A DNA stretch of 64,000 nt from Actinomycetes bacterium (GTDB lineage Bacteria > Actinomycetota > Acidimicrobiia > Acidimicrobiales > Ilumatobacteraceae). Made by a program: the position numbers and the translations under genes. Shown one piece after another: positions 1 through 64,000 of the stretch (positions are counted from its first letter, which is position 1; each line of letters begins with the position of its first letter). Under the pieces are notes generated by a model. It did not search any database. It worked only from the letters and a program-made list of their open reading frames with translations, and was not told where the DNA came from. The stretch lies in NCBI GenBank assembly GCA_025360105.1, contig JANYCT010000091.1:1-64000 (forward strand). The letters run 5' to 3'.

Positions 1-942
1 GAGGTGTTCGGCTTCCTCGGCCCGAACGGCGCCGGCAAGAGCACCACGGTACGGATGCTCACCACCTTGCTCCGGCCAACTGCGGGCGTGGCATGCGTCG
101 CGGGCTTCGACGTCGTTCTCGAGGCTGACCAGGTTCGTCGACGCATCGGCGTGGCGTTACAGGACGCAGCCATCGATCCGTTGATGACGGGTCACGAACT
201 CCTTGCGCTGCAGGCCGTGCTCTACGGCATCCCCAAGTCGCACGTAAAGAGCCGCAGTGACGATCTGCTCGAGCGTGTCGGCCTCACCGGCGCTGCCGAC
301 CGACGCGTCGGCACATATTCAGGTGGCATGCGGCGCCGCCTCGACCTCGCTCTCTCGCTCATCCATCAGCCCACCGTGTTGTTCCTCGACGAACCCACCA
401 CGGGCCTCGACCCGATGAGCCGGCTCGCACTCTGGGAAGAGGTGCGCCGCCTCAACGCCGAGGGCACCACGGTGTTGCTCACCACGCAGTATCTCGAAGA
501 GGCCGACCAGCTCGCCGACCGCATTGCAATTATCGATCACGGCAAGATCGTGCGTCAGGGCGAGCCCCGTGAACTCAAAGCTCAGGTCGGTGCTCCCACG
601 CTCGTGGTGCAGGTGCCGGCCGGAGAGATCGATCGAGCCCGCGACGTGCTGCGCGGATTCGGCGAGCTACGCCCGACTGCAGAAGGCCTGCTCGGCGTCG
701 GGCTGAGCGCCGGCGCAGAGGCGGTTCCCTCGGTCGTGCGGGCACTCGATGAGGCGGGTCTGCACATGCAGCACCTCGAACTCAACGAGCCGAGTCTTGA
801 CGACGTGTTCGCCGAGGCCACCGGATATCGACTGGAAGGCGCCGCCGCTGCAACGGGTCTCCCCCAGGCACAGGGCGCTGAAGGCGGCACCGGCAAACGC
901 GGCCGCAAGCGCGAGAAGGCAACTGCCGAGGGTGCGGTATGA
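1..942 (+). CDS. ABC-2 exporter ATP-binding protein (DrrA-like), 5' end outside window
   Basis: ATPase subunit of an exporter of the daunorubicin-resistance (DrrA) type, which energises efflux of drugs or lipids across the membrane. The frame is open to base 1 and the Walker A motif GPNGAGKST lies within the first 15 visible residues, so roughly 20-30 N-terminal residues are missing. The GTG at position 4 is an internal valine. Also visible are the signature YSGGMRRR, the Walker B FLDEPTTGLDP and the switch histidine region LLTTQYLEEAD. A C-terminal region of about 100 residues, as in DrrA proteins, ends in a basic tail rich in Gly, Lys and Arg. The stop overlaps the next start (ATGA), so it is translationally coupled to two permease genes. 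The substrate cannot be read from the sequence. Confidence 0.93.
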   Translation, partial: EVFGFLGPNGAGKSTTVRMLTTLLRPTAGVACVAGFDVVLEADQVRRRIGVALQDAAIDPLMTGHELLALQAVLYGIPKSHVKSRSDDLLERVGLTGAADRRVGTYSGGMRRRLDLALSLIHQPTVLFLDEPTTGLDPMSRLALWEEVRRLNAEGTTVLLTTQYLEEADQLADRIAIIDHGKIVRQGEPRELKAQVGAPTLVVQVPAGEIDRARDVLRGFGELRPTAEGLLGVGLSAGAEAVPSVVRALDEAGLHMQHLELNEPSLDDVFAEATGYRLEGAAAATGLPQAQGAEGGTGKRGRKREKATAEGAV

Positions 943-1766
943 CCGCCGCCGTCCTCAGCGACACACGAGATTTCTCGCGCTCTACCGAGACCCGCCACGT
1001 GTGGCAACAGACGATTGCGATGTCCAGGCGCAGTGTGCTCGCAATCGTGCGTCAGCCCGCGCTGGTCATTCCCTCGCTCGTCTTCCCGCTTTTCTTCGCA
1101 GCGTTGGGGTCGTCGTCGTTCAGTAAGGCAACGCAACTCCCCGGGTTCCCCAAGGTTGACTCATTCCTCGCGCTCACCCTGGCTGCCAGCGTGCTGCAGG
1201 GTGTGTTGTTCGGTTCGGTGAACGGTGGCGCAGCGCTCGCGGTCGACATCGAAACCGGATTCTTCGACCGACTGCTCGCGTCGCCCACCAGTCGAATCAG
1301 CATCCTTGTTGGGCGACTCGCCGGAAGTGCCATGTTCGGCGCCGCGCAGGCGCTGTTCTTCACGTTTGTGATGATTGCGTTCGGCGTGAACGTGCGCGCC
1401 GGCGTCGGCGGCGTCATCGTCATCGCCATCGCAGGGGGCCTCATCGGCATGTCCATCGGCGGTTTCATGGCGGCGATGGCGTTGCGCACCGGTTCGGCCG
1501 AAGCGGTGCAGGGCATCTTTCCTCTGCTGTTCGTCAGCATGTTCTTCTCGTCGGCGTTCTTCCCGCGCGAGACGATGCAGGGCGTCTATCGCAGTATCGC
1601 CAATTGGAACCCGATGTCACATCTCTACGAGGGCATGCGCGACCTGGTGATCAGCGGCTGGTCCGTCGGGGCAGTCGCCAAGGCATTGCTCATCCCTGTC
1701 GCCATCGGATTCATCTCGATACCGCTTGCGCTCATGGCCCTGCGCAGAAGGTTGCGTGCGGTATGA
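939..1766 (+). CDS. ABC-2 family exporter permease, first subunit
   Basis: Membrane subunit (275 aa) of the DrrA-type exporter. It has about six hydrophobic segments, including a Gly/Ile/Val-rich segment in the middle. The ABC-2 hallmark ETGFFDRLLASPTSR lies between the first and second membrane segments. The protein ends in a short basic tail (RRRLRAV). The ATG start overlaps the stop of the ATPase gene by four bases, and its own stop overlaps the next permease start in the same way. The two permeases are paralogous and probably form a heterodimer with an ATPase dimer; that assembly is inferred from the family. Confidence 0.92.
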   Translation: MTAAVLSDTRDFSRSTETRHVWQQTIAMSRRSVLAIVRQPALVIPSLVFPLFFAALGSSSFSKATQLPGFPKVDSFLALTLAASVLQGVLFGSVNGGAALAVDIETGFFDRLLASPTSRISILVGRLAGSAMFGAAQALFFTFVMIAFGVNVRAGVGGVIVIAIAGGLIGMSIGGFMAAMALRTGSAEAVQGIFPLLFVSMFFSSAFFPRETMQGVYRSIANWNPMSHLYEGMRDLVISGWSVGAVAKALLIPVAIGFISIPLALMALRRRLRAV

Positions 1767-2596
1767 CCGCCTCCATCCTCTCCACTGCACCCGCCACGCG
1801 CACGTCGAATGTGCGTGCCGCGAAGGGTCTGATGCTGCGCGGACTCCACGCCATCGTCCGCCTGCCATCGGCGTTCTTCCCGGCGATCTTGATGCCGATC
1901 TTCCAGAGCATCGCCTTCAGCGGCACCTTCTTTGCCATCACCAAGGTTCCTGGCTTCCCCACCGACCGATCCATCAACTGGTTCATGCCCCTCGGCGTGC
2001 TGATGGGTTCGGCCTTCAGTGGCGTCGGCTTGGGCTTCAGCCTCATCCGCGATCTCGAGACGGGATTCTTCGATCGGCTGCGCATGTCCCCATCTCCGCG
2101 CAACTCGTTGATCCTCGGGCCGATGTTCACTGCATGGTTCCGCACACTCATCGTCGTCACCGTCGTGATGGGCGTGGGCTTCATGCTCGGCGCCAAGCTC
2201 AGCGGCGGCGTCCTGGGTGTGCTCGTGCTCTTTCTCGCCGCCATGGGAATCGCCACGATCGCCACCGGTTGGGGACTGGGCCTGGCCTACATCTTCAAGG
2301 ACATGCGCGGTGCCGCGATCATGCAGTTAGGGCTGTTCATGTCGATGTTCCTGTCCACCGCGCAGGCACCGCTGAACGTGATGACCGGCTGGCTCCACAC
2401 CGTCGCATCGATCAATCCCATCACCAACATCTTGCGTATGGCCCGACAGGGTTTCCTCAACCGTACGGTGAACGGCGTGACCGTTGGCGGCACAGTGACC
2501 TGGGCGAACACGTGGCCGGGACTGCTGGCGATGATCGTTCTGTCATCGCTGATGCTGTTCTTTGCCCGCCGCGGGCTCAACAGACTCGACAAATAG
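1763..2596 (+). CDS. ABC-2 family exporter permease, second subunit
   Basis: Second permease (277 aa) of the same exporter. It shares with its upstream neighbour the motif DLETGFFDRLRMSPSPR and the arrangement of about six hydrophobic segments. The frame is open upstream to 1604, but the ATG at 1763 overlaps the previous stop (ATGA) and the first permease has the same N-terminal layout, so 1763 is chosen. A hairpin with a T-run follows at 2616-2654, closing the operon. The neighbours do not reveal the transported compound. Confidence 0.92.
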   Translation: MTASILSTAPATRTSNVRAAKGLMLRGLHAIVRLPSAFFPAILMPIFQSIAFSGTFFAITKVPGFPTDRSINWFMPLGVLMGSAFSGVGLGFSLIRDLETGFFDRLRMSPSPRNSLILGPMFTAWFRTLIVVTVVMGVGFMLGAKLSGGVLGVLVLFLAAMGIATIATGWGLGLAYIFKDMRGAAIMQLGLFMSMFLSTAQAPLNVMTGWLHTVASINPITNILRMARQGFLNRTVNGVTVGGTVTWANTWPGLLAMIVLSSLMLFFARRGLNRLDK

Positions 2597-2615
2597 CCCG
2601 GCTCATCAGCCAACC

Positions 2616-2654
2616 TCACCAGCCCCACACTGGCTGGTGATCAGGATGTTTTTT
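2616..2654 (+). terminator. Rho-independent-type terminator after the ABC-2 operon
   Basis: A nine-base-pair perfect stem (2616-2624 with 2632-2640, loop of seven) is followed eight bases later by six T residues (2649-2654). It lies 20 bases after the permease stop and separates the exporter from the cox genes. The gap between stem and T-run is longer than ideal. Confidence 0.6.
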
Positions 2655-2767
2655 ACAATCTCGCCGGTCGTATCGCACGACGGTGCTCCGATGAGGCATG
2701 ATTGCACTCGCCAACGGGGGGCACTGACTCTCCCAGAAACTTGGCCATCGATCGAAGGGGATGCATC

Positions 2768-3244
2768 GTGCAGATACGTGTCACAGTCAACGACACCACA
2801 CACGACAGCGACGTCGAACCACGAACGCTGTTGGTTCACTACGTCCGTGAACAGTTGGGCCTCACCGGCACCAATGTCGGTTGCGATACATCATCGTGTG
2901 GCGCGTGCACGTTGCACCTCAACGGCGAAGCGGTGAAGAGTTGCACCGTCTTGGCTGTGCAGGCTGATGGCCAGCACGTTGCCACCATCGAGAGTCTTGC
3001 TGTCGATGGTGTGATGCACCCGATGCAGACAGCATTCATGGAAAATCACGGGCTGCAGTGTGGTTACTGCACCCCCGGCATGGTGATGGCCTCGATCAGC
3101 TTGCTGAATGAGAACCCCAATCCAACCGAGCAAGAAGTCCGCCTGGGGCTCGAGGGTAATCTCTGCCGCTGTACTGGATACCACAACATCGTCAAGTCGG
3201 TGTTGGCCTGTGCTGGCGCTGCTGCTGTTTCCGGGGGTCACTGA
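2768..3244 (+). CDS. coxS: CO dehydrogenase/xanthine oxidase family iron-sulfur subunit (CoxS-like)
   Basis: Small subunit (158 aa) of a molybdenum hydroxylase. It carries two [2Fe-2S] clusters that pass electrons from the molybdenum centre to FAD. The N-terminal plant-type ferredoxin domain shows the cysteine pattern GCDTSSCGAC...C. The C-terminal helical domain shows CGYCTPGM and NLCRCTGY. The length is normal for the family. The GTG at 2768 is chosen because a purine-rich site (GAAGGGG) sits just upstream and the protein then begins at the conserved ferredoxin fold; the frame is open further upstream to 2702. The stop overlaps the coxM start (TGATG). No large catalytic subunit follows, so whether the substrate is CO or another compound cannot be told. 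Confidence 0.93.
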   Translation: MQIRVTVNDTTHDSDVEPRTLLVHYVREQLGLTGTNVGCDTSSCGACTLHLNGEAVKSCTVLAVQADGQHVATIESLAVDGVMHPMQTAFMENHGLQCGYCTPGMVMASISLLNENPNPTEQEVRLGLEGNLCRCTGYHNIVKSVLACAGAAAVSGGH

Positions 3245-4065
3245 TGATTCCGGCACCGTTCGACTACAAGCGTGCATCTTCCGCTGCCGAAGCCATCGCG
3301 CTCATCGGAGAGTATGGCGATGAGGCCAAGTTCCTCGCCGGAGGCCACTCGCTGCTCCCGCTGATGAAGCTGCGCTTGGCGCAACCCACGATGCTGATCG
3401 ACATCGGTCGCATCACCGACCTCTCCTACATTCGCGACGCCGGTGACCACATCGCGATCGGTGCGCTCACCCGGCACATGGACGTCGAGAACTCCGCAGT
3501 GCTCGCCGAACACGCGCCATTGCTCGCCGCCGCCGCCTCCTACGTGGGTGATGCTCAAGTGCGTCACCGTGGCACCATCGGCGGCAGCATCGCTCACGCC
3601 GACCCTGCGTCCGATCTCCCGGCCACCACCTTGGCGCTCGGCGCCACCTACGTCGTGCAGGGTCCCAACGGCACCCGTGAGATCGCCGCGAAGGACTTCT
3701 ACATCGGTTTCCTCGAGTCGGCGCTGGCCGCAGATGAGATCCTCACCGAAATCCGCGTCCCGAAGATGGCCGGCGCGGGATGGAACTTCCAGAAGTTCAA
3801 CCGACGCGCTCAGGACTGGGCAATCGTCGGTGTCGCTGCGTGGCGACGTGGCGACGAGTCGGGCGTTGGCTTGGTGAACATGGGCTCCACGCCGATTCTT
3901 GCCACCAGCGTGGCCGAGGCCATTGCCCACGGTGCCAGCGTGTCCGATGCTGCCAAGCTCGCCTCGGCCGATGCCGACCCGCAAGCCGACAACAACGCCA
4001 GCGTCGAGTACCGCGAGCACCTCGCCGAGGTGTTGGTGCGGCGCGCGCTCGACGCTTCATCGTGA
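3244..4065 (+). CDS. coxM: CO dehydrogenase/xanthine oxidase family FAD-binding subunit (CoxM-like)
   Basis: Medium subunit (273 aa) holding the FAD of a molybdenum hydroxylase. The FAD-contact motifs are AGGHSLLP near residue 35 and TIGGSIAHADPASDLP near residue 115, both matching CoxM and related subunits. The C-terminal domain of the family follows. Its start overlaps the coxS stop. In cox operons a large subunit of about 780 residues normally sits beside S and M; here the next gene encodes an unrelated PAP2 membrane protein. Confidence 0.92.
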   Translation: MIPAPFDYKRASSAAEAIALIGEYGDEAKFLAGGHSLLPLMKLRLAQPTMLIDIGRITDLSYIRDAGDHIAIGALTRHMDVENSAVLAEHAPLLAAAASYVGDAQVRHRGTIGGSIAHADPASDLPATTLALGATYVVQGPNGTREIAAKDFYIGFLESALAADEILTEIRVPKMAGAGWNFQKFNRRAQDWAIVGVAAWRRGDESGVGLVNMGSTPILATSVAEAIAHGASVSDAAKLASADADPQADNNASVEYREHLAEVLVRRALDASS

Positions 4066-4125
4066 CCTGACGCCGCCCTGTCGACGACGCCACGCGCGCC
4101 GTTTCACTGTGTAGCGTTGTGAATC

Positions 4126-5187
4126 GTGCCTGAAACGTCCCTTGCATCGCCCGTGCCCGAAGCGGCACCGACGGGCCGGGAACCCCAGGCTCCGTCGCGC
4201 CGCGAGTTATCGACCGTGGTCCCCCGGGATCCGTGGTTCGTGGTGCGCCTTGTTGGGTTCGCCATCTTCGCCATCGGCTATCTCTGGTGGTTCCTCGTCG
4301 AGGGGCTCATCATCGACCGCATCTCGGTCGCGATCAGCGTCGTCATCTTCATCGTGATCGGCCACCTCGGACGACCTCTTCGGCGTTGGGCACAGCTGGT
4401 CTTCGATCTGCTCTGCTACTCGGTGATGTGGTTCGCGTACGAGGAAAGCCGCGGTTGGGCCGACAGTGCTGGCTTTCCCTTGCAGGTCGAGGCACCGCGC
4501 AACATCGACCGCTTTCTGTTTTTCGGTACTGACCCCAATGTGTGGCTACAGCATCATTTCTACGATCGCTACACCATCCACTGGTACGACAAGGTTGCAT
4601 CGGCCACGTACTTCACGCACTTCATCTTCCCGGTCATCGCGCTCGCCGTGTTGTGGGTCACGAGCCACCGCGAATGGGCACGGTTCATGAAGCGCTTCGC
4701 CACCTTGTTGTTCGTGGCCTGCACCATGTTCGTGCTGCTCCCCACGGTGCCACCGTGGATGGCGGCGGACAAGAGCTATCACTACCAAATCCTCGAACCG
4801 CTCGCCCGCCATACAGGGCGTGGTTTCGTAGCATTAGGTCTCAAGGGGTTCGTCAACACCTGGCAAACTGCGCTTGATTGGGGCAACGCCATCGCAGCGA
4901 TGCCATCACTCCATGCCAGCTTTGCGCTCTTCGTGCCAGCATTCTTCCTGCCACGAATCAAACCGATCTGGCTGAAGGCACTCGTGCTCGCCTTTCCGAT
5001 CATCATGGCGGCGTCGCTCGTCTACTTTGGCGAGCACTACGTTGCCGACGCACTTGCCGGTTGGATCATCGTGGGCTCGTCGTTCCTGTTCTGGGGATGG
5101 CGCGAGCGGCGTCAACTGCGCAATCGGGCGGCGCGCGCCACCATCGCACTCGGCGCTGTCGTCGCCAGCGAGGCAGCGGTGGCGTGA
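4126..5187 (+). CDS. PAP2-superfamily integral membrane protein (inositolphosphotransferase-like)
   Basis: Polytopic membrane protein (353 aa, GTG start) with a proline-rich N-terminal stretch and about six membrane segments. Two PAP2 catalytic motifs are clear: PSLHA near residue 262 and SLVYFGEHYVADALAG near residue 297, which supply the catalytic histidines. The first phosphatase motif (K-x6-RP) is not evident. The order resembles the PAP2_3 branch, which includes Aur1/Ipt1-type enzymes, so transfer or removal of a lipid head-group phosphate is plausible. The stop overlaps the next start (GTGA). Confidence 0.8.
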   Translation: MPETSLASPVPEAAPTGREPQAPSRRELSTVVPRDPWFVVRLVGFAIFAIGYLWWFLVEGLIIDRISVAISVVIFIVIGHLGRPLRRWAQLVFDLLCYSVMWFAYEESRGWADSAGFPLQVEAPRNIDRFLFFGTDPNVWLQHHFYDRYTIHWYDKVASATYFTHFIFPVIALAVLWVTSHREWARFMKRFATLLFVACTMFVLLPTVPPWMAADKSYHYQILEPLARHTGRGFVALGLKGFVNTWQTALDWGNAIAAMPSLHASFALFVPAFFLPRIKPIWLKALVLAFPIIMAASLVYFGEHYVADALAGWIIVGSSFLFWGWRERRQLRNRAARATIALGAVVASEAAVA

Positions 5188-5582
5188 GCACCCGGTCAAT
5201 CCTGCTCGACAATGCGTTCGTGGCCGCACTCGCCGATACGGGGTCGGCCTCGCACGCATGCGCCACCTCCACATATCGCACGCTGATCGATGGGTACACG
5301 GCCCGGACCAATCGTTTGTTCGCGCTCTCCAGCACGCTCGCTGAACTACCCCCTGAGATTCGGCGCAGCGTGCTCGCCCCGGTAGAAACGCTCTGGGTGT
5401 CGCGCCAACATCGCTCGGCCGCCCAACGGGTTGACGCAGCGGTGCCGGCGCACAGCGCGCTCACCCTGGTGATGCTTGCGCGCGAGCGAATTCGCACGGT
5501 GGCCACCGTTGCCTACGAAGACGGCAGTACCGACTACGACGACTTCACCCTTGAGGTCATTATCGACGAACAGTCAGGCTGA
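5184..5582 (+). CDS. Hypothetical protein, coupled to the PAP2 gene
   Basis: Small soluble protein (132 aa) that I do not recognise. The GTG start overlaps the PAP2 stop (GTGA), the main reason for choosing it, although the frame is open upstream to 4878. The N-terminus (LLDNAFVAALAD) is faintly like the start of a PIN-type fold, but no acidic catalytic set can be confirmed. The C-terminus is acidic (DGSTDYDDFTLEVIID). It overlaps the convergent lipoprotein gene by nine bases at the 3' end. Confidence 0.6.
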   Translation: MSTRSILLDNAFVAALADTGSASHACATSTYRTLIDGYTARTNRLFALSSTLAELPPEIRRSVLAPVETLWVSRQHRSAAQRVDAAVPAHSALTLVMLARERIRTVATVAYEDGSTDYDDFTLEVIIDEQSG

Positions 5583-6290
5583 GGCGACCTCAATCACGAG
5601 CGTTGACGGGCTCGAGCCAGCCGACACGCGAAACACGGGTTTGCCATGCACTCCGATGGCCCAATTGGACACCGCCTCGAAATCGCCAATCTGGACCAAC
5701 TCGATCACGGTTCCACCCGTGACACTCAGTCGGGTGGGACCGGTGTATGTCTGCTGGGGAGGATTCGCACTCTGGTCAGTGCCGGTCGCGCCCATACTGA
5801 TCTGGATCGCGTTGTCGCCCTGAAGAGCCACCACCTGATCCGATGGGTCCATCTTCACGGGCAATGGCACGTAACGCACGTGGTAGTTGGCCACGGGCGC
5901 CGAGAAGGAGAAGGTGATGCGATCCACGCCAGCGAGGTGCTCGGCGACAACCGCCCTCAGCAGTACCGTTGGACCAGGATCGCAACAACCGCCAGCAGGC
6001 ACCATCACCGGGTCTGTCGATGCACCATCGAGAACCGGAGTCGTTGTCGGCGCGGGCAGCGTGGTGGGCGCCGAGGTCGTGGCGGATGCTGCCGTGGTCG
6101 TTGGCGCCGCCGTTGTCGTGGGTGACGCCGTTGCGGTGGGCGCTGCCGTTGGTGGGCTCGTGGCGTTCGGCGCGCTCGACGAGGAACAACTCGAGAACGC
6201 AAGGCCCACGGCGATCACTGCGATCAGCGAGGCCGGCCGCACAAATCGAGTCGAGCGAGAATCGCTCACAGTGTTGGTTCGGGCGTTCAT
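5574..6290 (-). CDS. Secreted lipoprotein with Thr/Pro/Ala linker and AMIN-like C-terminal domain
   Basis: Exported protein (238 aa). A signal peptide ends in a lipobox-like AFSSC. A linker of about 50 residues follows, almost entirely Thr, Ala and Pro, as often found in actinobacterial surface proteins. The C-terminal beta-rich domain of about 130 residues (FSFSAPVANYHVRYV... through STLVIEVA) resembles the AMIN-like domain of actinobacterial lipoproteins. The ATG at 6290 is preceded by a strong AAGGAGGT site, so it is preferred over the upstream open frame. A possible role is cell-wall or glycan binding; this is family-level inference. Confidence 0.75.
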   Translation of the reverse strand: MNARTNTVSDSRSTRFVRPASLIAVIAVGLAFSSCSSSSAPNATSPPTAAPTATASPTTTAAPTTTAASATTSAPTTLPAPTTTPVLDGASTDPVMVPAGGCCDPGPTVLLRAVVAEHLAGVDRITFSFSAPVANYHVRYVPLPVKMDPSDQVVALQGDNAIQISMGATGTDQSANPPQQTYTGPTRLSVTGGTVIELVQIGDFEAVSNWAIGVHGKPVFRVSAGSSPSTLVIEVASA

Positions 6291-6379
6291 CACGACCTCC
6301 TTGCTGACGCCTGTGGCATCCGCACATTCAGTGTCGCGCCGTTGTCCGGTTGTGGCAAGCAAGGGCCGATGCTGCGGCG

Positions 6380-6676
6380 TCAGCCCGCGAATTGCATCGC
6401 GGCTCGCTCTGCGATCCACGGGCGAATGACCTCAGTGCGTGCCATGTCATGGGCCGGATGTGCGTCGTAAGCCTGCCAACCCGCAACGGAGTCGAACGTT
6501 GCCACGATCCCGAAGTCCATGTTTGCTGGCCCGTGCACGCCGAGATCGGAGCCGCATCGATAGGTGACGACTTCGGGGATGAGCGGCGGCAGGGCTTCGA
6601 GCGCCGCCTGGATGCGAGCGATCTGCTCGGGGGTGGTCTCGGGCTTCCATCGGAACAACGCAACGTGGGTGATCAC
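6380..6676 (-). CDS. Dabb-family (stress-responsive alpha/beta barrel) protein
   Basis: Compact 98-residue protein of the dimeric alpha/beta barrel Dabb fold. It shows the N-terminal HVALFRWKPETT, the central PEVVTYRCGSDLG and the late AYDAHPAHD segments typical of the family. Members range from plant stress proteins to bacterial monooxygenase- or decarboxylase-like enzymes, so the reaction is not known. The GTG start overlaps the stop of the upstream SDR gene (GTGA), so the two are read as one operon. Confidence 0.85.
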   Translation of the reverse strand: MITHVALFRWKPETTPEQIARIQAALEALPPLIPEVVTYRCGSDLGVHGPANMDFGIVATFDSVAGWQAYDAHPAHDMARTEVIRPWIAERAAMQFAG

Positions 6677-7419
6677 AGCAATCCACCATACGCGCCGCCA
6701 TCAACGTGCATTTGTACGCCAGTGACGAACGCGGCGTGGTCGCTGCACAGGAACGTGACAACATGACCGAAGTCGTCAGGGTCACCCATCACACCCGCGG
6801 GGATTCCCATCGCAGCGGCGTCGGGCGCAGAACCGTACAACTGTGTCACTCGACCTGTGAGATGCAAACCGGGCTGCACCGTGTTGACGGTGACCCCGTC
6901 GATGGCGACCTCTCGGGCCACCGTCTTGAGAAACCCCGTGACCCCTGCACGCGCGGTGTTCGAGAGGATGAGCGTAGGAATGGGTTGGCGCACGGCAACC
7001 GAGGTGATCGCAATCACCCGACCCCATCGGCGCGCCTGCATTGCAGGGATCGCTGCCTTACACATTCCGACCACGCTGAGCAGGTTCAGGTCGAGACCCA
7101 CCTGATACACATCGAGCGGGGTAGACGCGAACGTACCAGGCGGTGGCCCGCCCGCATTTGCGATCAGAATGTCGACTCCACCCAGCGCCTCAATTGCCGC
7201 GGCCACGAACGCCTCACCGCCGCCGGCCGTCGCAACATCGCACACGACGGGAATGCATTCGTGGCCAACCGCCAGCGCTGCGGCCTCGATACGAGCCTGG
7301 TCGCGGCCGCAGATCAACACCTCGGCGCCCTCGGCTGCGAGTGCCTTGGCCGTGGCCAGTCCCAATCCAGATGATGCGCCGGCAACAGCCGCACGCCGTC
7401 CTGCAATACCCAAATCCAT
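6673..7419 (-). CDS. Short-chain dehydrogenase/reductase lacking the usual YxxxK motif
   Basis: SDR-family protein (248 aa) with the cofactor-binding motif ASSGLGLA near residue 16 and the structural NAGGPPPG motif. The catalytic serine segment is present (ITSVAVRQ), but where YxxxK is expected the sequence reads SNTARAGVTGF. The canonical Tyr and Lys are therefore missing. SDR subfamilies with this SNxxRAG pattern exist and are usually annotated only as oxidoreductases. The ATG at 7419 begins the Rossmann fold directly; the frame is open for 19 more codons upstream. It is divergent from the FAD oxidoreductase gene, with 55 bases between starts. Confidence 0.85.
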   Translation of the reverse strand: MDLGIAGRRAAVAGASSGLGLATAKALAAEGAEVLICGRDQARIEAAALAVGHECIPVVCDVATAGGGEAFVAAAIEALGGVDILIANAGGPPPGTFASTPLDVYQVGLDLNLLSVVGMCKAAIPAMQARRWGRVIAITSVAVRQPIPTLILSNTARAGVTGFLKTVAREVAIDGVTVNTVQPGLHLTGRVTQLYGSAPDAAAMGIPAGVMGDPDDFGHVVTFLCSDHAAFVTGVQMHVDGGAYGGLL

Positions 7420-7474
7420 GCAGGTGACCGTAGCCGTGTCCCCGTTAGGCTGGCGGCCACAAGGTGGTGAAACC

Positions 7475-8896
7475 ATGGACGAATCCGCGGTCGACGAATT
7501 TCATCTCGACGCGATTGCCGACGCAGATCCCTATCCCTACTGGTACGAGGACGTTGACGAGCCTGATTCAAATGTCACGTTGGTGCGCACGGTCAGCTGC
7601 GATTTGTGCATCGTCGGCGGCGGGTACACCGGACTCTGGACGGCCATCATCGCAAAAGAGCGCGACCCATCGCGCGACGTCATCCTCATCGACGCCCACG
7701 AAGTTGGTTCGGCGGCAAGCGGTCGCAACGGTGGATTCATGGAGAGCAGCCTCACCCATGGCATCGCCAACGCGCAGGCCCGTTTCCCCGACGAACTCGA
7801 TGTGCTCGAAGAACTCGGCCTGAAGAATCTCAACGACATCGAAGCCGCGATCAAGCGGTACGAGATCGACTGTGACTACGAGCGCACCGGAGTCATCGAA
7901 ATCGCCACCACCTTCCACAGCGAGTCGTATTTCGAGGAACTGCGCGACGACTATCAGCAGCTCCGCTCGCTCGGTCAAAAGGTCGAGTTGCTCGATGGCG
8001 AGGCCATGCGACGCGAGGTCAACTCCCCCACCTACACCGGTGGGCTGTGGCGCAAGGACCGCGCCGCCATCGTCGATCCGGCGCGCCTCGTGTGGGGACT
8101 CAAGGCGGCAGCCGAATCGTTGGGTGTCATCATCTACGAAGACACCAAGGCAACGTCGATCGACAAAGATGGCGTCGGAGTCATCATCCACACGCCGCTC
8201 GGCGCTGTGCGGGCCGGCAAGGTGGCGCTGGCCACCAATGCGTTCAAGCCGCTCCTGAAGCGGCTCAGCCACTACGTGGTCCCGGTGTACGACTACTGCA
8301 TGGTCACCGAGCCGCTCACTCCAGCGCAGCTGGCCGACATCGGTTGGACTCGCCGTCAGGGCCTCAGCGACATCTCTAACCAGTTCCACTACTACCGCCT
8401 CACCGAGGACAACCGCATTCTGTGGGGTGGCTACGACGTGATTTATTACTGGCGCGGCAAGATCAACTCCGAACTCGAGAGCCGGCCCGAGACCTGGGCC
8501 AAGTTGTCGAAACACTTTTTCGCTACCTTCCCGCAACTTGAGGGCATCAAGTTCACGCACGCGTGGGGTGGGGTCATCGACACCTGCAGCAGGTTCTGCG
8601 TGTTCTGGGGCACGGCGATGGGTGGCCGGGTGTCGTATGCGCTCGGCTATACCGGTCTCGGCGTGGCCTCCAGCCGCTTCGGTGCCGAGGTCATGCTTGA
8701 CTTGCTCGACGGCAAGCGCAGCAAAGCCACCCAAACCTCGTTCGTGCAGGACAAGCCGCTGCCGTTCCCGCCGGAACCATTCCGCTTCGTCGGCATCCAG
8801 GCCACGCGTTGGTCCCTGAATCACGAAGACGCCACCGGCAAACGCAACCTGTGGCTGCGCAGCCTCGACCGGGCAGGGCTCGGCTTCGACTCGTAG
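7475..8896 (+). CDS. FAD-dependent amino-acid/amine oxidoreductase (DAO family)
   Basis: Flavoprotein oxidase or dehydrogenase (473 aa) of the D-amino-acid oxidase fold. The dinucleotide-binding motif is CIVGGGYTGLWTA near residue 45, followed by GSAASGRNGGFMESS, as in gamma-glutamylputrescine oxidase-like proteins. The C-terminal flavin contact is ALGYTGLGVA. It likely oxidises an amine or amino acid, but the substrate is not readable. The start at 7475 has an AAGGTGG site upstream. It is divergent from the SDR/Dabb pair and convergent with the HisD-like gene. Confidence 0.88.
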   Translation: MDESAVDEFHLDAIADADPYPYWYEDVDEPDSNVTLVRTVSCDLCIVGGGYTGLWTAIIAKERDPSRDVILIDAHEVGSAASGRNGGFMESSLTHGIANAQARFPDELDVLEELGLKNLNDIEAAIKRYEIDCDYERTGVIEIATTFHSESYFEELRDDYQQLRSLGQKVELLDGEAMRREVNSPTYTGGLWRKDRAAIVDPARLVWGLKAAAESLGVIIYEDTKATSIDKDGVGVIIHTPLGAVRAGKVALATNAFKPLLKRLSHYVVPVYDYCMVTEPLTPAQLADIGWTRRQGLSDISNQFHYYRLTEDNRILWGGYDVIYYWRGKINSELESRPETWAKLSKHFFATFPQLEGIKFTHAWGGVIDTCSRFCVFWGTAMGGRVSYALGYTGLGVASSRFGAEVMLDLLDGKRSKATQTSFVQDKPLPFPPEPFRFVGIQATRWSLNHEDATGKRNLWLRSLDRAGLGFDS

Positions 8897-8928
8897 CGAG
8901 GCTATGAAGCGATGACTCGCTGTTGGCG

Positions 8929-10239
8929 TCAGGTTGCCATGCGGTCGAGCCGAATCTGGGCCGTGGCAGCATGCGCCTGCAGACCATCGACCTCACCGAA
9001 TGCGGCGGCGTCGAGTGCAATCTGACGAGCAGCTACAGGATCTGTCACGCGCTGCCACGTGAGGGTCTTCAAGAACTTGGCCACGCTGAGGCCACCGGTG
9101 TACCGAGCCGCAGCCTGGGTGGGAAGGGTGTGGTTGGTGCCCGTGCAACCCTTGTCGGAGTAGGTGACTGTGGCGTCGGAGCCGAGGAACAACGAGCCGT
9201 AGTTGCGCAGACGCTGCAGGTACCACTCGTCGTTTGCGGTATGGATCTCAAGGTGTTCGCACGCAATCCAGTCGGCCATTGCGGCCGACTCGTCGCGATC
9301 GCGGGCCACGAACACCATCCCGAAGTCACGCCAAGCCGTGGCCGCAACCTCGCGGTTGGCTAGCGCGGGCAGTTGGCGCTCGATCTCGGCGATCACACTG
9401 TTGGCAAACGTCTCGCTGAAAGCGATCAGATATGCCGGCGAGTTGGGACCGTGCTCTGCCTGACCGAGCAGGTCAGCAGCCACGAGTTCGGCGTCTGCGG
9501 AATCGTCGCAGAGCACCGCAACCTCAGATGGACCCGCCAACAAATCGATACCGACTCTGCCGAAGAGTTGACGCTTGGCCTCGGCCACGAAGCTGTTGCC
9601 CGCTCCACAGAGCATGTCCACCGGGCCCATACCCTCGAGACCAAAGGTCATCGCGGCAAGCGCCGGCACACCTCCGAGGCAGAACATCGCGTCGGCGCCG
9701 GCGGTGGATGTCACCCATGTCATCGCCGGCGATGGCCCCGAGCCGTCGGGCATCGGCGGAGAACACGTGACGACCCGGTCGACGCCGGCCACCTTTGGCA
9801 CCACGACGCTCATCAACGGTGACGACACGATCGGGTAACGACCACCTGGAAGATAGGTGCCGACCTGCTCCACAGCGATCTGACGATGACCGATGACCAG
9901 ACCGAGCATCGGCGAGAACTCGGTGTCTACGAGCAACGAACGCTGATGCTCGGCGAACGAACGGACCGTGTCGACGCTGCGCTGAAACGCTTCACGAAAC
10001 GCCTCCGGCAGCGTGGATGCGGATCGAGCGATGTCGGCAGCGTTGATCTCGAAACTGGGCGGGTTCCACCGATCGAGATCACGCGAATAGCGTCGGACGG
10101 CATCCATGCCATCGCGTTCGATAGTGAGCAACATCTCGGTGACAATGCCTTGCACAGCGGGATCGGCAGAAGTGCTCGGCGCCGCTGCGGGGTGCTTCAG
10201 GATTTTCCAGTCCGTAGTCGGGAGCGGTCGTGATGCCAT
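8929..10239 (-). CDS. HisD-family dehydrogenase (histidinol dehydrogenase or sulfopropanediol dehydrogenase type)
   Basis: NAD-dependent zinc dehydrogenase (436 aa) of the histidinol dehydrogenase fold. The zinc and catalytic regions QAEHGPNSPAYL, CEHLEIH, SDKGCTGTNHTLPT and GLQAHAATA are all present. The segment ARYTGGLSVAKFLKTLTW resembles HisD paralogues such as HpsN, which oxidises 2,3-dihydroxypropane-1-sulfonate, more than biosynthetic HisD. No histidine biosynthesis gene is nearby; the next gene is glgX. Assignment to the HisD family is firm; the substrate is inference. Confidence 0.85.
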   Translation of the reverse strand: MASRPLPTTDWKILKHPAAAPSTSADPAVQGIVTEMLLTIERDGMDAVRRYSRDLDRWNPPSFEINAADIARSASTLPEAFREAFQRSVDTVRSFAEHQRSLLVDTEFSPMLGLVIGHRQIAVEQVGTYLPGGRYPIVSSPLMSVVVPKVAGVDRVVTCSPPMPDGSGPSPAMTWVTSTAGADAMFCLGGVPALAAMTFGLEGMGPVDMLCGAGNSFVAEAKRQLFGRVGIDLLAGPSEVAVLCDDSADAELVAADLLGQAEHGPNSPAYLIAFSETFANSVIAEIERQLPALANREVAATAWRDFGMVFVARDRDESAAMADWIACEHLEIHTANDEWYLQRLRNYGSLFLGSDATVTYSDKGCTGTNHTLPTQAAARYTGGLSVAKFLKTLTWQRVTDPVAARQIALDAAAFGEVDGLQAHAATAQIRLDRMAT

Positions 10240-10283
10240 GGTCGTTTTCCTTCAGGGTCAGCCGGGTCGAGCGAGAGAACGGG

Positions 10284-12173
10284 TCAGACCGAAGCGTCGG
10301 AACGCCTGAGCACAACCGTGGTACGTGCCGGCACGACCACGTTGCCCTCGATAATAGCGACGGCTTCCCAGCACGAGTGCAACGCCACATCCCATGCGCC
10401 GCTGCTCTGCACGGTAAAGGTAAGTGGTTCCCACCATGCATTGGACATGACGTACAGGTCGCCCCACTCCCACGCCAGGGAACGGGAAGTGAACGACACG
10501 TCAGCGTCGCCTGAAGTACCGAACAGCACGACGGCGCGATCGCTACCCAGCGAACGTAACGCCGTGAGCGATCGGACGAAGTCGGTGAGGTCAGCGTGCG
10601 CCGAGGCGCGCTCCCAGTCGAGCCAAGATGTCTCGTTGTCCTGGTTGTATGCGTTGTTGTTGCCACTCTGGCTATTCGCAAACTCGTCGCCACCGAGCAG
10701 CATCGGTACACCCTTCGAGAGCAGAAGCGCGCACAACAGATTGCGCATCTGCTGGTTACGCATCGCAAGGACATCGGCGGCAACGGTGGGGTCGATGTCG
10801 TCGCCCTCCCAACCGCAGTTCCACGTTCGGTTGTCGTCGGTACCGTCGTTGTTATCGTTGCCGTTGGCGTCATTGTGCTTGCTCTCGTAGCTCACCGAGT
10901 CGTACAGAGTGAATCCATCATGAGCAGTGACGAAGTTGACGCTGCGCGCTGCTTGGTCGCCGAACAGATCGGGGCTACCCGCTACCCGTTGGGACAGTGC
11001 GTAGACAAAGCCCTCCTCGGCGCGCACGAACGAGCGGACGTCGTCGCGAAAGCGACCATTCCACTGCGCCCACGTGCGACCCGGGAACGCGTCTCCGAGC
11101 TGATATGCGGCGATATCCCACGGCTCGGTGATGAGGCGTAGACCTCGCATCGCTGCGAATGTGGTGATCTCGTCGATGAGCGCACTGCGCTCTTGCACGT
11201 TGCCATCGAGGTCGCGGCCGAGCAGCGAACCGAGATCGAATCGAAAGCCATCGACGCCCATGTCTGCGTAGCGACGCAACGAACCCATGATGAGCGCAGC
11301 CGACGCATGGTGTGCGGCGCGTACGACGTTGCCGCAGCCGGCGTCGTCGTTGTACGCGCCATCTGTGTTCAACACATAGTAGGCCGCGTCGTCGATACCG
11401 CGCAGGTGGTAGCAGGGGCCGGTTTGATCCTCCTCCGTGGTGTGGTTGTAGACCACGTCGAGGATCACCTCGATGCCAGCGTCGTGAAAGGCCTGCACCA
11501 TCGCGCAGAACTCCGACTCGGCGTCGTCGCCCGCAACGTAGCTGTGGTGTAGCGCGTTCCAAGCCAAGGGCATGTACCCCCACGAGCTGCCCTCTTGCGG
11601 ATCGCCCTGGTGAATGGGCATCAACTCCACCGCCGTGACGCCGAGCGATGCAATGTAGTCCACATGATGGCTCAAGCCAGCGAACGTACCGCGCAGCTCG
11701 GCGGGCACGTGAGGTGCTTGTTGTGTTGCGCCGCGGACATGGAGCTCGTAGATCACGAGGTCGCCAACGGCATGCCGGGGACCGGGCGGCATGGCTGGAG
11801 GCGGGCCAATCTTGCGGAGCACTCCCATCGGGGCATGGCCGATGGTATCGATGTCGCGAATCTTCGCTCGCCCGCGGTCGTGCCCGGGCGGAAACCACAC
11901 CGAGGTGGCTTCGGGATCGAGCAGGAACTTCGATGGGTCGAACCCATGATCGCCGACGGGTCCATCGACTCGAAACCCGTAGAGATCAGCAGCACCAATG
12001 TCGCTGGCAGCGATCACGGCACTCCATACGTCGCCCTCGCGCACCATGTCGACGTCGAGCACACTCGTGAACGGATCGGCGCGATTGACCACATGCACAG
12101 TTACCGAGTTGGCCGCGTCGCTCCACAGGCTGACCACCCAACAGTGCCGAGAAGACTCCCATGTTGCTGTCAT
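10284..12173 (-). CDS. glgX: Glycogen debranching enzyme (isoamylase type, GlgX)
   Basis: Hydrolyses alpha-1,6 branches of glycogen or limit dextrins (629 aa). An N-terminal carbohydrate-binding module is followed by a GH13 barrel. Barrel motifs include LDVVYNHT, GFRFDLGS (nucleophile Asp), LITEPWD (acid/base Glu) and TAHDGFTLYD (transition-state Asp). A C-terminal beta domain closes the protein. The ATG at 12173 is preferred; an in-frame GTG at 12191 has no better ribosome site. The usual GlgX length is 650-710, so this one is slightly short. No other glycogen gene is in the window. It is divergent from the moxR gene, 61 bases away. Confidence 0.92.
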   Translation of the reverse strand: MTATWESSRHCWVVSLWSDAANSVTVHVVNRADPFTSVLDVDMVREGDVWSAVIAASDIGAADLYGFRVDGPVGDHGFDPSKFLLDPEATSVWFPPGHDRGRAKIRDIDTIGHAPMGVLRKIGPPPAMPPGPRHAVGDLVIYELHVRGATQQAPHVPAELRGTFAGLSHHVDYIASLGVTAVELMPIHQGDPQEGSSWGYMPLAWNALHHSYVAGDDAESEFCAMVQAFHDAGIEVILDVVYNHTTEEDQTGPCYHLRGIDDAAYYVLNTDGAYNDDAGCGNVVRAAHHASAALIMGSLRRYADMGVDGFRFDLGSLLGRDLDGNVQERSALIDEITTFAAMRGLRLITEPWDIAAYQLGDAFPGRTWAQWNGRFRDDVRSFVRAEEGFVYALSQRVAGSPDLFGDQAARSVNFVTAHDGFTLYDSVSYESKHNDANGNDNNDGTDDNRTWNCGWEGDDIDPTVAADVLAMRNQQMRNLLCALLLSKGVPMLLGGDEFANSQSGNNNAYNQDNETSWLDWERASAHADLTDFVRSLTALRSLGSDRAVVLFGTSGDADVSFTSRSLAWEWGDLYVMSNAWWEPLTFTVQSSGAWDVALHSCWEAVAIIEGNVVVPARTTVVLRRSDASV

Positions 12174-12234
12174 GCGCACATCTTCGCCCACGTGAGTGCG
12201 CTAGGCGAAGTCGCCAACCCCTAGATTTGAGACG

Positions 12235-13149
12235 ATGTCGCAAACGACCCTGACCGTGAACGAAGTCTCCGAGGCGCTCGCTCAACACGATTACCTGGCC
12301 GACGAAGGATTGACGACCGCCATCTTCCTCGCACTCGCCCTCCGCAGACCGCTGCTGCTCGAGGGCGAAGCTGGCGTCGGTAAGACCGAGGTTGCAAAGG
12401 TGCTCAGCCGCTGGACAGGTGGCGAGCTCATCCGGCTGCAGTGCTACGAGGGCATCGACGTGAGCCAGGCCGTGTACGACTGGGACTACAGCCGACAACT
12501 GCTGCACTTGCGTGCCGCCGAAGCGAGCGGCGAGGCCCAAGGTGTTGGCACCGAGGCGCTCGAGGGTCAGCTCTACAACGAGCGATTCCTCCTGAAGCGT
12601 GCCCTGCTCCGTGCGATCAGTCCGATTGCAGGCCCACCACCGGTGCTGCTCATCGATGAGATCGACCGAGCCGACGACGAATTCGAGGCATATCTGCTCG
12701 AGGTGCTCAGCGACTTTCAGGTTACGGTTCCCGAACTCGGGGTGTTCCGCGCCGAACGGCCGCCCATCGTGATCCTGACCAGCAACCGCACACGCGACGT
12801 GCACGACGCGCTCAAACGTCGCTGCCTGTACCACTGGGTTGAGCACCCAACGTTCGAGCGCGAGGTCCAGATCGTGCGGCTGCGCGTCCCCTACGTGAGC
12901 GAGACGCTGGCCAGACAGGTAGCCGCTGCGGTCGAGACGCTGCGCGAACTCAATCTCTACAAACCGCCCGGCGTTGCCGAGACCATCGACTGGGCAACGG
13001 CGCTCGGGCGTCTCGGTCTCAGCGCACTCTCGGATGCGTCGGTGCAGACCACTCTCGGGACGGTTCTCAAATACCGCGAAGACCTCGAGCGGGTACAGCA
13101 ACACGGCGTGGCCGATTTGGTGAAGCAGGCCATCGAGCGCGGTCTCTAA
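12235..13149 (+). CDS. coxD: MoxR-family AAA+ ATPase (CoxD-like)
   Basis: AAA+ ATPase (304 aa) of the MoxR/CoxD type, which works with a von Willebrand protein to mature metalloenzymes such as CO dehydrogenase. Walker A GEAGVGKTE lies near residue 43 and Walker B LLIDEIDRAD near residue 138; sensor 1 is ILTSNRTRD. The C-terminal helical lid domain is intact. A CoxE gene follows after eight bases and XdhC genes come next, the usual cox maturation order. In the CO dehydrogenase literature CoxD is linked to assembly of the copper-sulfur-molybdenum site; that role here is inferred from context. Confidence 0.9.
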   Translation: MSQTTLTVNEVSEALAQHDYLADEGLTTAIFLALALRRPLLLEGEAGVGKTEVAKVLSRWTGGELIRLQCYEGIDVSQAVYDWDYSRQLLHLRAAEASGEAQGVGTEALEGQLYNERFLLKRALLRAISPIAGPPPVLLIDEIDRADDEFEAYLLEVLSDFQVTVPELGVFRAERPPIVILTSNRTRDVHDALKRRCLYHWVEHPTFEREVQIVRLRVPYVSETLARQVAAAVETLRELNLYKPPGVAETIDWATALGRLGLSALSDASVQTTLGTVLKYREDLERVQQHGVADLVKQAIERGL

Positions 13150-13157
13150 CAGTCCCG

Positions 13158-14348
13158 ATGGCTGGGTTTGCACCACCTGTCTCACACGGCGGGCGCACGG
13201 CGTCGCCCGACGCTGCCGAGCGGATGGCCACAGCGTTTGCGCGGGTGTTACGAGGCCTCGGCCTCAGTGTGCCGATTGGTTGTGTACTCACCTTTGCTCA
13301 GGCATTGGGAGCTGTCGGCGTGAACCAGCGTGACCGGGTGTACTGGGCGGCACGCTCGACACTGGTTCGTCGACCCGAGGATCTGGCGCTGTTCGATCGC
13401 GCCTTCGCAGTGTTCTGGGAGGACAAGCGCGGCGATACCTCACCGGCGGCCGAGCCAGAGACGCAACACATCACCATTGTGATGGACAGCGACGACGCCG
13501 ACAGCGACGACGCCGGCAGCCTCGCCGCACCCCCCGACAACGATCCCACGATTCATCTTCGGTTCAGCGCCATAGAGATGTTGCGCCACAAGGACTTTGG
13601 CGCGTATAGCGACGACGAACTCCATCTGGCTCATCAGCTGATGAGTAGTCTGCGATTCGCGGGTCCTCCCCGCCAGTCGTTGCGTCTCGCTGCATCGAAG
13701 CGGCAACGGCATCGACCTGACCTGCGCCGAACGGTACGGGCCTCGCTTCGCAGCGGTGGTGAACCTGTGCGTCGGTACTACCGCGAGCCGGGCGAACGCA
13801 TGAGGCGAATGGTCTTGCTGCTCGATGTGAGCGGATCCATGGAGCCCTACGCACGCGCGCTGCTGCGCTTCGTGCAGGCTGCGGTCGCAGGGCGCCAACG
13901 AGTCGAGGCCTTCGCGCTGGGTACCCGACTGACCCGGGTCACCAAAGAGCTCAGTAGCCGCGATCCCGACAAGGCGTTGAGCCAGGCGAGTCATCGGGTC
14001 AGCGATTGGAGCGGCGGGACCCGACTCGGAGAGTGCCTGCGCCGCTTCAACGACGAATGGGGCGTGCGCGGCATGGCTCGAGGCGCCATTGTGGTCGTGC
14101 TGAGCGACGGCTGGGACCGCGGCGACCCACAGTTGCTGGCCGAGCAGATGCAACGGCTGCAACGCATCACACACAATCTGATCTGGGTCAATCCGCTGAA
14201 GGTCACGCCGGGTTATGCGCCGTTGGCGCGTGGTATGGCAGCCGCCTTACCCTATGTTGATCACTTCGTGGAGGGCCATTCACTGGCTGCCATGGAAGAA
14301 CTCGCCCAGGTCATCTCGGGCACAACCGCAAGGGCTGCTCATGCGTGA
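13158..14348 (+). CDS. coxE: CoxE-like von Willebrand factor A domain protein
   Basis: Partner of the MoxR ATPase (396 aa). The C-terminal VWA domain begins with the metal-site motif LLDVSGSMEP near residue 222 and continues with GGTRLGECL and VVLSDGWDRGD. The N-terminal half is basic and partly low-complexity, with a Asp/Ser-rich stretch (DSDDADSDDAGS) near residue 113. It follows coxD after eight bases and overlaps the next gene by eight bases. Length and layout match CoxE proteins. Confidence 0.9.
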   Translation: MAGFAPPVSHGGRTASPDAAERMATAFARVLRGLGLSVPIGCVLTFAQALGAVGVNQRDRVYWAARSTLVRRPEDLALFDRAFAVFWEDKRGDTSPAAEPETQHITIVMDSDDADSDDAGSLAAPPDNDPTIHLRFSAIEMLRHKDFGAYSDDELHLAHQLMSSLRFAGPPRQSLRLAASKRQRHRPDLRRTVRASLRSGGEPVRRYYREPGERMRRMVLLLDVSGSMEPYARALLRFVQAAVAGRQRVEAFALGTRLTRVTKELSSRDPDKALSQASHRVSDWSGGTRLGECLRRFNDEWGVRGMARGAIVVVLSDGWDRGDPQLLAEQMQRLQRITHNLIWVNPLKVTPGYAPLARGMAAALPYVDHFVEGHSLAAMEELAQVISGTTARAAHA

Positions 14349-14658
14349 GATTCTCGACGACATCGAACGGTGGCGACAGAACGGACGACGCGTCGCGGTT
14401 GCTCGGGTGGTCAACATCGAAGGCTCTGGACCACGCGACCCCGGAGCGGCGATGGCCGTGAACGAAGATGGCGAAGTAGCCGGCTCGGTGAGCGGCGGTT
14501 GCGTCGAGGGCGCCGTGGTCGGCGAAGCGTTGGCCATCCTCCACGGCGACGGCCAGCCCAAACTCGTCACGTTCGGTTACAGCGACGACGACGCTTTTGC
14601 CGTCGGCCTCACATGCGGGGGCATCATCCACCTCTTCCTCGAACCGCTGAACTGGTGA
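14341..14658 (+). CDS. XdhC/CoxI N-terminal-domain protein (stand-alone, 105 aa)
   Basis: Short protein consisting only of the XdhC_CoxI domain. It contains GSVSGGCVEGAV and the TCGG motif near the end (LTCGGIIHLFLEP). XdhC proteins bind and sulfurate or insert the molybdenum cofactor of xanthine-dehydrogenase-type enzymes. The ATG at 14341 overlaps the coxE stop. Its own stop overlaps the next start (GTGA). The next gene has both an XdhC_CoxI-like part and a Rossmann part, so this protein is probably a paired subunit rather than a broken gene. Confidence 0.88.
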   Translation: MREILDDIERWRQNGRRVAVARVVNIEGSGPRDPGAAMAVNEDGEVAGSVSGGCVEGAVVGEALAILHGDGQPKLVTFGYSDDDAFAVGLTCGGIIHLFLEPLNW

Positions 14659-15488
14659 CGGACGAACCAATGGTGGCCCCAACGATCTACGAGCAACTCC
14701 GTGATCGCATCCGCACCGAACAACCAGTTGGGCTCTGCACGGTCATCGAAGGCCCCAGCGTCGGGGCCAAGTTGCTCATCGCGCCCGAACAACCAGCGCA
14801 GGGTTCGCTCGGTGACCCCGAACTCGATCGCATCGTCGCACGCGATGCCCTTGCTGAGCTCGAGGCGGGCCGCAGCGGCGTGCGTCATTACGGTCCCCAG
14901 GGCCAGACCACCCCAGAGGACCTGATCGACACAGACACCGTCAGCGTCTTCGTCGAAAGCTTTGCGCGACCGCCGCAGATGTGGATCTTCGGTGCCGTCG
15001 ATTTCACCGCCTCGCTCGCCAAGGTAGCCAAGGTGCTCGGCTACCGGGTCACGGTGTGCGACGCACGCGAGGTGTTCGCCACTCGACGCCGGTTCCCCAT
15101 GGCCGACGAGGTGCTGGTGTCCTGGCCTATGCCGCTGTTCGTACAACGCGGTCACGAACTCGGCCAGCGCGATGCGGTCTGCATCCTCACTCATGACCCC
15201 AAGTTCGACGTGCCGGCGGTGATGGGTGCCGTCGATACACGGGTTGGCTACATCGGTGTGATGGGAAGCCGCAAGACCCATGCCAAACGCATGGATCGCC
15301 TTGCCGAGGCCGGCCTCACCGAGGCAGTGCGGATCGACCGCCTCATGTCGCCGATTGGGCTCGACATCGGGGCTCGCACGCCCGAGGAAACAGCCATCTC
15401 GATCTGCGCCGAGATCATCGCCCGCCGAACGGGTCGCTCGACACCATCGTTACGTGACGGCTCAGGCGCCATCCATAGCGCTCCCTGA
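14655..15488 (+). CDS. XdhC-family molybdenum hydroxylase maturation protein (CoxF/CoxI type)
   Basis: XdhC-type protein (277 aa, GTG start). A weakly conserved XdhC_CoxI-like N-terminal part (QPVGLCTVIEGPSVGAKLL) leads into a Rossmann domain with MWIFGAVDFTASLAKVAKVLG near residue 113. Later motifs are ILTHDPKFDVP and YIGVMGSRKTHAKR. Such proteins bind the molybdenum cofactor and hand it to the apo-hydroxylase. Coupling to the preceding 105-residue XdhC protein (GTGA overlap) suggests a hetero-oligomer. The frame is open upstream to 14370, but that stretch lies inside the preceding gene. Confidence 0.9.
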   Translation: MTDEPMVAPTIYEQLRDRIRTEQPVGLCTVIEGPSVGAKLLIAPEQPAQGSLGDPELDRIVARDALAELEAGRSGVRHYGPQGQTTPEDLIDTDTVSVFVESFARPPQMWIFGAVDFTASLAKVAKVLGYRVTVCDAREVFATRRRFPMADEVLVSWPMPLFVQRGHELGQRDAVCILTHDPKFDVPAVMGAVDTRVGYIGVMGSRKTHAKRMDRLAEAGLTEAVRIDRLMSPIGLDIGARTPEETAISICAEIIARRTGRSTPSLRDGSGAIHSAP

Positions 15489-15507
15489 GTGCCGCGAGAC
15501 CCAGACC

Positions 15508-15546
15508 ACCGATGCAGGCCACCGATGCAGGCCACCGACCCAGGCC
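15508..15546. repeat. Tandem repeat, 13-bp unit x3, between convergent genes
   Basis: Units at 15508-15520 and 15521-15533 are identical; the third (15534-15546) has two changes. It fills most of the 64-base gap between the xdhC stop and the NlpC/P60 stop. It has no coding function and no clear hairpin. Confidence 0.85.
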
Positions 15547-15552
15547 ACGGGA

Positions 15553-16227
15553 TCAGCTCATTGGGTTGGCGAAGCGAACGCCTCGGCGCGCTGGAGCGAA
15601 ACCGACCTCGATGGTACGACCGCTGTTCGGGGCATGCACGATGGCCAAATCGACGCCGAGGTACATCATGACGTGACCTGGGTAGTACACCAAGTCACCT
15701 GCTTGGGCCGTGTTCGCGTTGCGGGAACCCGCGGCGTTGATCTGCGTGCGTGACTGATGAGGAATGTCCTGTCCGGCCACGCTCCACGCATAGGCGGTCA
15801 GCCCCGAGCAGTCGAATCCAACGCCCGGCGCACTCATGTTGCGGCGGTAGGGCACGCCCAACTGGGAAAGCGCAGCGAGCAGTGCGGTCTGGTGTGGCAT
15901 GTCTGCATCGGACCACGCGTTCTTCATGCGGGCCGGATCAATGCCGAGGCGGACGGCGATCGAAGCGGCGAGCGCGTCACGGGTGGACACGAAACGGTCG
16001 CGGGCCTCGCGATCGCCGGTGCTCTGAAACGTCTGCAGATCGGACAGAGCACTCGAAGCGACCACCGCCATGAAGTCGTTGCGCATCGCCGGGGCCCGCA
16101 CGGGGGCCGCGCTGGCAGCGGGCACCGAGACGGCGAGACCGCCCATGCACGACGCCGTGGCCAGCGCAATGAGCGAGATGTTCCTGCGCATTCGCTTCCG
16201 GCCGGGGCCTGTGATCTGGTGCTGCAT
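15553..16227 (-). CDS. Secreted NlpC/P60 cell-wall peptidase
   Basis: Exported endopeptidase (224 aa) likely cutting peptidoglycan stem peptides. A signal peptide (RRNISLIALATASCMGG... to ASA) is followed by a helical region and a C-terminal NlpC/P60 domain. The catalytic Cys is in GFDCSGLTAYAW near residue 140, the His in GHVMMYLG and a third polar residue in HAPNSG. The ATG at 16227 is chosen because a GGAGG site lies nine bases upstream; an in-frame start at 16257 lacks one. The gene lies between the two halves of the cox maturation cluster on the opposite strand, so it interrupts that grouping. Confidence 0.9.
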   Translation of the reverse strand: MQHQITGPGRKRMRRNISLIALATASCMGGLAVSVPAASAAPVRAPAMRNDFMAVVASSALSDLQTFQSTGDREARDRFVSTRDALAASIAVRLGIDPARMKNAWSDADMPHQTALLAALSQLGVPYRRNMSAPGVGFDCSGLTAYAWSVAGQDIPHQSRTQINAAGSRNANTAQAGDLVYYPGHVMMYLGVDLAIVHAPNSGRTIEVGFAPARRGVRFANPMS

Positions 16228-16531
16228 TCGAGTGGTACCTCCGTTTGAACATCCCACCGCTGGGGTAGAGATGTCGTGGCTTGAGCGTTCGCCCGCTCAG
16301 GTCACGTTGCGCCAAACGAGAGCGCCACGTTGGTTCATGACACGCCGTGCACCGCACGGCTCATTCGTCATAAGTCGACACACTATCGACACCAAACTGC
16401 AACAATCAACCCGCCCGTAACCTTTTCGTCATCCTGCGTTCGACCCACCGTTCGCCCACAGCCGAAGGCCCTCAGCCGAAGGCCCTCAGCCGAATACAAC
16501 GAAGGGGCCGACGAACTGGCAGGCTGAGGGC
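16228..16531. other. 304-base divergent intergenic region
   Basis: It holds the upstream regions of the NlpC/P60 gene (minus) and mocA (plus). A six-base-pair hairpin (16282-16287 with 16294-16299) lies in the minus-strand leader. A 14-bp tandem repeat lies near the mocA side (16459-16494). I checked for a c-di-AMP (ydaO-type) riboswitch, common before actinobacterial cell-wall peptidase genes, and did not find its conserved blocks. No promoter could be assigned with confidence. Confidence 0.6.
16459..16494. repeat. Tandem repeat, 14-bp unit x2.6, upstream of mocA
   Basis: Two identical units (16459-16472, 16473-16486) and an eight-base partial copy (16487-16494) end 37 bases before the mocA start. 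They lie in non-coding sequence. Confidence 0.9.
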
Positions 16532-17113
16532 ATGTGTGCGCCAACCTCCACCTGCGCGGTAGTGCTTGCTGCCGGTAGCGGCTCTCGCTTCATCGGTTCG
16601 TCACACAAGCTGCTCGCACTGATCGACGGCCGAGCCATCTACCGCCATGCGCTCAACGCAGTGCGCGCCGCCGGGTTCGAACACGTCATTGTGGTGACCG
16701 GCGCTGTCGATCTTGATCTTGATGATTGGGTGATCTCCATACACAATCCTTGGTGGGCCAACGGACAGGCGACCTCGCTGCAGTGCGGCATCGCCACTGC
16801 CGATGCGCTGGGTGTCGATGCCGTTGTCGTTGGCTTAGCGGACCAGCCCTTCATCACCACCGAGGCGTGGGTGCGCGTGGCGTCGTCGACGGATCCCATC
16901 GCGGTGGCAACCTACGAGGGTGTCCGCGCCAATCCTGTGCGGCTTCATCGCTCGGTTTGGTCTGATTTACCGTCCGAAGGCGACCACGGTGCCCGTAGCC
17001 TGATGTCCACACTTCCCGAACTGGTTGGAGAAGTGGCCTGTACGGGCTCTCCAGCCGACATCGACACGATGGAGGATCTCCAGCAATGGAACTCGTCAAC
17101 GAATTCACCGTAA
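16532..17113 (+). CDS. mocA: Molybdenum cofactor cytidylyltransferase (MocA-like)
   Basis: MobA-like NTP transferase (193 aa) expected to convert molybdopterin to its CMP form, the cofactor used by CO dehydrogenase and related hydroxylases. The nucleotide-binding motif is VVLAAGSGSRFIGSSHKLLA near residue 10, followed by GLADQPFI for metal binding. Its neighbours (coxG overlapping by 28 bases, and coxD/E and xdhC upstream) make a cytidylyltransferase more likely than the guanylyl enzyme MobA. The start has a weak ribosome site. Confidence 0.87.
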   Translation: MCAPTSTCAVVLAAGSGSRFIGSSHKLLALIDGRAIYRHALNAVRAAGFEHVIVVTGAVDLDLDDWVISIHNPWWANGQATSLQCGIATADALGVDAVVVGLADQPFITTEAWVRVASSTDPIAVATYEGVRANPVRLHRSVWSDLPSEGDHGARSLMSTLPELVGEVACTGSPADIDTMEDLQQWNSSTNSP

Positions 17114-17805
17114 ACCGCCCGATCGACGAGGCATGGGCTGTGCTCACCGATGTTGAGCGCATTGCTCCTTGTTTGCCGGGCGCGCAGTTACAAGAGATCG
17201 AAGGCGAAAAGTATCGAGGGGTGGTCAAGGTCAAGGTCGGCCCGATCAGTGCAGCACTGAAGGGCGAAGCGCACTTCGTCGAGCGCGACGACACCAACCA
17301 TCGTGCCGTACTCAAGGGTGAGGGTCGTGACACGAAAGGCAACGGCAATGCCTCGGCGCTCATCACCGCTTCACTGCAACCGACATCGGCAACGAGTTCC
17401 AAGTGCGTCGTACACACCAAGCTCGACATGACCGGCAAGGTCGCCCAATTCGGTCGTGGTGCCCTGGCCGACATCAGCTCGAAACTGATGCAGCAATTTG
17501 CGAAGAACCTCGATGAGATGCTCGCCAAAGACGCCATCCAGCCGCCAGCTCCGCCCGCCGAGCCCACCGTGTCTGAGCCCGCCGTGTCGCAATCTGGCGA
17601 CGCTGCTTCGGCCGAAACCGATGCCGAAGCGGCCGAGCCCGTGGCCCCACAAACACCCAAGGCCACCGTGCGCACCATCAACGGACCAGCCGCAGAACCA
17701 ATCGACGCGTTCAGCCTCGGCGGTAGCGCCATGCTCAAGCGGTTACTGCCGCTCGTCGGCGGGCTCGTGCTCCTGCTGCTGGTACTGCGTCGCCGCGCGA
17801 AGTAA
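17086..17805 (+). CDS. coxG: CoxG-like SRPBCC protein with C-terminal membrane anchor
   Basis: CO dehydrogenase subunit G family protein (239 aa). The N-terminal 150 residues form the SRPBCC/CoxG fold (MELVNEFTVNRPIDEAW, ERIAPCLPGAQL, GRGALADISSKLMQQFAKNL). A Pro/Ala/Glu linker follows, then a single membrane segment (LLPLVGGLVLLLLVL) and a basic end. CoxG is thought to recruit CO dehydrogenase to the membrane near the respiratory chain; the anchor supports that. It overlaps mocA by 28 bases. Confidence 0.9.
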   Translation: MELVNEFTVNRPIDEAWAVLTDVERIAPCLPGAQLQEIEGEKYRGVVKVKVGPISAALKGEAHFVERDDTNHRAVLKGEGRDTKGNGNASALITASLQPTSATSSKCVVHTKLDMTGKVAQFGRGALADISSKLMQQFAKNLDEMLAKDAIQPPAPPAEPTVSEPAVSQSGDAASAETDAEAAEPVAPQTPKATVRTINGPAAEPIDAFSLGGSAMLKRLLPLVGGLVLLLLVLRRRAK

Positions 17806-17845
17806 GCCCGAGACATCACGCTCACGCACAACATGACTACAGCAC

Positions 17846-18289
17846 ATGACTGACCGTGACCGTGTTCGCGAGCTGCTCGGGCGAGAGCCCCGTGGCTCGT
17901 TCGAGGTCGTGGTCCGCGACGCTCATGGCGACCCCGTTGTGCTCCGCAACGATCCCCTTCTTGACGACGGCACCCCCATGCCCACGAGATACTGGCTCGT
18001 GAGCAAATCGTTGAACGCAACGATCGGTCGGATCGAGGCCGGCGGGGGCGTGCGCGACGCCGAGGCTGCGATCGATCCAGATCTGCTCGCCGCAGCTCAC
18101 GCTCGGTACGAGGCCGAACGAGACGCCGAACTTCCGCGCGGGTATCAGGGGCCACGCCCCAGCGCCGGTGTCGGCGGAACGAGACTGGGCGTCAAGTGTC
18201 TCCATGCCCACTACGCATGGTTCCTCGCAGGCGGCGACGACCCCGTCGGGCAATGGGTGGCCGATCGCATCGAAGCGTACGAAAAATGA
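17846..18289 (+). CDS. DUF501-family protein
   Basis: Actinobacterial DUF501 protein (147 aa) of unknown function. The family segments VLRNDPLLDDGTPMPTRYWL, GGVGGTRLGVKCLHAHYAWF and AGGDDPVGQWVADRIEAYE (joined pieces of the conserved C-terminus) are evident. In actinobacteria DUF501 usually lies next to enolase, the FtsB/DivIC-like gene and a Ppx/GppA phosphatase. Here only the Ppx/GppA-like neighbour remains, overlapped by four bases (ATGA). The conserved cysteine and histidines (KCLHAHYAW) could bind metal, but this is not shown. Confidence 0.88.
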   Translation: MTDRDRVRELLGREPRGSFEVVVRDAHGDPVVLRNDPLLDDGTPMPTRYWLVSKSLNATIGRIEAGGGVRDAEAAIDPDLLAAAHARYEAERDAELPRGYQGPRPSAGVGGTRLGVKCLHAHYAWFLAGGDDPVGQWVADRIEAYEK

Positions 18290-18783
18290 CAACCGTCGAC
18301 GTGCGTATCGAGGACGACCGCACCGTGATCTCCAGCGCGAACAACGCCGGGGACTCCAACGAATGGGTCGTCCCGTGCGGCATGTCATCGTTGGGTCGGC
18401 ACCACTTCACCTCTGACCCGCCACTGCCCGAAGATCTCACCAACGCCATCGGCGAAATGATCGATCATCTCGACGACGCGGTTCGCGAACTCCCGTGGTT
18501 GGCTGCGGCCAACACGATCGTGGTGTCGGGACCGTGCGCGCGCACCATCGCGGCGGTCGAGCACGGTGCCGCTATCGGCGCAGCTACCTTCGAGCTGAGT
18601 CGCGGCGCTGCAGAAGATGTCTTTCGCACCCTCGCAACCGAACCGATCATCGATCGCCGTCACAACCCCGGTCTTCCCGGGGTGCACGTCGAGAGCATCG
18701 TCGGCGGATGCTGCGCCCTGGTTGCCCTCATTCGCTGTCTCCATCTCGACAACGTCACCATCTCAATGAGCGACGTCGTATGA
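18286..18783 (+). CDS. Half-length Ppx/GppA-like protein (second domain only)
   Basis: Protein of 165 aa matching only the C-terminal half of Ppx/GppA exopolyphosphatases (normally about 300 or more). Family-like segments are SLGRHHFTSDPP, VVSGPCARTIAAVEHG, FELSRGAAEDVFRTL, NPGLPGVHVESIVGGCCALV and the final TISMSDVV. The N-terminal actin-like domain with its DxGS phosphate loop is absent, and no remnant appears in the upstream 440 bases, which encode DUF501. The glycine-rich GGST segment is not recognisable. It is coupled to DUF501, as full-length homologues are in other actinobacteria. Loss of catalytic function is likely, so a binding or partner role is inferred. Confidence 0.7.
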   Translation: MTTVDVRIEDDRTVISSANNAGDSNEWVVPCGMSSLGRHHFTSDPPLPEDLTNAIGEMIDHLDDAVRELPWLAAANTIVVSGPCARTIAAVEHGAAIGAATFELSRGAAEDVFRTLATEPIIDRRHNPGLPGVHVESIVGGCCALVALIRCLHLDNVTISMSDVV

Positions 18784-18796
18784 ACGCGGGCCACCC

Positions 18797-19414
18797 ATGA
18801 ATCACCCGTCGGCGCCGCCGAGCAACGGGCTTCGGCTCTACGGTCGACGCGTGATGCTGCGCCCACTGGTCGCCCCCGACTTTGCGGTGTGGAGCGATGT
18901 GCGCATCCGCAATGAGCAGTGGCTCGTGCCGTGGGAGCCGTCGCGATTGGCCAACCAGGGCGACCCCACCCGCCAGCGCGACGCCTTTGCGACTCGCTGC
19001 GCGGCTCGCGATCGCGACCGACAGATGGGGGTTGCCTACGCGTTCGGGTTGTTCGTCGACAGCGGAGTCTGCGGCGAGGTGAACCTCAACAACGTGGTGC
19101 GTGGAGCGCAACAAAGCGGCACGATCGGCTACTGGATCGACCAGTCCCGGGCAGGGCACGGTTATGTGGCAGAGGGTGTCTGTGCGGTGATGCGATTCGC
19201 GTTCGAGGAACTACGACTGCATCGTCTCGAGGTCTGCATTATTCCGCGCAACCACAACAGTCGCCGCGTGATGGACAAACTTCAGTTGCGCGAAGAAGGT
19301 ATCGCCCAACGCTTTTTGGAGATCAACGGCGTGTGGGAAGACCACGTGCGGTACGCCATCACCATCGACGAGTGGCAGGCGCGCCGCGATGGACTCGCCT
19401 CGGCCTGGTTCTGA
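18797..19414 (+). CDS. GNAT N-acetyltransferase, RimJ-like
   Basis: Acetyltransferase (205 aa) of the RimJ/RimL group that modifies protein N-termini or small amines. The family start (LYGRRVMLRPLVAPDF) and the acetyl-CoA-binding region (DQSRAGHGYVAEGVCAVMRFAF) are clear, followed by RLEVCIIPRNHNSRRVMDKL. The start lies 13 bases after the preceding gene on the same strand, so co-transcription is likely. The substrate is not known. Confidence 0.88.
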   Translation: MNHPSAPPSNGLRLYGRRVMLRPLVAPDFAVWSDVRIRNEQWLVPWEPSRLANQGDPTRQRDAFATRCAARDRDRQMGVAYAFGLFVDSGVCGEVNLNNVVRGAQQSGTIGYWIDQSRAGHGYVAEGVCAVMRFAFEELRLHRLEVCIIPRNHNSRRVMDKLQLREEGIAQRFLEINGVWEDHVRYAITIDEWQARRDGLASAWF

Positions 19415-19459
19415 GACCGGCCGGCGGGTTCACGACACCCACCGACGGATCACCAGTGT

Positions 19460-19777
19460 TCAGGCCTGTTCGGCGACCATTCTCGTCACGGCCGCCTTGG
19501 CCTTGCGCACGGTGGTGCGACGCTTCCACGCCTTCACCTTCCAGTGGCGAGGCACTCGCTTCAAGGCGCTTGCCTTCCCCTTGGCCGCATCGTGGTGATG
19601 CGAAGGCACCCATGCCCGACCTGGCTCGTGCACATCGTCGGGCTCCAAGCCACTACTGACCTGGGTGGCAACAGAGTGCAGTTCGCTGTTGATGCGATGC
19701 CTCTCGTTGTGGGCATGTGCACGCAGATCCATCTTCGGCGGCGGAACCGCTTCCTGCATGTGATGACGTTGGCTCAT
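19460..19777 (-). CDS. Small basic hypothetical protein
   Basis: Protein of 105 aa that I do not recognise. The start at 19777 is supported by a strong CAGGAGGT site eight bases upstream. The N-terminal half has many His, Glu and Asn residues; the C-terminal half is very basic (HWKVKAWKRRTTVRKAKAAVTR), which could bind nucleic acid or a membrane surface. No signal peptide or membrane segment is seen. The neighbouring enoyl-CoA hydratase gene is on the same strand, 79 bases upstream. Confidence 0.6.
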   Translation of the reverse strand: MSQRHHMQEAVPPPKMDLRAHAHNERHRINSELHSVATQVSSGLEPDDVHEPGRAWVPSHHHDAAKGKASALKRVPRHWKVKAWKRRTTVRKAKAAVTRMVAEQA

Positions 19778-19856
19778 CTGGTACCTCCTGTAGGAACGTA
19801 CGGTTGAGTCTCCCCGTGTGGCGAACGTACACCCAAGCGTCGGCACAGACAAAGCA

Positions 19857-20618
19857 TCACTCCGAGTTTTTTGACGAGATCTTTTGCTGCAGTGCTGCGA
19901 TGCGTTCGGCGAACCATGGCTGTCGGGTACTCCACACCTGCGGATCGAGTTCTTGCTGCACCGCGGCCGGATGCGTGTGCACATCGGCCATCTCCTGAAT
20001 GGTTCGCTTCGTGATGATGGCCAATTCGCGCGGGGCCGACGCCGCGCGCGCCGCCATTGCCTGAGCTGCTTGCAGCAATTGATCGTCGTCGACGCAGCGA
20101 TGCACGAGCCCAACGCGCTCGGCTTCTGCTCCGTCCATCACTTCGCCGAAGATCACCGCGGCCATCGTTGACTGTGGGCCAGCGATACGGCGCAGCATCC
20201 AGGTATGCCCACCACCGGGATGGATTCCAATGTGCAGGAAGCGAGTATCGAACTTGGCGCGGCGGGCGGCGAGACGCACATCGCAACCAAGCGCCAGGTT
20301 CATCCCCGCGCCAACCGCAGCGCCGTTGACGGCGGCCAACGTCGGCAACGGGCTCCGCGCGATGCGCAAGAATCCCTCGTAGATACTGCCCAGGCTCTGT
20401 TCGGACGATTCAGCGAGGTTGCCCAGATTGGCCCCTGCGCAGAACGCAGGAGCCGTACCGGTGACCACGATGGCGCCGACACCGTCGTCGGGTTCGATTT
20501 CATCCATTGCAGCGATGATCTCGGCCACCATGGGTGAAGTGAGCGTGTTGCGCTCGGCAGGGTTGTTGAGCGTAAGTGTGGCGACGCGGTCGCTGATGGT
20601 GACTTCGACAAGACTCAT
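19857..20618 (-). CDS. Enoyl-CoA hydratase/isomerase family protein
   Basis: Crotonase-fold protein (253 aa). The oxyanion-hole segments are APAFCAGANLGNLAE and AAVNGAAVGAGMNLALGCDVRLA. The segment that normally carries the two catalytic glutamates reads FDTRFLHIGIHPGGGHTWML, so neither usual Glu is present; a crotonase activity other than hydration, or none, is possible. The ATG at 20618 starts the fold directly. It is divergent from the Nudix gene with 32 bases between starts, so the promoters must overlap. Confidence 0.87.
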   Translation of the reverse strand: MSLVEVTISDRVATLTLNNPAERNTLTSPMVAEIIAAMDEIEPDDGVGAIVVTGTAPAFCAGANLGNLAESSEQSLGSIYEGFLRIARSPLPTLAAVNGAAVGAGMNLALGCDVRLAARRAKFDTRFLHIGIHPGGGHTWMLRRIAGPQSTMAAVIFGEVMDGAEAERVGLVHRCVDDDQLLQAAQAMAARAASAPRELAIITKRTIQEMADVHTHPAAVQQELDPQVWSTRQPWFAERIAALQQKISSKNSE

Positions 20619-20650
20619 GTTCCGATTGTCGCATGTGACAAGGTGGCGGC

Positions 20651-21352
20651 GTGAACGCACGCGAAGTGATCGCCGAGCCTCTTGCTCCGGCACGACCGGC
20701 TGCGACGGTGATCGTTGCCCGGGAGTCTTCGGGTGAGTTCGAGATTCTCTTTCTCAAGCGGAGCGAGATCGGTGCCTTCGCGGGTATGTGGGTCTTCCCC
20801 GGCGGGCGCGTCGACGACCTTGACGAGGGCCACGACGAGGTGGCACGGGCCGCGGCTGCCGCCGTGCGCGAGGCCTTCGAGGAGGTCGCTGTCACGGTGC
20901 AGCCCGACAGCCTGATTGTTCTGTCGCACTGGACACCACCCGCCATCGCACCCAAGCGCTACACCACATGGTTCTTCGTGGCCCCCTGGGTCGGCGACGA
21001 TGTGCAGATCGACAACCACGAAATTGTCGACGCGCGCTGGATTCGACCAGCCGATGCCATCGCAGATGGATTGCCAATGGCGCCGCCCACCCACGTCACT
21101 CTCGTCACGCTCGCCCAGGCAGGTTCGTTCCGCGGCCTACGCGAACTCATCGACCAACGCGGCATCGAGCGGTTCGTCACCGTGCCAGCACAACACGATG
21201 GCAACGTGGTACTCCTGTGGGAGAGCGATGCCGGTTACGACTCTGCCGACGCTTCGGCCGCCGGACCGCGTCATCGAATGCTCATGCGCAACGGTTTGCC
21301 CTCTCTGTATGAACGCACTCCTACAGGTTCCCGTGAGGGCGGGCGTCAGTGA
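20651..21352 (+). CDS. Nudix hydrolase (NUDT7/NUDT19-like)
   Basis: Nudix-family pyrophosphatase (233 aa, GTG start). The Nudix box begins at FPGGRVDDLDEGHDE and ends with AAVREAFEEVAV. An insertion inside the box and the RAAAAAVREAFEEV spacing resemble the NUDT7/NUDT19 branch, whose members cleave CoA or its thioesters. That would fit two enoyl-CoA hydratases nearby, but the substrate is inference. It is followed by a possible 24-codon frame that overlaps its stop. Confidence 0.87.
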   Translation: MNAREVIAEPLAPARPAATVIVARESSGEFEILFLKRSEIGAFAGMWVFPGGRVDDLDEGHDEVARAAAAAVREAFEEVAVTVQPDSLIVLSHWTPPAIAPKRYTTWFFVAPWVGDDVQIDNHEIVDARWIRPADAIADGLPMAPPTHVTLVTLAQAGSFRGLRELIDQRGIERFVTVPAQHDGNVVLLWESDAGYDSADASAAGPRHRMLMRNGLPSLYERTPTGSREGGRQ

Positions 21353-21423
21353 CGAGGACCATGAACCGACGCGATCGCATCCTCGCTTCGCTCGACGAAA
21401 CGGACCGGACACCTCATGCTTGA
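21349..21423 (+). CDS. Possible 24-codon small ORF linking two genes
   Basis: A GTG overlapping the Nudix stop (GTGA) opens a 24-codon frame whose TGA overlaps the next gene's ATG by eight bases. An internal ATG at 21361 is an alternative start. The peptide is polar with no recognisable features. The double overlap is the only evidence; it may serve translational coupling rather than make a product. Confidence 0.25.
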   Translation: MTRTMNRRDRILASLDETDRTPHA

Positions 21424-22027
21424 CCATGTCTTCACCGACGCCATCGGTGCGCTCCGCGACGCGTTCGAGGGTGCGTTCCTCGAACGTCAGGCGTTCGAGG
21501 AACACTTTCAGATCGACGTCCTCCTCGGCGACATCACATGGGAGACCAGCTACGGATTGCCCGGCGAAGGACTGCCGCCGCGAGTCGTCGCCCACATCAC
21601 CTTCGAGTGGCCCACCTGGAGCCAGACCGCCTATCGGCGTTGGTACGTCGACGAGGTGCTCGACGAGCAACCATCGATCGAGATGGAGATCGTGTTCCGC
21701 GTACAACGACTCGTCGAACAGCCCGATCCGTTCAAAGTGCAGGCGGTACTCCCCGAGTCGAGCCCGCTCATCGGCAACGAACGGCTCGAACGTGCCGGCG
21801 CCACCGTCGAGATCGGCTATTTTGCCGAACCCGACCAGCCACCTGAATTCGGCATCGAAATCACCTACGAGGGCATCTACGAACTCGCCGAGGAAACGCT
21901 CGCCGACGGCGCGAGCAAACTGCTCGACGAGCATTTCGGCACGCTGGGGGCATGGATCGCAACGACGCTGGTCAAACTTGGCGATCTAAAACTCAACTTC
22001 TTGCCGGCCGACGACGTCGACTCGTAG
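21416..22027 (+). CDS. Acidic hypothetical protein
   Basis: Soluble acidic protein (203 aa) that I do not recognise. It is rich in Glu and aromatic residues, with predicted beta-strand-like stretches (VVAHITFEWPTWSQTAYRRW, PSIEMEIVFRVQRL) and a helical acidic C-terminus (ELAEETLADGASKLLDEHF). No signal peptide, membrane segment or metal motif is seen. It lies between the Nudix gene and an enoyl-CoA hydratase on the same strand; the next start is 31 bases downstream. Confidence 0.75.
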   Translation: MLDHVFTDAIGALRDAFEGAFLERQAFEEHFQIDVLLGDITWETSYGLPGEGLPPRVVAHITFEWPTWSQTAYRRWYVDEVLDEQPSIEMEIVFRVQRLVEQPDPFKVQAVLPESSPLIGNERLERAGATVEIGYFAEPDQPPEFGIEITYEGIYELAEETLADGASKLLDEHFGTLGAWIATTLVKLGDLKLNFLPADDVDS

Positions 22028-22057
22028 CGCGACACCACCGCCTGCGAGCATCGGCAC

Positions 22058-22849
22058 ATGTCTGATTGTGTCCTGCTCGAAGTGAGCGATCGAATTGCTA
22101 CCGTCACGCTCAATCGTCCCGACGCACGCAATGCGTTGAGTACCGACGTGCTGCGTTTGTTGCCCGCACTGATGCGCGAGGCCGATGCGCGCGACGACGT
22201 GGATGTGGTCATCCTCACTGGCGCCGACCCCGCATTCTGCGCCGGGCTCGACCTGAAAGAACTCGGCAGCACCGGACGCAATCTCCGCTCACCCGACCGC
22301 GCCGCGGTTGAGTCGCCTGAGTCGACCAGCGACGCCATGCGCGGCCCGTTTCCCTCGATGACCAAGCCCGTGATCGGCGCAATCAACGGCGTCGCCGTCA
22401 CCGGAGGCTTCGAGCTAGCGCTGAACTGCGACTTTCTGGTGGCCAGTGAGCGGGCCAAGTTCGGCGATACCCACGCCCGGGTCGGCGTGATGCCCGGCTG
22501 GGGATTGACGGTGCTGCTGCCGCAGGCCATCGGCGTTCGACGCGCCAGAGAGATGAGCTTCACCGGCAACTTCTTGAGCGCCGACGAAGCGCTCCACTGT
22601 GGACTCGTCAATCACGTCGTCGCCCACGACGATCTCATCGCGACGGCGCGGGGGCTCGCGCGAGACATTGTCGGTAACGATCAGGCGGGGGTGCGCCAGA
22701 TTCGTCGCACCTACGCGGCGATCACCCGCGATCAGCAGGGGTGGGACATCGAGTCTCGCGATGGTGCCGAATGGTCACGAACCATGTTCAGCCCCGACAC
22801 GGTTGCGCAGCGACGCGACAGCATCATGTCGCGCGGCCGCGACCAATAG
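22058..22849 (+). CDS. Enoyl-CoA hydratase/isomerase family protein
   Basis: Crotonase-fold protein (263 aa). It shows TLNRPDARNALST, the oxyanion-hole segments DPAFCAGLDLKELG and GAINGVAVTGGFELALNCDF, and the segment FGDTHARVGVMPGWGLTVLL. In classical hydratases two glutamates occupy this last segment; here the first is replaced, a pattern shared with a common actinobacterial subgroup annotated only as enoyl-CoA hydratase. Substrate and reaction are unknown. Confidence 0.9.
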   Translation: MSDCVLLEVSDRIATVTLNRPDARNALSTDVLRLLPALMREADARDDVDVVILTGADPAFCAGLDLKELGSTGRNLRSPDRAAVESPESTSDAMRGPFPSMTKPVIGAINGVAVTGGFELALNCDFLVASERAKFGDTHARVGVMPGWGLTVLLPQAIGVRRAREMSFTGNFLSADEALHCGLVNHVVAHDDLIATARGLARDIVGNDQAGVRQIRRTYAAITRDQQGWDIESRDGAEWSRTMFSPDTVAQRRDSIMSRGRDQ

Positions 22850-22884
22850 CCCAGGGATACCCCCGTTTGTCGCCCAGTGATACC

Positions 22885-23481
22885 TCAGATTGGCCGGTGG
22901 CGGCGGCGACTGATGGCCACCATTGCGATGCCCGCCAGCGTTAGCAGGAACGCGCCCACTACGAGGCCGGTGGACGCGGCACCCGTTGTCGGAAGCACCA
23001 CTGAGGCGGGACGACTGGCTTCGACCGAAACCTGGGGCACCGATTGCACAGCGGCAGAGGCGACCTGTTGGCACCGGCTGACGACCACGTCGACCGAGGT
23101 GACGTGCACGGCATCAACTTCGTTGTTGACCACAGAGATGCCGCCGCCGTTCGTGGCACCACCTTGGGTTGCGGCGCTGTCGCCGATCTGTACCGTAATC
23201 GCTGAGGAGCCTTCGTCGGTCGACGCGGCAACAGCGGTGACAGTGAGTTCGGTGCCAGCTTGGGCGGCCACGCTCACTCCCGTGAAGAATGCCTCGCCGC
23301 CGCCGAGCGCTGTGTTCCCCGACCACGAATGCTGCTCGCTCGCGCACAGGGTGCCGACATCGACCGAAGCAACCGTGTGCGCACTCGCCGAGCCCACCGC
23401 AGACGCCTGCGACATAGCGATACCGATGACACCGCACACGATCGCTGCGCCCACCGTCAGTTTCGAAACCAGTTGCCTCAT
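22885..23481 (-). CDS. Secreted LPXTG-type cell-wall anchored protein
   Basis: Surface protein (198 aa) with an N-terminal signal peptide, a beta-rich, Val/Ser/Ala-rich middle and a classic sorting signal at the C-terminus. The signal consists of LPTTG, a hydrophobic segment (GLVVGAFLLTLAGIAMVA) and a basic tail (RRRHRP). Sortase would cut between Thr and Gly and join the protein to peptidoglycan. No sortase gene is in the window. The ATG at 23481 has a GGAGGG site; the middle domain is not recognised. Confidence 0.82.
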   Translation of the reverse strand: MRQLVSKLTVGAAIVCGVIGIAMSQASAVGSASAHTVASVDVGTLCASEQHSWSGNTALGGGEAFFTGVSVAAQAGTELTVTAVAASTDEGSSAITVQIGDSAATQGGATNGGGISVVNNEVDAVHVTSVDVVVSRCQQVASAAVQSVPQVSVEASRPASVVLPTTGAASTGLVVGAFLLTLAGIAMVAISRRRHRPI

Positions 23482-23738
23482 GCCAGCCCTCCAGATGTGA
23501 GTGCATTTGCAGGGCCGGTTTCGCGCTCGCTCCCCACCAAGCATTCGCGACCATGTTCGTCGCTCGATGGATCATTGCTTCCCTTACCACCCAAGGTTAC
23601 CGACCACCACACGCTGTGGTAAAGAGCCAGATCGCGAATGGGCCGAACGCACTACTCTCCGTCTCGCCGTGCCAGACGCTCTCGACGGAGCCGATTTCCG
23701 AGAAGATCCCAGCCCAGAGCGTTGATTGAGCTCGCCAA

Positions 23739-24677
23739 TCAGATCGCGGCACCGCGATCACGCAGGTCTGCCTGCACCGCAACGGCGATATGTAAAGCAA
23801 GTATCTCGGCGCCGGTGGTGTTGAGGTGGAAACCGTCGGTCTTGCTGCGCACGGCCTTGCTGACACCGTCGCGAGGATCCATGACGTATTCGGCATACCC
23901 GCCATCGAGGCCCGAAAAGACGCTCCATGAATCAATGAAGATCACCTTGGGATGTTTGGCCAGCTGATCGCGCACGACGCCGTCTTGGATCTTCAGTCGG
24001 GCGGTGTTCACCGGTTCGTTGTCGTTGGGGATACCCACCCAAATCAGTGTGCGGCCATTGCCGCCGAGGAGATCCATGACGGCGCCCACCCGCTTGCCGT
24101 ATTCAGCCCGCCACTCCGGCGAGTCCACCTGTTTGTTCAGACCGTGGATGGGTTGGCCGTCGTTACCGCCGAAGGTGACGATGACGATGTCAGGGTTGAC
24201 GATGGGTATCTGCGCGGCGAAGTGCGCGGGCCAGTCGAAGAAGTCGGGGCGGGCCAAGCCTGATGACACTTTGTAGTCGAGCGTCGTCGTGACCACTCCG
24301 GTGTCTCCGACCAGCTTTTCGAGATAGGGAGCGAATGCCCCCGCGTCGCTGTCACCGGCAATGTAGATCCGCGCCGGATCCGCCGCCGTGGGGGTTCGGC
24401 CGGCGTCGGGCACCGTGGTGGCCGGAAGTGTCGTGGGCGCAAGTGTCGCGACGGTGGATAGTGATGACGACGACGTCACGGTGCCACCCGCCTCCGAGCC
24501 AGCGAGAGGTGCGAGTGTGGAGGCGCCCGTGATTGATCGGTTGCTCCCACCACCGAACAACGACTCGGCCCCGGCGATCCCGGCGTAGAGCAGTGCCACG
24601 ACGGCGACCACCACACTGAATCTGCGGATCATGAAGGTGCGCCGGGTCGGCCGGGAACGTCGAGGGTCTGAGGTCAT
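23739..24677 (-). CDS. DUF459-type SGNH hydrolase, membrane-anchored
   Basis: SGNH/GDSL-like hydrolase (312 aa) resembling DUF459 proteins, likely an esterase or O-acetyltransferase acting outside the membrane. A signal-anchor (RRFSVVVAVVALLYAGIAGA) and a Ser/Thr/Ala linker precede the catalytic domain. Motifs are IYIAGDSDAG (nucleophile Ser), TFGGNDGQ (Asn) and TDGFHLN (Asp-His). The start is uncertain: ATG at 24677 or 24632, neither with a strong ribosome site. The same frame runs on antisense through the BMP gene to 26015, but that part is not coding. Confidence 0.82.
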   Translation of the reverse strand: MTSDPRRSRPTRRTFMIRRFSVVVAVVALLYAGIAGAESLFGGGSNRSITGASTLAPLAGSEAGGTVTSSSSLSTVATLAPTTLPATTVPDAGRTPTAADPARIYIAGDSDAGAFAPYLEKLVGDTGVVTTTLDYKVSSGLARPDFFDWPAHFAAQIPIVNPDIVIVTFGGNDGQPIHGLNKQVDSPEWRAEYGKRVGAVMDLLGGNGRTLIWVGIPNDNEPVNTARLKIQDGVVRDQLAKHPKVIFIDSWSVFSGLDGGYAEYVMDPRDGVSKAVRSKTDGFHLNTTGAEILALHIAVAVQADLRDRGAAI

Positions 24678-24699
24678 CTCGCCCACAGGGGCACCGACA

Positions 24700-24735
24700 G
24701 GGAACCAAATAGGGAACCAAATCGGGAACCAAATC
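24700..24735. repeat. Tandem repeat, 12-bp unit x3
   Basis: Three units (24700-24711, 24712-24723, 24724-24735), the last two identical and the first with one change at its last base. They lie just upstream of the SGNH hydrolase start, in the divergent gap shared with the BMP gene. Confidence 0.88.
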
Positions 24736-24926
24736 GGCGCAGCGTCGTCGATGCATCGATCGCAACTGCAGCGGTACAAGCACCCCGATTCCATGAACTG
24801 TGGCCCATCGTGTTCCAACGTTACGTGTTTGTCAGGAACGACGCCGGTCATGCAGCTTCGGCTAGGCTCTCGCACGAGTAGGATCATCTGCTGTACACCA
24901 CAACCACATACCCAAAGGGGAGAACT

Positions 24927-25997
24927 TTGCGTAAGAACAAGCGTTTCGCTGGGGTGGCATTGCTTGCCGCCGTCGGCATCTTCGCTACCGCATGCGGTAG
25001 CGACACCAAGACCGCCACATCGGGCACCACCGGCGGAACCACCGCCACGGCCGGAACCACCGGCGGCACGATGAGCTCCACGCCACTCAACCTCGGTATC
25101 GCATTCGACACCGGCGGACGCGGCGACGGCACATTCAACGACTCCGCGGCCCGTGGTGGCGACAAGGCCAAGACCGAGTTGGGCGCCAAGCTCGACGAGC
25201 TCGAAGCAACTGGCGATCAGGACCGCAAGCCCAACCTCGAGACCCTCACCAAGAATGGCGACAACCCGGTCATCGCGGTTGGTTTCTTGTTCGGTGACGA
25301 CCTCAAGACCGTGGCTACCGCCAACCCGAAGACCACCTACGGCATCATCGACTCTGTTGTCGATGCGCCCAACGTGAAGAGCCTTGTGTTCGCAGAAGAG
25401 CAGGGTTCGTTCCTGGTCGGTGCCGCAGCAGCACTCAAGAGCAAGACCGGTCACATCGGTTTCATCGGCGGTCAGGAAATCGACCTGATCAAGAAGTTCC
25501 AGGCCGGCTACGCCGCAGGCGCCATGGCCGTGAACCCCAAGATCGTCATCGACGTCAAGTACCTCGGTGCTGCTGGCGACAATGCCGCATGGGGCTCGCC
25601 TGACAAGGCCAAGGAAATCGCCAATGGTTGGTACGCCGCAGGCGCCGACATCATCTACACCGCCGCCGGCGGTTCGGGTGCAGGCACCATCGACGCAGCT
25701 GTTGCCTCCGGCAAGTGGGCCATCGGCGTCGACTCCGACCAGTACGTGTTGGCCACGCCTGACCAGCAAAAGCACATCCTCACCTCGATGATCAAGCGCG
25801 TCGACGTGGCCGTGTTCGAAACAGCCAAGGCTGTGCAGAGCGGCGACACCAAGGGTGGCGTGCAGGTGTTCGACCTCAAGGTCGACGGCGTGGGTTACGC
25901 AACCTCGGGTGGCTACCTCGACGACGTCAAGGACAAGCTCGAAGCATTCAAGAAGCAGATCATCGACGGCACCATCAAGGTTCCCACCGCTCCCTGA
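24927..25997 (+). CDS. BMP-family nucleoside ABC transporter substrate-binding lipoprotein
   Basis: Binding protein (356 aa) of a BmpA/Med-type importer. The TTG start follows an AAGGGGAG site. A signal peptide with lipobox FATAC precedes a Thr/Gly linker. BMP-domain segments include AFDTGGRGDGTFNDSAARG, GFIGGQEIDLIKKFQAGYAAG and AAGGSGAGTIDAAV. Family members bind purine or other nucleosides. It heads a cluster with a double ATPase and two permeases, but a strong hairpin (26041-26073) separates it from them. Adenosine deaminase and uracil phosphoribosyltransferase nearby support nucleosides as cargo. Confidence 0.92.
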   Translation: MRKNKRFAGVALLAAVGIFATACGSDTKTATSGTTGGTTATAGTTGGTMSSTPLNLGIAFDTGGRGDGTFNDSAARGGDKAKTELGAKLDELEATGDQDRKPNLETLTKNGDNPVIAVGFLFGDDLKTVATANPKTTYGIIDSVVDAPNVKSLVFAEEQGSFLVGAAAALKSKTGHIGFIGGQEIDLIKKFQAGYAAGAMAVNPKIVIDVKYLGAAGDNAAWGSPDKAKEIANGWYAAGADIIYTAAGGSGAGTIDAAVASGKWAIGVDSDQYVLATPDQQKHILTSMIKRVDVAVFETAKAVQSGDTKGGVQVFDLKVDGVGYATSGGYLDDVKDKLEAFKKQIIDGTIKVPTAP

Positions 25998-26040
25998 TCC
26001 GTCAACACGAGTCATCGATAACTCAATACAACAGTGTGGG

Positions 26041-26073
26041 AAAGCCCGGGACTTCGGTCCCGGGCTTTCTTCT
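26041..26073 (+). terminator. Strong hairpin terminator/attenuator after the BMP gene
   Basis: A perfect 12-base-pair stem (26041-26052 with 26057-26068) closed by a TTCG tetraloop is followed by CTTCTT. It lies 43 bases after the BMP stop and 56 bases before the ATPase start on the same strand. It probably reduces read-through, so that the binding protein is made in excess over the membrane complex, or it may stabilise the upstream message. Confidence 0.85.
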
Positions 26074-26128
26074 TACCCATTCGACCCGATCTGATAGAAC
26101 AGCCATTGCGCAGGCAACAAGGGGGACG

Positions 26129-27661
26129 ATGAATACCGAAGGCAATCAGATCGCCGTTGCACTCGACGGCATCGGGAAACGATTCCCCGGGGTCATCGCC
26201 AATCATGACGTGAGCCTCACAGTGCGACGTGGCACCATCCACGCCATCGTCGGCGAAAACGGTGCCGGCAAGTCAACGTTGATGAACACCCTCTACGGAA
26301 TGCATCAGCCCGACGCCGGCACCATAACCGTGAACGGCAACGTGCAGCACTTCAAGTCGCCAAGCGACGCAATCGCGGCCGGTATCGGCATGGTGCATCA
26401 GCACTTCATGCTCGCCGACAACTTCACTGTCCTCGAAAACATCATCCTCGGCGCAGAACCCACCCACCTCGGCGTGCTCTCCAAAGGCGTTGCGCGCCAG
26501 CGCATCACCGAGATCGCCACGGCGTCGGGTACTCACGTCGACCTCGACGCACCGGTGTCGCAACTCGGCGTTGGGCAACGTCAGCGCGTCGAGATCCTCA
26601 AAGTCCTCTACCGCGGCGCGCGCATCCTCATCCTCGATGAGCCCACAGCTGTCTTGGTGCCCCAAGAAGTCGATGAACTGTTCGCGACGCTGCGGCATCT
26701 TGTTGACGACGGAGCCACCATCATCTTCATCTCCCACAAACTCGACGAGGTGCTAGCCGTGTCTGACGAGATCACTGTGATTCGCGATGGCACCACCGTC
26801 GTCACGGTGCTCCCTCGCGATGTCGATCGGGCCAAGCTCGGCGAGTTGATGGTGGGCGCCGAGTTGCCCTCACCGGCAGGCCGCGAGTCAGAGGTGGGGG
26901 CTGCCGTGCGCCTGCAGTTGACAGCGCTCACCGTCGATGCGCCGGGTCAACGCAAGATCCTCGACGACGTTTCCTTCACAGTGCACGAGAGCGAGATCGT
27001 CGGCATCGCCGGCGTCGAGGGAAACGGCCAGTTCGAACTGTGCGAGGCCATTCTCGGGCTCACCCCAATCACGTCGGGCACCGTGGAGATCGGCGACCAC
27101 GACGTCACCCAGAGCTCGACCCGCGAGCGCAAACAGGCCGGGGTCAGCTACATCCCGTTCGATCGCCACCGCGAGGGCCTGATGCTCACGTCTCAGCTGT
27201 GGGAGAACACCTTGCTCGGGCGTGAGGACGACGCCCGTTTCATGCGTGGCCCGCTGATCAACACCGCAGAGGCGCACCGCGACTGCACCGAGATCATCGA
27301 GCGATTCGATGTCCTCACCCCCAGCGAAGTCGTGCCGGCATTCGCTCTGTCGGGCGGCAACCAACAAAAGCTGCTCGTGGGGCGCGAGCTGAGTAACCGT
27401 CCAAAGATCCTGCTTGCAGCTCACCCGACGCGCGGCGTCGACATCGGGGCGCAGGCAGCCATCTGGGCCGAGCTCCGTAAGGCTCGCGACGCCGGCCTGG
27501 CCGTTCTGCTCATCTCTGCAGACCTCGACGAACTCATCGGCCTCTCCGACCGGATACTGGTGATGTACGACGGCAAGATCACCGCGACGCTCGACCCCGC
27601 CGAGGCTACGCCGAAGATGTTGGGAACCTTTATGACCGGCGGAAAGCAAGAGGTGGCGTGA
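26129..27661 (+). CDS. Nucleoside ABC importer ATP-binding protein (two ATPase domains)
   Basis: Double-domain ATPase (510 aa) as in YufO/NupA- and RbsA-like importers. Domain 1 has Walker A VGENGAGKSTL, signature LGVGQRQRVEIL and Walker B LILDEPTAVL. Domain 2 has a degenerate Walker A (GVEGNGQFEL), signature LSGGNQQKLL and AAHPTRGVDIGA in place of a normal Walker B, as is typical of the family. The start at 26129 has an AAGGGGG site; the open frame begins earlier inside the hairpin region. The stop overlaps the first permease start (TGATG). Confidence 0.93.
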   Translation: MNTEGNQIAVALDGIGKRFPGVIANHDVSLTVRRGTIHAIVGENGAGKSTLMNTLYGMHQPDAGTITVNGNVQHFKSPSDAIAAGIGMVHQHFMLADNFTVLENIILGAEPTHLGVLSKGVARQRITEIATASGTHVDLDAPVSQLGVGQRQRVEILKVLYRGARILILDEPTAVLVPQEVDELFATLRHLVDDGATIIFISHKLDEVLAVSDEITVIRDGTTVVTVLPRDVDRAKLGELMVGAELPSPAGRESEVGAAVRLQLTALTVDAPGQRKILDDVSFTVHESEIVGIAGVEGNGQFELCEAILGLTPITSGTVEIGDHDVTQSSTRERKQAGVSYIPFDRHREGLMLTSQLWENTLLGREDDARFMRGPLINTAEAHRDCTEIIERFDVLTPSEVVPAFALSGGNQQKLLVGRELSNRPKILLAAHPTRGVDIGAQAAIWAELRKARDAGLAVLLISADLDELIGLSDRILVMYDGKITATLDPAEATPKMLGTFMTGGKQEVA

Positions 27662-28818
27662 TGGTCGAAGAGACACGCATTCCCGTTGCCGACGGCGTTG
27701 GACGCGGGCTATCAAAATTGATGACACCAAAGCTGCACAACTCCAAGAACGGCCTCATCACCACGGCCAGCTCCATCGCTGCGGTTCTGCTCGCACTGGT
27801 GATCTCAGGGATCATGCTCAAGCTCACCGGCAAAGATCCGATCGCGGCTTATCGCAAGATGATCGAGACCGGTTTCCAGAGCGACAAGATGCTCGAGGCA
27901 TTGCAGCGCGCCACGCCGCTGATGCTGTCGGCGGTGGCGGTGGCCATTGGATTCAAGATGAACCTGTTCAACATCGGTGTCGAGGGCCAGTACCTGTTTG
28001 CCGCGCTCATCGCCGCCGTCGTCGGTGCCGCCGTCAGCCTGCCGGCACCGCTTCACGTGGCCTTCATTCTCGTCGTGGCGATGGCAGCAGGCGCCTTCTG
28101 GGCCGGCATCGCAGCAGTTCTCAAGGTGAAGCGAGGGGTCAACGAGGTCATCGCCACAATCATGCTCAACTACGTGGCCCTCTCGGTGATCCAGTGGCTG
28201 TTCGATTCGTTCTTCCGCGACAGCTCCAAGAGCGACCTCAACGTGAAGACCAAGATCCTGCCGCGCAGCGCATGGATGCCCGACCTTGCGAGCGGTCGCT
28301 TGTCGAGCATGTTCATCGTCGCGCTGGTCATGGTGTTTGCCTACTGGATCGTCGTGTTCAAGAGCCGATTCGGATTTCGTCTGCGTGCGTCAGGCTTGAA
28401 CTCAGTCGCTGCTCGTACCGCAGGAATCAGTAGCAATCGGATGATCTTCACGGCGTTGATCATCTCGGGCGCGGTTGCCGGGCTGGTAGCGATGCCATCG
28501 GTGCTCGGCGACATCCACGCGTACGGTCAAGGGGTGCCCGACGGACTCGGTTTTGCCGGCATTGCCGTGGCCCTGCTCGGGCGCAACCATCCGGTTGGCA
28601 TCATTGCTGCCGCAATGCTGTACGGCTTCCTCGACGCCACTGCGGGCGTGCTCCAAATCCAACACGTGCCGAGTTCCATCATCGACGTCATCAAAGCAAT
28701 CATCGTGCTCACCGTGGTGATCGTGAATGAGGCAGTGACCCGCTGGATGAATCGCCGAACGGCAGCCCGAACTTCAATGGCGCTACAGGCAGCCACACCG
28801 GTAGGAGCACTGGCGTGA
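27661..28818 (+). CDS. Nucleoside ABC importer permease (YufP-like)
   Basis: Integral membrane permease (386 aa, about nine or ten membrane segments) of the BPD_transp_2 family. Typical segments are LMLSAVAVAIGFKMNLFNIGVEGQ, GVNEVIATIMLNYVAL and LPGI-like FGFRLRASGLNSVAARTAGI. It overlaps the ATPase stop (TGATG) and is coupled to the second permease by a GTGA overlap. An N-terminal cytoplasmic extension of about 35 residues precedes the first membrane segment. Confidence 0.92.
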   Translation: MVEETRIPVADGVGRGLSKLMTPKLHNSKNGLITTASSIAAVLLALVISGIMLKLTGKDPIAAYRKMIETGFQSDKMLEALQRATPLMLSAVAVAIGFKMNLFNIGVEGQYLFAALIAAVVGAAVSLPAPLHVAFILVVAMAAGAFWAGIAAVLKVKRGVNEVIATIMLNYVALSVIQWLFDSFFRDSSKSDLNVKTKILPRSAWMPDLASGRLSSMFIVALVMVFAYWIVVFKSRFGFRLRASGLNSVAARTAGISSNRMIFTALIISGAVAGLVAMPSVLGDIHAYGQGVPDGLGFAGIAVALLGRNHPVGIIAAAMLYGFLDATAGVLQIQHVPSSIIDVIKAIIVLTVVIVNEAVTRWMNRRTAARTSMALQAATPVGALA

Positions 28819-30119
28819 GCACAACCGAACTCTCCGCCGAGACCACAACCGCAACCAAGCCCAATCTTCTTGCGATCATCAACAGCCGACACGGATTACG
28901 GCTCATCACCGCGGGCACCCTGCTGCTGGTGCTGTTGTCGATCACCAGGCTCATCACCGGCGCCGACGACCTCACCTCGTCGGGGACAATGGGCACCACG
29001 TTGCGCCTCACGGTCCCGATCCTGTTGGCCGGCCTCGCAGGGCTGTGGTCCGAGCGGGTCGGCATCGTGAACATCGGTATCGAGGGCATGATGATCTTCG
29101 GCACCTGGTTCGGCGCCTACGGGGCGTGGCAATTCGGACCGTGGGTTGGCCTGCTCATGGGCGTGGGCGGCGGCGCCATTGGCGGCCTGATCCACGCGGT
29201 TGCCACCGTACGGTTCAACGTGGATCACGTGATCTCCGGTGTTGCGCTCAACCTGCTCGCGGCGGGCGGTATGCGCTACATGAGCGAACTTGTCTTCGTC
29301 GGAAAAAAGGGCGGCGGCATCAGCCAGTCGCCACCTCGCAAGTCGGCCATCCCGACCTTCGATGTTCCCTTCCTGGCTGGCGGCAAACTATTCGGGTGGA
29401 AGTCACCCGACATGCTCGGCTCGATCGAGGACAAGCACTGGTTTGTGATCAGCGATCTCGCTGGCATTCTGCGCGGCTTTGCATTCGGCATGTCGTGGGC
29501 CACCCTGCTTGCGTTGTGCCTGGTGCCGCTCACTGCCTGGGTGCTGTGGAGAACCCGCTTCGGTCTGCGCCTGCGATCATCCGGCGAGGCCCCTTTCGCA
29601 GCAGAAAGCCTCGGCGTGAAGGTCACTCGCGTGCGGTACCTGGGCGTGATCATCAGTGGCTCGTTCGCCGGTTTGGGCGGGGCGTACCTGTCGGTGGTGT
29701 CGTTCTCGGCATATCGCCAGGGTCAGACAGCTGGCCGCGGGTACATCGGTTTGGCAACAATGATCTTCGGTAACTGGCGACCATCGGGTGTTCTTGGTGG
29801 CGCCATGCTGTTCGGCTTCTCCGACGCGTTGAAATTGCGGCGCGACGACAGCATCCCTGCGTTGTTCTTGTTCATCAGCTTCATCGCCGCGTTGGTGATG
29901 GTCTTGTCGATCTATCGCAAGCGGCTGATACCGGGCGTCTTGGCCGGGGCGTTCGGAGTGCTCTTCCTGGTGACGTACCTCACCGTGAACAAGGTGCCCA
30001 GTTCGCTCACGCAGGCGACCCCGTATCTGGTTACGTTGCTCGTACTGGCCACGGCCAGTCAGCACCTGCGGCCACCGGCGTACGCGGGTCGACCGTATCG
30101 ACCGGGCGAGAGTCACTGA
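28815..30119 (+). CDS. Nucleoside ABC importer permease (YufQ-like)
   Basis: Second permease (434 aa, GTG start) of the same importer. Family marks are GLWSERVGIVNIGIEGMMIFG, HVISGVALNLLAAGGMRY and FGLRLRSSGEAPFAAESLGV. An inserted region of about 60 residues near residue 155 contains KKGGGISQSPPRKSAIP, probably a cytoplasmic or periplasmic loop. Its stop codon is part of a 7-bp tandem repeat shared with the convergent queF gene. Confidence 0.92.
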   Translation: MSTTELSAETTTATKPNLLAIINSRHGLRLITAGTLLLVLLSITRLITGADDLTSSGTMGTTLRLTVPILLAGLAGLWSERVGIVNIGIEGMMIFGTWFGAYGAWQFGPWVGLLMGVGGGAIGGLIHAVATVRFNVDHVISGVALNLLAAGGMRYMSELVFVGKKGGGISQSPPRKSAIPTFDVPFLAGGKLFGWKSPDMLGSIEDKHWFVISDLAGILRGFAFGMSWATLLALCLVPLTAWVLWRTRFGLRLRSSGEAPFAAESLGVKVTRVRYLGVIISGSFAGLGGAYLSVVSFSAYRQGQTAGRGYIGLATMIFGNWRPSGVLGGAMLFGFSDALKLRRDDSIPALFLFISFIAALVMVLSIYRKRLIPGVLAGAFGVLFLVTYLTVNKVPSSLTQATPYLVTLLVLATASQHLRPPAYAGRPYRPGESH

Positions 30120-30151
30120 GCGTTGAGCGTTGAGCGTTGAGCGTTTAGCGT
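30117..30151. repeat. Tandem repeat, 7-bp unit x5, carrying both stop codons of two convergent genes
   Basis: Four identical 7-bp units (30117-30144) and a fifth with one change (30145-30151). The first unit holds the TGA of the permease gene. The fifth holds the TAA of queF on the opposite strand (bases 30145-30147). Confidence 0.9.
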
Positions 30152-30552
30152 TCGAGATCGCTGACCGCCTGCACCTCGATACCGCCTCGGGGCCGCTGGG
30201 TGAGGGTGACCTTCACCCGCTGCGGCTGGGCGGTGAGCATCACCTCACCGGCAATCTCCGCGGCGAGCGCTTCGGCGAACACGGCCCGGTCGCGAAAACT
30301 CCAGAGGTAGAGCTTCAGGCTTTTGCTCTCGATGCAATGCCGATCGGGTGTGTACTCGATGATCACGTGCGAGAGATCGGGCTGCTGGGTCACCGGGCAC
30401 ACACTCGAAAGTTCATCGGAGGTGAAACGAACCGAGGTGACGTTAGCCGGCGCGGGGAACACCTCGACATGGTCGATGGCATGACGCACAGTGCTGCCGA
30501 GCACCGTGAGCGTGTCGGGCTCGGGAAGCTGTTCGGACTCGGGTCGATTCAT
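30145..30552 (-). CDS. queF: NADPH-dependent preQ0 reductase (QueF)
   Basis: Enzyme (135 aa) reducing 7-cyano-7-deazaguanine to preQ1 in queuosine synthesis. The catalytic Cys is in LSSVCPVTQQPD and the QueF motif ESKSLKLY is intact, as is the T-fold C-terminus. This is the short, single-domain form. The ATG at 30552 begins the conserved region; the frame is open far upstream through the antisense of the PhyH gene. No other queuosine gene lies in the window. It is divergent from the PhyH gene with 24 bases between starts. Confidence 0.9.
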   Translation of the reverse strand: MNRPESEQLPEPDTLTVLGSTVRHAIDHVEVFPAPANVTSVRFTSDELSSVCPVTQQPDLSHVIIEYTPDRHCIESKSLKLYLWSFRDRAVFAEALAAEIAGEVMLTAQPQRVKVTLTQRPRGGIEVQAVSDLER

Positions 30553-30576
30553 GGGGAGAAAGGCTACGGTAGAGAC

Positions 30577-31458
30577 ATGCCAAGTGTTCTCTCCGATACC
30601 CAGATCGAGTCGTATCATCGCGACGGCTTCTTGGTGCTGCCCGACTTTGCCAGCGCCAATGCCTGCGCTGGTTTGCGCCAACGCGCAGTCGCGATCGTCG
30701 ATGCATTCCAGCCAAGCGATCGTCGTTCGGTGTTCACCACCAACGAACAGGACCGCATCAGTAACGGCGAATTCCTCGACAGCGCTACGGGCATGTGGTG
30801 CTTCTTCGAGGAAGAAGCCTTTGGTGCCGACGGGCAACTGCGCCAGGACAAGTCGCTCTCGATCAACAAGATCGGCCATGCGATGCACGACCTCGACCCC
30901 GTGTTCGAATCGTTCAGCTACACCTCCGAACTCGCCGGCGTAGCAGCCGACATCGGCCTCACCGATGCGCTCGCATTGCAGAGCATGTACATCTTCAAGC
31001 AACCTCACATCGGTGGCGAGGTCGGCTGTCATCAAGACGCCACGTTCCTGTACACCGAGCCGATGACTGTCACCGGATTCTGGTTTGCGATCGAAGACGC
31101 GACGCTCGAGAACGGGTGTCTGTGGGCCGCCCCTGGCGGGCATCGCACCACGTTGCGCAAGATCTTTAAGCGCGCTGGTTCCGACAACGAGGGCGGCACG
31201 ATGTTCGACGAACTTGATCCCGCTCCCCTGCCATCGCCCAGCGATCTGGTGCCGCTCCAGGTGAGCGCCGGGACGATGGTGATACTCCACGGGCTGCTGC
31301 CACACTGGAGCGACGTGAACCGTTCGGCCAAGAGCCGTCACGCCTTCTCACTGCACTGCATCTCGGCCGGTGCCGACTACCCGGCGTCGAACTGGCTGCA
31401 GCGCTCACCCGAGCTTCCACTGCGTCGACTCGATCGCTCCGATCGGGTTTCGGCGTGA
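30577..31458 (+). CDS. Phytanoyl-CoA dioxygenase (PhyH) family protein
   Basis: Fe(II)/2-oxoglutarate-dependent oxygenase (293 aa). The metal ligands are in [11 protein letters not shown] (HxD) and, downstream, [13 protein letters not shown], with the 2-oxoglutarate arginine in KSRHAFSLH. The N-terminal segment [12 protein letters not shown] is typical of the family. Substrates range from phytanoyl-CoA to small metabolites, so the reaction here is unknown. Its stop overlaps the adenosine deaminase start (GTGA), linking it to the salvage genes. Confidence 0.9.
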
Positions 31459-32531
31459 ACCACGAACTCCTCCATCAGGCACCCAAGGCACTGCTGCACG
31501 ACCATCTCGATGGTGGGCTGCGGCCGCAGACGGTCATCGAACTCGCCGATGAATACGGCTATCGCAACCTCCCCACTCATGATGTCAGTGAGCTGGCGAA
31601 CTGGTTCAACCGCGGCGCGAAGCGCAACGATTTGGTGCTGTACCTCGAGACGTTCGCGCACACTGTTGGCGTGATGCAGCACCGCGACGCGATTGAGCGC
31701 GTCGCCTACGAATGCGCTGTCGATCTCGCCGCAGATGGCGTCGTGTATGCCGAAGTGCGTTTCGCCCCCGAGCTCAACACCGAGGCGGGACTCACCCTCG
31801 ACGAGGTTGTTCAGGCGGTTCTTGCTGGATTCGAACGAGGCTCCGCTGGCACCGACCTGACGATCTATCTCATCTGCTGTGCGATGCGCACCGCGGCGCG
31901 CTCACTCGAAATTGCCGAGCTTGCCGTGCGCTGGCGTGATCAGGGCGTGGTCGGTTTCGACATCGCAGGCGCCGAAGCTGGTTACCCACCCACGCGTCAC
32001 CTCGATGCCTTTCAATTCGTGCAGCGCTCGAACTTCCACGCCACCATCCACGCAGGCGAGGCGTTCGGGCTGCCATCCATCTGGGAGGCCGTGCAATGGT
32101 GCGGCGCCGAACGCCTCGGCCACGGCGTACGCATCGTCGACGACATCACCGGAACCCCGGGCGACGAGACGCTGGGCCGCCTCGCCGCGTATGTGCGCGA
32201 CCGGCGTATCCCACTCGAGCTGTGCCCGACGTCGAACGTGGGCACCGGCGTGTGCGCATCGATCGCAGAGCACCCCATCGGTATGCTACGCCGGCTGCGG
32301 TTTCGCGTCACGGTGAATACCGACAACCGGTTGATGAGCGATACCTCAATGACCAAGGAGATGACGCAACTCGCCGATGCCTTCGGTTGGGGTCTCGACG
32401 ATTTCGAGTGGCTCACCATCAACGCGATGAAGAGTGCCTTTGCGCCGTTCCCCGAACGACTCAGCATCATCAACGGTTTGGTCAAGCCCCGCTACGCACT
32501 GCTGCGCAAGAGCAGCAGCGTGTCAGAATGA
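31455..32531 (+). CDS. add: Adenosine deaminase
   Basis: Converts adenosine (and deoxyadenosine) to inosine in the cytoplasm. The protein (358 aa, GTG start) shows HDHLDGG at residues 15-21 (zinc ligands His15 and His17), HAGEAFG (zinc His and catalytic Glu), [11 protein letters not shown] and CPTSNVGTG, with the Asp ligand in VNTDN. It overlaps phyH by four bases and upp by four bases, so the three are one operon. It fits downstream of the nucleoside importer. Confidence 0.93.
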
Positions 32532-33169
32532 CGGCCATGTCCGTTCAGGTTCACGTCGTCGAACACCCGCTCATCGCTGCTGCGCTCACCCGCATTCGTG
32601 ACGAATCCACCCCCAACACGATCTTTCGTCAGGAGCTTGAGCGCATCGGCACATTGCTGCTTGCCGAGGCGACCCAGTCGTTGGCCACCACCGAGGTGTC
32701 GGTCAAGACGCCGATCCAGATGACCAGCGGTCGTGCGCTCACCAGTGAGCCGGTGATCGTGCCGATCCTGCGCGCTGGCCTCGGTTTTTTGCAGTCAGCA
32801 CAGACCCTGATGCCCGGCGCAGACATCGGCTTCGTGGGTATCTCGCGTGACGAGGCAACGTTTCAGCCGAAGCCATACGTGAACAAGCTTCCCGAGTCAT
32901 TGGTGGGGCGCACCTGTTTCGTGCTCGATCCGATGCTCGCAACCGGCGGATCATTGGCGTTGGCGTGCCGGCTATTGATCGAACGCGGTGCAAACACGCC
33001 CATCATCGTGGTGTGCGCGCTGGCCGCGCCAGAGGGCATCGCCGCCATCGAGCACGAAGGTCTCGACGCTAAAATCTTCACCGCCTCCATCGACGAGTGC
33101 CTTAACGAGAACGCCTACATTGTGCCGGGCCTCGGCGATGCGGGCGACCGCCAATTCGGTGCTGCCTGA
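32528..33169 (+). CDS. upp: Uracil phosphoribosyltransferase
   Basis: Makes UMP from uracil and PRPP (213 aa). Family motifs are [10 protein letters not shown] near residue 78, the PRPP-binding loop [11 protein letters not shown] near residue 135 and the uracil-binding end [15 protein letters not shown]. The ATG at 32528 overlaps the add stop (ATGA); a second ATG three codons later gives the more usual length. The pairing with add, and with a phosphohexomutase gene convergent downstream, recalls mycobacterial pmmB-upp-add. Confidence 0.95.
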
Positions 33170-33195
33170 CGCCCGTCGCCACCTGGGCGGGCCGC

Positions 33196-34785
33196 TCACA
33201 ACGACGAAGCCAGAGCGCTGAGATACGGCTCAGGGTCGCGGCCAATCGCCTCGCCGTACAACTTGACCTTCGGCTCGGTTCCGCTCGGGCGAACCTGCAG
33301 ACGAATGTCACCGAGCCACACGCGCAACAATCCGGCTTCGTCGAACCACTCGACGCCCGTGACGAGAAGTCCGCCAACATCAGCGGGCGGCGAGTCACGT
33401 AATGCGGCTACTCGTTCTGCGGCAACAACGGGATCGAGACGAACCGACTGCTCGGCCGTGATGTGATGGCCGTACCGCGCCCCTAGCGCGTCGAGGCGTT
33501 GTTGCAGCGACACGCCATCGAACGCGGCGAGTGCTGCGACTTCGGCCATCAGCACGGCTGCAGAGATGCCGTCTTTATCCATCGGTTGCTGCGCAACCAG
33601 GTAGCCGAGCGCCTGCTCATAACCGAACACGAATCGAAGCTCTGGGTGATCGAGCACCGTCCGGCCGATCCACTTGAAGCCGGTATAGGTTTCCTTGAAG
33701 TGAACGCCATGGTCGGCCGCCATGCGACCGAGCATCGACGACGACACGAGCGTGGTGACAACCAGACGGTCGTCGCCTGCAGTGTGAGCGAGGATGTGAT
33801 CGGCGAGGAGCCAGCCGAGTTCGTCACCGGTGAGGCGGCGCCAGCCACCATCAGGGGTTGGGATTGCAGCGCCCAGCCGATCGGCGTCGGGATCATTGGC
33901 CAGAGCAAGGAGCGCACCTGACTCGCGCGCCCGATCGAGGAGCAGGTCCATCGCGCCGGGTTCCTCGGGATTCGGAAATGCCACCGTGCGAAAATTGGGA
34001 TCGGGCTGCTGCTGGGCCTCGACGACCACCGGCGCCGAGAACTGTGAAGCCGCAAATGCTTGGAGCAACGTGGCCCCGCCGACGCCGTGCATCGCGGAGT
34101 ACGCCACGGTGACACCGCGAAGTTCCGGACGAAGCCGAACCGCCCGCACCGATCGAACATACCTCGACGATGGCGAGTCATCGAGGTGTTCGATCAGCGG
34201 ATCATCGGCATCGGCGAGGAGCACCGCACAGGGATCGAACTTGTCGATGCAGGCTGCGATTCCGGCGTCGTGGGGCGGCACGATCTGTGCGCCATCTCCG
34301 AGGTAGACCTTGTACCCATTATCGGCCGCCGGGTTGTGGCTTGCGGTGACCATCACCCCTGCGATGGCGTTGAACTCGGTGATGTTCCACGCAAGCACCG
34401 GAGTGGGGAGCGCCGATGGAAAAAGGAGCGCACGGATACCCGCTGCCGCGACGACGCGTGCTGTATCGAGTGCAAAGTTGCGGCTCTTGTGGCGGGCGTC
34501 GTAGCCGATGATGATGCCTCGATCGGCAGCATCGGGCCACGTTTCGAGCACATAGCGAGCCAGACCAGCCGCCGCTTGGCGCACAACGAGACGATTCATA
34601 CGTAACGGTCCGGCGCCCATCGCGGCACGCAACCCAGCCGTGCCGAATTGCAATCGTCCATTGAATCGCGACGCAAGCTCGGGACCCGATGCGTGAATCA
34701 GTTCGGCGAGTTCGGCCCGAACATCGGTATCGGGTTCGGCCGCGAGCCACACGTGCGCCCGATCGAGAACAGCGTCGTTGCCCAT
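33196..34785 (-). CDS. Phosphohexomutase-superfamily enzyme (PmmB-like; possible phosphopentomutase)
   Basis: Alpha-D-phosphohexomutase family protein (529 aa). The phosphoserine loop is MVTASHNPAADNGYK near residue 135, the metal loop DPDADRLG, the sugar-binding loop and the final phosphate-binding RPSGTEPKVKLYGE. The length matches actinobacterial PmmB. PmmB is commonly annotated as phosphomannomutase, but a place beside add, upp and a nucleoside kinase makes ribose-1-phosphate/ribose-5-phosphate interconversion a reasonable alternative. The start overlaps the stop of the upstream kinase gene (TGATG). Confidence 0.9.
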   Translation of the reverse strand: MGNDAVLDRAHVWLAAEPDTDVRAELAELIHASGPELASRFNGRLQFGTAGLRAAMGAGPLRMNRLVVRQAAAGLARYVLETWPDAADRGIIIGYDARHKSRNFALDTARVVAAAGIRALLFPSALPTPVLAWNITEFNAIAGVMVTASHNPAADNGYKVYLGDGAQIVPPHDAGIAACIDKFDPCAVLLADADDPLIEHLDDSPSSRYVRSVRAVRLRPELRGVTVAYSAMHGVGGATLLQAFAASQFSAPVVVEAQQQPDPNFRTVAFPNPEEPGAMDLLLDRARESGALLALANDPDADRLGAAIPTPDGGWRRLTGDELGWLLADHILAHTAGDDRLVVTTLVSSSMLGRMAADHGVHFKETYTGFKWIGRTVLDHPELRFVFGYEQALGYLVAQQPMDKDGISAAVLMAEVAALAAFDGVSLQQRLDALGARYGHHITAEQSVRLDPVVAAERVAALRDSPPADVGGLLVTGVEWFDEAGLLRVWLGDIRLQVRPSGTEPKVKLYGEAIGRDPEPYLSALASSL

Positions 34786-35771
34786 CAGGCCAGCTTGCGC
34801 AATTCGACCAATGGTCGCGGGCCGACGTGGGAGATCACCTCGGCGGCGGCGATGGATCCGAGCCGGCCACATTCGACGAGATCCATGCCGCGGGTGTAAC
34901 CGTAAAGGAAGCCCGATGCGAACAGGTCGCCTGCGCCCGTCGTGTCGAGCACGAGTTCCACCGGTTCCGCAGCGATAACCAAGACATCGTCAGCAGTGAC
35001 AATGACGGAACCCTGGGGTCCGCGCGTGATCGCCGCAAGTGCACAATCGGCACGCACCGCAGCGACGGCATCGTCGAAAGAGTCAACCTGATACAGCGAC
35101 ATCAACTCGTCCTCGTTGCCGAAGAGAATGTCGACCTCGTCGGCCACGAGCGCGCGGAAATCGTCGCGATGACGATCGACGCAAAACGAATCGCTGAGAG
35201 TGAGCGACACCATGCGGCCGTGTTCGTGGGCAACCCGCGAAGCATGGCGGAACGCCGCCTTGGCCTCGTCGCGGTCGAACAGGTAACCCTCCATGTACAG
35301 CACCCGCCCCGAAGCAACAGTGGGCATGTCGATGTCGGGGGGGCACAGCATTGACGACACACCGAGATAGGTATTCATCGTGCGCTGCGCATCGGGCGTG
35401 ACCACGATGATGCAGCGACCCGTGGGCGTCTCGACTTCAGGTGCACCAGGTCGGAAAGCAACGCCAACAGCGCGCAGGTCGTGACCGAACACCTCACCGA
35501 GTTCGTCGTTGCTGACCTTGCCGATGTAGGCCGCCGTACCCCCGAACGACGCCACGCCGCACATGGTGTTCGCCGCGGACCCGCCACTCATCTCGACCGC
35601 CGAACCCAGCGCCCTGTACAGGGACACAGCTCGCTCTGTCTCGATCAGGGTCATCGACCCTTTCACCAGGGATTCGCGATCGATGAACGAGTCGTCGGCG
35701 TGTGCGATCACATCGACAAGGGCATTGCCGATACCGACGACATCGAACTCGGCAAAGTCTGACTCAGGCAT
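34785..35771 (-). CDS. PfkB-family kinase, adenosine-kinase-like
   Basis: Ribokinase-fold sugar/nucleoside kinase (328 aa). It has an N-terminal FDVVGIGNALVDVIA, the GG motif MSGGSAANTMCGVASFGG, TPDAQRTMNTYLG and the catalytic DTTGAGDLFASGFLYG. The N-terminal pattern matches bacterial proteins annotated as adenosine kinase rather than ribokinase or fructokinase. Phosphorylation of adenosine would feed the salvage pathway next to add. It is divergent from pepN with 42 bases between starts. Confidence 0.88.
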   Translation of the reverse strand: MPESDFAEFDVVGIGNALVDVIAHADDSFIDRESLVKGSMTLIETERAVSLYRALGSAVEMSGGSAANTMCGVASFGGTAAYIGKVSNDELGEVFGHDLRAVGVAFRPGAPEVETPTGRCIIVVTPDAQRTMNTYLGVSSMLCPPDIDMPTVASGRVLYMEGYLFDRDEAKAAFRHASRVAHEHGRMVSLTLSDSFCVDRHRDDFRALVADEVDILFGNEDELMSLYQVDSFDDAVAAVRADCALAAITRGPQGSVIVTADDVLVIAAEPVELVLDTTGAGDLFASGFLYGYTRGMDLVECGRLGSIAAAEVISHVGPRPLVELRKLA

Positions 35772-35813
35772 TGGCACGGCACCTGACGCTAGCGGCCGAC
35801 TAGCCTGCTTCAC

Positions 35814-38336
35814 GTGAATCTGGACCCGTATCGTCTTGCGCGTTCCGTAGTCCCCAAACACTACGCGGTGAGCCTCGAACCCGAACTCAGCAACGCGACG
35901 TTCAGCGGCCGCGTCGCGATCGCAGTCGATGTCACCGAGCCCGTCGACCAGATAGTTCTCAACGCTATCGAGCTCGACATCAACGCTGTACTCGTCGACG
36001 GTCGCAACGTGGGGTACTCGCTTGATGCCGTCACGGAACGGCTGTTCATCGAGACATCGGTACTGCCCGGATCGGCAGTGGTCGAGATTGAGTTTCGTGG
36101 TGTGCTCAATGACCAATTGCGCGGTTTCTACCGCAGCACCTACTGCGACGCTGACGGCACCGAACACGTGATTGCGTGCTCGCAGATGCAGGCCACCGAC
36201 TGTCGCCGAGCCTTTCCTTGCTTCGATGAACCCGACTTCAAGGCCAGGTTCGAAGTGACGCTCGTTGTCGACGAGGCCATGATGGCGCTCTCCAACGGCG
36301 CCGAGGCAGCGCGGCGCCAACGGCCAGATGGCCGGTGGGTCGTGACCTTCGAGGACACGATTCCGATGAGCACCTATCTCGTCGCGTTCGTCGTTGGGCG
36401 ACTCGAGGCAACCGCACCGGTGGATGTCCTCGGCACCCCGCTCCGAATCGTGCACGTACCCGGCAAGGGCCACCTCACGCAGTTCGCCCTCGACGCCGGC
36501 GCCTCGGCGTTGGAGTGGTTTCAGGGCTACTACGCCATCCCGTATCCCGGCAGCAAGATCGACATGGTCGCGCTTCCCGACTTTGCGGCGGGCGCCATGG
36601 AGAACCTCGGCTGCATCACCTATCGCGAATCGCTGCTGTTGATCGACGCAAAGACGAGTACCCAGATGGAGCGACAGGCGGTTGCCGACGTGGTCAGCCA
36701 CGAACTCGCGCACATGTGGTTCGGCGATCTGGTCACGATGCGCTGGTGGAACGGCATCTGGCTCAACGAAGCCTTCGCCACGTTCATGGAAGCCATGGCT
36801 GTCGAGATCTTCCGGCCCGATTGGAAGCGGTGGACCGCGTTCAGTCTCGAACGGACCGATGCGTTCGAAGTGGATTCGCTCGAGAGCACTCGCACAGTTG
36901 AGTTCGATGTTCGAGCCCCGGCGGAGTGCAACGGCATGTTCGACGTGCTCACGTATCAAAAAGGTGGGGCGCTGCTGCGCATGCTCCAGCAGTACCTCGG
37001 CGAGGAGCGCTTCCGCCAAGGCGTGAATCACTATCTCCGCCAACACTGCTTCGGCAGTACCGACACCAGCGATCTGTGGGACGGCATCGAAGCAGTCACC
37101 ACCGCCGACGGCGGCGACGAACCGGTGCGCGAGGTTATGGACAGCTGGATCTGGCAGGCCGGATACCCGCTGGTGTCAGCTCGACTCACGGGCCCCGAGC
37201 TGGTTGTGAGTCAACAACGGTTCAGCTTCAGCCCAGAATCCGGCGACACCACGATCTTCATCACACCCGTTGCTGTTCGCGTTGGCGATGTGGTGCACAT
37301 GGTGCTTCTGGATGGTCCCGAGGCCCGCTTGTCGATCGGCGATACCACAGCACCGATCGTGGTGAATGCCGGGGGACACGGCTTTTTCAGGGTGGCCTAC
37401 GATGACGCCCTGCGCTCTCGGTTGACTCCCGGAGTTCTCGCGACGCTGAACACCATCGAGCGATACAACCTTGTCGACGACGCCAGTGCTGCGTGTGTCG
37501 CCGGTCGACTCGAGCCCAACCAGCTGTTGACCTTCCTCGAAGGCTTTCAGGCCGAGCAGGACCTCGCCGTATGGCAGGCGATCGTGGCATCGCTCCGTCG
37601 TCTCAGTCGAATCATCGACCACGAGACGCTGCCGGCTTTCCAGACCCGGGTATCAAGGTTCGTCTCGCCGACTCTGACCGAAGTGGGCTGGACGCCCAGC
37701 GACCGCGATGATGGCCTCCGCGCCAAGCTTCGCGGACTGTTGGTCACCACGACGGCCGTTCTGGGCAACAACATCGACGTTCAGCACCGATGCCGCGCCC
37801 TGTTAGAAGGCGAACAGTCGGCTCTCGAACCCGAGTTGCGCGCAGCTGCGATCACTGTTGTTGCGTCCACCGGAGACGTCGACGACTTCGAGCGTTTTGT
37901 ACACGGCTTCCGTTCTGCGTCTACCCCCCAGGAGCAGTTGCGCAACCTCTACGCACTCGCCGAATTCAACAGCGCCGAGTTGGTCGAGCGCGCCTGCGAA
38001 TTCGCCTTCAGTGGCGAGGTGCGTTCGCAAAACGCTCCGTACCTGCTGTCCCGGTGCATCGCCAACCGCGAACACGGCGCGGTGGCATGGACCATTGTGC
38101 GCAAGAACTGGGACACCGCCTGCCGTCGGTTCCCGGATCCATCGATGATCCGCATGGTCGATCCTGTGAAGCATCTGAACACACCCTCGGCGGTTGCCGA
38201 CGTGCAGGGTTTCTTCGCCGAACACCCCATCACTCAATCCGCGACTTCGTTGGCGCAGGTGCTCGAACGTCAACGAGTAAACGCAGCGTTTCGCGAACGA
38301 GACGCTGCCGACTTCGCCACGGCGCTGCGCGGCTGA
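35814..38336 (+). CDS. pepN: Aminopeptidase N (M1 family)
   Basis: Zinc aminopeptidase (840 aa, GTG start) releasing N-terminal residues from peptides. The exopeptidase motif is GAMENLG. The zinc site is HELAHMWFGD with the third ligand in NEAFATF. The N-terminal beta domain, thermolysin-like domain and ERAP1-type helical C-terminal domain are all present, giving the usual actinobacterial length. No signal peptide is seen, so it acts in the cytoplasm. The stop overlaps the next start (TGATG). Confidence 0.95.
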   Translation: MNLDPYRLARSVVPKHYAVSLEPELSNATFSGRVAIAVDVTEPVDQIVLNAIELDINAVLVDGRNVGYSLDAVTERLFIETSVLPGSAVVEIEFRGVLNDQLRGFYRSTYCDADGTEHVIACSQMQATDCRRAFPCFDEPDFKARFEVTLVVDEAMMALSNGAEAARRQRPDGRWVVTFEDTIPMSTYLVAFVVGRLEATAPVDVLGTPLRIVHVPGKGHLTQFALDAGASALEWFQGYYAIPYPGSKIDMVALPDFAAGAMENLGCITYRESLLLIDAKTSTQMERQAVADVVSHELAHMWFGDLVTMRWWNGIWLNEAFATFMEAMAVEIFRPDWKRWTAFSLERTDAFEVDSLESTRTVEFDVRAPAECNGMFDVLTYQKGGALLRMLQQYLGEERFRQGVNHYLRQHCFGSTDTSDLWDGIEAVTTADGGDEPVREVMDSWIWQAGYPLVSARLTGPELVVSQQRFSFSPESGDTTIFITPVAVRVGDVVHMVLLDGPEARLSIGDTTAPIVVNAGGHGFFRVAYDDALRSRLTPGVLATLNTIERYNLVDDASAACVAGRLEPNQLLTFLEGFQAEQDLAVWQAIVASLRRLSRIIDHETLPAFQTRVSRFVSPTLTEVGWTPSDRDDGLRAKLRGLLVTTTAVLGNNIDVQHRCRALLEGEQSALEPELRAAAITVVASTGDVDDFERFVHGFRSASTPQEQLRNLYALAEFNSAELVERACEFAFSGEVRSQNAPYLLSRCIANREHGAVAWTIVRKNWDTACRRFPDPSMIRMVDPVKHLNTPSAVADVQGFFAEHPITQSATSLAQVLERQRVNAAFRERDAADFATALRG

Positions 38337-38965
38337 TGTATCGGCCCTCGGCATTCATGACCTCTGACCCCGACGACGGATTCAGTCTGATCGCCCGTTA
38401 TCCGTTGGCGCAGTTGATCGTGGTAGACGACACGGGTACCGCCATGGCGACACCAGTACCCCTCGTTGTGGATGTCGAGTCCGGTTGCCTCATCGGTCAT
38501 CTCGCGCGCGCTAACCCGTGCAGCGCTGCCGCCGGCGTGCGCTCCGCGCTGGTCATCTTCAGCGGGGCGGACGCGTACATCTCGCCCGACTTCTACCCAT
38601 CGAAGGTCACCAATCCCAGCGTGGTGCCCACATGGAACTATGAGACGGTGCAGGTCCGCGGCGTACTCACAGTGCGCGACGACACGGCATGGACCGAACG
38701 GGTCGTGCGTCGCCTCACCGAACACTTTGAGGCCGGTAGAACAACGCCATGGCACGTCGATGACGCGCCTGCGGGCTTCATTGAGCAGATGGTGCGCAGC
38801 ATCGTCGGCCTCGAGATCACGATCGATGACATGGTCACCAAACGAAAGCTCAGTCAGAACCGCAACGCGATCGACCAGCAGGGCACGAGTCTGCGATTGG
38901 CCGCGGGCTCCCCGAGAGACGTCGCCTTGGCCGACTCGATGCGCTGCGACAGTGGGGCTCAGTAG
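38336..38965 (+). CDS. PaiB-like FMN-binding protein
   Basis: Protein of 209 aa in the FMN-binding, PaiB-type negative regulator family. The start MYRPSAFMTSDPDDGFSLI matches the family's characteristic opening. Other segments are GHLARANP, YISPDFY and the central WNYETVQVRG. In Bacillus PaiB affects protease and sporulation genes, but many homologues are probably flavin enzymes. It overlaps pepN by one base (TGATG). Confidence 0.88.
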   Translation: MYRPSAFMTSDPDDGFSLIARYPLAQLIVVDDTGTAMATPVPLVVDVESGCLIGHLARANPCSAAAGVRSALVIFSGADAYISPDFYPSKVTNPSVVPTWNYETVQVRGVLTVRDDTAWTERVVRRLTEHFEAGRTTPWHVDDAPAGFIEQMVRSIVGLEITIDDMVTKRKLSQNRNAIDQQGTSLRLAAGSPRDVALADSMRCDSGAQ

Positions 38966-39016
38966 ACTGCCCAACCGCGGATGGGATCAACGTCGTCGAC
39001 CCATGGAGTGCACAGC

Positions 39017-39643
39017 ATGACACCGAACAGTTCCCGCACGCGCTTCATCGTTGCGACTGCGCTTGCAGGTGTAGCAATGCTGAGCTGGCCCGACGCGAGC
39101 ACCCGAGCAAGCGCTACCGCCGCGACGACGGCGATCGTGGTTACGCCAGTCAACGTTCCTGCCGATGCGGCCCGTCCGGCGCAGCGCCTGCGTCTCGGCG
39201 ACGGTCCGATCTTCCCGATGCAAACCACACCGCGATGCGACATCCTCGACAACTTCGCCGACCCCCGCTCGGGCGGTCGCACCCATGAGGGCGTCGATAT
39301 TCTTGCCACACGTGACCAAGAGATCTATGCGGTAACCGACGGCACGCTCACCCTGCAGGTACTCGCTGGCAGCTCAGGTGCCGGCGCGAGTCTGTCAGGC
39401 AACCTCTGGACTCTCACCGCACCAAACGGTAGCTACTCGGTATATGCCCACCTGTCCGGCTTCGCTGCTGGCCTCAGCGCCGGCTCGGTGGTACGTCGGG
39501 GACAACTCATCGGCTACGTCGGCGACACGGGTAATGCCGGTCCCGGCAACTACCACCTCCACTTCGAGTGGCATCCAGGTGGAGGCGCTGCAGTGAACCC
39601 GCTCGCTGTCATCGTGATCCCACGCGAATGCGCGGTGTACTAG
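39017..39643 (+). CDS. Secreted M23-family metallopeptidase
   Basis: Exported peptidase (208 aa) of the LytM/M23 type, acting on peptidoglycan cross-bridges or as a regulator. A signal peptide (FIVATALAGVAMLS...) is followed by the M23 domain with zinc ligands in GRTHEGVDI and in NYHLHFEWH. The compact domain YAHLSGFAAGLSAGSVVRRG is typical. The ATG at 39017 has a GGAG site upstream and is preferred over an upstream in-frame ATG at 38981. It ends 14 bases before the convergent deacetylase gene. Confidence 0.9.
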   Translation: MTPNSSRTRFIVATALAGVAMLSWPDASTRASATAATTAIVVTPVNVPADAARPAQRLRLGDGPIFPMQTTPRCDILDNFADPRSGGRTHEGVDILATRDQEIYAVTDGTLTLQVLAGSSGAGASLSGNLWTLTAPNGSYSVYAHLSGFAAGLSAGSVVRRGQLIGYVGDTGNAGPGNYHLHFEWHPGGGAAVNPLAVIVIPRECAVY

Positions 39644-39657
39644 CCGCGCCGGAGGAC

Positions 39658-40476
39658 TCAGCCCAGCAATCCCGTGACCGTCGTTTGGGTGAGGTTGTTC
39701 GCTGCAAGGTGTTCAAGGATCACCGGCAGCGCCTTAATGGTGTCACGGTGGCCAAAGTGCATGCTCACGATGGATCCTGCACGCACCTCAGCGTTCACCT
39801 TCGCGATCACCGCCTTCGAGCCGGGCTCTTTGAAGTCGCGCGAATCCACGTCGTAACCCACCGACACGGCATACCCCGCCCGACCCGCTTCGTCGAGGAT
39901 CGTCTGCGATGGCACATCGGTGCCAGAGGGCCGGAACCATTTGCCGATCGACCCGATGAAAGGCACCAGCGCCTGTCCGCCGCCCGAGATCTCGTCGTAC
40001 ACCTGAGACCGTGTGAGCGTCAGCATGTCGGTGTGGTTGAGCGTGTGATTTCCGAGTTCGTGGCCGTCGGCAACGGCACGATGGCCCAGCGTCGGGTGCG
40101 CCGTGATCCACGTGCCAATCGCGAAGAACGTGGCCGTGAACTGTTTTGACTTCATCAAATCAAGGAGTTCGGTGACGAGGGCGGGATCGCCACCGAGGTG
40201 AAAAGTGATCGCCACTTTGTTCACTGTGGCGCTGCCCTGTCTCACGTAGGCGGCGGGCGCGCCCGTTGCCAGCGCCACAGTGGTGGGCACGGTAGTTGCA
40301 CCTGCAACGACATCTGTACCGTTGATCGAAGTGACACTGGCCAACGCTGCCGTGGTCGCACCATTTGACGTATTCTTAGCGTCACTGCAACTGTTGACGA
40401 CCGCGATACCTGCGAGTGCCGCCCCACCCATCACGAAGGCGCGACGACCGATGAGTGGTCTCGATGCTGCAGTCAT
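39658..40476 (-). CDS. Polysaccharide-deacetylase-family lipoprotein with altered first motif
   Basis: NodB-fold protein (272 aa). A twin-arginine signal (GRRAFVMGGAALAGIAV) ends in a lipobox (VVNSC), suggesting Tat export and lipid anchoring. Motif 2 is intact (GNHTLNHTD), but motif 1, normally TFDDG, reads ITFHLGGD, so the usual catalytic aspartate pair is missing. The later motif region SDVPSQTILDEAGRAGYAVSVGYDVDSRD (read in pieces) keeps the fold. The start overlaps the stop of the beta-propeller gene (ATGA). It may be a deacetylase variant or a non-catalytic binder. Confidence 0.83.
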   Translation of the reverse strand: MTAASRPLIGRRAFVMGGAALAGIAVVNSCSDAKNTSNGATTAALASVTSINGTDVVAGATTVPTTVALATGAPAAYVRQGSATVNKVAITFHLGGDPALVTELLDLMKSKQFTATFFAIGTWITAHPTLGHRAVADGHELGNHTLNHTDMLTLTRSQVYDEISGGGQALVPFIGSIGKWFRPSGTDVPSQTILDEAGRAGYAVSVGYDVDSRDFKEPGSKAVIAKVNAEVRAGSIVSMHFGHRDTIKALPVILEHLAANNLTQTTVTGLLG

Positions 40477-41732
40477 CGGAAGTTCCCGGTGTGACCGAGC
40501 GAATAGCGCCCGGGTTGCGGGAAGACCGCAAGGCCGTGCGGCCCCGAGGGCACGGGTATCTGCTCGAGGAGCAGACCGGTAGTGGTATCGAACACGTAGA
40601 CGACGTCGTCGTAGCGACCCGACACCCAAAACCGCGTGCCGTCGGCAGAGACACCGCCCATATCGGGAGATCCGCCACCTGGGATCGGCCAGGTGGCCAC
40701 CACGGTGTCGGTCGTTGGATCGATGACGCTCACTGAACCTTCGCCGGGTTGTGATTTCCGGGTGACGTCGTGCGCGAGGCGGCCGCGATTGGTCACATAG
40801 ATGCGGCTGGCATCACGGCTCGGATAGATGCCGTGCGCGCCGACACCGGTCTTGATCGAGCCGATCACCTTCGTGCCCTGCGAGTCGAGAATCCATACAC
40901 CGGCGCCCATCATGTCAGCCACGTAGAACTTCGTGCCGTCAGGGGCCAGGCGGAGATCCTGTGGCATCGACCCCGCAGGAAGCGCCAGTACGTTAAGGAT
41001 CGCGCCGGTGTTGCTGTCGACTTTGATGATGTCGCCGGAGAACTCGCACGTGGCCACGAACCACGAGCCGTCGGGCGACCAATCAGCGTGATTCACACCT
41101 GAGCACGGAACCGGAATCGACTGTAGGAGCTTCCACGTGACCCGATCGTAGAAATCGATGCGTTCGAGGCGTTCGGCCATCACCACCGCCTTCTTGCCGT
41201 CAGGGGTGAAGTACAGGTTGTACGGCGCCTGCACAGGGATCGCCTTGCCGGGCTTGCCGGTTACCGGGTTGATGGGCACAAGCCTGTTCGAGTCGCTTGC
41301 GGTCGCATACAGCGTCTTCAGATCCCAGCCCGGTACGACATGCTGCATCAGCTTGCCGACCGTGTAGCGATCAATCACCTTCATCGTCTTCTGATCGATC
41401 ACCGTCACCGAGCCGTTGTCGTTGCTCGGTACATACACGAGTGATCGCGCACGGGCCGCCGCCGGGCTCATGTCGCCGGCAGCTGTGTGCGAATACACGT
41501 TGAACGGCGTCGAGATCACCGGAGCAGAACCGCCCGGGGTCGTCGGAATCGAGTCGGTGGACTCTGATGCGATCAGGTCCACAGTTGTTGACGAGCCGAG
41601 GTCCGTCGAGGGGCCAGCACTCGAACCGCCACAGGCTGCGACCAGCAACCCACATACTGCAACCAGCCCCACGCGCGCAGAACCGCGCACGAGCGCGAAA
41701 CGATGCGTGGAAGTGTTGCGTGTACCCGCCAT
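40473..41732 (-). CDS. YVTN-type beta-propeller lipoprotein
   Basis: Exported lipoprotein (419 aa). The signal peptide ends at the lipobox LVAAC, followed by a Ser/Thr-rich linker and about six or seven repeats of a beta-propeller with the YVTN pattern (RSLVYVPSNDNGSVTVID, TKFYVADMMGAGVWILD, SRIYVTNRGRLAHDV, TRFWVSGRYDDVVYVFD). Such propellers bind proteins, surface polymers or cofactors. It is co-transcribed with the deacetylase-like lipoprotein (ATGA overlap), so the two may work together at the cell envelope. Confidence 0.87.
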   Translation of the reverse strand: MAGTRNTSTHRFALVRGSARVGLVAVCGLLVAACGGSSAGPSTDLGSSTTVDLIASESTDSIPTTPGGSAPVISTPFNVYSHTAAGDMSPAAARARSLVYVPSNDNGSVTVIDQKTMKVIDRYTVGKLMQHVVPGWDLKTLYATASDSNRLVPINPVTGKPGKAIPVQAPYNLYFTPDGKKAVVMAERLERIDFYDRVTWKLLQSIPVPCSGVNHADWSPDGSWFVATCEFSGDIIKVDSNTGAILNVLALPAGSMPQDLRLAPDGTKFYVADMMGAGVWILDSQGTKVIGSIKTGVGAHGIYPSRDASRIYVTNRGRLAHDVTRKSQPGEGSVSVIDPTTDTVVATWPIPGGGSPDMGGVSADGTRFWVSGRYDDVVYVFDTTTGLLLEQIPVPSGPHGLAVFPQPGRYSLGHTGNFR

Positions 41733-41802
41733 GTGGATGACCTCGATCTTGTGCCAGTTGGCAGCGGAGCAAATCTAGGCTCCGAACAACAACGGTGGCT
41801 TG

Positions 41803-42537
41803 TCAGGGCTCGTCAGCATTGAGTGAAGCGCGCCCATTTGCCGCTGTTGAGAAGTCGAATCGATAACCCATGCCCGGTTCCGTGATGAAATAGCGCGGTT
41901 GACCGGGAACCGGCTCGAGCTTCTTGCGCACGGCGGCGAGGTGCACCCGCAAATAGTTGGTCTCGAACTCGTACTGTGGCCCCCACACCTGCTGAAGCAG
42001 CTGACGTTGCGTCACCAGTCGACCATGATTGCGAACGAGATGTTCAACGATCGCCCACTCGGTCGGGGTGAGGTGCACGTCGCTGTCGCCTCTCAGCACC
42101 CGCTTGGCGACGAGGTCGACAACGAAGTCGTCGGTACGAATCGTCGCCTGCTCGGGGCCGGGCTGATGCCGGCGTAACGTGGCGCGCAATCTTGCCAGCA
42201 GCTCGTTCATGCCAAAGGGCTTCGTGACATAGTCGTCGGCCCCAGCGTCGAGCGCAGCAACTTTGTCGGCCTCGGCCTCACGCACGGACAAGATGATGAT
42301 CGGCACTGCCGTCCAACCGCGAAGACCGCGAATGACATCGATGCCATCGATACCGGGGAGTCCGAGGTCGAGCAGGACGAGATCGGGATGATGCGTCGCG
42401 GCAAGATGCAACGCCTGTTCGCCACTCTCGGCGAGGTCCACCACATAACCCCTGGCCCGCAAGTTGACATCGAGCGCGCTTCTGATCTGCGGCTCGTCGT
42501 CGACGACGAGGACGCGAGCCAGTGGTGTTGCGCTCAT
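41803..42537 (-). CDS. kdpE: KdpE-type response regulator
   Basis: OmpR/PhoB-family response regulator (244 aa) of the KdpE type. The receiver domain has the phospho-acceptor Asp57 in VLLDLGLPG, acidic residues in VVDDEP and Lys in YVTKPFGMNEL. The C-terminal winged helix contains LTPTEWAIVEHLVRNHGR and NYLRVHLAAVRKKLE. The start overlaps the kdpD stop (ATGA). No kdpFABC operon is in the window; the likely target is the divergent KimA-like gene. Confidence 0.93.
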   Translation of the reverse strand: MSATPLARVLVVDDEPQIRSALDVNLRARGYVVDLAESGEQALHLAATHHPDLVLLDLGLPGIDGIDVIRGLRGWTAVPIIILSVREAEADKVAALDAGADDYVTKPFGMNELLARLRATLRRHQPGPEQATIRTDDFVVDLVAKRVLRGDSDVHLTPTEWAIVEHLVRNHGRLVTQRQLLQQVWGPQYEFETNYLRVHLAAVRKKLEPVPGQPRYFITEPGMGYRFDFSTAANGRASLNADEP

Positions 42538-45113
42538 GAGCCAACCGGATACTGCTCGACGCGATGCTGCTCGACGCGATGCTGCTCGTCGCGATGCTGC
42601 TCGACGGGATACTGATTGATGGCCACCGCAAGTCCGATACAGAACGTGACCCCACAGCCTGGGGTGTCGTCGATCTCAAGGGTCGCACCCATCGAGTCAA
42701 TGAAGCCGCGAGCGATGGCCAAGCCGAGCCCGACGCCAGCGTCGTTGGATCGATCGCCACGACGTTGGAACGGTTCGAAGATCTGCTCGCGAGCGTCGAG
42801 GGGAATACCGGGCCCGCGGTCGATGATCCGAAGATCCACGCGGCCGTGCACCTCGGCGGCCTCGATACGCACTGTTGCGTCCGCCGGAGACCAGGCGATG
42901 GCATTGGACACGATGTTGGCGATGGCGCGCTCGAGCAGCGCCGGGTCGGCAACCACCAGTGGAAGGCTCTCGAGCACATCGATCGTGACCCGGCCTCCGG
43001 CATGCGCGGTACTCGTGAGCGCAGCTGCGACGACCTCCTCGAGGGCCACGGCGCGCTTTGCGATCACCACTGCTCCCGCCTGGAGACGGCTCATGTCGAG
43101 CAGATTGGCAACGAGGCGATCAAGGCGATCAGCGGCGCCGTCGATGTTGAGGAGCAGGCTCTCGCGATCATCGTCGGAGAACGACACATCATGCTGGAGC
43201 AGCCCGCTCACCGATGCTTTGATCGAAGCAAGCGGGGTACGCAGATCGTGTGACACGGCCTGCAGCAGCGCCGTCCGTAGCACGTTGGCCTGAGCAAGGC
43301 TGGCCACCGTCTCGGCGTCGGCGCGAAGTCTGCGGGCTTCGAGCGCCAAGGCCAACTGGTCGGCGAAGGCGCGCAGGATGGCCTCATCATCAATTCCGAT
43401 CGCACCGCCCATCAACACGAGTTGCACATCGCCGTTCGGGTCGAGCGCCAGCGAGGTGCCGTCGGCTGGCTGGGTGGGAATCGGTTCGCCCACGCCCGTA
43501 TTCACGGCCCACCCGTCGCCCGCACGTTCGAGGACCGCAGCGGCATCCAGCGCAAACGTGACCCGCAGTTGATCCACCAGTTCGGGCAGTGGATCGACGG
43601 CACCCACAAGCGTGCCCGCACTTCGCGCCAGCGCGCCGGCTTCGGCTCGTGCGCGCAGTGCCTCACGGTCCCGTGTGGCCGACCGGTTGACGAGCACGCT
43701 GACGACCACCGACACAGTCACGAACACCGACAGCATCACGATATTGCTCGATTCGCTGACCGTGAGAGTGTGATATGGCGGCACAAAGAACCAGTTGATG
43801 AGTAGAAAGGCGAGAACGGAGGCAACGAGTCCGGTTTCGAGTCCCCCGAGTGCCGCAATCACCACGACCAGACCGAGGCTCAACAGCAACTCGGAGCCGA
43901 GGCCCACATGCCCACGGATCTGCGTGAGTGCCAGTGTCATTGCGGGAAGTCCGATCAAGCACATCAACCACGCCGCAACTCGACGACGACGCGGCAACGG
44001 CGTCATTCGGGTCATTCTGGGAAGCGACGACCACGACGGAGCGATGGGTGCCTCCGGCGCAATGATGTGCACATCGATTTGATCGATGTGACGAAGCAGC
44101 GAAGTCGTCACCGAACCACGCAGTGCCTGGCTGGTCCGTGATCGCGCGCTGGCACCGAGCACCAGTTGCGTGGCCTTCTCGGCCTTCGCAAAGCCAGCGA
44201 GCGCCAAGGCAACGTCGTCGCCGACGACCTCGCGGTACCGCCCGCCCAACTCACCGAGCAGGTCTCGCTGTCGATCGAGCGCTGGCCCAGCCGCGGAATT
44301 GATCGAGCCAACATGCACACCGATGAGGTCGGCCTGCAGGCGACCAGCAATTCGGGCTGCGCGGCGAATGAGGTGTTCGCCTCCGGCTGCCCCGGTGAGC
44401 GCGACGACGACCCGCTCTCGTGTCTCCCACGAATCGGTGATGCCCTGCGCGACCAGATACGTCTGCAGTCGTTCCTCAACACGGTCGGCGACCCAGAGCA
44501 GCGCCAACTCGCGCAGCGCACCGAGGTTGCCGGGCCGAAACGCGTGCGCCATCGTTGCGTCGAGCTCGTCGGCCGGGAAGATGTTGCCGTGCGCAAGACG
44601 TCGGCGCAAAGCCTCGGGGCTCATGTCGACGAGTTCGATCTGGTCGGCGGCGCGAACAACGGAATCGGGCACCGTGTCGGTCTCGACATGGCCCGTGATC
44701 TTTGCGACGACATCGTTCAACGATTCGAGGTGCTGGACGTTCAACGTTGAGATCACGTCGCAACCGGCCTCGAGCAGCACCTCGATATCTTGCCATCGCT
44801 TTGTGTGACGCCCGCCCGGAGCATTGGTGTGGGCGATTTCGTCGACAAGCACCACATCCGGCGATCGCGCAAGCACCGCGTCGAGATCCATATCCTCCAC
44901 AGATCCGTGTGCGGTATCGAAGCACCGTCGGGCAACCGTCTCGAGATCGCGAATCCGAGACTGTGTGTTCTCTCGTGCGTGAGTCTCGACAAATCCAATG
45001 ACAACATGGGCGCCGCGTTGAGATCGTCGCCAGCCCTCGTCGAGCATCGCCACGGTCTTGCCGACGCCTGGTGCCGCACCGAGGTATATGCGCAGAACGC
45101 CCCGAGTCATCAT
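42534..45113 (-). CDS. kdpD: KdpD-type sensor histidine kinase with C-terminal pentapeptide repeats
   Basis: Potassium/turgor sensor kinase (859 aa). In order: KdpD domain with Walker A GAAPGVGKT at residues 12-20 and DEIAHTNAPG, a Usp-like domain (about 225-350), four membrane segments of DUF4118 (about 385-495), a GAF-like region, a HisKA domain with QAVSHDLRTPLASIK near residue 620, and an ATPase domain. The last 25 residues are a repeat of QHRVE-type pentapeptides encoded by a 15-bp tandem repeat. It is divergent from a KimA-like transporter, 83 bases from its preferred start. Confidence 0.93.
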   Translation of the reverse strand: MMTRGVLRIYLGAAPGVGKTVAMLDEGWRRSQRGAHVVIGFVETHARENTQSRIRDLETVARRCFDTAHGSVEDMDLDAVLARSPDVVLVDEIAHTNAPGGRHTKRWQDIEVLLEAGCDVISTLNVQHLESLNDVVAKITGHVETDTVPDSVVRAADQIELVDMSPEALRRRLAHGNIFPADELDATMAHAFRPGNLGALRELALLWVADRVEERLQTYLVAQGITDSWETRERVVVALTGAAGGEHLIRRAARIAGRLQADLIGVHVGSINSAAGPALDRQRDLLGELGGRYREVVGDDVALALAGFAKAEKATQLVLGASARSRTSQALRGSVTTSLLRHIDQIDVHIIAPEAPIAPSWSSLPRMTRMTPLPRRRRVAAWLMCLIGLPAMTLALTQIRGHVGLGSELLLSLGLVVVIAALGGLETGLVASVLAFLLINWFFVPPYHTLTVSESSNIVMLSVFVTVSVVVSVLVNRSATRDREALRARAEAGALARSAGTLVGAVDPLPELVDQLRVTFALDAAAVLERAGDGWAVNTGVGEPIPTQPADGTSLALDPNGDVQLVLMGGAIGIDDEAILRAFADQLALALEARRLRADAETVASLAQANVLRTALLQAVSHDLRTPLASIKASVSGLLQHDVSFSDDDRESLLLNIDGAADRLDRLVANLLDMSRLQAGAVVIAKRAVALEEVVAAALTSTAHAGGRVTIDVLESLPLVVADPALLERAIANIVSNAIAWSPADATVRIEAAEVHGRVDLRIIDRGPGIPLDAREQIFEPFQRRGDRSNDAGVGLGLAIARGFIDSMGATLEIDDTPGCGVTFCIGLAVAINQYPVEQHRDEQHRVEQHRVEQYPVGS
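42548..42614. repeat. Tandem repeat, 15-bp unit x4.5, inside the kdpD 3' end
   Basis: Units at 42548-42562, 42563-42577, 42578-42592 and 42593-42607, plus a seven-base partial copy. They differ by one or two bases each. They are in frame and encode the pentapeptide repeats at the KdpD C-terminus, 11 bases from the kdpE start. Confidence 0.92.
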
Positions 45114-45141
45114 CTCAGTGTGCCCCGTCGAAGCCCTCTTA

Positions 45142-45186
45142 GCGCGTTCTTGACACCGAGCGGCGGCCTCTATGCGCGGTCTTGAC
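45142..45186. promoter_or_regulatory. 13-bp direct repeat in the kdpD/kimA divergent gap (candidate KdpE sites)
   Basis: Two copies of GCGCG(T/G)TCTTGAC, at 45142-45154 and 45174-45186, match at 12 of 13 positions. They are 32 bases apart start to start, close to three helical turns. They lie between the kdpD and KimA-like starts, where a KdpE operator would be expected. The first copy also overlaps a TTGACA that could be a -35 element for the transporter gene. The regulator assignment is inference. Confidence 0.45.
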
Positions 45187-45196
45187 GGCTAGGGCC

Positions 45197-47623
45197 GTGT
45201 CAACAGAGTTCACTGAAATGGTGCTGTCCGAGAAAGAAATCTCAACGACCCCATCCAGCGAACCGATCGCGCGGCCACCCGTGGCTGCTCACCCGCAGAT
45301 CCCTGAGCCTTTGAGCTATCGGCTCAAGAACGCTGTACTCGGACCTCCTCTGCATTCCGAGCAACTGATACATGAGCGCCTCGGCAAGCCCACCGCGCTC
45401 GCTGTGTTCGCATCGGACAACCTGTCATCATGCGCCTACGCCACTGAAGAAATCCTGCGAGTACTCGTGCCCTACATCGGTCTGGCCGCGTTCACGCTCG
45501 TCACGCCGGTGACCATTGCCCTGCTCGTCGTGCTCGGGTTCCTCATCCTCTCGTACCGCCAGACCATCAAGGCCTATCCATCGGCTGGTGGCGCCTACAT
45601 CGTGACCCGCGACAACTTCGGGCTGATGCCTGCGCAGGTGGCCGGTGTAGCGCTGCTCACCGACTATGTGCTCACAGTGGCCGTCTCTGTGGCTGCCGGC
45701 AGCGACGCACTCGCTTCGGCGATCGCACCCATCGCCCCCTTTAAACACTGGGTCGCGATCGGATTCGTGATCCTGATTGCATACGGCAACCTGCGCGGCA
45801 CCAAGGAGTCGGGCAAGCTCTTTGCGGCACCCACCTACTTCTTCATCGTGAACATGCTGGTGCTGCTCACCGTGGGCACCTACAAGTTGATCTTCTCGTC
45901 GCTCCCTCAGGGACCCACCAACATCAAGGGGATGGAGGACATGGGGTCGCACACAGGCAGCGGACTGCTGATGGGCGCCACGGTCTTCATCGTGCTCAAA
46001 GCATTCGGTTCCGGCGGTGCGGCGGTAACAGGTGTCGAGGCCATCTCCAACGGCGTGCCCGCCTTCCGCGAGCCGGCCTGGAAGAACGCTCGCAGCACTC
46101 TGGTCATCATGGGCACCCTCTTAGGCATCATGTTCCTTGGGCTCTCGATCTTGGCTGCACACACCCACGCGATGCCGTACAAGGGCGGCACGCCCACCGT
46201 CATCTCCCAGGTTGGCGATTTCGTCTACGGCCGCAGCGGTGTGGGTCGCGGGTTGTTCTACCTGCTCCAGACCGGAACAATGCTGATTCTCGTACTCGCT
46301 GCGAACACAAGCTTTGCTGACTTCCCCCGACTTGCCTCATTCCACGCCGGCGACAACTTCATGCCACGTCAGTTCATGATTCGTGGACACCGGCTCGTGT
46401 TCTCCAACGGCATCATCTTCTTGGCCTCTGCCGCCATCGTCACGCTCCTTGCCACCGGTGGCGAGGTAAGTCGGCTCATCCCGCTCTATGCAATTGGTGT
46501 GTTCACTAGCTTCACGCTGTCGCAGGCCGGTATGGCAAAGCACCACATCCGCCTCAAGGAACAGGGTTGGAGATCGGGACTGGTCATCAATGGCATCGGC
46601 GCGATGCTCTCGCTCATCGTGCTCGCGATCGTCACCACAGTGAAGTTCAAAGAAGGTGCCTGGGTCATCTTGATCCTCGTGCCGATCATGGTGTTCGGTC
46701 TCGTGCGGCTCAACAAGGCCTATGTTGCCGAAGATCTCGAACTACAGGAAGACGCCAAGACGGCTGCCGAGACTCCTGCACTGCGCCGACATGAGGTCGT
46801 GGTGCTCGTCGACAAGCTCGACGTTGCCACGGCTCGCGCCATGCAGTATGCAAAGACCCTCTTCCCCGACGAACTGCGCGCTGTGCACTTCGACCTCGAT
46901 CCCTGGAAGACCGACATCCTCACCGACGCATGGCAGAAGCTGGGTTTCAACCGCTTCCCCCTCGACATCATCGAGTGCCCCGATCGGCGCGTGCCACGCG
47001 CGGCGTTGGAGTTTGCGGCGACACTGACCCGCGACAACCAGACCGAGGTGAGCGTGCTCATCCCCCGCCGCGAATACACCAAGGTCTGGCATCGCCTCCT
47101 GCACGACCGGTCGTCGGACTCCATCACTCAGGCTCTGTCTGCTCTGCCGCATTGCAACGTGACGGTCGTGCCGTATCACCTCGGTAGCTGGGTTTCGAGC
47201 GCAGCAGAAGCCGATCTGGTGCTCGCAGAGACGAGCAAACAGACGACCAATGGACATGGCAAGGAGCCATCGAAGAAGCAGCGCGCCGCAATGGCGTTCG
47301 ACGACTCTGATCTGCCTGCCAACCGGATCAGGATCAGCGAGGTCGAGCTTCGCCAGCCGACGATGGTGGCCGGTCGTGTCACTGGAATCCGTGTGCAACC
47401 GTGGGGCAACGCACCAACGCTCGAATGCACGCTCACTGACGACACCGGCAGCATCACGTTGGCATTCCTCGGGCGGCGTTCGCTCGGGGGCGTGCGTACC
47501 GGCACCATCATGTCGGTCGCAGGTGTTGCGAGTCAGCAGCATGGCGCCCGCACGATCGTCAACCCCACCTATGAACTCATCAGCGTGCCCGTGATGCCCG
47601 AGTCACCCAGTGAGCACCACTAA
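45197..47623 (+). CDS. KimA-like APC potassium transporter fused to Usp-like and OB-fold domains
   Basis: Membrane transporter (808 aa, GTG start preferred). Residues about 45-515 match the KimA (former YdaO) potassium importer group: ASDNLSSCAYATEEIL, KAYPSAGGAYIVTRDN, KAFGSGGAAVTGVEAISNG, MIRGHRLVFSNGIIFLAS and LIPLYAIGVFTSFTLSQAG. Residues about 530-665 look like a Usp-type domain. Residues about 710-795 form an OB-fold with LECTLTDDTGSITLAFLGRR, like the stand-alone OB-fold protein encoded near TrkA genes in other actinobacteria. In-frame starts at 45182 (TTG) and 45218 (ATG) are alternatives. It is divergent from kdpDE. Confidence 0.85.
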   Translation: MSTEFTEMVLSEKEISTTPSSEPIARPPVAAHPQIPEPLSYRLKNAVLGPPLHSEQLIHERLGKPTALAVFASDNLSSCAYATEEILRVLVPYIGLAAFTLVTPVTIALLVVLGFLILSYRQTIKAYPSAGGAYIVTRDNFGLMPAQVAGVALLTDYVLTVAVSVAAGSDALASAIAPIAPFKHWVAIGFVILIAYGNLRGTKESGKLFAAPTYFFIVNMLVLLTVGTYKLIFSSLPQGPTNIKGMEDMGSHTGSGLLMGATVFIVLKAFGSGGAAVTGVEAISNGVPAFREPAWKNARSTLVIMGTLLGIMFLGLSILAAHTHAMPYKGGTPTVISQVGDFVYGRSGVGRGLFYLLQTGTMLILVLAANTSFADFPRLASFHAGDNFMPRQFMIRGHRLVFSNGIIFLASAAIVTLLATGGEVSRLIPLYAIGVFTSFTLSQAGMAKHHIRLKEQGWRSGLVINGIGAMLSLIVLAIVTTVKFKEGAWVILILVPIMVFGLVRLNKAYVAEDLELQEDAKTAAETPALRRHEVVVLVDKLDVATARAMQYAKTLFPDELRAVHFDLDPWKTDILTDAWQKLGFNRFPLDIIECPDRRVPRAALEFAATLTRDNQTEVSVLIPRREYTKVWHRLLHDRSSDSITQALSALPHCNVTVVPYHLGSWVSSAAEADLVLAETSKQTTNGHGKEPSKKQRAAMAFDDSDLPANRIRISEVELRQPTMVAGRVTGIRVQPWGNAPTLECTLTDDTGSITLAFLGRRSLGGVRTGTIMSVAGVASQQHGARTIVNPTYELISVPVMPESPSEHH

Positions 47624-47686
47624 CTCGTCAGGCTTGCGGCGCCTCGCCACGTCTTGAGGTCGCCCATTTGGTTGGACGATGAACGG

Positions 47687-49084
47687 TCAGCCGCTACCCG
47701 ATACCGAGGTCAACAGCGCCAGCACCCCCTGAAGGTCTGCGAGTTCTGTTGCGACCAACTGGGGAGCGAGTCGAATCGCCTCGCTGGTGAGTGCCGACGA
47801 GGCAAGCGCGATGAACTTGGCGCACTGATCGTCGGCACTCATCGGGTCGTCGTTGTCACCTGGCGCAACGATGCGAGTGGCCTCAATTGCGCCGTGGTTT
47901 CGAGTCCTCACGACAACGCGCGCTGCGTAGTGGTGCGGATAGAGATCATCCAGATCTGCCTGGTGATGCACTCGCACCTTGGCCGCCTGCGCCAGACGTC
48001 GCGGATCGGTCAGTGCTTGCTCGCTGATCTCGACATGACTCGCGGCCGCCTCGCATACGATTGCAGACAACACAAACGGGAAACTGTACTGGCCGTGCTC
48101 AAGCGTGGCAGGCCGCTGATCGTGGAGGAAAAGGGCGCCGCGATGGGTATGCACATCGATGGAGACGATGTCGTCACCGGTCAGCGCATTCTCGACCATC
48201 AGGTCGGCAAGCGCACGTGCGGCAGTGTGGGTGTAACGACACGCTGCATATGGTTTGCAGTAGGTATTGGCCGTCTCGAAGACCGAGCCGAGGCTCGCAA
48301 CGAATGGATCTTCCATCGCCCCGTCTCGATGGAACGGTGTGGGCGGCAGAATCGCAAGGGTGTCGGCATCAGCTGTCACGTGCCCGTCCATGAAACCCAC
48401 CGCCGCAAGGTCGGCAGCGAAGCACGCACTGGCAGCCGACCAGCCGATGCTCTCTTTTACCATCGGCAACTGGAAGGTGGCCATCGGTGCGTGCGCCCAT
48501 GCAATCGCGATCGAGCGAGCGATCTCGTCGGTGTCGCCGCTGCGCAGCTTCATCACCGCCGCCGCTGCACCCAACGTCGCCGCAGTACCAGTGCAGTGAT
48601 AGTCGGCCGCATCGTGGCGCGGCCAGAGCAGATGGGCTGCCCGGAGCGCGATCTCATAGCCCACGACCTGCGCCGTGAGTAGCTCGGCCATTCCGACACG
48701 CGAGCCTGTGTTGCGGTCTTGCTGCGACGCGGCCTCGCTGAGTAGAGCCGAGATGATCACCGAACCAGGATGGATCGCGCCGCCCAAATAGTGACCATCA
48801 TCGAAATCGAGCGCGCTTGCGGAGACCGCCGTCGCGAACGCTGCGAGCGGTGCCGATGACGCGCCCGGCGAGCCGATGATGGGCGAGCGGCCGCCATGGG
48901 CCACCGCTGCTCGGGATGCGAGCCGCGCCGCCCGAGTGCCGGCCCCGCCCAGAATAGTGCCGATGGTGTCGCGCAGTGCGAGCTGCGCACGTTGTCTCAC
49001 GGCGCCCGGAATCGTTTCCCACGTGAGCCCGACCGCGAATGTTGCGAGGTACTCAAGCGGGTCGCTGTGAGCAGCGCTGGCCAT
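47687..49084 (-). CDS. MmgE/PrpD family protein
   Basis: Protein of 465 aa in the 2-methylcitrate dehydratase/iminodisuccinate epimerase superfamily. Family segments are LALRDTIGTILGGAGTRAAR, ALDFDDGHYLGGAIHPGSVIISALL and YCKPYAACRYTHTAARAL. No methylcitrate synthase or lyase gene is nearby, so PrpD function in propionate breakdown is not supported. It begins two bases after the stop of an FAD oxidoreductase gene, so the two probably act on the same compound. Confidence 0.9.
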   Translation of the reverse strand: MASAAHSDPLEYLATFAVGLTWETIPGAVRQRAQLALRDTIGTILGGAGTRAARLASRAAVAHGGRSPIIGSPGASSAPLAAFATAVSASALDFDDGHYLGGAIHPGSVIISALLSEAASQQDRNTGSRVGMAELLTAQVVGYEIALRAAHLLWPRHDAADYHCTGTAATLGAAAAVMKLRSGDTDEIARSIAIAWAHAPMATFQLPMVKESIGWSAASACFAADLAAVGFMDGHVTADADTLAILPPTPFHRDGAMEDPFVASLGSVFETANTYCKPYAACRYTHTAARALADLMVENALTGDDIVSIDVHTHRGALFLHDQRPATLEHGQYSFPFVLSAIVCEAAASHVEISEQALTDPRRLAQAAKVRVHHQADLDDLYPHHYAARVVVRTRNHGAIEATRIVAPGDNDDPMSADDQCAKFIALASSALTSEAIRLAPQLVATELADLQGVLALLTSVSGSG

Positions 49085-49086
49085 CT

Positions 49087-50259
49087 TCAGTGGCCCTGGA
49101 TCCCGGTGATGCCGACCAGACGACCGCGCCCGAGGTGCTCGGCTTCGAGTCCATGTGCGCGCAGCTCCGCAGGAATCTCGCCGTACCGAATGAGCGCGGC
49201 GCCCACTCGTGCCAACGCGGGAGAGATCTGGATGCCGTAGCCGCCCTGACCGACGAACCAGAAAAAACCATCGGCGTGATCATCGAAGCCAACCACGGGC
49301 GAACGGTCGCCAACGAAGCTGCGCAGGCCTGCCCACGATGAACGAACGTGGCGGATGTCGAGCGTGGTCGCATCGTTGATGTGCTCGATTGCCTGGGCAA
49401 TGTCGATCTCCTCGGGTTGCGCGTCGCACGGCACCGATGGTGTCTCATCGGCGGGCGAACAGAGATACTGCGCGCCCTCGGGCTTGATATAGAACGTGCC
49501 GCGGACATCGGCCACCAACGGCAGACCCCGATTGTCGGTGCTGTTGTCGGTTCTGGTGCCTGAATCGCCCGGGCCGGACACCATGAAGACGGTTCTGCGC
49601 AACGGATGGATCCCCACCGGTTCGACACCCGCGATCCGCGCGATGTCGTCGCACCACGCGCCGGCGGCATTGACCACGATCGGGGCCTCGATCACGTCGC
49701 CCGAGCGAGTGGTCGCGCGCCACACGTTGCTCACGAATTGCAGTTGGACGACGCCCGACGAGGTATGGATATCGCCGCCACGATTGCGAAGACCCGCGAC
49801 AAAGCCCGAGTGCACCGCAGCAACATCGATCTCGCTCGCACCGGGCTCGAGCATCGCCAGTTCGAGCCACTCCTCGCGAATCACTGGAGAAAACGTCGCC
49901 GCTTCGCTCGGCGACAGCAAACTCACGTCGGGAACGAACTCGATGACCTCGTCGCGCATCGAGCGCAGTTCGTCGGCGCCGCCATGTGGAGCGATCCATA
50001 ACAGCGGCATTGGTGACAGCAAGGGGCGTACGAACTCCTCTGGCGGGTTCTCCATGAATGCTCGGCTCGCCGTGGTGAGGAGGCGAATCACGCGGCCGCC
50101 GTAGCTCTCGAGGAAGGTGGCCGCCGAGCGGCCCGTGGTGTGAAACGCGAGCGTGCTCTCCATCTCGACCAGGCCCACTGATCGGTCTGCAGCGAGTTCG
50201 TAACCAAGAGACACTCCGGCAATGCCACCGCCGATCACGAGCACGTCGTAGCGCTTCAT
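49087..50259 (-). CDS. FAD-dependent amino-acid dehydrogenase/oxidase (DAO family)
   Basis: Flavoprotein (390 aa) of the D-amino-acid dehydrogenase (DadA/DauA-like) type. The dinucleotide fold is VLVIGGGIAGVSLGYELA from residue 5, followed by HTTGRSAATFLESYGG and, at the C-terminus, GQGGYGIQISPA. The ATG at 50259 is supported by a GGAGAG site. It is the first gene of a pair with MmgE/PrpD, two bases apart. A substrate such as a D-amino acid is inferred from the family. Confidence 0.9.
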   Translation of the reverse strand: MKRYDVLVIGGGIAGVSLGYELAADRSVGLVEMESTLAFHTTGRSAATFLESYGGRVIRLLTTASRAFMENPPEEFVRPLLSPMPLLWIAPHGGADELRSMRDEVIEFVPDVSLLSPSEAATFSPVIREEWLELAMLEPGASEIDVAAVHSGFVAGLRNRGGDIHTSSGVVQLQFVSNVWRATTRSGDVIEAPIVVNAAGAWCDDIARIAGVEPVGIHPLRRTVFMVSGPGDSGTRTDNSTDNRGLPLVADVRGTFYIKPEGAQYLCSPADETPSVPCDAQPEEIDIAQAIEHINDATTLDIRHVRSSWAGLRSFVGDRSPVVGFDDHADGFFWFVGQGGYGIQISPALARVGAALIRYGEIPAELRAHGLEAEHLGRGRLVGITGIQGH

Positions 50260-50382
50260 AGTCTCTCCTCGGAACGACTTTGGGCTCCCGAACAAACGAG
50301 AGCGTGATCGAATTGTAGAACAGCGCACCTTCGCTCGACCGGTCGTCGGGGAGCAGCCGTCGAGAGATACGGCGCGTTGTAG

Positions 50383-50467
50383 CCCGCCGTATCAGCATGC
50401 CCGCCGTATCAGCATGCCCGCTGTGTCAGCATGCCCGCTGTGTCAGCATGCTCGCTGTGTCAGCATG
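50383..50467. repeat. Tandem repeat, 17-bp unit x5, upstream of a PLP enzyme gene
   Basis: Five contiguous 17-bp units fill 85 bases, ending six bases before the ATG at 50473. Units 1-2 are identical to each other, units 3-4 likewise, and unit 5 has one more change, so the array looks like stepwise duplication. There are no spacers, so it is not a CRISPR array. It lies in the 213-base divergent gap between the FAD oxidoreductase and PLP genes. Confidence 0.93.
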
Positions 50468-50472
50468 ACGGT

Positions 50473-51549
50473 ATGACCGCACGTGAGTTTCCACCGCGTC
50501 TTCGAACGCAGCACAGCCTTTCGCCACGAACGGTTGCTGTGACGTCGGGCCGCCCAACCGGAGTCGGTTCGCCGCTCAACCAGCCCATCGTGCTTGCTTC
50601 GAACTTCCGCTCGAGCGGCAACTACTCCCGCGACCAGGGCACTGAGACCTGGGTTGCGCTCGAGACAGCCATCGGCGATCTCGAGGGTGGACGAGCCGTT
50701 GCCTTCGCGAGCGGGATGGCCGCTGCTGCGGCGACCATCTACGCGCTCGCGCCTGCAGTGGTGGTCGTGCCCTCGGTGAGCTACATGGGGGTACGAGCCC
50801 TGCTCAGCGAATACGAGACTCAAGGCCAGGTGCAACTACGGCCGGTCGATATCACCAACACCACCGCCGTGGCCGAGGCCGCTCGCGGTGCCGATGTCGT
50901 CTGGGTCGAGACACCGACCAACCCAACGCTCGATGTGGCCGACCTCGAAGCCATTGGCCACATTTCCAAAGAGGCCGGCGCACAGATGGTGGTGGATTCC
51001 ACGTTTGCCACGCCATTGCTGCAGCGCCCCATAGAACACGGCGCTGCCATCGTGATCCACAGCGGCACGAAGTTCATCGGCGGGCACAGCGATCTGCTCA
51101 TTGGTCTCTGTGTCACGGCCGACGATCACGTCTTCGACCGGCTGCACAAGGCCCGCACATTGCAGGGAGCCACGCCCGGAGCATTGGAGGCGTTTCTCGC
51201 GCTGCGCGGGTTGCGTACGATGCCGCTGCGGCTCGAGGCCTCGCAACACAACGCTGCGCTGCTCGTCTCGCATCTGCGCGACCACCCGGCGATCGAAGAC
51301 GTCCGCTACCCAGGCCAAGGTGCGATGGTCTCATTCGTGGTCCGCGGTGGCGCTGCGGCGGCAGACGCTGTGTGCGATCGTGTTCTGGTCATCGTCGCGG
51401 CTACCAGCCTCGGTGGCGTCGAGACCACCATCGAACGGCGCCAGAAGTACGCAGGCGATGCACACGTGCATCCCGGTCTGTTGCGCATGAGCGTGGGCAT
51501 AGAGGACATCACCGATCTCTGGGCCGACCTCGCTGCGGCCCTCGAGTAG
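50473..51549 (+). CDS. Cys/Met-metabolism PLP-dependent enzyme (cystathionine gamma-synthase/lyase type)
   Basis: Trans-sulfuration family enzyme (358 aa). The PLP lysine is in IHSGTKFIGGHSD, with WVETPTNPTLDVADLEAI and the final RMSVGIEDITDLWADL typical of gamma-synthases and gamma-lyases. The ATG at 50473 is chosen from its position just after the 17-bp repeat array; an in-frame start at 50431 would lie within the repeats. Whether it makes cystathionine, O-acetylhomoserine products or cleaves methionine is undetermined. It is convergent with hrpA. Confidence 0.9.
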   Translation: MTAREFPPRLRTQHSLSPRTVAVTSGRPTGVGSPLNQPIVLASNFRSSGNYSRDQGTETWVALETAIGDLEGGRAVAFASGMAAAAATIYALAPAVVVVPSVSYMGVRALLSEYETQGQVQLRPVDITNTTAVAEAARGADVVWVETPTNPTLDVADLEAIGHISKEAGAQMVVDSTFATPLLQRPIEHGAAIVIHSGTKFIGGHSDLLIGLCVTADDHVFDRLHKARTLQGATPGALEAFLALRGLRTMPLRLEASQHNAALLVSHLRDHPAIEDVRYPGQGAMVSFVVRGGAAAADAVCDRVLVIVAATSLGGVETTIERRQKYAGDAHVHPGLLRMSVGIEDITDLWADLAAALE

Positions 51550-51578
51550 TTCGCCACGCCACCGCAACATCGTGCATT

Positions 51579-54500
51579 TCAGCCCAACTGCTCGAGGCGG
51601 ACGAGTTCTCGGGTGATGCGCTGCGGGCTCACGGGTTTCGCGGTGCCGAGCACCTGTGCAAACAGACCGATCCGCAGTTCTTCGAGCATCCAACCCAGGT
51701 CGATGACGTCGCTGTTCATCTGACCCGGTTCGAGGCGGCTGAGCAGCGCGCCGTAGCGGCGTTCCAACTGCACGGCGGTGACCATTCGATCACCATCGCG
51801 GGCGACTTCGGTGGGCAGCTTCTCGAGGCGACGCCTGATGCCGCGCAGGTAACGCAACACATCGTCGAGACGCATGACGCCCGTTGCAGTGACGAAACCG
51901 GGGCGCACAAGTCGGCCCACCTGAGCACGAACATCGGCCAGTGCCGGTGCGAGCGCCGGCGCGACGAGTCGCCTCGCGGCCTCCTCCACGTGCGCCGCAG
52001 CCACGAAGATCTCGCCAACTCGCCCCAGCGCCGTGCTTGCCGTGTTCGCAAGTGTCGCTCGTGCGCTTTGCTGCAGGCGGCGAAAGGCCGCTTCGTCCCA
52101 CACTCCGTCGCCGTGGCCGGCAATCACACGGTCTGCCGCAGCGGTGATGCAGTCATCGACCAGTTCGCCCAAGGTCGCCGCCGGGTTACGGCCGATTGCC
52201 AACAACGCATCGTTGCTGATCTCGCGCCCGATCGACTTGCGTGAGATCGGCACGGTTAACAGCAGGAGTCGCCGAATACCGGCACGCATCACCCTCGTCT
52301 GGATCTGCGCATTCGTGAAGACCCGCACCGAGACGCTGTCGCCATCGTCGATGAGCGCAGGGTACCCCCGTACAACATGACCATCACGGGTCGTCTCGAT
52401 CATCGGAGCAAGCGTGCCGATATCCCAGTCGACGATGCCGCCGCGTTCCATGCCCGGCGCTGTTGCTGCGATCGCCTCGCGGGCACGGCCGCTCAGTCGC
52501 TTGCGGAGCGCATCGAGATCCTTGCCAAGCGCAAGACACCGGCCGTCATCGCCTTCGATGGAGAACGTGATCCTGAGATGGGCCGGCACGCGCGAGATGT
52601 CGAACGCCCCAGGCGTGACCCGCTCGCCGCCGATGTCGCCGATGACGGCGGCGAGACCCTCGGTGAGCGGGGCATCGCTCGGCGACAGGCGACTGTTGGC
52701 TCGCCGGGCGCTCTCGGCCACCGGCACCAGATTGCGACGGGTCGCCTTCGGAAGCGTCCACACGAGCGCCGCCACGAGTTGTTCGCGAAAGCCTGCGACC
52801 TGCCAGTCGAATCCGTCGCTGCGCAGGCGATTCAGAACGCTGAGGGGCACGTGAACCGTGACGCCATCGAGATCATCGCCCGGATCGAATCGATATGTCA
52901 CAGGCAGGGTGAGATCGTCCTGACGCCACGAGTCGGGGAACTCGTGCGTACCAAGCACGCCCTCGTCACTCGCGCTCAGTCCCGCAATGTCGAGATCGGA
53001 TGCCGCGAGGTCGAGCAATGCCGGGTGCGCGTTGCGCTCGTCCTTCCACCAGCGATCGAAGTGCCGTCCCGAGGCGACCTCCGCGCCGACGCGTCGGTCG
53101 TAGAAGCCGAACAGCGTTGCGTCGTTCACCAGATCGACGCGGCGAGCCTTGTCGCCCAATGCCCGCACCTGTTGGAGAAAAGTCCGGTTCTGTGCGGCAA
53201 ACGCGTGAGACGTGACCCAGTCACCACCGATCAGTGCATGGCGAATGAACATCTCTCGTGCCACGCCAGGATCGACGCGGTCGTACCCGATACGTCGGCC
53301 CGTAACAATCGCCAGACCATAGAGGGTGGCCCGCTCGACGGTGATGGCGCGCGCGCCTCGCACATCCCACACCGGGTCGCCGTAGGAGCGCTTCACCAGC
53401 GAGCCACCAAGTCGCTCTGCCCACTCGGGCTGCACGCTCGCGCCGACCCTGCCCCACAGGCGATTCGTCTCCACCAACTCGGCCACCATCAGCCAACGCG
53501 GCGGCTTCTTGGCAAGCGCCGAGCCGGGGACCACCGCGAACTTTGATCCGTGGGCACCTTTGAATTCGCGACGCTCGCCGTCGCGCATCCCGAGGTGCGA
53601 CAATAAGCCGGCGAGTAACGACTGATGCACCTGATCGGGATGGCCACGTTCGGTTCCCGGGCGTACCCCCAACGTTCCGGTGATCTGGCGGAGTTGACTG
53701 AACAAATCCTGCCACTCGCGCACGCGCAGGTAGTTCAGGTATTCAGTGCGGCAGAGCTTGCGAAACTGGCTCGTGGACATCAACCGCTGTTGTTCGCGGA
53801 GGTAATCCCACAATGCGACGATTCCCAGGAAATCTGATCCGTCGACCACGAACCGGGCGTGTGCCTCGTCAGCAGCCTGGCGCGACGCTGTGGGGCGCTC
53901 GCGAGGATCCTGGATCGACAGCGCTGCTGCGATCACCATCACTTCGCGCACACAGCCATGCCGGTCTGCCTCCAAGACCATCCGACCAAGTCGGGGGTCG
54001 AGCGGCAGCCGCGCCAGGCGGCGTCCCAGCGGCGTGAGCCTGCGCTGATCGGCAGGCTGGCTCGCGTTGAGCGCGCCTAATTCCTCGAGCACGGCGACAC
54101 CATCGCGCACCGCACGGCTGTCGGGTGGATCGAGGAATGGAAACGTGTCGACGTCACCCAAACCGAGCGCTGTCATCTGCAGGATCACCGATGCGAGATT
54201 CGTGCGCAGAATCTCTGGCTCGGTAAACTCCGGGCGTACTTCGAAGTCGTCCTGCGCGTAGAGGCGGATACAGATACCCGCGGCCACCCGGCCACAGCGA
54301 CCGGCACGCTGGTTTGCCGATGCCTGCGAGATCGGTTCGATGGGCAGACGCTGCACCTTCAGACGATGGCTGTACCGGCTCATCCGCACCGCGCCGGCGT
54401 CGACGACGTAACGCACGCCCGGAACGGTGAGCGAGGTCTCTGCAACATTTGTGCTCAAGATCACGCGCAGTCCGGTGTGCGACTGGAAGATGCGGTGCTG

Positions 54501-55385
54501 CTCAGGTGCCGACAACCGTGCGTAGAGCGGAAGGATCTCGGTGTTCGTCCACTCGAGCCTGCGTAGCGCGTCGGCGGTGTCGTGAATCTCGCGTTCGCCG
54601 CTGAGGAACACCAACACATCGCCCGGGCCCTCATGGCGGAGTTCGTTCACGGCATCGCACACCGCGTGCACCTGGTCGCGATCGTCGTCGAGGTCGGCGA
54701 TCAGCGATGCCCCATACGGCCGGTAGCGAATCTCCACCGGAAAGGTGCGACCCGTGACCTCGATGACCGGCGCGGCGCTGAAGTGTTGGGCGAACCGCGC
54801 CGTATCGATGGTGGCCGAGGTAACGATCAGTTTCAGATCCGGACGGCGCGGCAACAACTGCTTGAGATAGCCGAGCAGGAAATCCACGTTGAGGCTGCGC
54901 TCGTGCGCCTCGTCGATAATCAGCGTGTCGTAGCGCGACAGCAGACGGTCGTGTTGAATCTCGGCGAGCAGGATGCCATCGGTCATGACCTTCACCAGAG
55001 TCGCGTCGCTCACGCGATCCGTGAAGCGAACGGTGTAGCCCACCAGCGCGCCCAGTTCGGTTTGCAACTCCTCGGCAACACGTTCGGCAATGGTGCGCGC
55101 CGCGACCCGCCTCGGCTGGGTGTGCCCAATGAGGCCCGTGATGCCCCGGCCCAATTCCAGACAAAGCTTGGGCAGCTGCGTGCTCTTACCCGAACCCGTC
55201 TCCCCGGCCACGATGACCACCTGATGATCGCGGATCGCCGCGAGGAGGTCGTTGCGTCGAGCGCTGATCGGCAGCGACGAGGGGTACGCAATAGCCGGCA
55301 CACTCGCACGGCGAGCGTCGAGGCGCGCTCGGCTTCGCGCCGCTTTCCCGGCATCGTCCCGGGCGTGATCCCGGACCTGGTTCAA
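51579..55385 (-). CDS. hrpA: HrpA-type ATP-dependent DEAH helicase
   Basis: RNA helicase of the HrpA group (about 1268 aa). Walker A is VAGETGSGKST near residues 60-68, followed by the DEAH box DEAHERSLNVD, the helicase C-terminal motif QRAGRCGRVAAG, HA2 and OB domains, and the long actinobacterial C-terminal region. The start is uncertain. A TTG at 55385 overlaps the PPK2 stop (TTGA), the same coupling style as elsewhere, and keeps the basic N-terminal segment seen in homologues. A GTG at 55301 is the alternative. An ATG at 55526 would overlap PPK2 by 145 bases and is not favoured. Confidence 0.9.
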   Translation of the reverse strand: MNQVRDHARDDAGKAARSRARLDARRASVPAIAYPSSLPISARRNDLLAAIRDHQVVIVAGETGSGKSTQLPKLCLELGRGITGLIGHTQPRRVAARTIAERVAEELQTELGALVGYTVRFTDRVSDATLVKVMTDGILLAEIQHDRLLSRYDTLIIDEAHERSLNVDFLLGYLKQLLPRRPDLKLIVTSATIDTARFAQHFSAAPVIEVTGRTFPVEIRYRPYGASLIADLDDDRDQVHAVCDAVNELRHEGPGDVLVFLSGEREIHDTADALRRLEWTNTEILPLYARLSAPEQHRIFQSHTGLRVILSTNVAETSLTVPGVRYVVDAGAVRMSRYSHRLKVQRLPIEPISQASANQRAGRCGRVAAGICIRLYAQDDFEVRPEFTEPEILRTNLASVILQMTALGLGDVDTFPFLDPPDSRAVRDGVAVLEELGALNASQPADQRRLTPLGRRLARLPLDPRLGRMVLEADRHGCVREVMVIAAALSIQDPRERPTASRQAADEAHARFVVDGSDFLGIVALWDYLREQQRLMSTSQFRKLCRTEYLNYLRVREWQDLFSQLRQITGTLGVRPGTERGHPDQVHQSLLAGLLSHLGMRDGERREFKGAHGSKFAVVPGSALAKKPPRWLMVAELVETNRLWGRVGASVQPEWAERLGGSLVKRSYGDPVWDVRGARAITVERATLYGLAIVTGRRIGYDRVDPGVAREMFIRHALIGGDWVTSHAFAAQNRTFLQQVRALGDKARRVDLVNDATLFGFYDRRVGAEVASGRHFDRWWKDERNAHPALLDLAASDLDIAGLSASDEGVLGTHEFPDSWRQDDLTLPVTYRFDPGDDLDGVTVHVPLSVLNRLRSDGFDWQVAGFREQLVAALVWTLPKATRRNLVPVAESARRANSRLSPSDAPLTEGLAAVIGDIGGERVTPGAFDISRVPAHLRITFSIEGDDGRCLALGKDLDALRKRLSGRAREAIAATAPGMERGGIVDWDIGTLAPMIETTRDGHVVRGYPALIDDGDSVSVRVFTNAQIQTRVMRAGIRRLLLLTVPISRKSIGREISNDALLAIGRNPAATLGELVDDCITAAADRVIAGHGDGVWDEAAFRRLQQSARATLANTASTALGRVGEIFVAAAHVEEAARRLVAPALAPALADVRAQVGRLVRPGFVTATGVMRLDDVLRYLRGIRRRLEKLPTEVARDGDRMVTAVQLERRYGALLSRLEPGQMNSDVIDLGWMLEELRIGLFAQVLGTAKPVSPQRITRELVRLEQLG

Positions 55386-56167
55386 GAGTCGGCGTCGTCG
55401 ATCAGATCGTCGATATGTGGCACTGGGAAGCCCGCCCGCCGCATCCCGGCCTCGATGCGATTGTTGAGCGTCTCCAAGACTGCGACACGCCCGAACCGCT
55501 TCTGCTCTGCAGCAATCACGTCCCACGGGCCGTGCGGATGATGTGTCCGTGCGAACATGTCCTCTGCCGCAGCGGCGTAATCTGCGTTGCGATCACGGTT
55601 GCGCCAATCCTCGGGCGTGAGCTTCCAACGCTTCAACGGATCGGTGGCCCGGGCCTGGAACCGGCGCGCCTGTTCTTCGTCGCTGATCTGCATCCAGAAC
55701 TTGACGAGGATCACGCCCTCGAGCACCAACGAACGTTCGAAGTCGACGATGGCTTTGTACCCGCGTCGCCACTCCGCATCAGTGGCATAGCCCTCGATGC
55801 GCTCCACCAAGACGCGTCCGTACCAACTGCGGTCGAACACCGACATGCCACCAAGACCCGGAATATCGGGGTAGAAGCGCCACAGGAAGTGGTGCCGCTT
55901 CTCCACTGCTGTTGGTACTCCACAATTGAGCACCTTGTAGTGCCGTGGGTCGAGATGGCCGACGACGACCTTGATGGCGCCACCCTTGCCCGAGGCATCG
56001 GGCCCCTCGAACACAACGAGCAATCCGGGTCCAACCTCGCCGGTGCCCATGTGTCCGCCAAGATGCAACCGCAATTGCAGCAGACGTCGTTGCTCACGTT
56101 CGAGCTGAGCGGTGTACTGATCGCGATCGAGCCGCTGCGTCATGTCGAGCTTGTCGAGAATTGTCAC
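55382..56167 (-). CDS. ppk2: PPK2-family polyphosphate kinase
   Basis: Polyphosphate:nucleotide phosphotransferase (261 aa, GTG start) that transfers phosphate between polyphosphate and nucleotides. Walker A FEGPDASGKGG is near residue 53, the PPK2 motifs RHHFLWRFYPDIPG and FDRSWYGRVLVERIEG, and the lid segment RRFQARATDPLKRWKLTPEDWRNR (read in pieces). The single-domain length fits class I or III; which nucleotide is used cannot be decided from motifs alone. It overlaps hrpA by four bases and follows the copper protein gene by 31. Confidence 0.9.
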   Translation of the reverse strand: MTILDKLDMTQRLDRDQYTAQLEREQRRLLQLRLHLGGHMGTGEVGPGLLVVFEGPDASGKGGAIKVVVGHLDPRHYKVLNCGVPTAVEKRHHFLWRFYPDIPGLGGMSVFDRSWYGRVLVERIEGYATDAEWRRGYKAIVDFERSLVLEGVILVKFWMQISDEEQARRFQARATDPLKRWKLTPEDWRNRDRNADYAAAAEDMFARTHHPHGPWDVIAAEQKRFGRVAVLETLNNRIEAGMRRAGFPVPHIDDLIDDADS

Positions 56168-56198
56168 GCGGCCACCTCGCGATCTTCATCTGCGGTCA

Positions 56199-57848
56199 TC
56201 ACGGCGACGTGGCGGCGATACGGAACGCGCCACGCATTACCGGATGAATACGACAGAAATAGGTGTAGGTCCCGGCAGGAAGGTTTGCCGGTGTGGACCA
56301 GGTCACGCGTCCAGCCGTCGGCGGGCCGACGGCGCCCAACTGCCCCGAGTCGAAGGAGATATCGGCATCGGCCAGCGGGTAGGCGATTCCCGTGGCTGCG
56401 TTACATGGTGCCTTGCACGCGGTAATGGTGTGCCATTCGCCATTGGCCAGCGGAGCGTCCTTGTTGTCATAGGTGATGGTGCCGCCCGGCGCCACCGTGG
56501 GGATGGCGTCGCCACGGAGCATGTCGCCCTGGCCATATATGAAGTCGGCGATCGGGATCGGATTCGAGGCTGGCTGAGACGGCAGCTTTGCGGCGTCGAA
56601 ATAGGTCGGGTCCGGCCCGCCACCGTGATTGTCGTTCTCGGCAAGGTGGCCATGAGTGAGCTCACCTTTCACGTCGACAGCGTTGGTGAACGGATCCAGG
56701 GCCGGCGTGTCCTTCTGTGTGGCTGCGTCGGCCATCCACACGATCATGATGCCCATCGATTCGTACCACGACGCCTTACCGCTGTCGTAGGTGGCCGTGG
56801 TGGAAAGCACGTCGCCCTTGTGCACTGCGACGCGCCAATTGTCGGGCGTCGCGCCCATCGCAACATCCCACGACACAGCGCCCGCTGGTTCCCAATAGTG
56901 GGCGATCGATTCGAACACGTGCGCCGTGTCGGTGGCGCCAGTCTTGGCGTGATCCGTGAGTGCCGTGGCGCCGACACGTTGCAGCCAGAGATCGGTGTGC
57001 AGACCTCCGGGGTGCAGGTGGCCTGCCGTGGCGAGCAAGATGCCATCGCGGTCGACCGTCCAGAGGTTCTTCGCCGGCGCGGTGCCATAAGGCGAGGCGG
57101 CATCGTCAGGGTAGGTGTAGACGCCATTCGAACCCGAACCCTTAATTACGTCGAAGACCGGATAAATGCTGCCGTTCTGCACGTCGGTCCAGATGGGGCG
57201 CGCCGGCTGAATACTTGCGGCCGCTGGGCTATCGGCCGGGATGAAGTCGATGTCGTAGGTGACCCACACCTGTTTGGGATCGGGCCACAGGTTGTGGATC
57301 ATGTAGTTCAGCGTCCACCTGTCGGAGGCCTTGTAGTGGTATCCGTACCCGGCTGGCAGGGCCATTGTGGTCTTTTCCTCACCAGCGGCAAAAAACCGTT
57401 CGGGGAGCGCCGATGTGGAATCACCCGCGGAGCCGTTCAACCACACGCCATGGTGGAGATGGATGACGTCGACGCCGGGAATCGACCCGTCGGCAAGACG
57501 CAGGTTCGGCGCAATTCGAACGATCCAGCCGTCGACGGTTGGCTTGGGGATCTTGCCCTTTGTGAAGTCGATGTTGTTCTGGCCCGGCAGAATGTCGATG
57601 GGCCCGATCTCGAAATGCATTCGCGTCGCGCCCGCCTGGATTGGCCGGTCGGCCACGGTTGACGTCGTGGCCACATCGGTGATCGTCGGACCCGCCCCAG
57701 TGTCTGGCGGTGCCACTGCAACGGGCGCCGGTGTAGAGCCGATGGAACGGGCGGCGGTTGGTACGCCGCTCGCATTCGTACTGGAACACGCCATTAGCAG
57801 CGCCCCTGCCATACCCAAAAGAACGAGGATTCGTGCACGGTGACGCAT
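56199..57848 (-). CDS. Secreted copper-binding lipoprotein: PHM/SURNod19-like domain plus cupredoxin
   Basis: Exported protein (549 aa) with a lipobox (LLMAC). The long N-terminal part has His-rich motifs VIHLHHGVWLN and GHLHPGGLHTDLW, resembling the SURNod19/peptidylglycine-monooxygenase-like fold that binds copper. The C-terminal about 100 residues form a cupredoxin with a type 1 copper site: His in EWHTITAC and Cys-His-Met in YFCRIHPVMRG. The ATG at 57848 is chosen for its signal peptide; the open frame begins at 57959. Electron transfer or copper handling outside the membrane is likely; the substrate is unknown. Confidence 0.82.
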   Translation of the reverse strand: MRHRARILVLLGMAGALLMACSSTNASGVPTAARSIGSTPAPVAVAPPDTGAGPTITDVATTSTVADRPIQAGATRMHFEIGPIDILPGQNNIDFTKGKIPKPTVDGWIVRIAPNLRLADGSIPGVDVIHLHHGVWLNGSAGDSTSALPERFFAAGEEKTTMALPAGYGYHYKASDRWTLNYMIHNLWPDPKQVWVTYDIDFIPADSPAAASIQPARPIWTDVQNGSIYPVFDVIKGSGSNGVYTYPDDAASPYGTAPAKNLWTVDRDGILLATAGHLHPGGLHTDLWLQRVGATALTDHAKTGATDTAHVFESIAHYWEPAGAVSWDVAMGATPDNWRVAVHKGDVLSTTATYDSGKASWYESMGIMIVWMADAATQKDTPALDPFTNAVDVKGELTHGHLAENDNHGGGPDPTYFDAAKLPSQPASNPIPIADFIYGQGDMLRGDAIPTVAPGGTITYDNKDAPLANGEWHTITACKAPCNAATGIAYPLADADISFDSGQLGAVGPPTAGRVTWSTPANLPAGTYTYFCRIHPVMRGAFRIAATSP

Positions 57849-57919
57849 GACCCAAACTGTAGTGGGCACAACCCCACCGCGCCCGTAGCGAACCCACGTC
57901 GTACGAGAGCCCGACGTGA

Positions 57920-59473
57920 TCAGCCGGACGCGAACGGCTGGGGCATCGCTGCGACGCATGAGGTGTCGAGCGGCGCTGCCGGGTCGTTGTAAAAAGCCAC
58001 AGCAATCGATGTAGCGCAGTCGTTCATGAACAGCACGCCGTGTCCGCCCCCCGGATATTGCAGGATGACTGCCGAGGGGAACTGCGTGCGGATCTCATCG
58101 GCAAACGACGGCGGAGTCGCTGGGTCGAGGGTGCCGTTCACGGCCAGCACCGGCACCGATCCCGATACCGGCGCGAGGTGACCACCGGCTACCGGATCGA
58201 CGGCCCAGACGTCGCACAACGCCCAGCCCCAGGTCAACACAACGTTCGCCCATTTGCCGGGATCGGCCAAGATCTGGCGGTCGGCATCAGTGAATGCGCT
58301 CGCTTCGTCGGCGCACTTGAAGACCTCATCAGCGCCTCGTGCAAAGTCGTCGCGAGGATCGTCAGCGGGCGCCTGTGTCAACGTTGAAGAGAAGCCGTCG
58401 AGACTCGAGTCATCACCGTTCGCAAGCGAAGCAGCAACTGCGGGTAGCAACGAGATGAGGTCTGTGCGTTGCATCGCCTGAAAGGCGCCTGAGTAGAGAT
58501 CTTTGCCGGAGATGGTGACCGCCGCGGCGGCGCCGGCGGCCGCCACCTGATGGGGGTGCGCATCCAGCCGAGCCGCCGCCAACGCAACATTTGTCTCCGG
58601 GTCACCGTGAACAGCACTGCATTTGGGTTGCGCCGCGCACGCAGCCGCAAGCCGGTAAATCGAATCGTTGGCATCGTGCACCAGGCTCGCCGGCCCGGTG
58701 GGCGCCGTGGTCACGGCGCTGTCGAGCACAAGGGCAGCGACACCCGCTGGGTCCTGCCGATACACCTCTCGCGCCAATCGGCCGCCGTAGCTGAAACCTG
58801 TGACGGTCCACTTCGCATAGCCGAGCGCCTTGCGGAGAGCCACCACATCGGCAGCGCTTTCAACAGCGTCATAGCCGTTGAGGTCGACACCCTGCGCAAT
58901 CAGTCGGTCACGGCATTGGCCAGCAGCGACCTTCGCGTAGGCGAGCCGCTCGGCCCATGGGTGAGTTGCGTCGAGTGAAGCATCGAGTTCAGGGCAGGCG
59001 AGATGCGGTTCGCTGCGCCCGACACCACGCTGGTCGAACACCACCACATCGGTCGGTCTGCCAGCAATGGTGACGTGGCCCGAGACGAACGGAGTGGACG
59101 CCGCATAGCCGGGGCCGCCGCTGAGATAGATCGACGGGAGTGAATCGGGGGATGCGCCGACACCGTGGACGACCGCCACCCAGAGCCGGATGGTGTGTGC
59201 CCCGGTACGGTCGCGACGCTCGGGTACATTGAGCCAGTAGCAGTCAGTGGGTGCGAGCTGATCTGATGTGTCGCACGCGCGCGGCGTGAGAGCGGCGGGT
59301 GCGATTGACGGTGCGATTGACGGTGCGATTGATGGCGCGCTCGAGTCAGCTGTCGTGATCTCGGGCAGCGCGGCACCCTGCGTCGTTCCCGTCGTCCCCC
59401 GTGTCGCCGAACTGCAGGCTGAGAGCACGATGACGCATCCGACTGCGAAACACCGGTGGAGTACGTGACGCAT
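57920..59473 (-). CDS. Secreted alpha/beta-hydrolase, TAP-like peptidase lipoprotein
   Basis: Exported hydrolase (517 aa) of the tripeptidyl-aminopeptidase (SlpD/TAP-like) group. A signal peptide with lipobox LSAC is followed by a repeat-encoded linker (SIAPSIAPSIAP). Catalytic residues: Ser in TGFSYGGRLAREV, Asp in VNGTLDPATPP, His in YPGGGHGVLF. FDQRGVGRSEPHLACPELD is the family's oxyanion region. The ATG at 59473 has an AAGAGG site. It lies downstream of the tRNA-Ala gene on the same strand, separated by a terminator. Confidence 0.9.
   Translation of the reverse strand: MRHVLHRCFAVGCVIVLSACSSATRGTTGTTQGAALPEITTADSSAPSIAPSIAPSIAPAALTPRACDTSDQLAPTDCYWLNVPERRDRTGAHTIRLWVAVVHGVGASPDSLPSIYLSGGPGYAASTPFVSGHVTIAGRPTDVVVFDQRGVGRSEPHLACPELDASLDATHPWAERLAYAKVAAGQCRDRLIAQGVDLNGYDAVESAADVVALRKALGYAKWTVTGFSYGGRLAREVYRQDPAGVAALVLDSAVTTAPTGPASLVHDANDSIYRLAAACAAQPKCSAVHGDPETNVALAAARLDAHPHQVAAAGAAAAVTISGKDLYSGAFQAMQRTDLISLLPAVAASLANGDDSSLDGFSSTLTQAPADDPRDDFARGADEVFKCADEASAFTDADRQILADPGKWANVVLTWGWALCDVWAVDPVAGGHLAPVSGSVPVLAVNGTLDPATPPSFADEIRTQFPSAVILQYPGGGHGVLFMNDCATSIAVAFYNDPAAPLDTSCVAAMPQPFASG
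59301..59336. repeat. Tandem repeat, 12-bp unit x3, inside the hydrolase gene
   Basis: Units at 59301-59312 and 59313-59324 are identical; the third (59325-59336) has two changes. In frame it encodes the SIAP-type linker repeats just after the signal peptide of the hydrolase. Confidence 0.9.
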
Positions 59474-59539
59474 AAACCTCTTACGACCGACGAGGGAGCA
59501 ACTTGCGATGTCTTACGACCATACTGCGCCTCACGGCGG

Positions 59540-59582
59540 TCCGAAACAAACGAGCCGGCTGCCTCGTGGGAGGCAACCGGCT
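59540..59582 (-). terminator. Terminator downstream of tRNA-Ala
   Basis: A 13-base-pair stem with one G-T pair (59553-59565 with 59570-59582, loop of four) is followed on the minus strand by CGTTTGTTTCGG. It lies 17 bases after the tRNA 3' end and separates it from the downstream hydrolase gene. Confidence 0.75.
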
Positions 59583-59599
59583 GATTGTACGTCTACGGG

Positions 59600-59672
59600 T
59601 GGAGCTGAGGGGAATTGAACCCCTGACCTCTTCATTGCGAACGAAGCGCTCTGCCAACTGAGCTACAGCCCC
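59600..59672 (-). tRNA. tRNA-Ala (CGC)
   Basis: A 73-nucleotide cloverleaf: seven-pair acceptor stem starting GGGGCTG, D arm GCTCAGTTGGCAGAGC, anticodon loop TTCGCAA (anticodon CGC, codon GCG) and T arm with GTTCAATTC. The discriminator base is A. The CCA end is not encoded. It follows the GlpR/SepX-like gene by about 30 bases on the same strand, so it may be co-transcribed. Confidence 0.97.
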
Positions 59673-59702
59673 GTGGAACGAGACCAGATCCTAGCGGCGC
59701 AA

Positions 59703-60314
59703 TCAGGCGGCACGGAACCAAGAATTATCCGCGTAGCGGCTCTGCTGTTCGTTCTGCTTGATCTGCACGAGCTTGTAGCAGTAGCCACACAGCGCCAAGA
59801 ATGACAACGCAAAGAGGTACATCATCGCGTTGGCATGCGTTGTAGCGGCAAGAAACAGCGTGGCGCACGTGGACAACACCAGCATGAACAACACGTTGGC
59901 GCGACGACGCCGCAACTCGGCGCGACCGACGACGCCTCGTGTGAGGTGCGCCTGACGATGGTGGATGTGCTCACCCGACCGAGAGACGCTTGGCTCGCCG
60001 TGCGTGCGGCGTTGCAACGAGGCGGTGTTCATCTGCTCACGATGATGCGTGGCGTGCTGGGGCTGCGAGCGATGCATCTGGCCAGGTCGTCCGCTTGCTG
60101 CAGGACGCGCCAGTGGCGACTGCGTGAGCGGTCGGGTCATCGATCGCATCGGCGCCATACCACGGGTTGGTACGGACCGCTGCAGGCTTGAGAGCTGACG
60201 GTTGAAATCAGACACCGAGGAGCCGGGACGGTTTTCGCTTCGGTTACGCAACAGCGGCGGCAAGAGCACAGCTGCCCATGCGGCAGCCACCGCGAGGATG
60301 ACGATTTGAGTCAC
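59703..60314 (-). CDS. GlpR/SepX-like membrane protein (putative cell-division factor)
   Basis: Membrane protein (203 aa, GTG start with a GGAAGG site). The N-terminus is a single membrane segment, TQIVILAVAAAWAAVLLPPLLR, followed by VSDFNRQLSSLQR. A long His/Arg/Ser-rich cytoplasmic linker leads to GRAELRRRRANVLFMLV and two C-terminal membrane segments. This layout and the AWAA-LLPPLLR start resemble GlpR (Corynebacterium/Mycobacterium) and SepX (Streptomyces), conserved division proteins. Those genes lie near moeA and moaC, as here. The match is by pattern, so moderate only. Confidence 0.55.
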   Translation of the reverse strand: MTQIVILAVAAAWAAVLLPPLLRNRSENRPGSSVSDFNRQLSSLQRSVPTRGMAPMRSMTRPLTQSPLARPAASGRPGQMHRSQPQHATHHREQMNTASLQRRTHGEPSVSRSGEHIHHRQAHLTRGVVGRAELRRRRANVLFMLVLSTCATLFLAATTHANAMMYLFALSFLALCGYCYKLVQIKQNEQQSRYADNSWFRAA

Positions 60315-60431
60315 TGTTCACCTTCCGTATGGGGAGAATTCGTGACTCGTTGGTCAGGGTGGGAGATCAGCATGAGAAAAAGGCGTCGGGCTGCATCCAT
60401 CGGTTTCGATGGTAACACATTCGTAACCTTA

Positions 60432-60947
60432 TTACGATTCTACTACGGGCATTTCGGCGGCCACAACGTGCTCGGCGCGGCGATACGTGCCCGAACGCCC
60501 GCCCGTTTTTTCCCACAGCGCGAGTTCGCCGATCACCATTGCCTTGTCGGCCGACTTGCACATGTCGTACACGGTGAGCGCCGCAACCGAGCACGCGTGC
60601 AGGGCTTCCATCTCCACCCCTGTGCGATCGATCGTGTCGACTTGGGCTTCGACGACGATCTGATCGTCGCCGATCTCGAAGTTGATGTACACCGACCCGA
60701 TGAGCAGCGGATGACACAGCGGAATCATGTCGGATGTGCGCTTTGCGGCCTGAATACCGGCAATGCGTGCGACGGCGAGCACGTCACCTTTGTTCACCTC
60801 GCGATTCGCAATCGCCGCCGTGGTCTCGGGGCGCATCTTCACGACGCATCGCGCGACCGCACGTCGGTGCGTGGGCTCCTTCGGGGTGACATCGACCATG
60901 CGGGCACGACCGAGTGGGTCGAGATGGGTGAACGACAGATCAGACAT
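60432..60947 (-). CDS. moaC: Cyclic pyranopterin monophosphate synthase (MoaC)
   Basis: Second enzyme of molybdenum cofactor synthesis (171 aa), making cyclic pyranopterin monophosphate. Family segments are GDVLAVARIAGIQAAKRTSD, IPLCHPLLIG and the catalytic region TGVEMEALHACSVAALTVYDMCK. The ATG at 60947 starts the conserved MSDLSFTHLD. It follows a secreted protein gene by 51 bases on the same strand as moaA and moeA. The 117-base gap downstream shows no clear signal. Confidence 0.96.
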   Translation of the reverse strand: MSDLSFTHLDPLGRARMVDVTPKEPTHRRAVARCVVKMRPETTAAIANREVNKGDVLAVARIAGIQAAKRTSDMIPLCHPLLIGSVYINFEIGDDQIVVEAQVDTIDRTGVEMEALHACSVAALTVYDMCKSADKAMVIGELALWEKTGGRSGTYRRAEHVVAAEMPVVES

Positions 60948-60998
60948 GTGACGCTTGATCGTAGTGACTCGGCGGTCGCTCGGCCGAGCATGCACTCC

Positions 60999-61973
60999 TT
61001 ATGGCAGCGTGGGCCCGGTGTCGACTACTTCGAACGCAGTGCCAGGGATGGCCTTGAGTTGGTTGAGGTCGCTGTCGTTCCAACCGGGATCAGGAGCCCC
61101 CGAGAAGAACCAGTTGCTCCCGTTGTCAGCCACGATGAGGCCGTATTTCTTGAACGCCGTGGCGATCACTCTCGCCTGCCCGGTAAAGCCGCTGATGTCG
61201 AAGCCCGCCATGAGTCGCAGCCGCAGGCCCATCGGCGGCAGATCGATGTTCGTGTCCGATGAGGCAACATGCGTGGCGGGCAGGATGTAGGCGCGCTGTG
61301 TCGATACGAACGTGACGCGGATCGCGTGGTTGATGGCGCCCGACGCGACCTCGTCGTAGCGCACCAGGCCCGGCAGGATCGCCAGACCCGCGGCATCGGC
61401 ACTGGTCCAACCCAAAGGACGCAACGCATTCGAGCCGAGGTCGAACATCGCCCCCGAATACGCGGACCATCCCCCACCGGTTCGCGCCGCGGCATACAAC
61501 TCGTACAACCGGCAGGTGCCCTGCTGCAGCACCAACACATGACGATCGCTGCCACTCTCCACCGGAGCATCGAGCGGTATCGGGAACGGGCCAGGATCGC
61601 TCTCGTCGCCCGCATCGGTGTACACAACGGGCACCAGCGGTTGGGTCGGCGGCACCACCACGAACGGGATGCCGTACGTAGGGTTCTCGCCGAAGTCGGG
61701 ATGCACAAAGTGTCCACCGATGGCTTGGATCTCGGCGATGGTTTGCGCCGAACCGGCGCGCAGGCCGGCGTTGTCGATGGGCGTGTTCCATGCGTTGTCG
61801 GCAGGGAACATCGAACAACCACCAAGCCCCGTGCGGATGCGTTGCGCCGGGGCGAGTGCTGTCGCAGGACCGGAGACATCAGTCAGCGGGCCAGTCGCCG
61901 ACGCAGACAGTGCTCCTGCAGCCAACACCGCGATCGCCGCAGCCTGGCCGACGCGACGAGACGCGCGGCGCAC
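60999..61973 (-). CDS. Secreted protein of unknown function, between moaA and moaC
   Basis: Exported protein (about 324 aa). An Ala-rich signal peptide (RRVGQAAAIAVLAAGALS) is followed by an unrecognised but well-structured domain: GCSMFPADNAWNTPI, HPDFGENPTYGIPFVVV, SDRHVLVLQQGTCRLYELY, LRPLGWTSADAAGLAILPGLVRYDEV and GLIVADNGSNWFFSG. I recall similar secreted proteins in other actinobacteria without a function. The GTG at 61973, six bases after the moaA stop, is chosen; the open frame runs back to 62051 inside moaA. The Asp/His-rich blocks look like an enzyme or binding domain. Confidence 0.75.
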   Translation of the reverse strand: MRRASRRVGQAAAIAVLAAGALSASATGPLTDVSGPATALAPAQRIRTGLGGCSMFPADNAWNTPIDNAGLRAGSAQTIAEIQAIGGHFVHPDFGENPTYGIPFVVVPPTQPLVPVVYTDAGDESDPGPFPIPLDAPVESGSDRHVLVLQQGTCRLYELYAAARTGGGWSAYSGAMFDLGSNALRPLGWTSADAAGLAILPGLVRYDEVASGAINHAIRVTFVSTQRAYILPATHVASSDTNIDLPPMGLRLRLMAGFDISGFTGQARVIATAFKKYGLIVADNGSNWFFSGAPDPGWNDSDLNQLKAIPGTAFEVVDTGPTLP

Positions 61974-61978
61974 CGGCG

Positions 61979-62998
61979 TCAGCCGCCGATCTGGCTCATC
62001 GAGCGCGAGGGTCGAATGAAGTTGACCTGGTTGATCTGATGACCCGCCCACTTGGTGCCGACAGCGCGTTGGATTTCCACAGCAATGTCATCGTCAGATG
62101 CACCGCCGCGCATGAGCTTCAACAGGTCGAATTCGGTGGTGGCGAACAAGCAGGTACGGAACTGTCCATCGGCGGTGAGGCGCACCCGATCGCAATCACC
62201 GCAGAACGGCCTGGTGACTGTGGGGATGACCCCGATCATCCCGGCACCGTCGAGGTACCGCCAGCGGTCTGCCGGGGCTGCGCCACGTGCGGACACCTGC
62301 TCGAGCGGATAGACGGCGTGTATGGCAGCGACGATTTCGTCCTGACTGACGACCTTGTCGTTCATCCAGTGACCGCTTGCATCGAGTGGCATGAACTCGA
62401 TGAAGCGAACCTCGACGTTGCGTTCGCGCCCGAATGTTGCAAGCGCCACGATCTCGTCGTCGTTGACGTTGCGCTCAATCACCGCGTTGATCTTCACGGG
62501 CGAGAAACCGGCCTCTTTGGCGGCCTCGATGCCGTCGAGGACACGTACGAGTTCGTCACGGCGGGTCATCTCGAGGAACCGTTCGGCCTGCAGAGTGTCG
62601 AGGCTGATGTTGACACGGTCAAGGCCGGCATCGCGTAGCTCGTGGGCAACTAGGCGGAACGTGGCGCCGTTGGTGGTGAGCGACAGGTCGGGTTTGTGAC
62701 CAGCGAGCGGTGAAGCCGACAAAGCGGGCACGCGCAGATCGGCAAGCTTGCGAACAAGCACGGGCATGTGGGCGCGAACTGTTGGTTCGCCACCGGTGAG
62801 CCGAAGGCCATCGACCTCGAAGCGCTCGACGAAGATGGCGGCGAGTCGATGAATCTCTTCGAAGCTCAAGACGCCACTGCGCGGCAGCCACTCCATGCCC
62901 TCTTCGGGCATGCAGTAGGTGCAGCGGAAGTTGCACCGGTCGGTGACCGAGATGCGCAGGTCACGAATGGTTCGCCCGAAGGGATCAATGAGATCCAT
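61979..62998 (-). CDS. moaA: GTP 3',8-cyclase (MoaA)
   Basis: Radical-SAM enzyme (339 aa) starting molybdenum cofactor synthesis from GTP. The N-terminal cluster cysteines are Cys22, Cys26 and Cys29 (CNFRCTYC). The C-terminal cluster is in FCGDCDRVRLTADGQFRTCLF (split by the usual spacing). The protein ends in GG, the dipeptide needed for activity in characterised MoaA proteins. It is followed almost at once by the secreted protein gene and preceded by moeA (35 bases). Confidence 0.97.
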   Translation of the reverse strand: MDLIDPFGRTIRDLRISVTDRCNFRCTYCMPEEGMEWLPRSGVLSFEEIHRLAAIFVERFEVDGLRLTGGEPTVRAHMPVLVRKLADLRVPALSASPLAGHKPDLSLTTNGATFRLVAHELRDAGLDRVNISLDTLQAERFLEMTRRDELVRVLDGIEAAKEAGFSPVKINAVIERNVNDDEIVALATFGRERNVEVRFIEFMPLDASGHWMNDKVVSQDEIVAAIHAVYPLEQVSARGAAPADRWRYLDGAGMIGVIPTVTRPFCGDCDRVRLTADGQFRTCLFATTEFDLLKLMRGGASDDDIAVEIQRAVGTKWAGHQINQVNFIRPSRSMSQIGG

Positions 62999-63033
62999 GT
63001 GCGCAGGATAGGCGGAGCAGGCGGGAAAGCGTG

Positions 63034-64000
63034 TCAGAACGACAGCAGATACACCGTGACGTCGCCACCCGCATCGACTCCGTCGCCGTCCGGGAGTTCG
63101 GCCAGGGCGTTTGCCAACGCCGTGGCGCCAAGTTGATGACTGCCCTGGGGTCCGCGAGCAGACACGTGGTAGCGGCCATCATCGCCGAAGGCGCCGTGCA
63201 CCCGCTGGTAGTGCACCTTGCCATCTTTGGAACGACGCAACGGCGTGTCGGCCACCGCTCGAAGGCTTGGCCGCAGGAGCGGCGCCGAGTGACCCATCAT
63301 CTGGCGTAATGCGGGGCGCGCGAGCAGTTCGAAGCTGACGAGTGACGAGACCGGATTACCCGGCAGGCCGAACACCGGAATCTGCCGACCCAAAGAGTTC
63401 GTGAGCAAACCGAAGGCGAACGGCTTGGCCGGCTTAATCGCAATCTGCATCCAATGCATCACGGCGATACGCGAGAGCACTGACTTGACCACATCGTAAT
63501 CGCCCATGCTCACGCCGCCGCTGGTAACGATCGCGTCGCACGCGTCGGCGGCACGACGCAGAGTGGACTCGAGCGCAGCTTCGTTGTCGCGCACGATGCC
63601 GAAGTCGACGGCGACTGCCCCGGACTCACCAACCATTCCGAGCAGCATCGTCTTGTTGCTCTCGCGGATCTGGCCGGGCGCGAGAGGGCTGCCGTCGTCG
63701 ATCAATTCGTCGCCGGTGGACAACACAGCCACGCGACATCGGGGGATCACCGCCACGGATCGCGCGTTCACGCTCGCAAGCACACCGGCCACTGCGGGGC
63801 GGATGAACGTAGCAGCACCGAACGCCACGGTGCCTGCAGCGATGTCATCACCTGCGCTGCGAATGGCCTGTCCAGGTGAGGCGGCGGCCGTAATACGAAC
63901 ACGGCGGCCGTCGTCGAGGCGCACCGTGTTCTCGACCATGACGACCGCATCGGCGCCGGCGGGCAATGGCGCGCCCGTCATGATGCGAATGGCGGCACCG
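63034..64000 (-). CDS. moeA: Molybdopterin molybdenumtransferase MoeA / Glp-like, 5' end outside window
   Basis: C-terminal part (about 322 residues) of MoeA, which inserts molybdate into adenylylated molybdopterin. Visible motifs are MTGAPLPAGADAVVMVE, VLSTGDELID, VTSGGVSMGDYDVV and FGLPGNPVSS, followed by the family's C-terminal domain. The frame is open to base 64000 and the residues there (GAAIRIMTG) continue the family, so the gene is cut by the window edge. In Actinobacteria a MoeA paralogue called Glp acts in cell division with GlpR; a GlpR/SepX-like gene is nearby, so this copy could serve either role. Confidence 0.93.
   Translation of the reverse strand, partial: GAAIRIMTGAPLPAGADAVVMVENTVRLDDGRRVRITAAASPGQAIRSAGDDIAAGTVAFGAATFIRPAVAGVLASVNARSVAVIPRCRVAVLSTGDELIDDGSPLAPGQIRESNKTMLLGMVGESGAVAVDFGIVRDNEAALESTLRRAADACDAIVTSGGVSMGDYDVVKSVLSRIAVMHWMQIAIKPAKPFAFGLLTNSLGRQIPVFGLPGNPVSSLVSFELLARPALRQMMGHSAPLLRPSLRAVADTPLRRSKDGKVHYQRVHGAFGDDGRYHVSARGPQGSHQLGATALANALAELPDGDGVDAGGDVTVYLLSF

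Follow-up and report, generated by a model that had tools for sequence, protein, structure and literature searches.

The window analysed here, a stretch of 64,000 nucleotides from a member of the Ilumatobacteraceae (assembly GCA_025360105.1, contig JANYCT010000091.1), contains an open reading frame that starts as a KimA-like potassium transporter and ends in an OB-fold domain of the kind that other actinobacteria encode as a separate gene. Is this one gene, and if so, what does the covalent union say about the orphan OB-fold protein? The gene probably encodes a KimA-type (KUP/APC) K+/H+ symporter carrying a covalently attached OB-fold subunit, which in actinobacterial KimA-CeoBC clusters is commonly the product of a gene of its own.

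Judged from its sequence, this is one intact gene in which a complete KimA K+/H+ symporter is followed by a fast-evolving linker and then by an OB-fold domain (Table 1). No stop codon interrupts the frame between the GTG at 45197 and the stop at 47623; a TTG at 45182 provides an alternative start, and the approximately 30 N-terminal residues are modeled with low confidence by AF2. A phmmer search aligns Bacillus subtilis KimA (6s3k) nearly end to end with residues 41-662 (E 1.4e-121), and the full-length AF2 model (pLDDT 81) adopts the KimA fold, matching KimA 8b70 in Foldseek with a TMt of 0.80 at 40% identity. The initial annotation of a KimA-like potassium transporter is thus borne out. The fusion protein shares with B. 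subtilis KimA (YdaO, a KUP/APC K+/H+ symporter; 6s3k, 8b70, 8b71) its transmembrane fold and its cytosolic domain, the K+-coordinating residues D36, Y43, T230 and Y377, and the loop residue R337; it differs in possessing an extra C-terminal OB domain.

Table 1. Features of the KimA-OB fusion gene and its divergent neighbors in the window.
Feature	Coordinates	Strand	Remarks
KimA-OB fusion gene	45197..47623	+	GTG start, 808 codons
KimA transmembrane part, residues 41-510	45317..46726	+	K+-site residues conserved
KimA's own PPAT-like cytosolic domain ('Usp-like' part), residues 525-662	46769..47182	+	KimA match
HDRS, residues 636-639	47102..47113	+	aligned to HNQS c-di-AMP contacts (579-582) of B. 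subtilis KimA
Variable linker, residues 663-706	47183..47314	+	pN/pS 0.7-1.0; AF2 confidence mostly low
OB-fold domain, residues 707-797	47315..47587	+	homologous to the standalone OB gene at ceoBC
Intergenic region kdpD/fusion, 83 bases, divergent		45114..45196		no Rfam family reaches its gathering score
kdpD, K+ sensor kinase with Usp domain, divergent neighbor	42534..45113	-	in a second kdpDE pair
kdpE-type response regulator	41803..42537	-	in a second kdpDE pair

Two soluble domains had initially been proposed beyond residue 520, one of them Usp-like. The supposed Usp-like region, however, lies inside the KimA match and corresponds to the cytosolic domain of KimA, which is described as PPAT-like (PMC10284832), and the Usp profile PF00582 finds no match in the window protein at E<=1. 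These two results rule out a Usp-like identity for residues 525-662, and because the region belongs to KimA itself, one domain has been added rather than two. A PDB match to HI1450 (E 0.061) was taken as chance.

Profile searches with the C-terminal part, negative for Usp, return a weak OB signal. Pfam tRNA_anti-codon (PF01336) matches residues 724-794 with E 0.022 and 15.2 bits when the whole protein is searched and with E 6e-4 and 20.1 bits when the OB part is searched alone, both under the gathering cut-off of 27; a standalone OB paralogue in the same genome scores 27.6 bits, above it. Structure prediction supports the OB-fold assignment more firmly than Pfam does. From a 56-row alignment AF2 predicts the domain with a mean pLDDT of 93 and a pTM of 0.82, as a five-stranded barrel that matches solved OB domains. 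The best VIA-align match is 3dm3 (Z 13.7, 90 residues, rmsd 2.1), and the Foldseek and VIA-align matches listed are mostly archaeal RPA, SSB, AspRS/AsnRS/LysRS and RecG, all of them proteins that we take to contain OB domains. By sequence, the domain matches the OB protein encoded on contig C104 of its own genome (E 3.8e-13) and has the invariant columns in common with it, which places it in a KimA-linked OB family. Outside this family the closest sequence relative is the RecG wedge OB domain; RecG-type profile matches reach at most 49 bits and come mostly from frames of about 700 amino acids read as RecG, whereas family members score at least 53.

Could two neighboring genes have been joined by a sequencing or assembly error? 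A profile made from the C-termini of 26 fused proteins retrieved 198 relatives in named genomes, the best 80 of which were kept, a set biased toward fusions because the query was itself made from fused C-termini. KimA and OB share one frame in 70 of these 80 contigs, a few of which come from the same or near-identical MAGs. Five of the other ten are cut by contig ends, L169 is cut, L168, L171 and L172 are split over two frames, and L096 is broken across three. The contigs derive from Acidimicrobiales, Acidimicrobiaceae, Ilumatobacteraceae, Microthrixaceae and unresolved Actinomycetota MAGs (mostly Acidimicrobiia), with Ca. Microthrix parvicella among them. Selection acts on the parts differently. 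Between the window gene and that of L095, pN/pS is 0.14 for the transmembrane part, 0.10 for the cytosolic domain, 1.03 for the linker and 0.28 for the OB domain; in the four other comparisons OB ranges over 0.51-0.64 and the linker over 0.71-0.93. OB is thus still constrained after fusion. The relatives are draft MAGs, and the broken frame of L096 is what an error might produce; nevertheless, single open frames in most contigs and constrained domains flanking a fast linker refute a joining artefact, whose probability we consider negligible. A plasmid search matched 109 records; among the 15 matches listed, all end at or before query residue 688 and none reaches the OB domain.

The initial annotation placed a standalone OB gene close to a trkA gene and DUF3159 in other actinobacteria, and two loci show this arrangement. 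The gene order is kdpDE-OB-DUF3159-ceoC-ceoB-kimA in L226, taken as Streptomyces-like in view of published synteny, and OB-DUF3159-ceoC-ceoB-kimA in the mycobacterial-type locus L225, near which lies a dUTPase whose nearest chain is 1mq7, presumably the mycobacterial enzyme. The genome of the window itself (G000) encodes, on C104, a canonical kimA with ceoB and ceoC, and OB is a gene of its own there, about 117 residues long; no gene that could be DUF3159 stands between it and ceoC. These canonical clusters, which we take to correspond to Rv2690c-Rv2694c, consist of the same protein families as the fusion, with homologous OB proteins and clustered genes. They differ from it in keeping KimA and OB as separate genes, and the canonical KimA of G000 is of the HNQS type whereas the window fusion is of the HD type.

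Co-occurrence across the phylum ties the OB family to KimA. Among 296 sampled genomes, OB is present in 87, KimA in 111 and both in 83 (Fisher p 2e-43, odds ratio 134, on raw counts that ignore kinship), with G125, G139, G216, G249 and G284 set aside for a best KimA match weaker than 1e-80. Genes beside kimA were among those from which the OB profile was made, and its 53-bit threshold was set at a score gap after the scores were seen; two matches below it in frames of about 140 amino acids (G077, G091) may be family members. A 588-aa frame in G139 (L205), considered as a further fusion, is an ordinary separate OB gene within a longer open frame. With up to three KimA candidates scored per genome, so that further copies may be missed, 82 OB rows have a listed KimA on their contig; in 80 of these the two are no more than 5 kb apart, as they are in 70 of 72 once ten fused rows are removed. 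KimA occurs without a family OB in 28 of the 111 KimA-positive genomes; therefore KimA can work without OB.

How often the two genes have been joined can be read from a KimA tree of 99 rows, computed with a quick method. All fused proteins but one fall into a single deep clade of 67 rows with support of 100. The same clade includes six candidate two-frame forms in which OB is adjacent or overlapping (L022, L024, L042, L168, L171, L172), two proteins cut by contig ends, and six that are not fused to OB, five of which have a separate OB gene at their loci (L056, L088-L091). The exception is found in one MAG (L125), where a canonical-clade KimA is fused to an OB that groups with the standalone clade in a quick-method OB tree of 90 columns with many unresolved forks. 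This gene stands next to a fusion of the first type (L125 934-3198 and 4629-7022, followed by kdpDE), so that, on the evidence of these trees, the MAG holds the products of two separate fusion events and its second fusion is independent. The mycobacterial-type genome G150 encodes an extra fused copy (L078 9555-12677) besides its standard cluster (L233); the copy sits inside the Acidimicrobiales fused clade on a long branch, which makes transfer likely and the placement unsure.

A single-frame fusion is present in 16 of 61 relatives. A separate OB accompanies it in eight of the nine that also encode a canonical kimA and in none of the seven that do not; G043 has two other KimA-like genes. These patterns bear on the possibility that two neighboring genes were joined by neutral accident, in which case OB would act elsewhere, perhaps on nucleic acids, and would be linked to potassium genes only incidentally. 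In favor of this, the short distance between OB genes and kimA makes fusion mechanically easy. Such an accident is nonetheless improbable given the constraint on OB after fusion, the recurrence of the fusion among relatives and in another clade, the strength of the OB-KimA co-occurrence (kinship ignored) and the want of a separate OB in the fused genomes without canonical kimA. Through co-occurrence, distance, two-frame neighbors and the second fusion, genome context gives strong backing to the earlier suggestion that the fusion is a clue tying OB to potassium uptake. On the best reading, the OB protein would belong to a KimA-CeoBC potassium importer as a subunit that here is joined to KimA.

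What stands beside the fusions varies. Within 1 kb of the best 80 loci, CeoB/CeoC are found at 39, KdpD/KdpE at 13, both at two and neither at 11, and 15 loci are too short. In the genome of the window, kdpA is located on C27 with another kdpDE (L235 13090-16358), and the window pair (41803-45113) is therefore a second one. KdpFABC as the only target of the window KdpDE was rejected on these grounds, and the pair is plausibly dedicated to the fusion, whose transcription it would probably control. Control by a ydaO-type riboswitch was likewise discarded: at gathering score, Rfam yields none upstream of the fusion and only a tRNA in the window and in L010. On the other side, an MmgE/PrpD family gene and an FAD oxidoreductase gene (47687-50328) run convergent to the fusion, with no apparent link to potassium.

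The canonical arrangement points to the RCK proteins CeoB and CeoC as partners. TrkH is the usual partner of TrkA-type proteins. It was not found in the genome of the window, and it is present in 6 of 42 KimA-positive versus 11 of 19 KimA-negative relatives (Fisher p 0.0013 over 61 relatives, kinship ignored), where KimA-positive means any match, including an OB match only in G006 and KimA fragments only in G008 and G060. In the mycobacterial 'Trk' system (CeoB/CeoC, or TrkA/TrkB), CeoB and CeoC likewise stand beside a kimA homologue; the accounts consulted describe that system as CeoB/CeoC or as two TrkA proteins and do not name OB as a subunit; Rv2690 is counted with the Trk genes (PMC12216072). 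One possible role for OB, with a probability somewhat short of even, is that of an adapter docking CeoB and CeoC onto KimA, with fusion fixing the stoichiometry. The distribution of TrkH is consistent with this role, as is the tendency of OB to occur where KimA and CeoB cluster: by the places listed, 82 of 89 OB rows have CeoB no farther than 10 kb away, and in all ten genomes (of the 28 with KimA but without OB) whose listed places were compared, KimA and CeoB are on different contigs. The adapter role fits less well with fusions located away from ceoBC, such as those of the window clade beside kdpDE. Three of the seven OB rows without a nearby CeoB are fused or adjacent KimA-OB pairs off ceoBC (G000 C22, G257, G156), and G257 (L079), a 97%-complete genome, encodes a KimA-OB fusion but has no CeoB match at E<=1e-10; CeoBC is therefore not always needed. 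Together, the fusions beside kdpDE and the G257 fusion suggest that KimA itself is at least one target of OB.

Closer examination of the residues that bind K+ and c-di-AMP in the KimA cryo-EM structures (PMC10284832) shows that the first site is kept and the second largely replaced. The HD type accounts for 85 of 89 fused rows, and in these Y43, T230 and Y377 are conserved in 85/85 and D36 in 84/85, with one gap. The c-di-AMP pocket retains H579 (85/85), R337 (76/85) and S/T582 (83/85) but has changed to E457 (82/85), D481 (79/85), R568 (77/85) and D580 (84/85). Relative to the pocket of B. subtilis KimA, fused rows thus mostly carry V457E, A481D, F568R, N580D and Q581R, and the fused clade mostly reads E457, D481, R568 and HD(R)(S/T) where canonical proteins have V, G/A, F and HNQS. 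Three of the 89 fused rows have QD instead of HD, with E457/E481/R568, and the canonical-clade fusion of L125 has the canonical pocket. The residue set of a c-di-AMP-regulated KimA (V457, A481, F568, H579-S582, R337) was accordingly not found as a whole. With these substitutions, the fused clade has probably lost c-di-AMP binding at the rebuilt pocket.

The distribution of diadenylate cyclase is less telling. The enzyme is present in the genome of the window and in 16 of 26 genomes in which OB is fused to an HD-type KimA, adjacent to it or cut off from it, and none was found in the other 10. Where an HD-type KimA is not fused to OB it occurs in one of five genomes (G088; none in G067, G082, G096 and G160), and among 20 genomes of the order or class with only canonical types, 14 typed by residues and six assumed from identity, it is found in 10 and not in 10. 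Loss of c-di-AMP was dismissed as a phyletic explanation: genomes in which no cyclase was found occur in both sets, and the pattern therefore does not separate the KimA types. Because the pocket is largely replaced and 10 of 26 genomes have no cyclase found, c-di-AMP is unlikely to be a general ligand in the fused clade.

These observations weigh on the nucleotide-sensing gate suggested in the initial annotation and, more widely, on the proposal that OB is a sensor that binds a nucleotide, c-di-AMP, another small molecule or nucleic acid and directly gates KimA, a role that is conceivable but less likely than not. The fold resembles mostly nucleic-acid-binding OB proteins (RPA, SSB, AspRS/AsnRS/LysRS, RecG), with RecG wedge domains as the closest sequence relatives outside the family. 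The domain is basic, with a charge of +3.0 in the window and a mean of +4.0 over 85 fused proteins; R13, G53-R54 and N83-P84 of the OB alignment are invariant across 41 rows; and B. subtilis KimA is itself controlled by a nucleotide (PMC10284832). The fold, however, reveals no ligand and OB domains bind proteins too, G, N and P may be invariant for structural reasons, and the genomes with HD-type KimA that have no cyclase found speak against c-di-AMP. Docking and ligand sensing appear about equally likely, and they are not exclusive.

For the KimA-CeoBC-OB importer favored here, we propose the following mechanism. The KimA part would import K+, as its conserved K+ site suggests, with its cytosolic domain serving as an allosteric sensor. 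The OB domain would hang below this domain on a flexible linker, a subunit for regulation or docking at the cytosolic face of KimA. Where OB is encoded separately, it may act together with CeoB and CeoC, for which no TrkH partner was found in the genome of the window. In the fused clade, direct c-di-AMP binding would probably have given way to control by OB, CeoBC or another ligand. A wider proposition, on which we are evenly balanced, is that actinobacterial 'Trk' systems with CeoB/CeoC but without TrkH are KimA-CeoB-CeoC-OB importers in which KimA is the missing membrane subunit and OB an obligate regulatory subunit, and that in Acidimicrobiales OB was welded to a KimA subfamily that lost canonical c-di-AMP control. 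The proposal offers a role in potassium uptake for an orphan OB-fold gene that is widespread in actinobacteria, including mycobacterial-type genomes, and KimA as a membrane partner for CeoB/CeoC in genomes without TrkH.

Published observations on the separate OB gene can be set beside this proposal. A Streptomyces OB-fold cluster is reported as syntenic with trkA, kdpD and kdpE (PMC13118837). When Mycobacterium smegmatis was evolved under rifampicin, 11 mutations arose in MSMEI_2699, an OB-fold gene, versus 1 without the drug, and 4 versus 0 in trkB (MSMEI_2701), next to 14 in rpoB among the rows listed; the discussion in that report covers trkB and mchK, not MSMEI_2699 (PMC10433840). From its annotation and gene order, MSMEI_2699 would belong to the KimA-linked OB family. 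Mutants of M. tuberculosis ceoB and of the adjacent Rv2690 survive better in rifampicin (PMC12216072), and hypoxia-type stress induces Rv2694c, which is annotated as a conserved or hypothetical protein (PMC8044303, PMC6333855). Our search, which covered mainly openly accessible literature, found no paper linking the OB protein to KimA.

Other KimA relatives depart from the architecture described above. Frames of about 750-850 amino acids, such as L231 1959-4268, L232 1066-3330 and similar genes (families f35, f41, f67, f70 and f72), have a different cytosolic tail, their match to the window protein often ending near residue 565; in L231 and L232 an OB gene lies directly upstream of kimA. Three short open reading frames (G000:C75:3365-3748, in L011; G039:C31:56-472; G045:C283:15200-15589) resemble the KimA cytosolic domain only, with 27-28% identity over about 130 residues, and are perhaps free-standing versions of the sensor domain.
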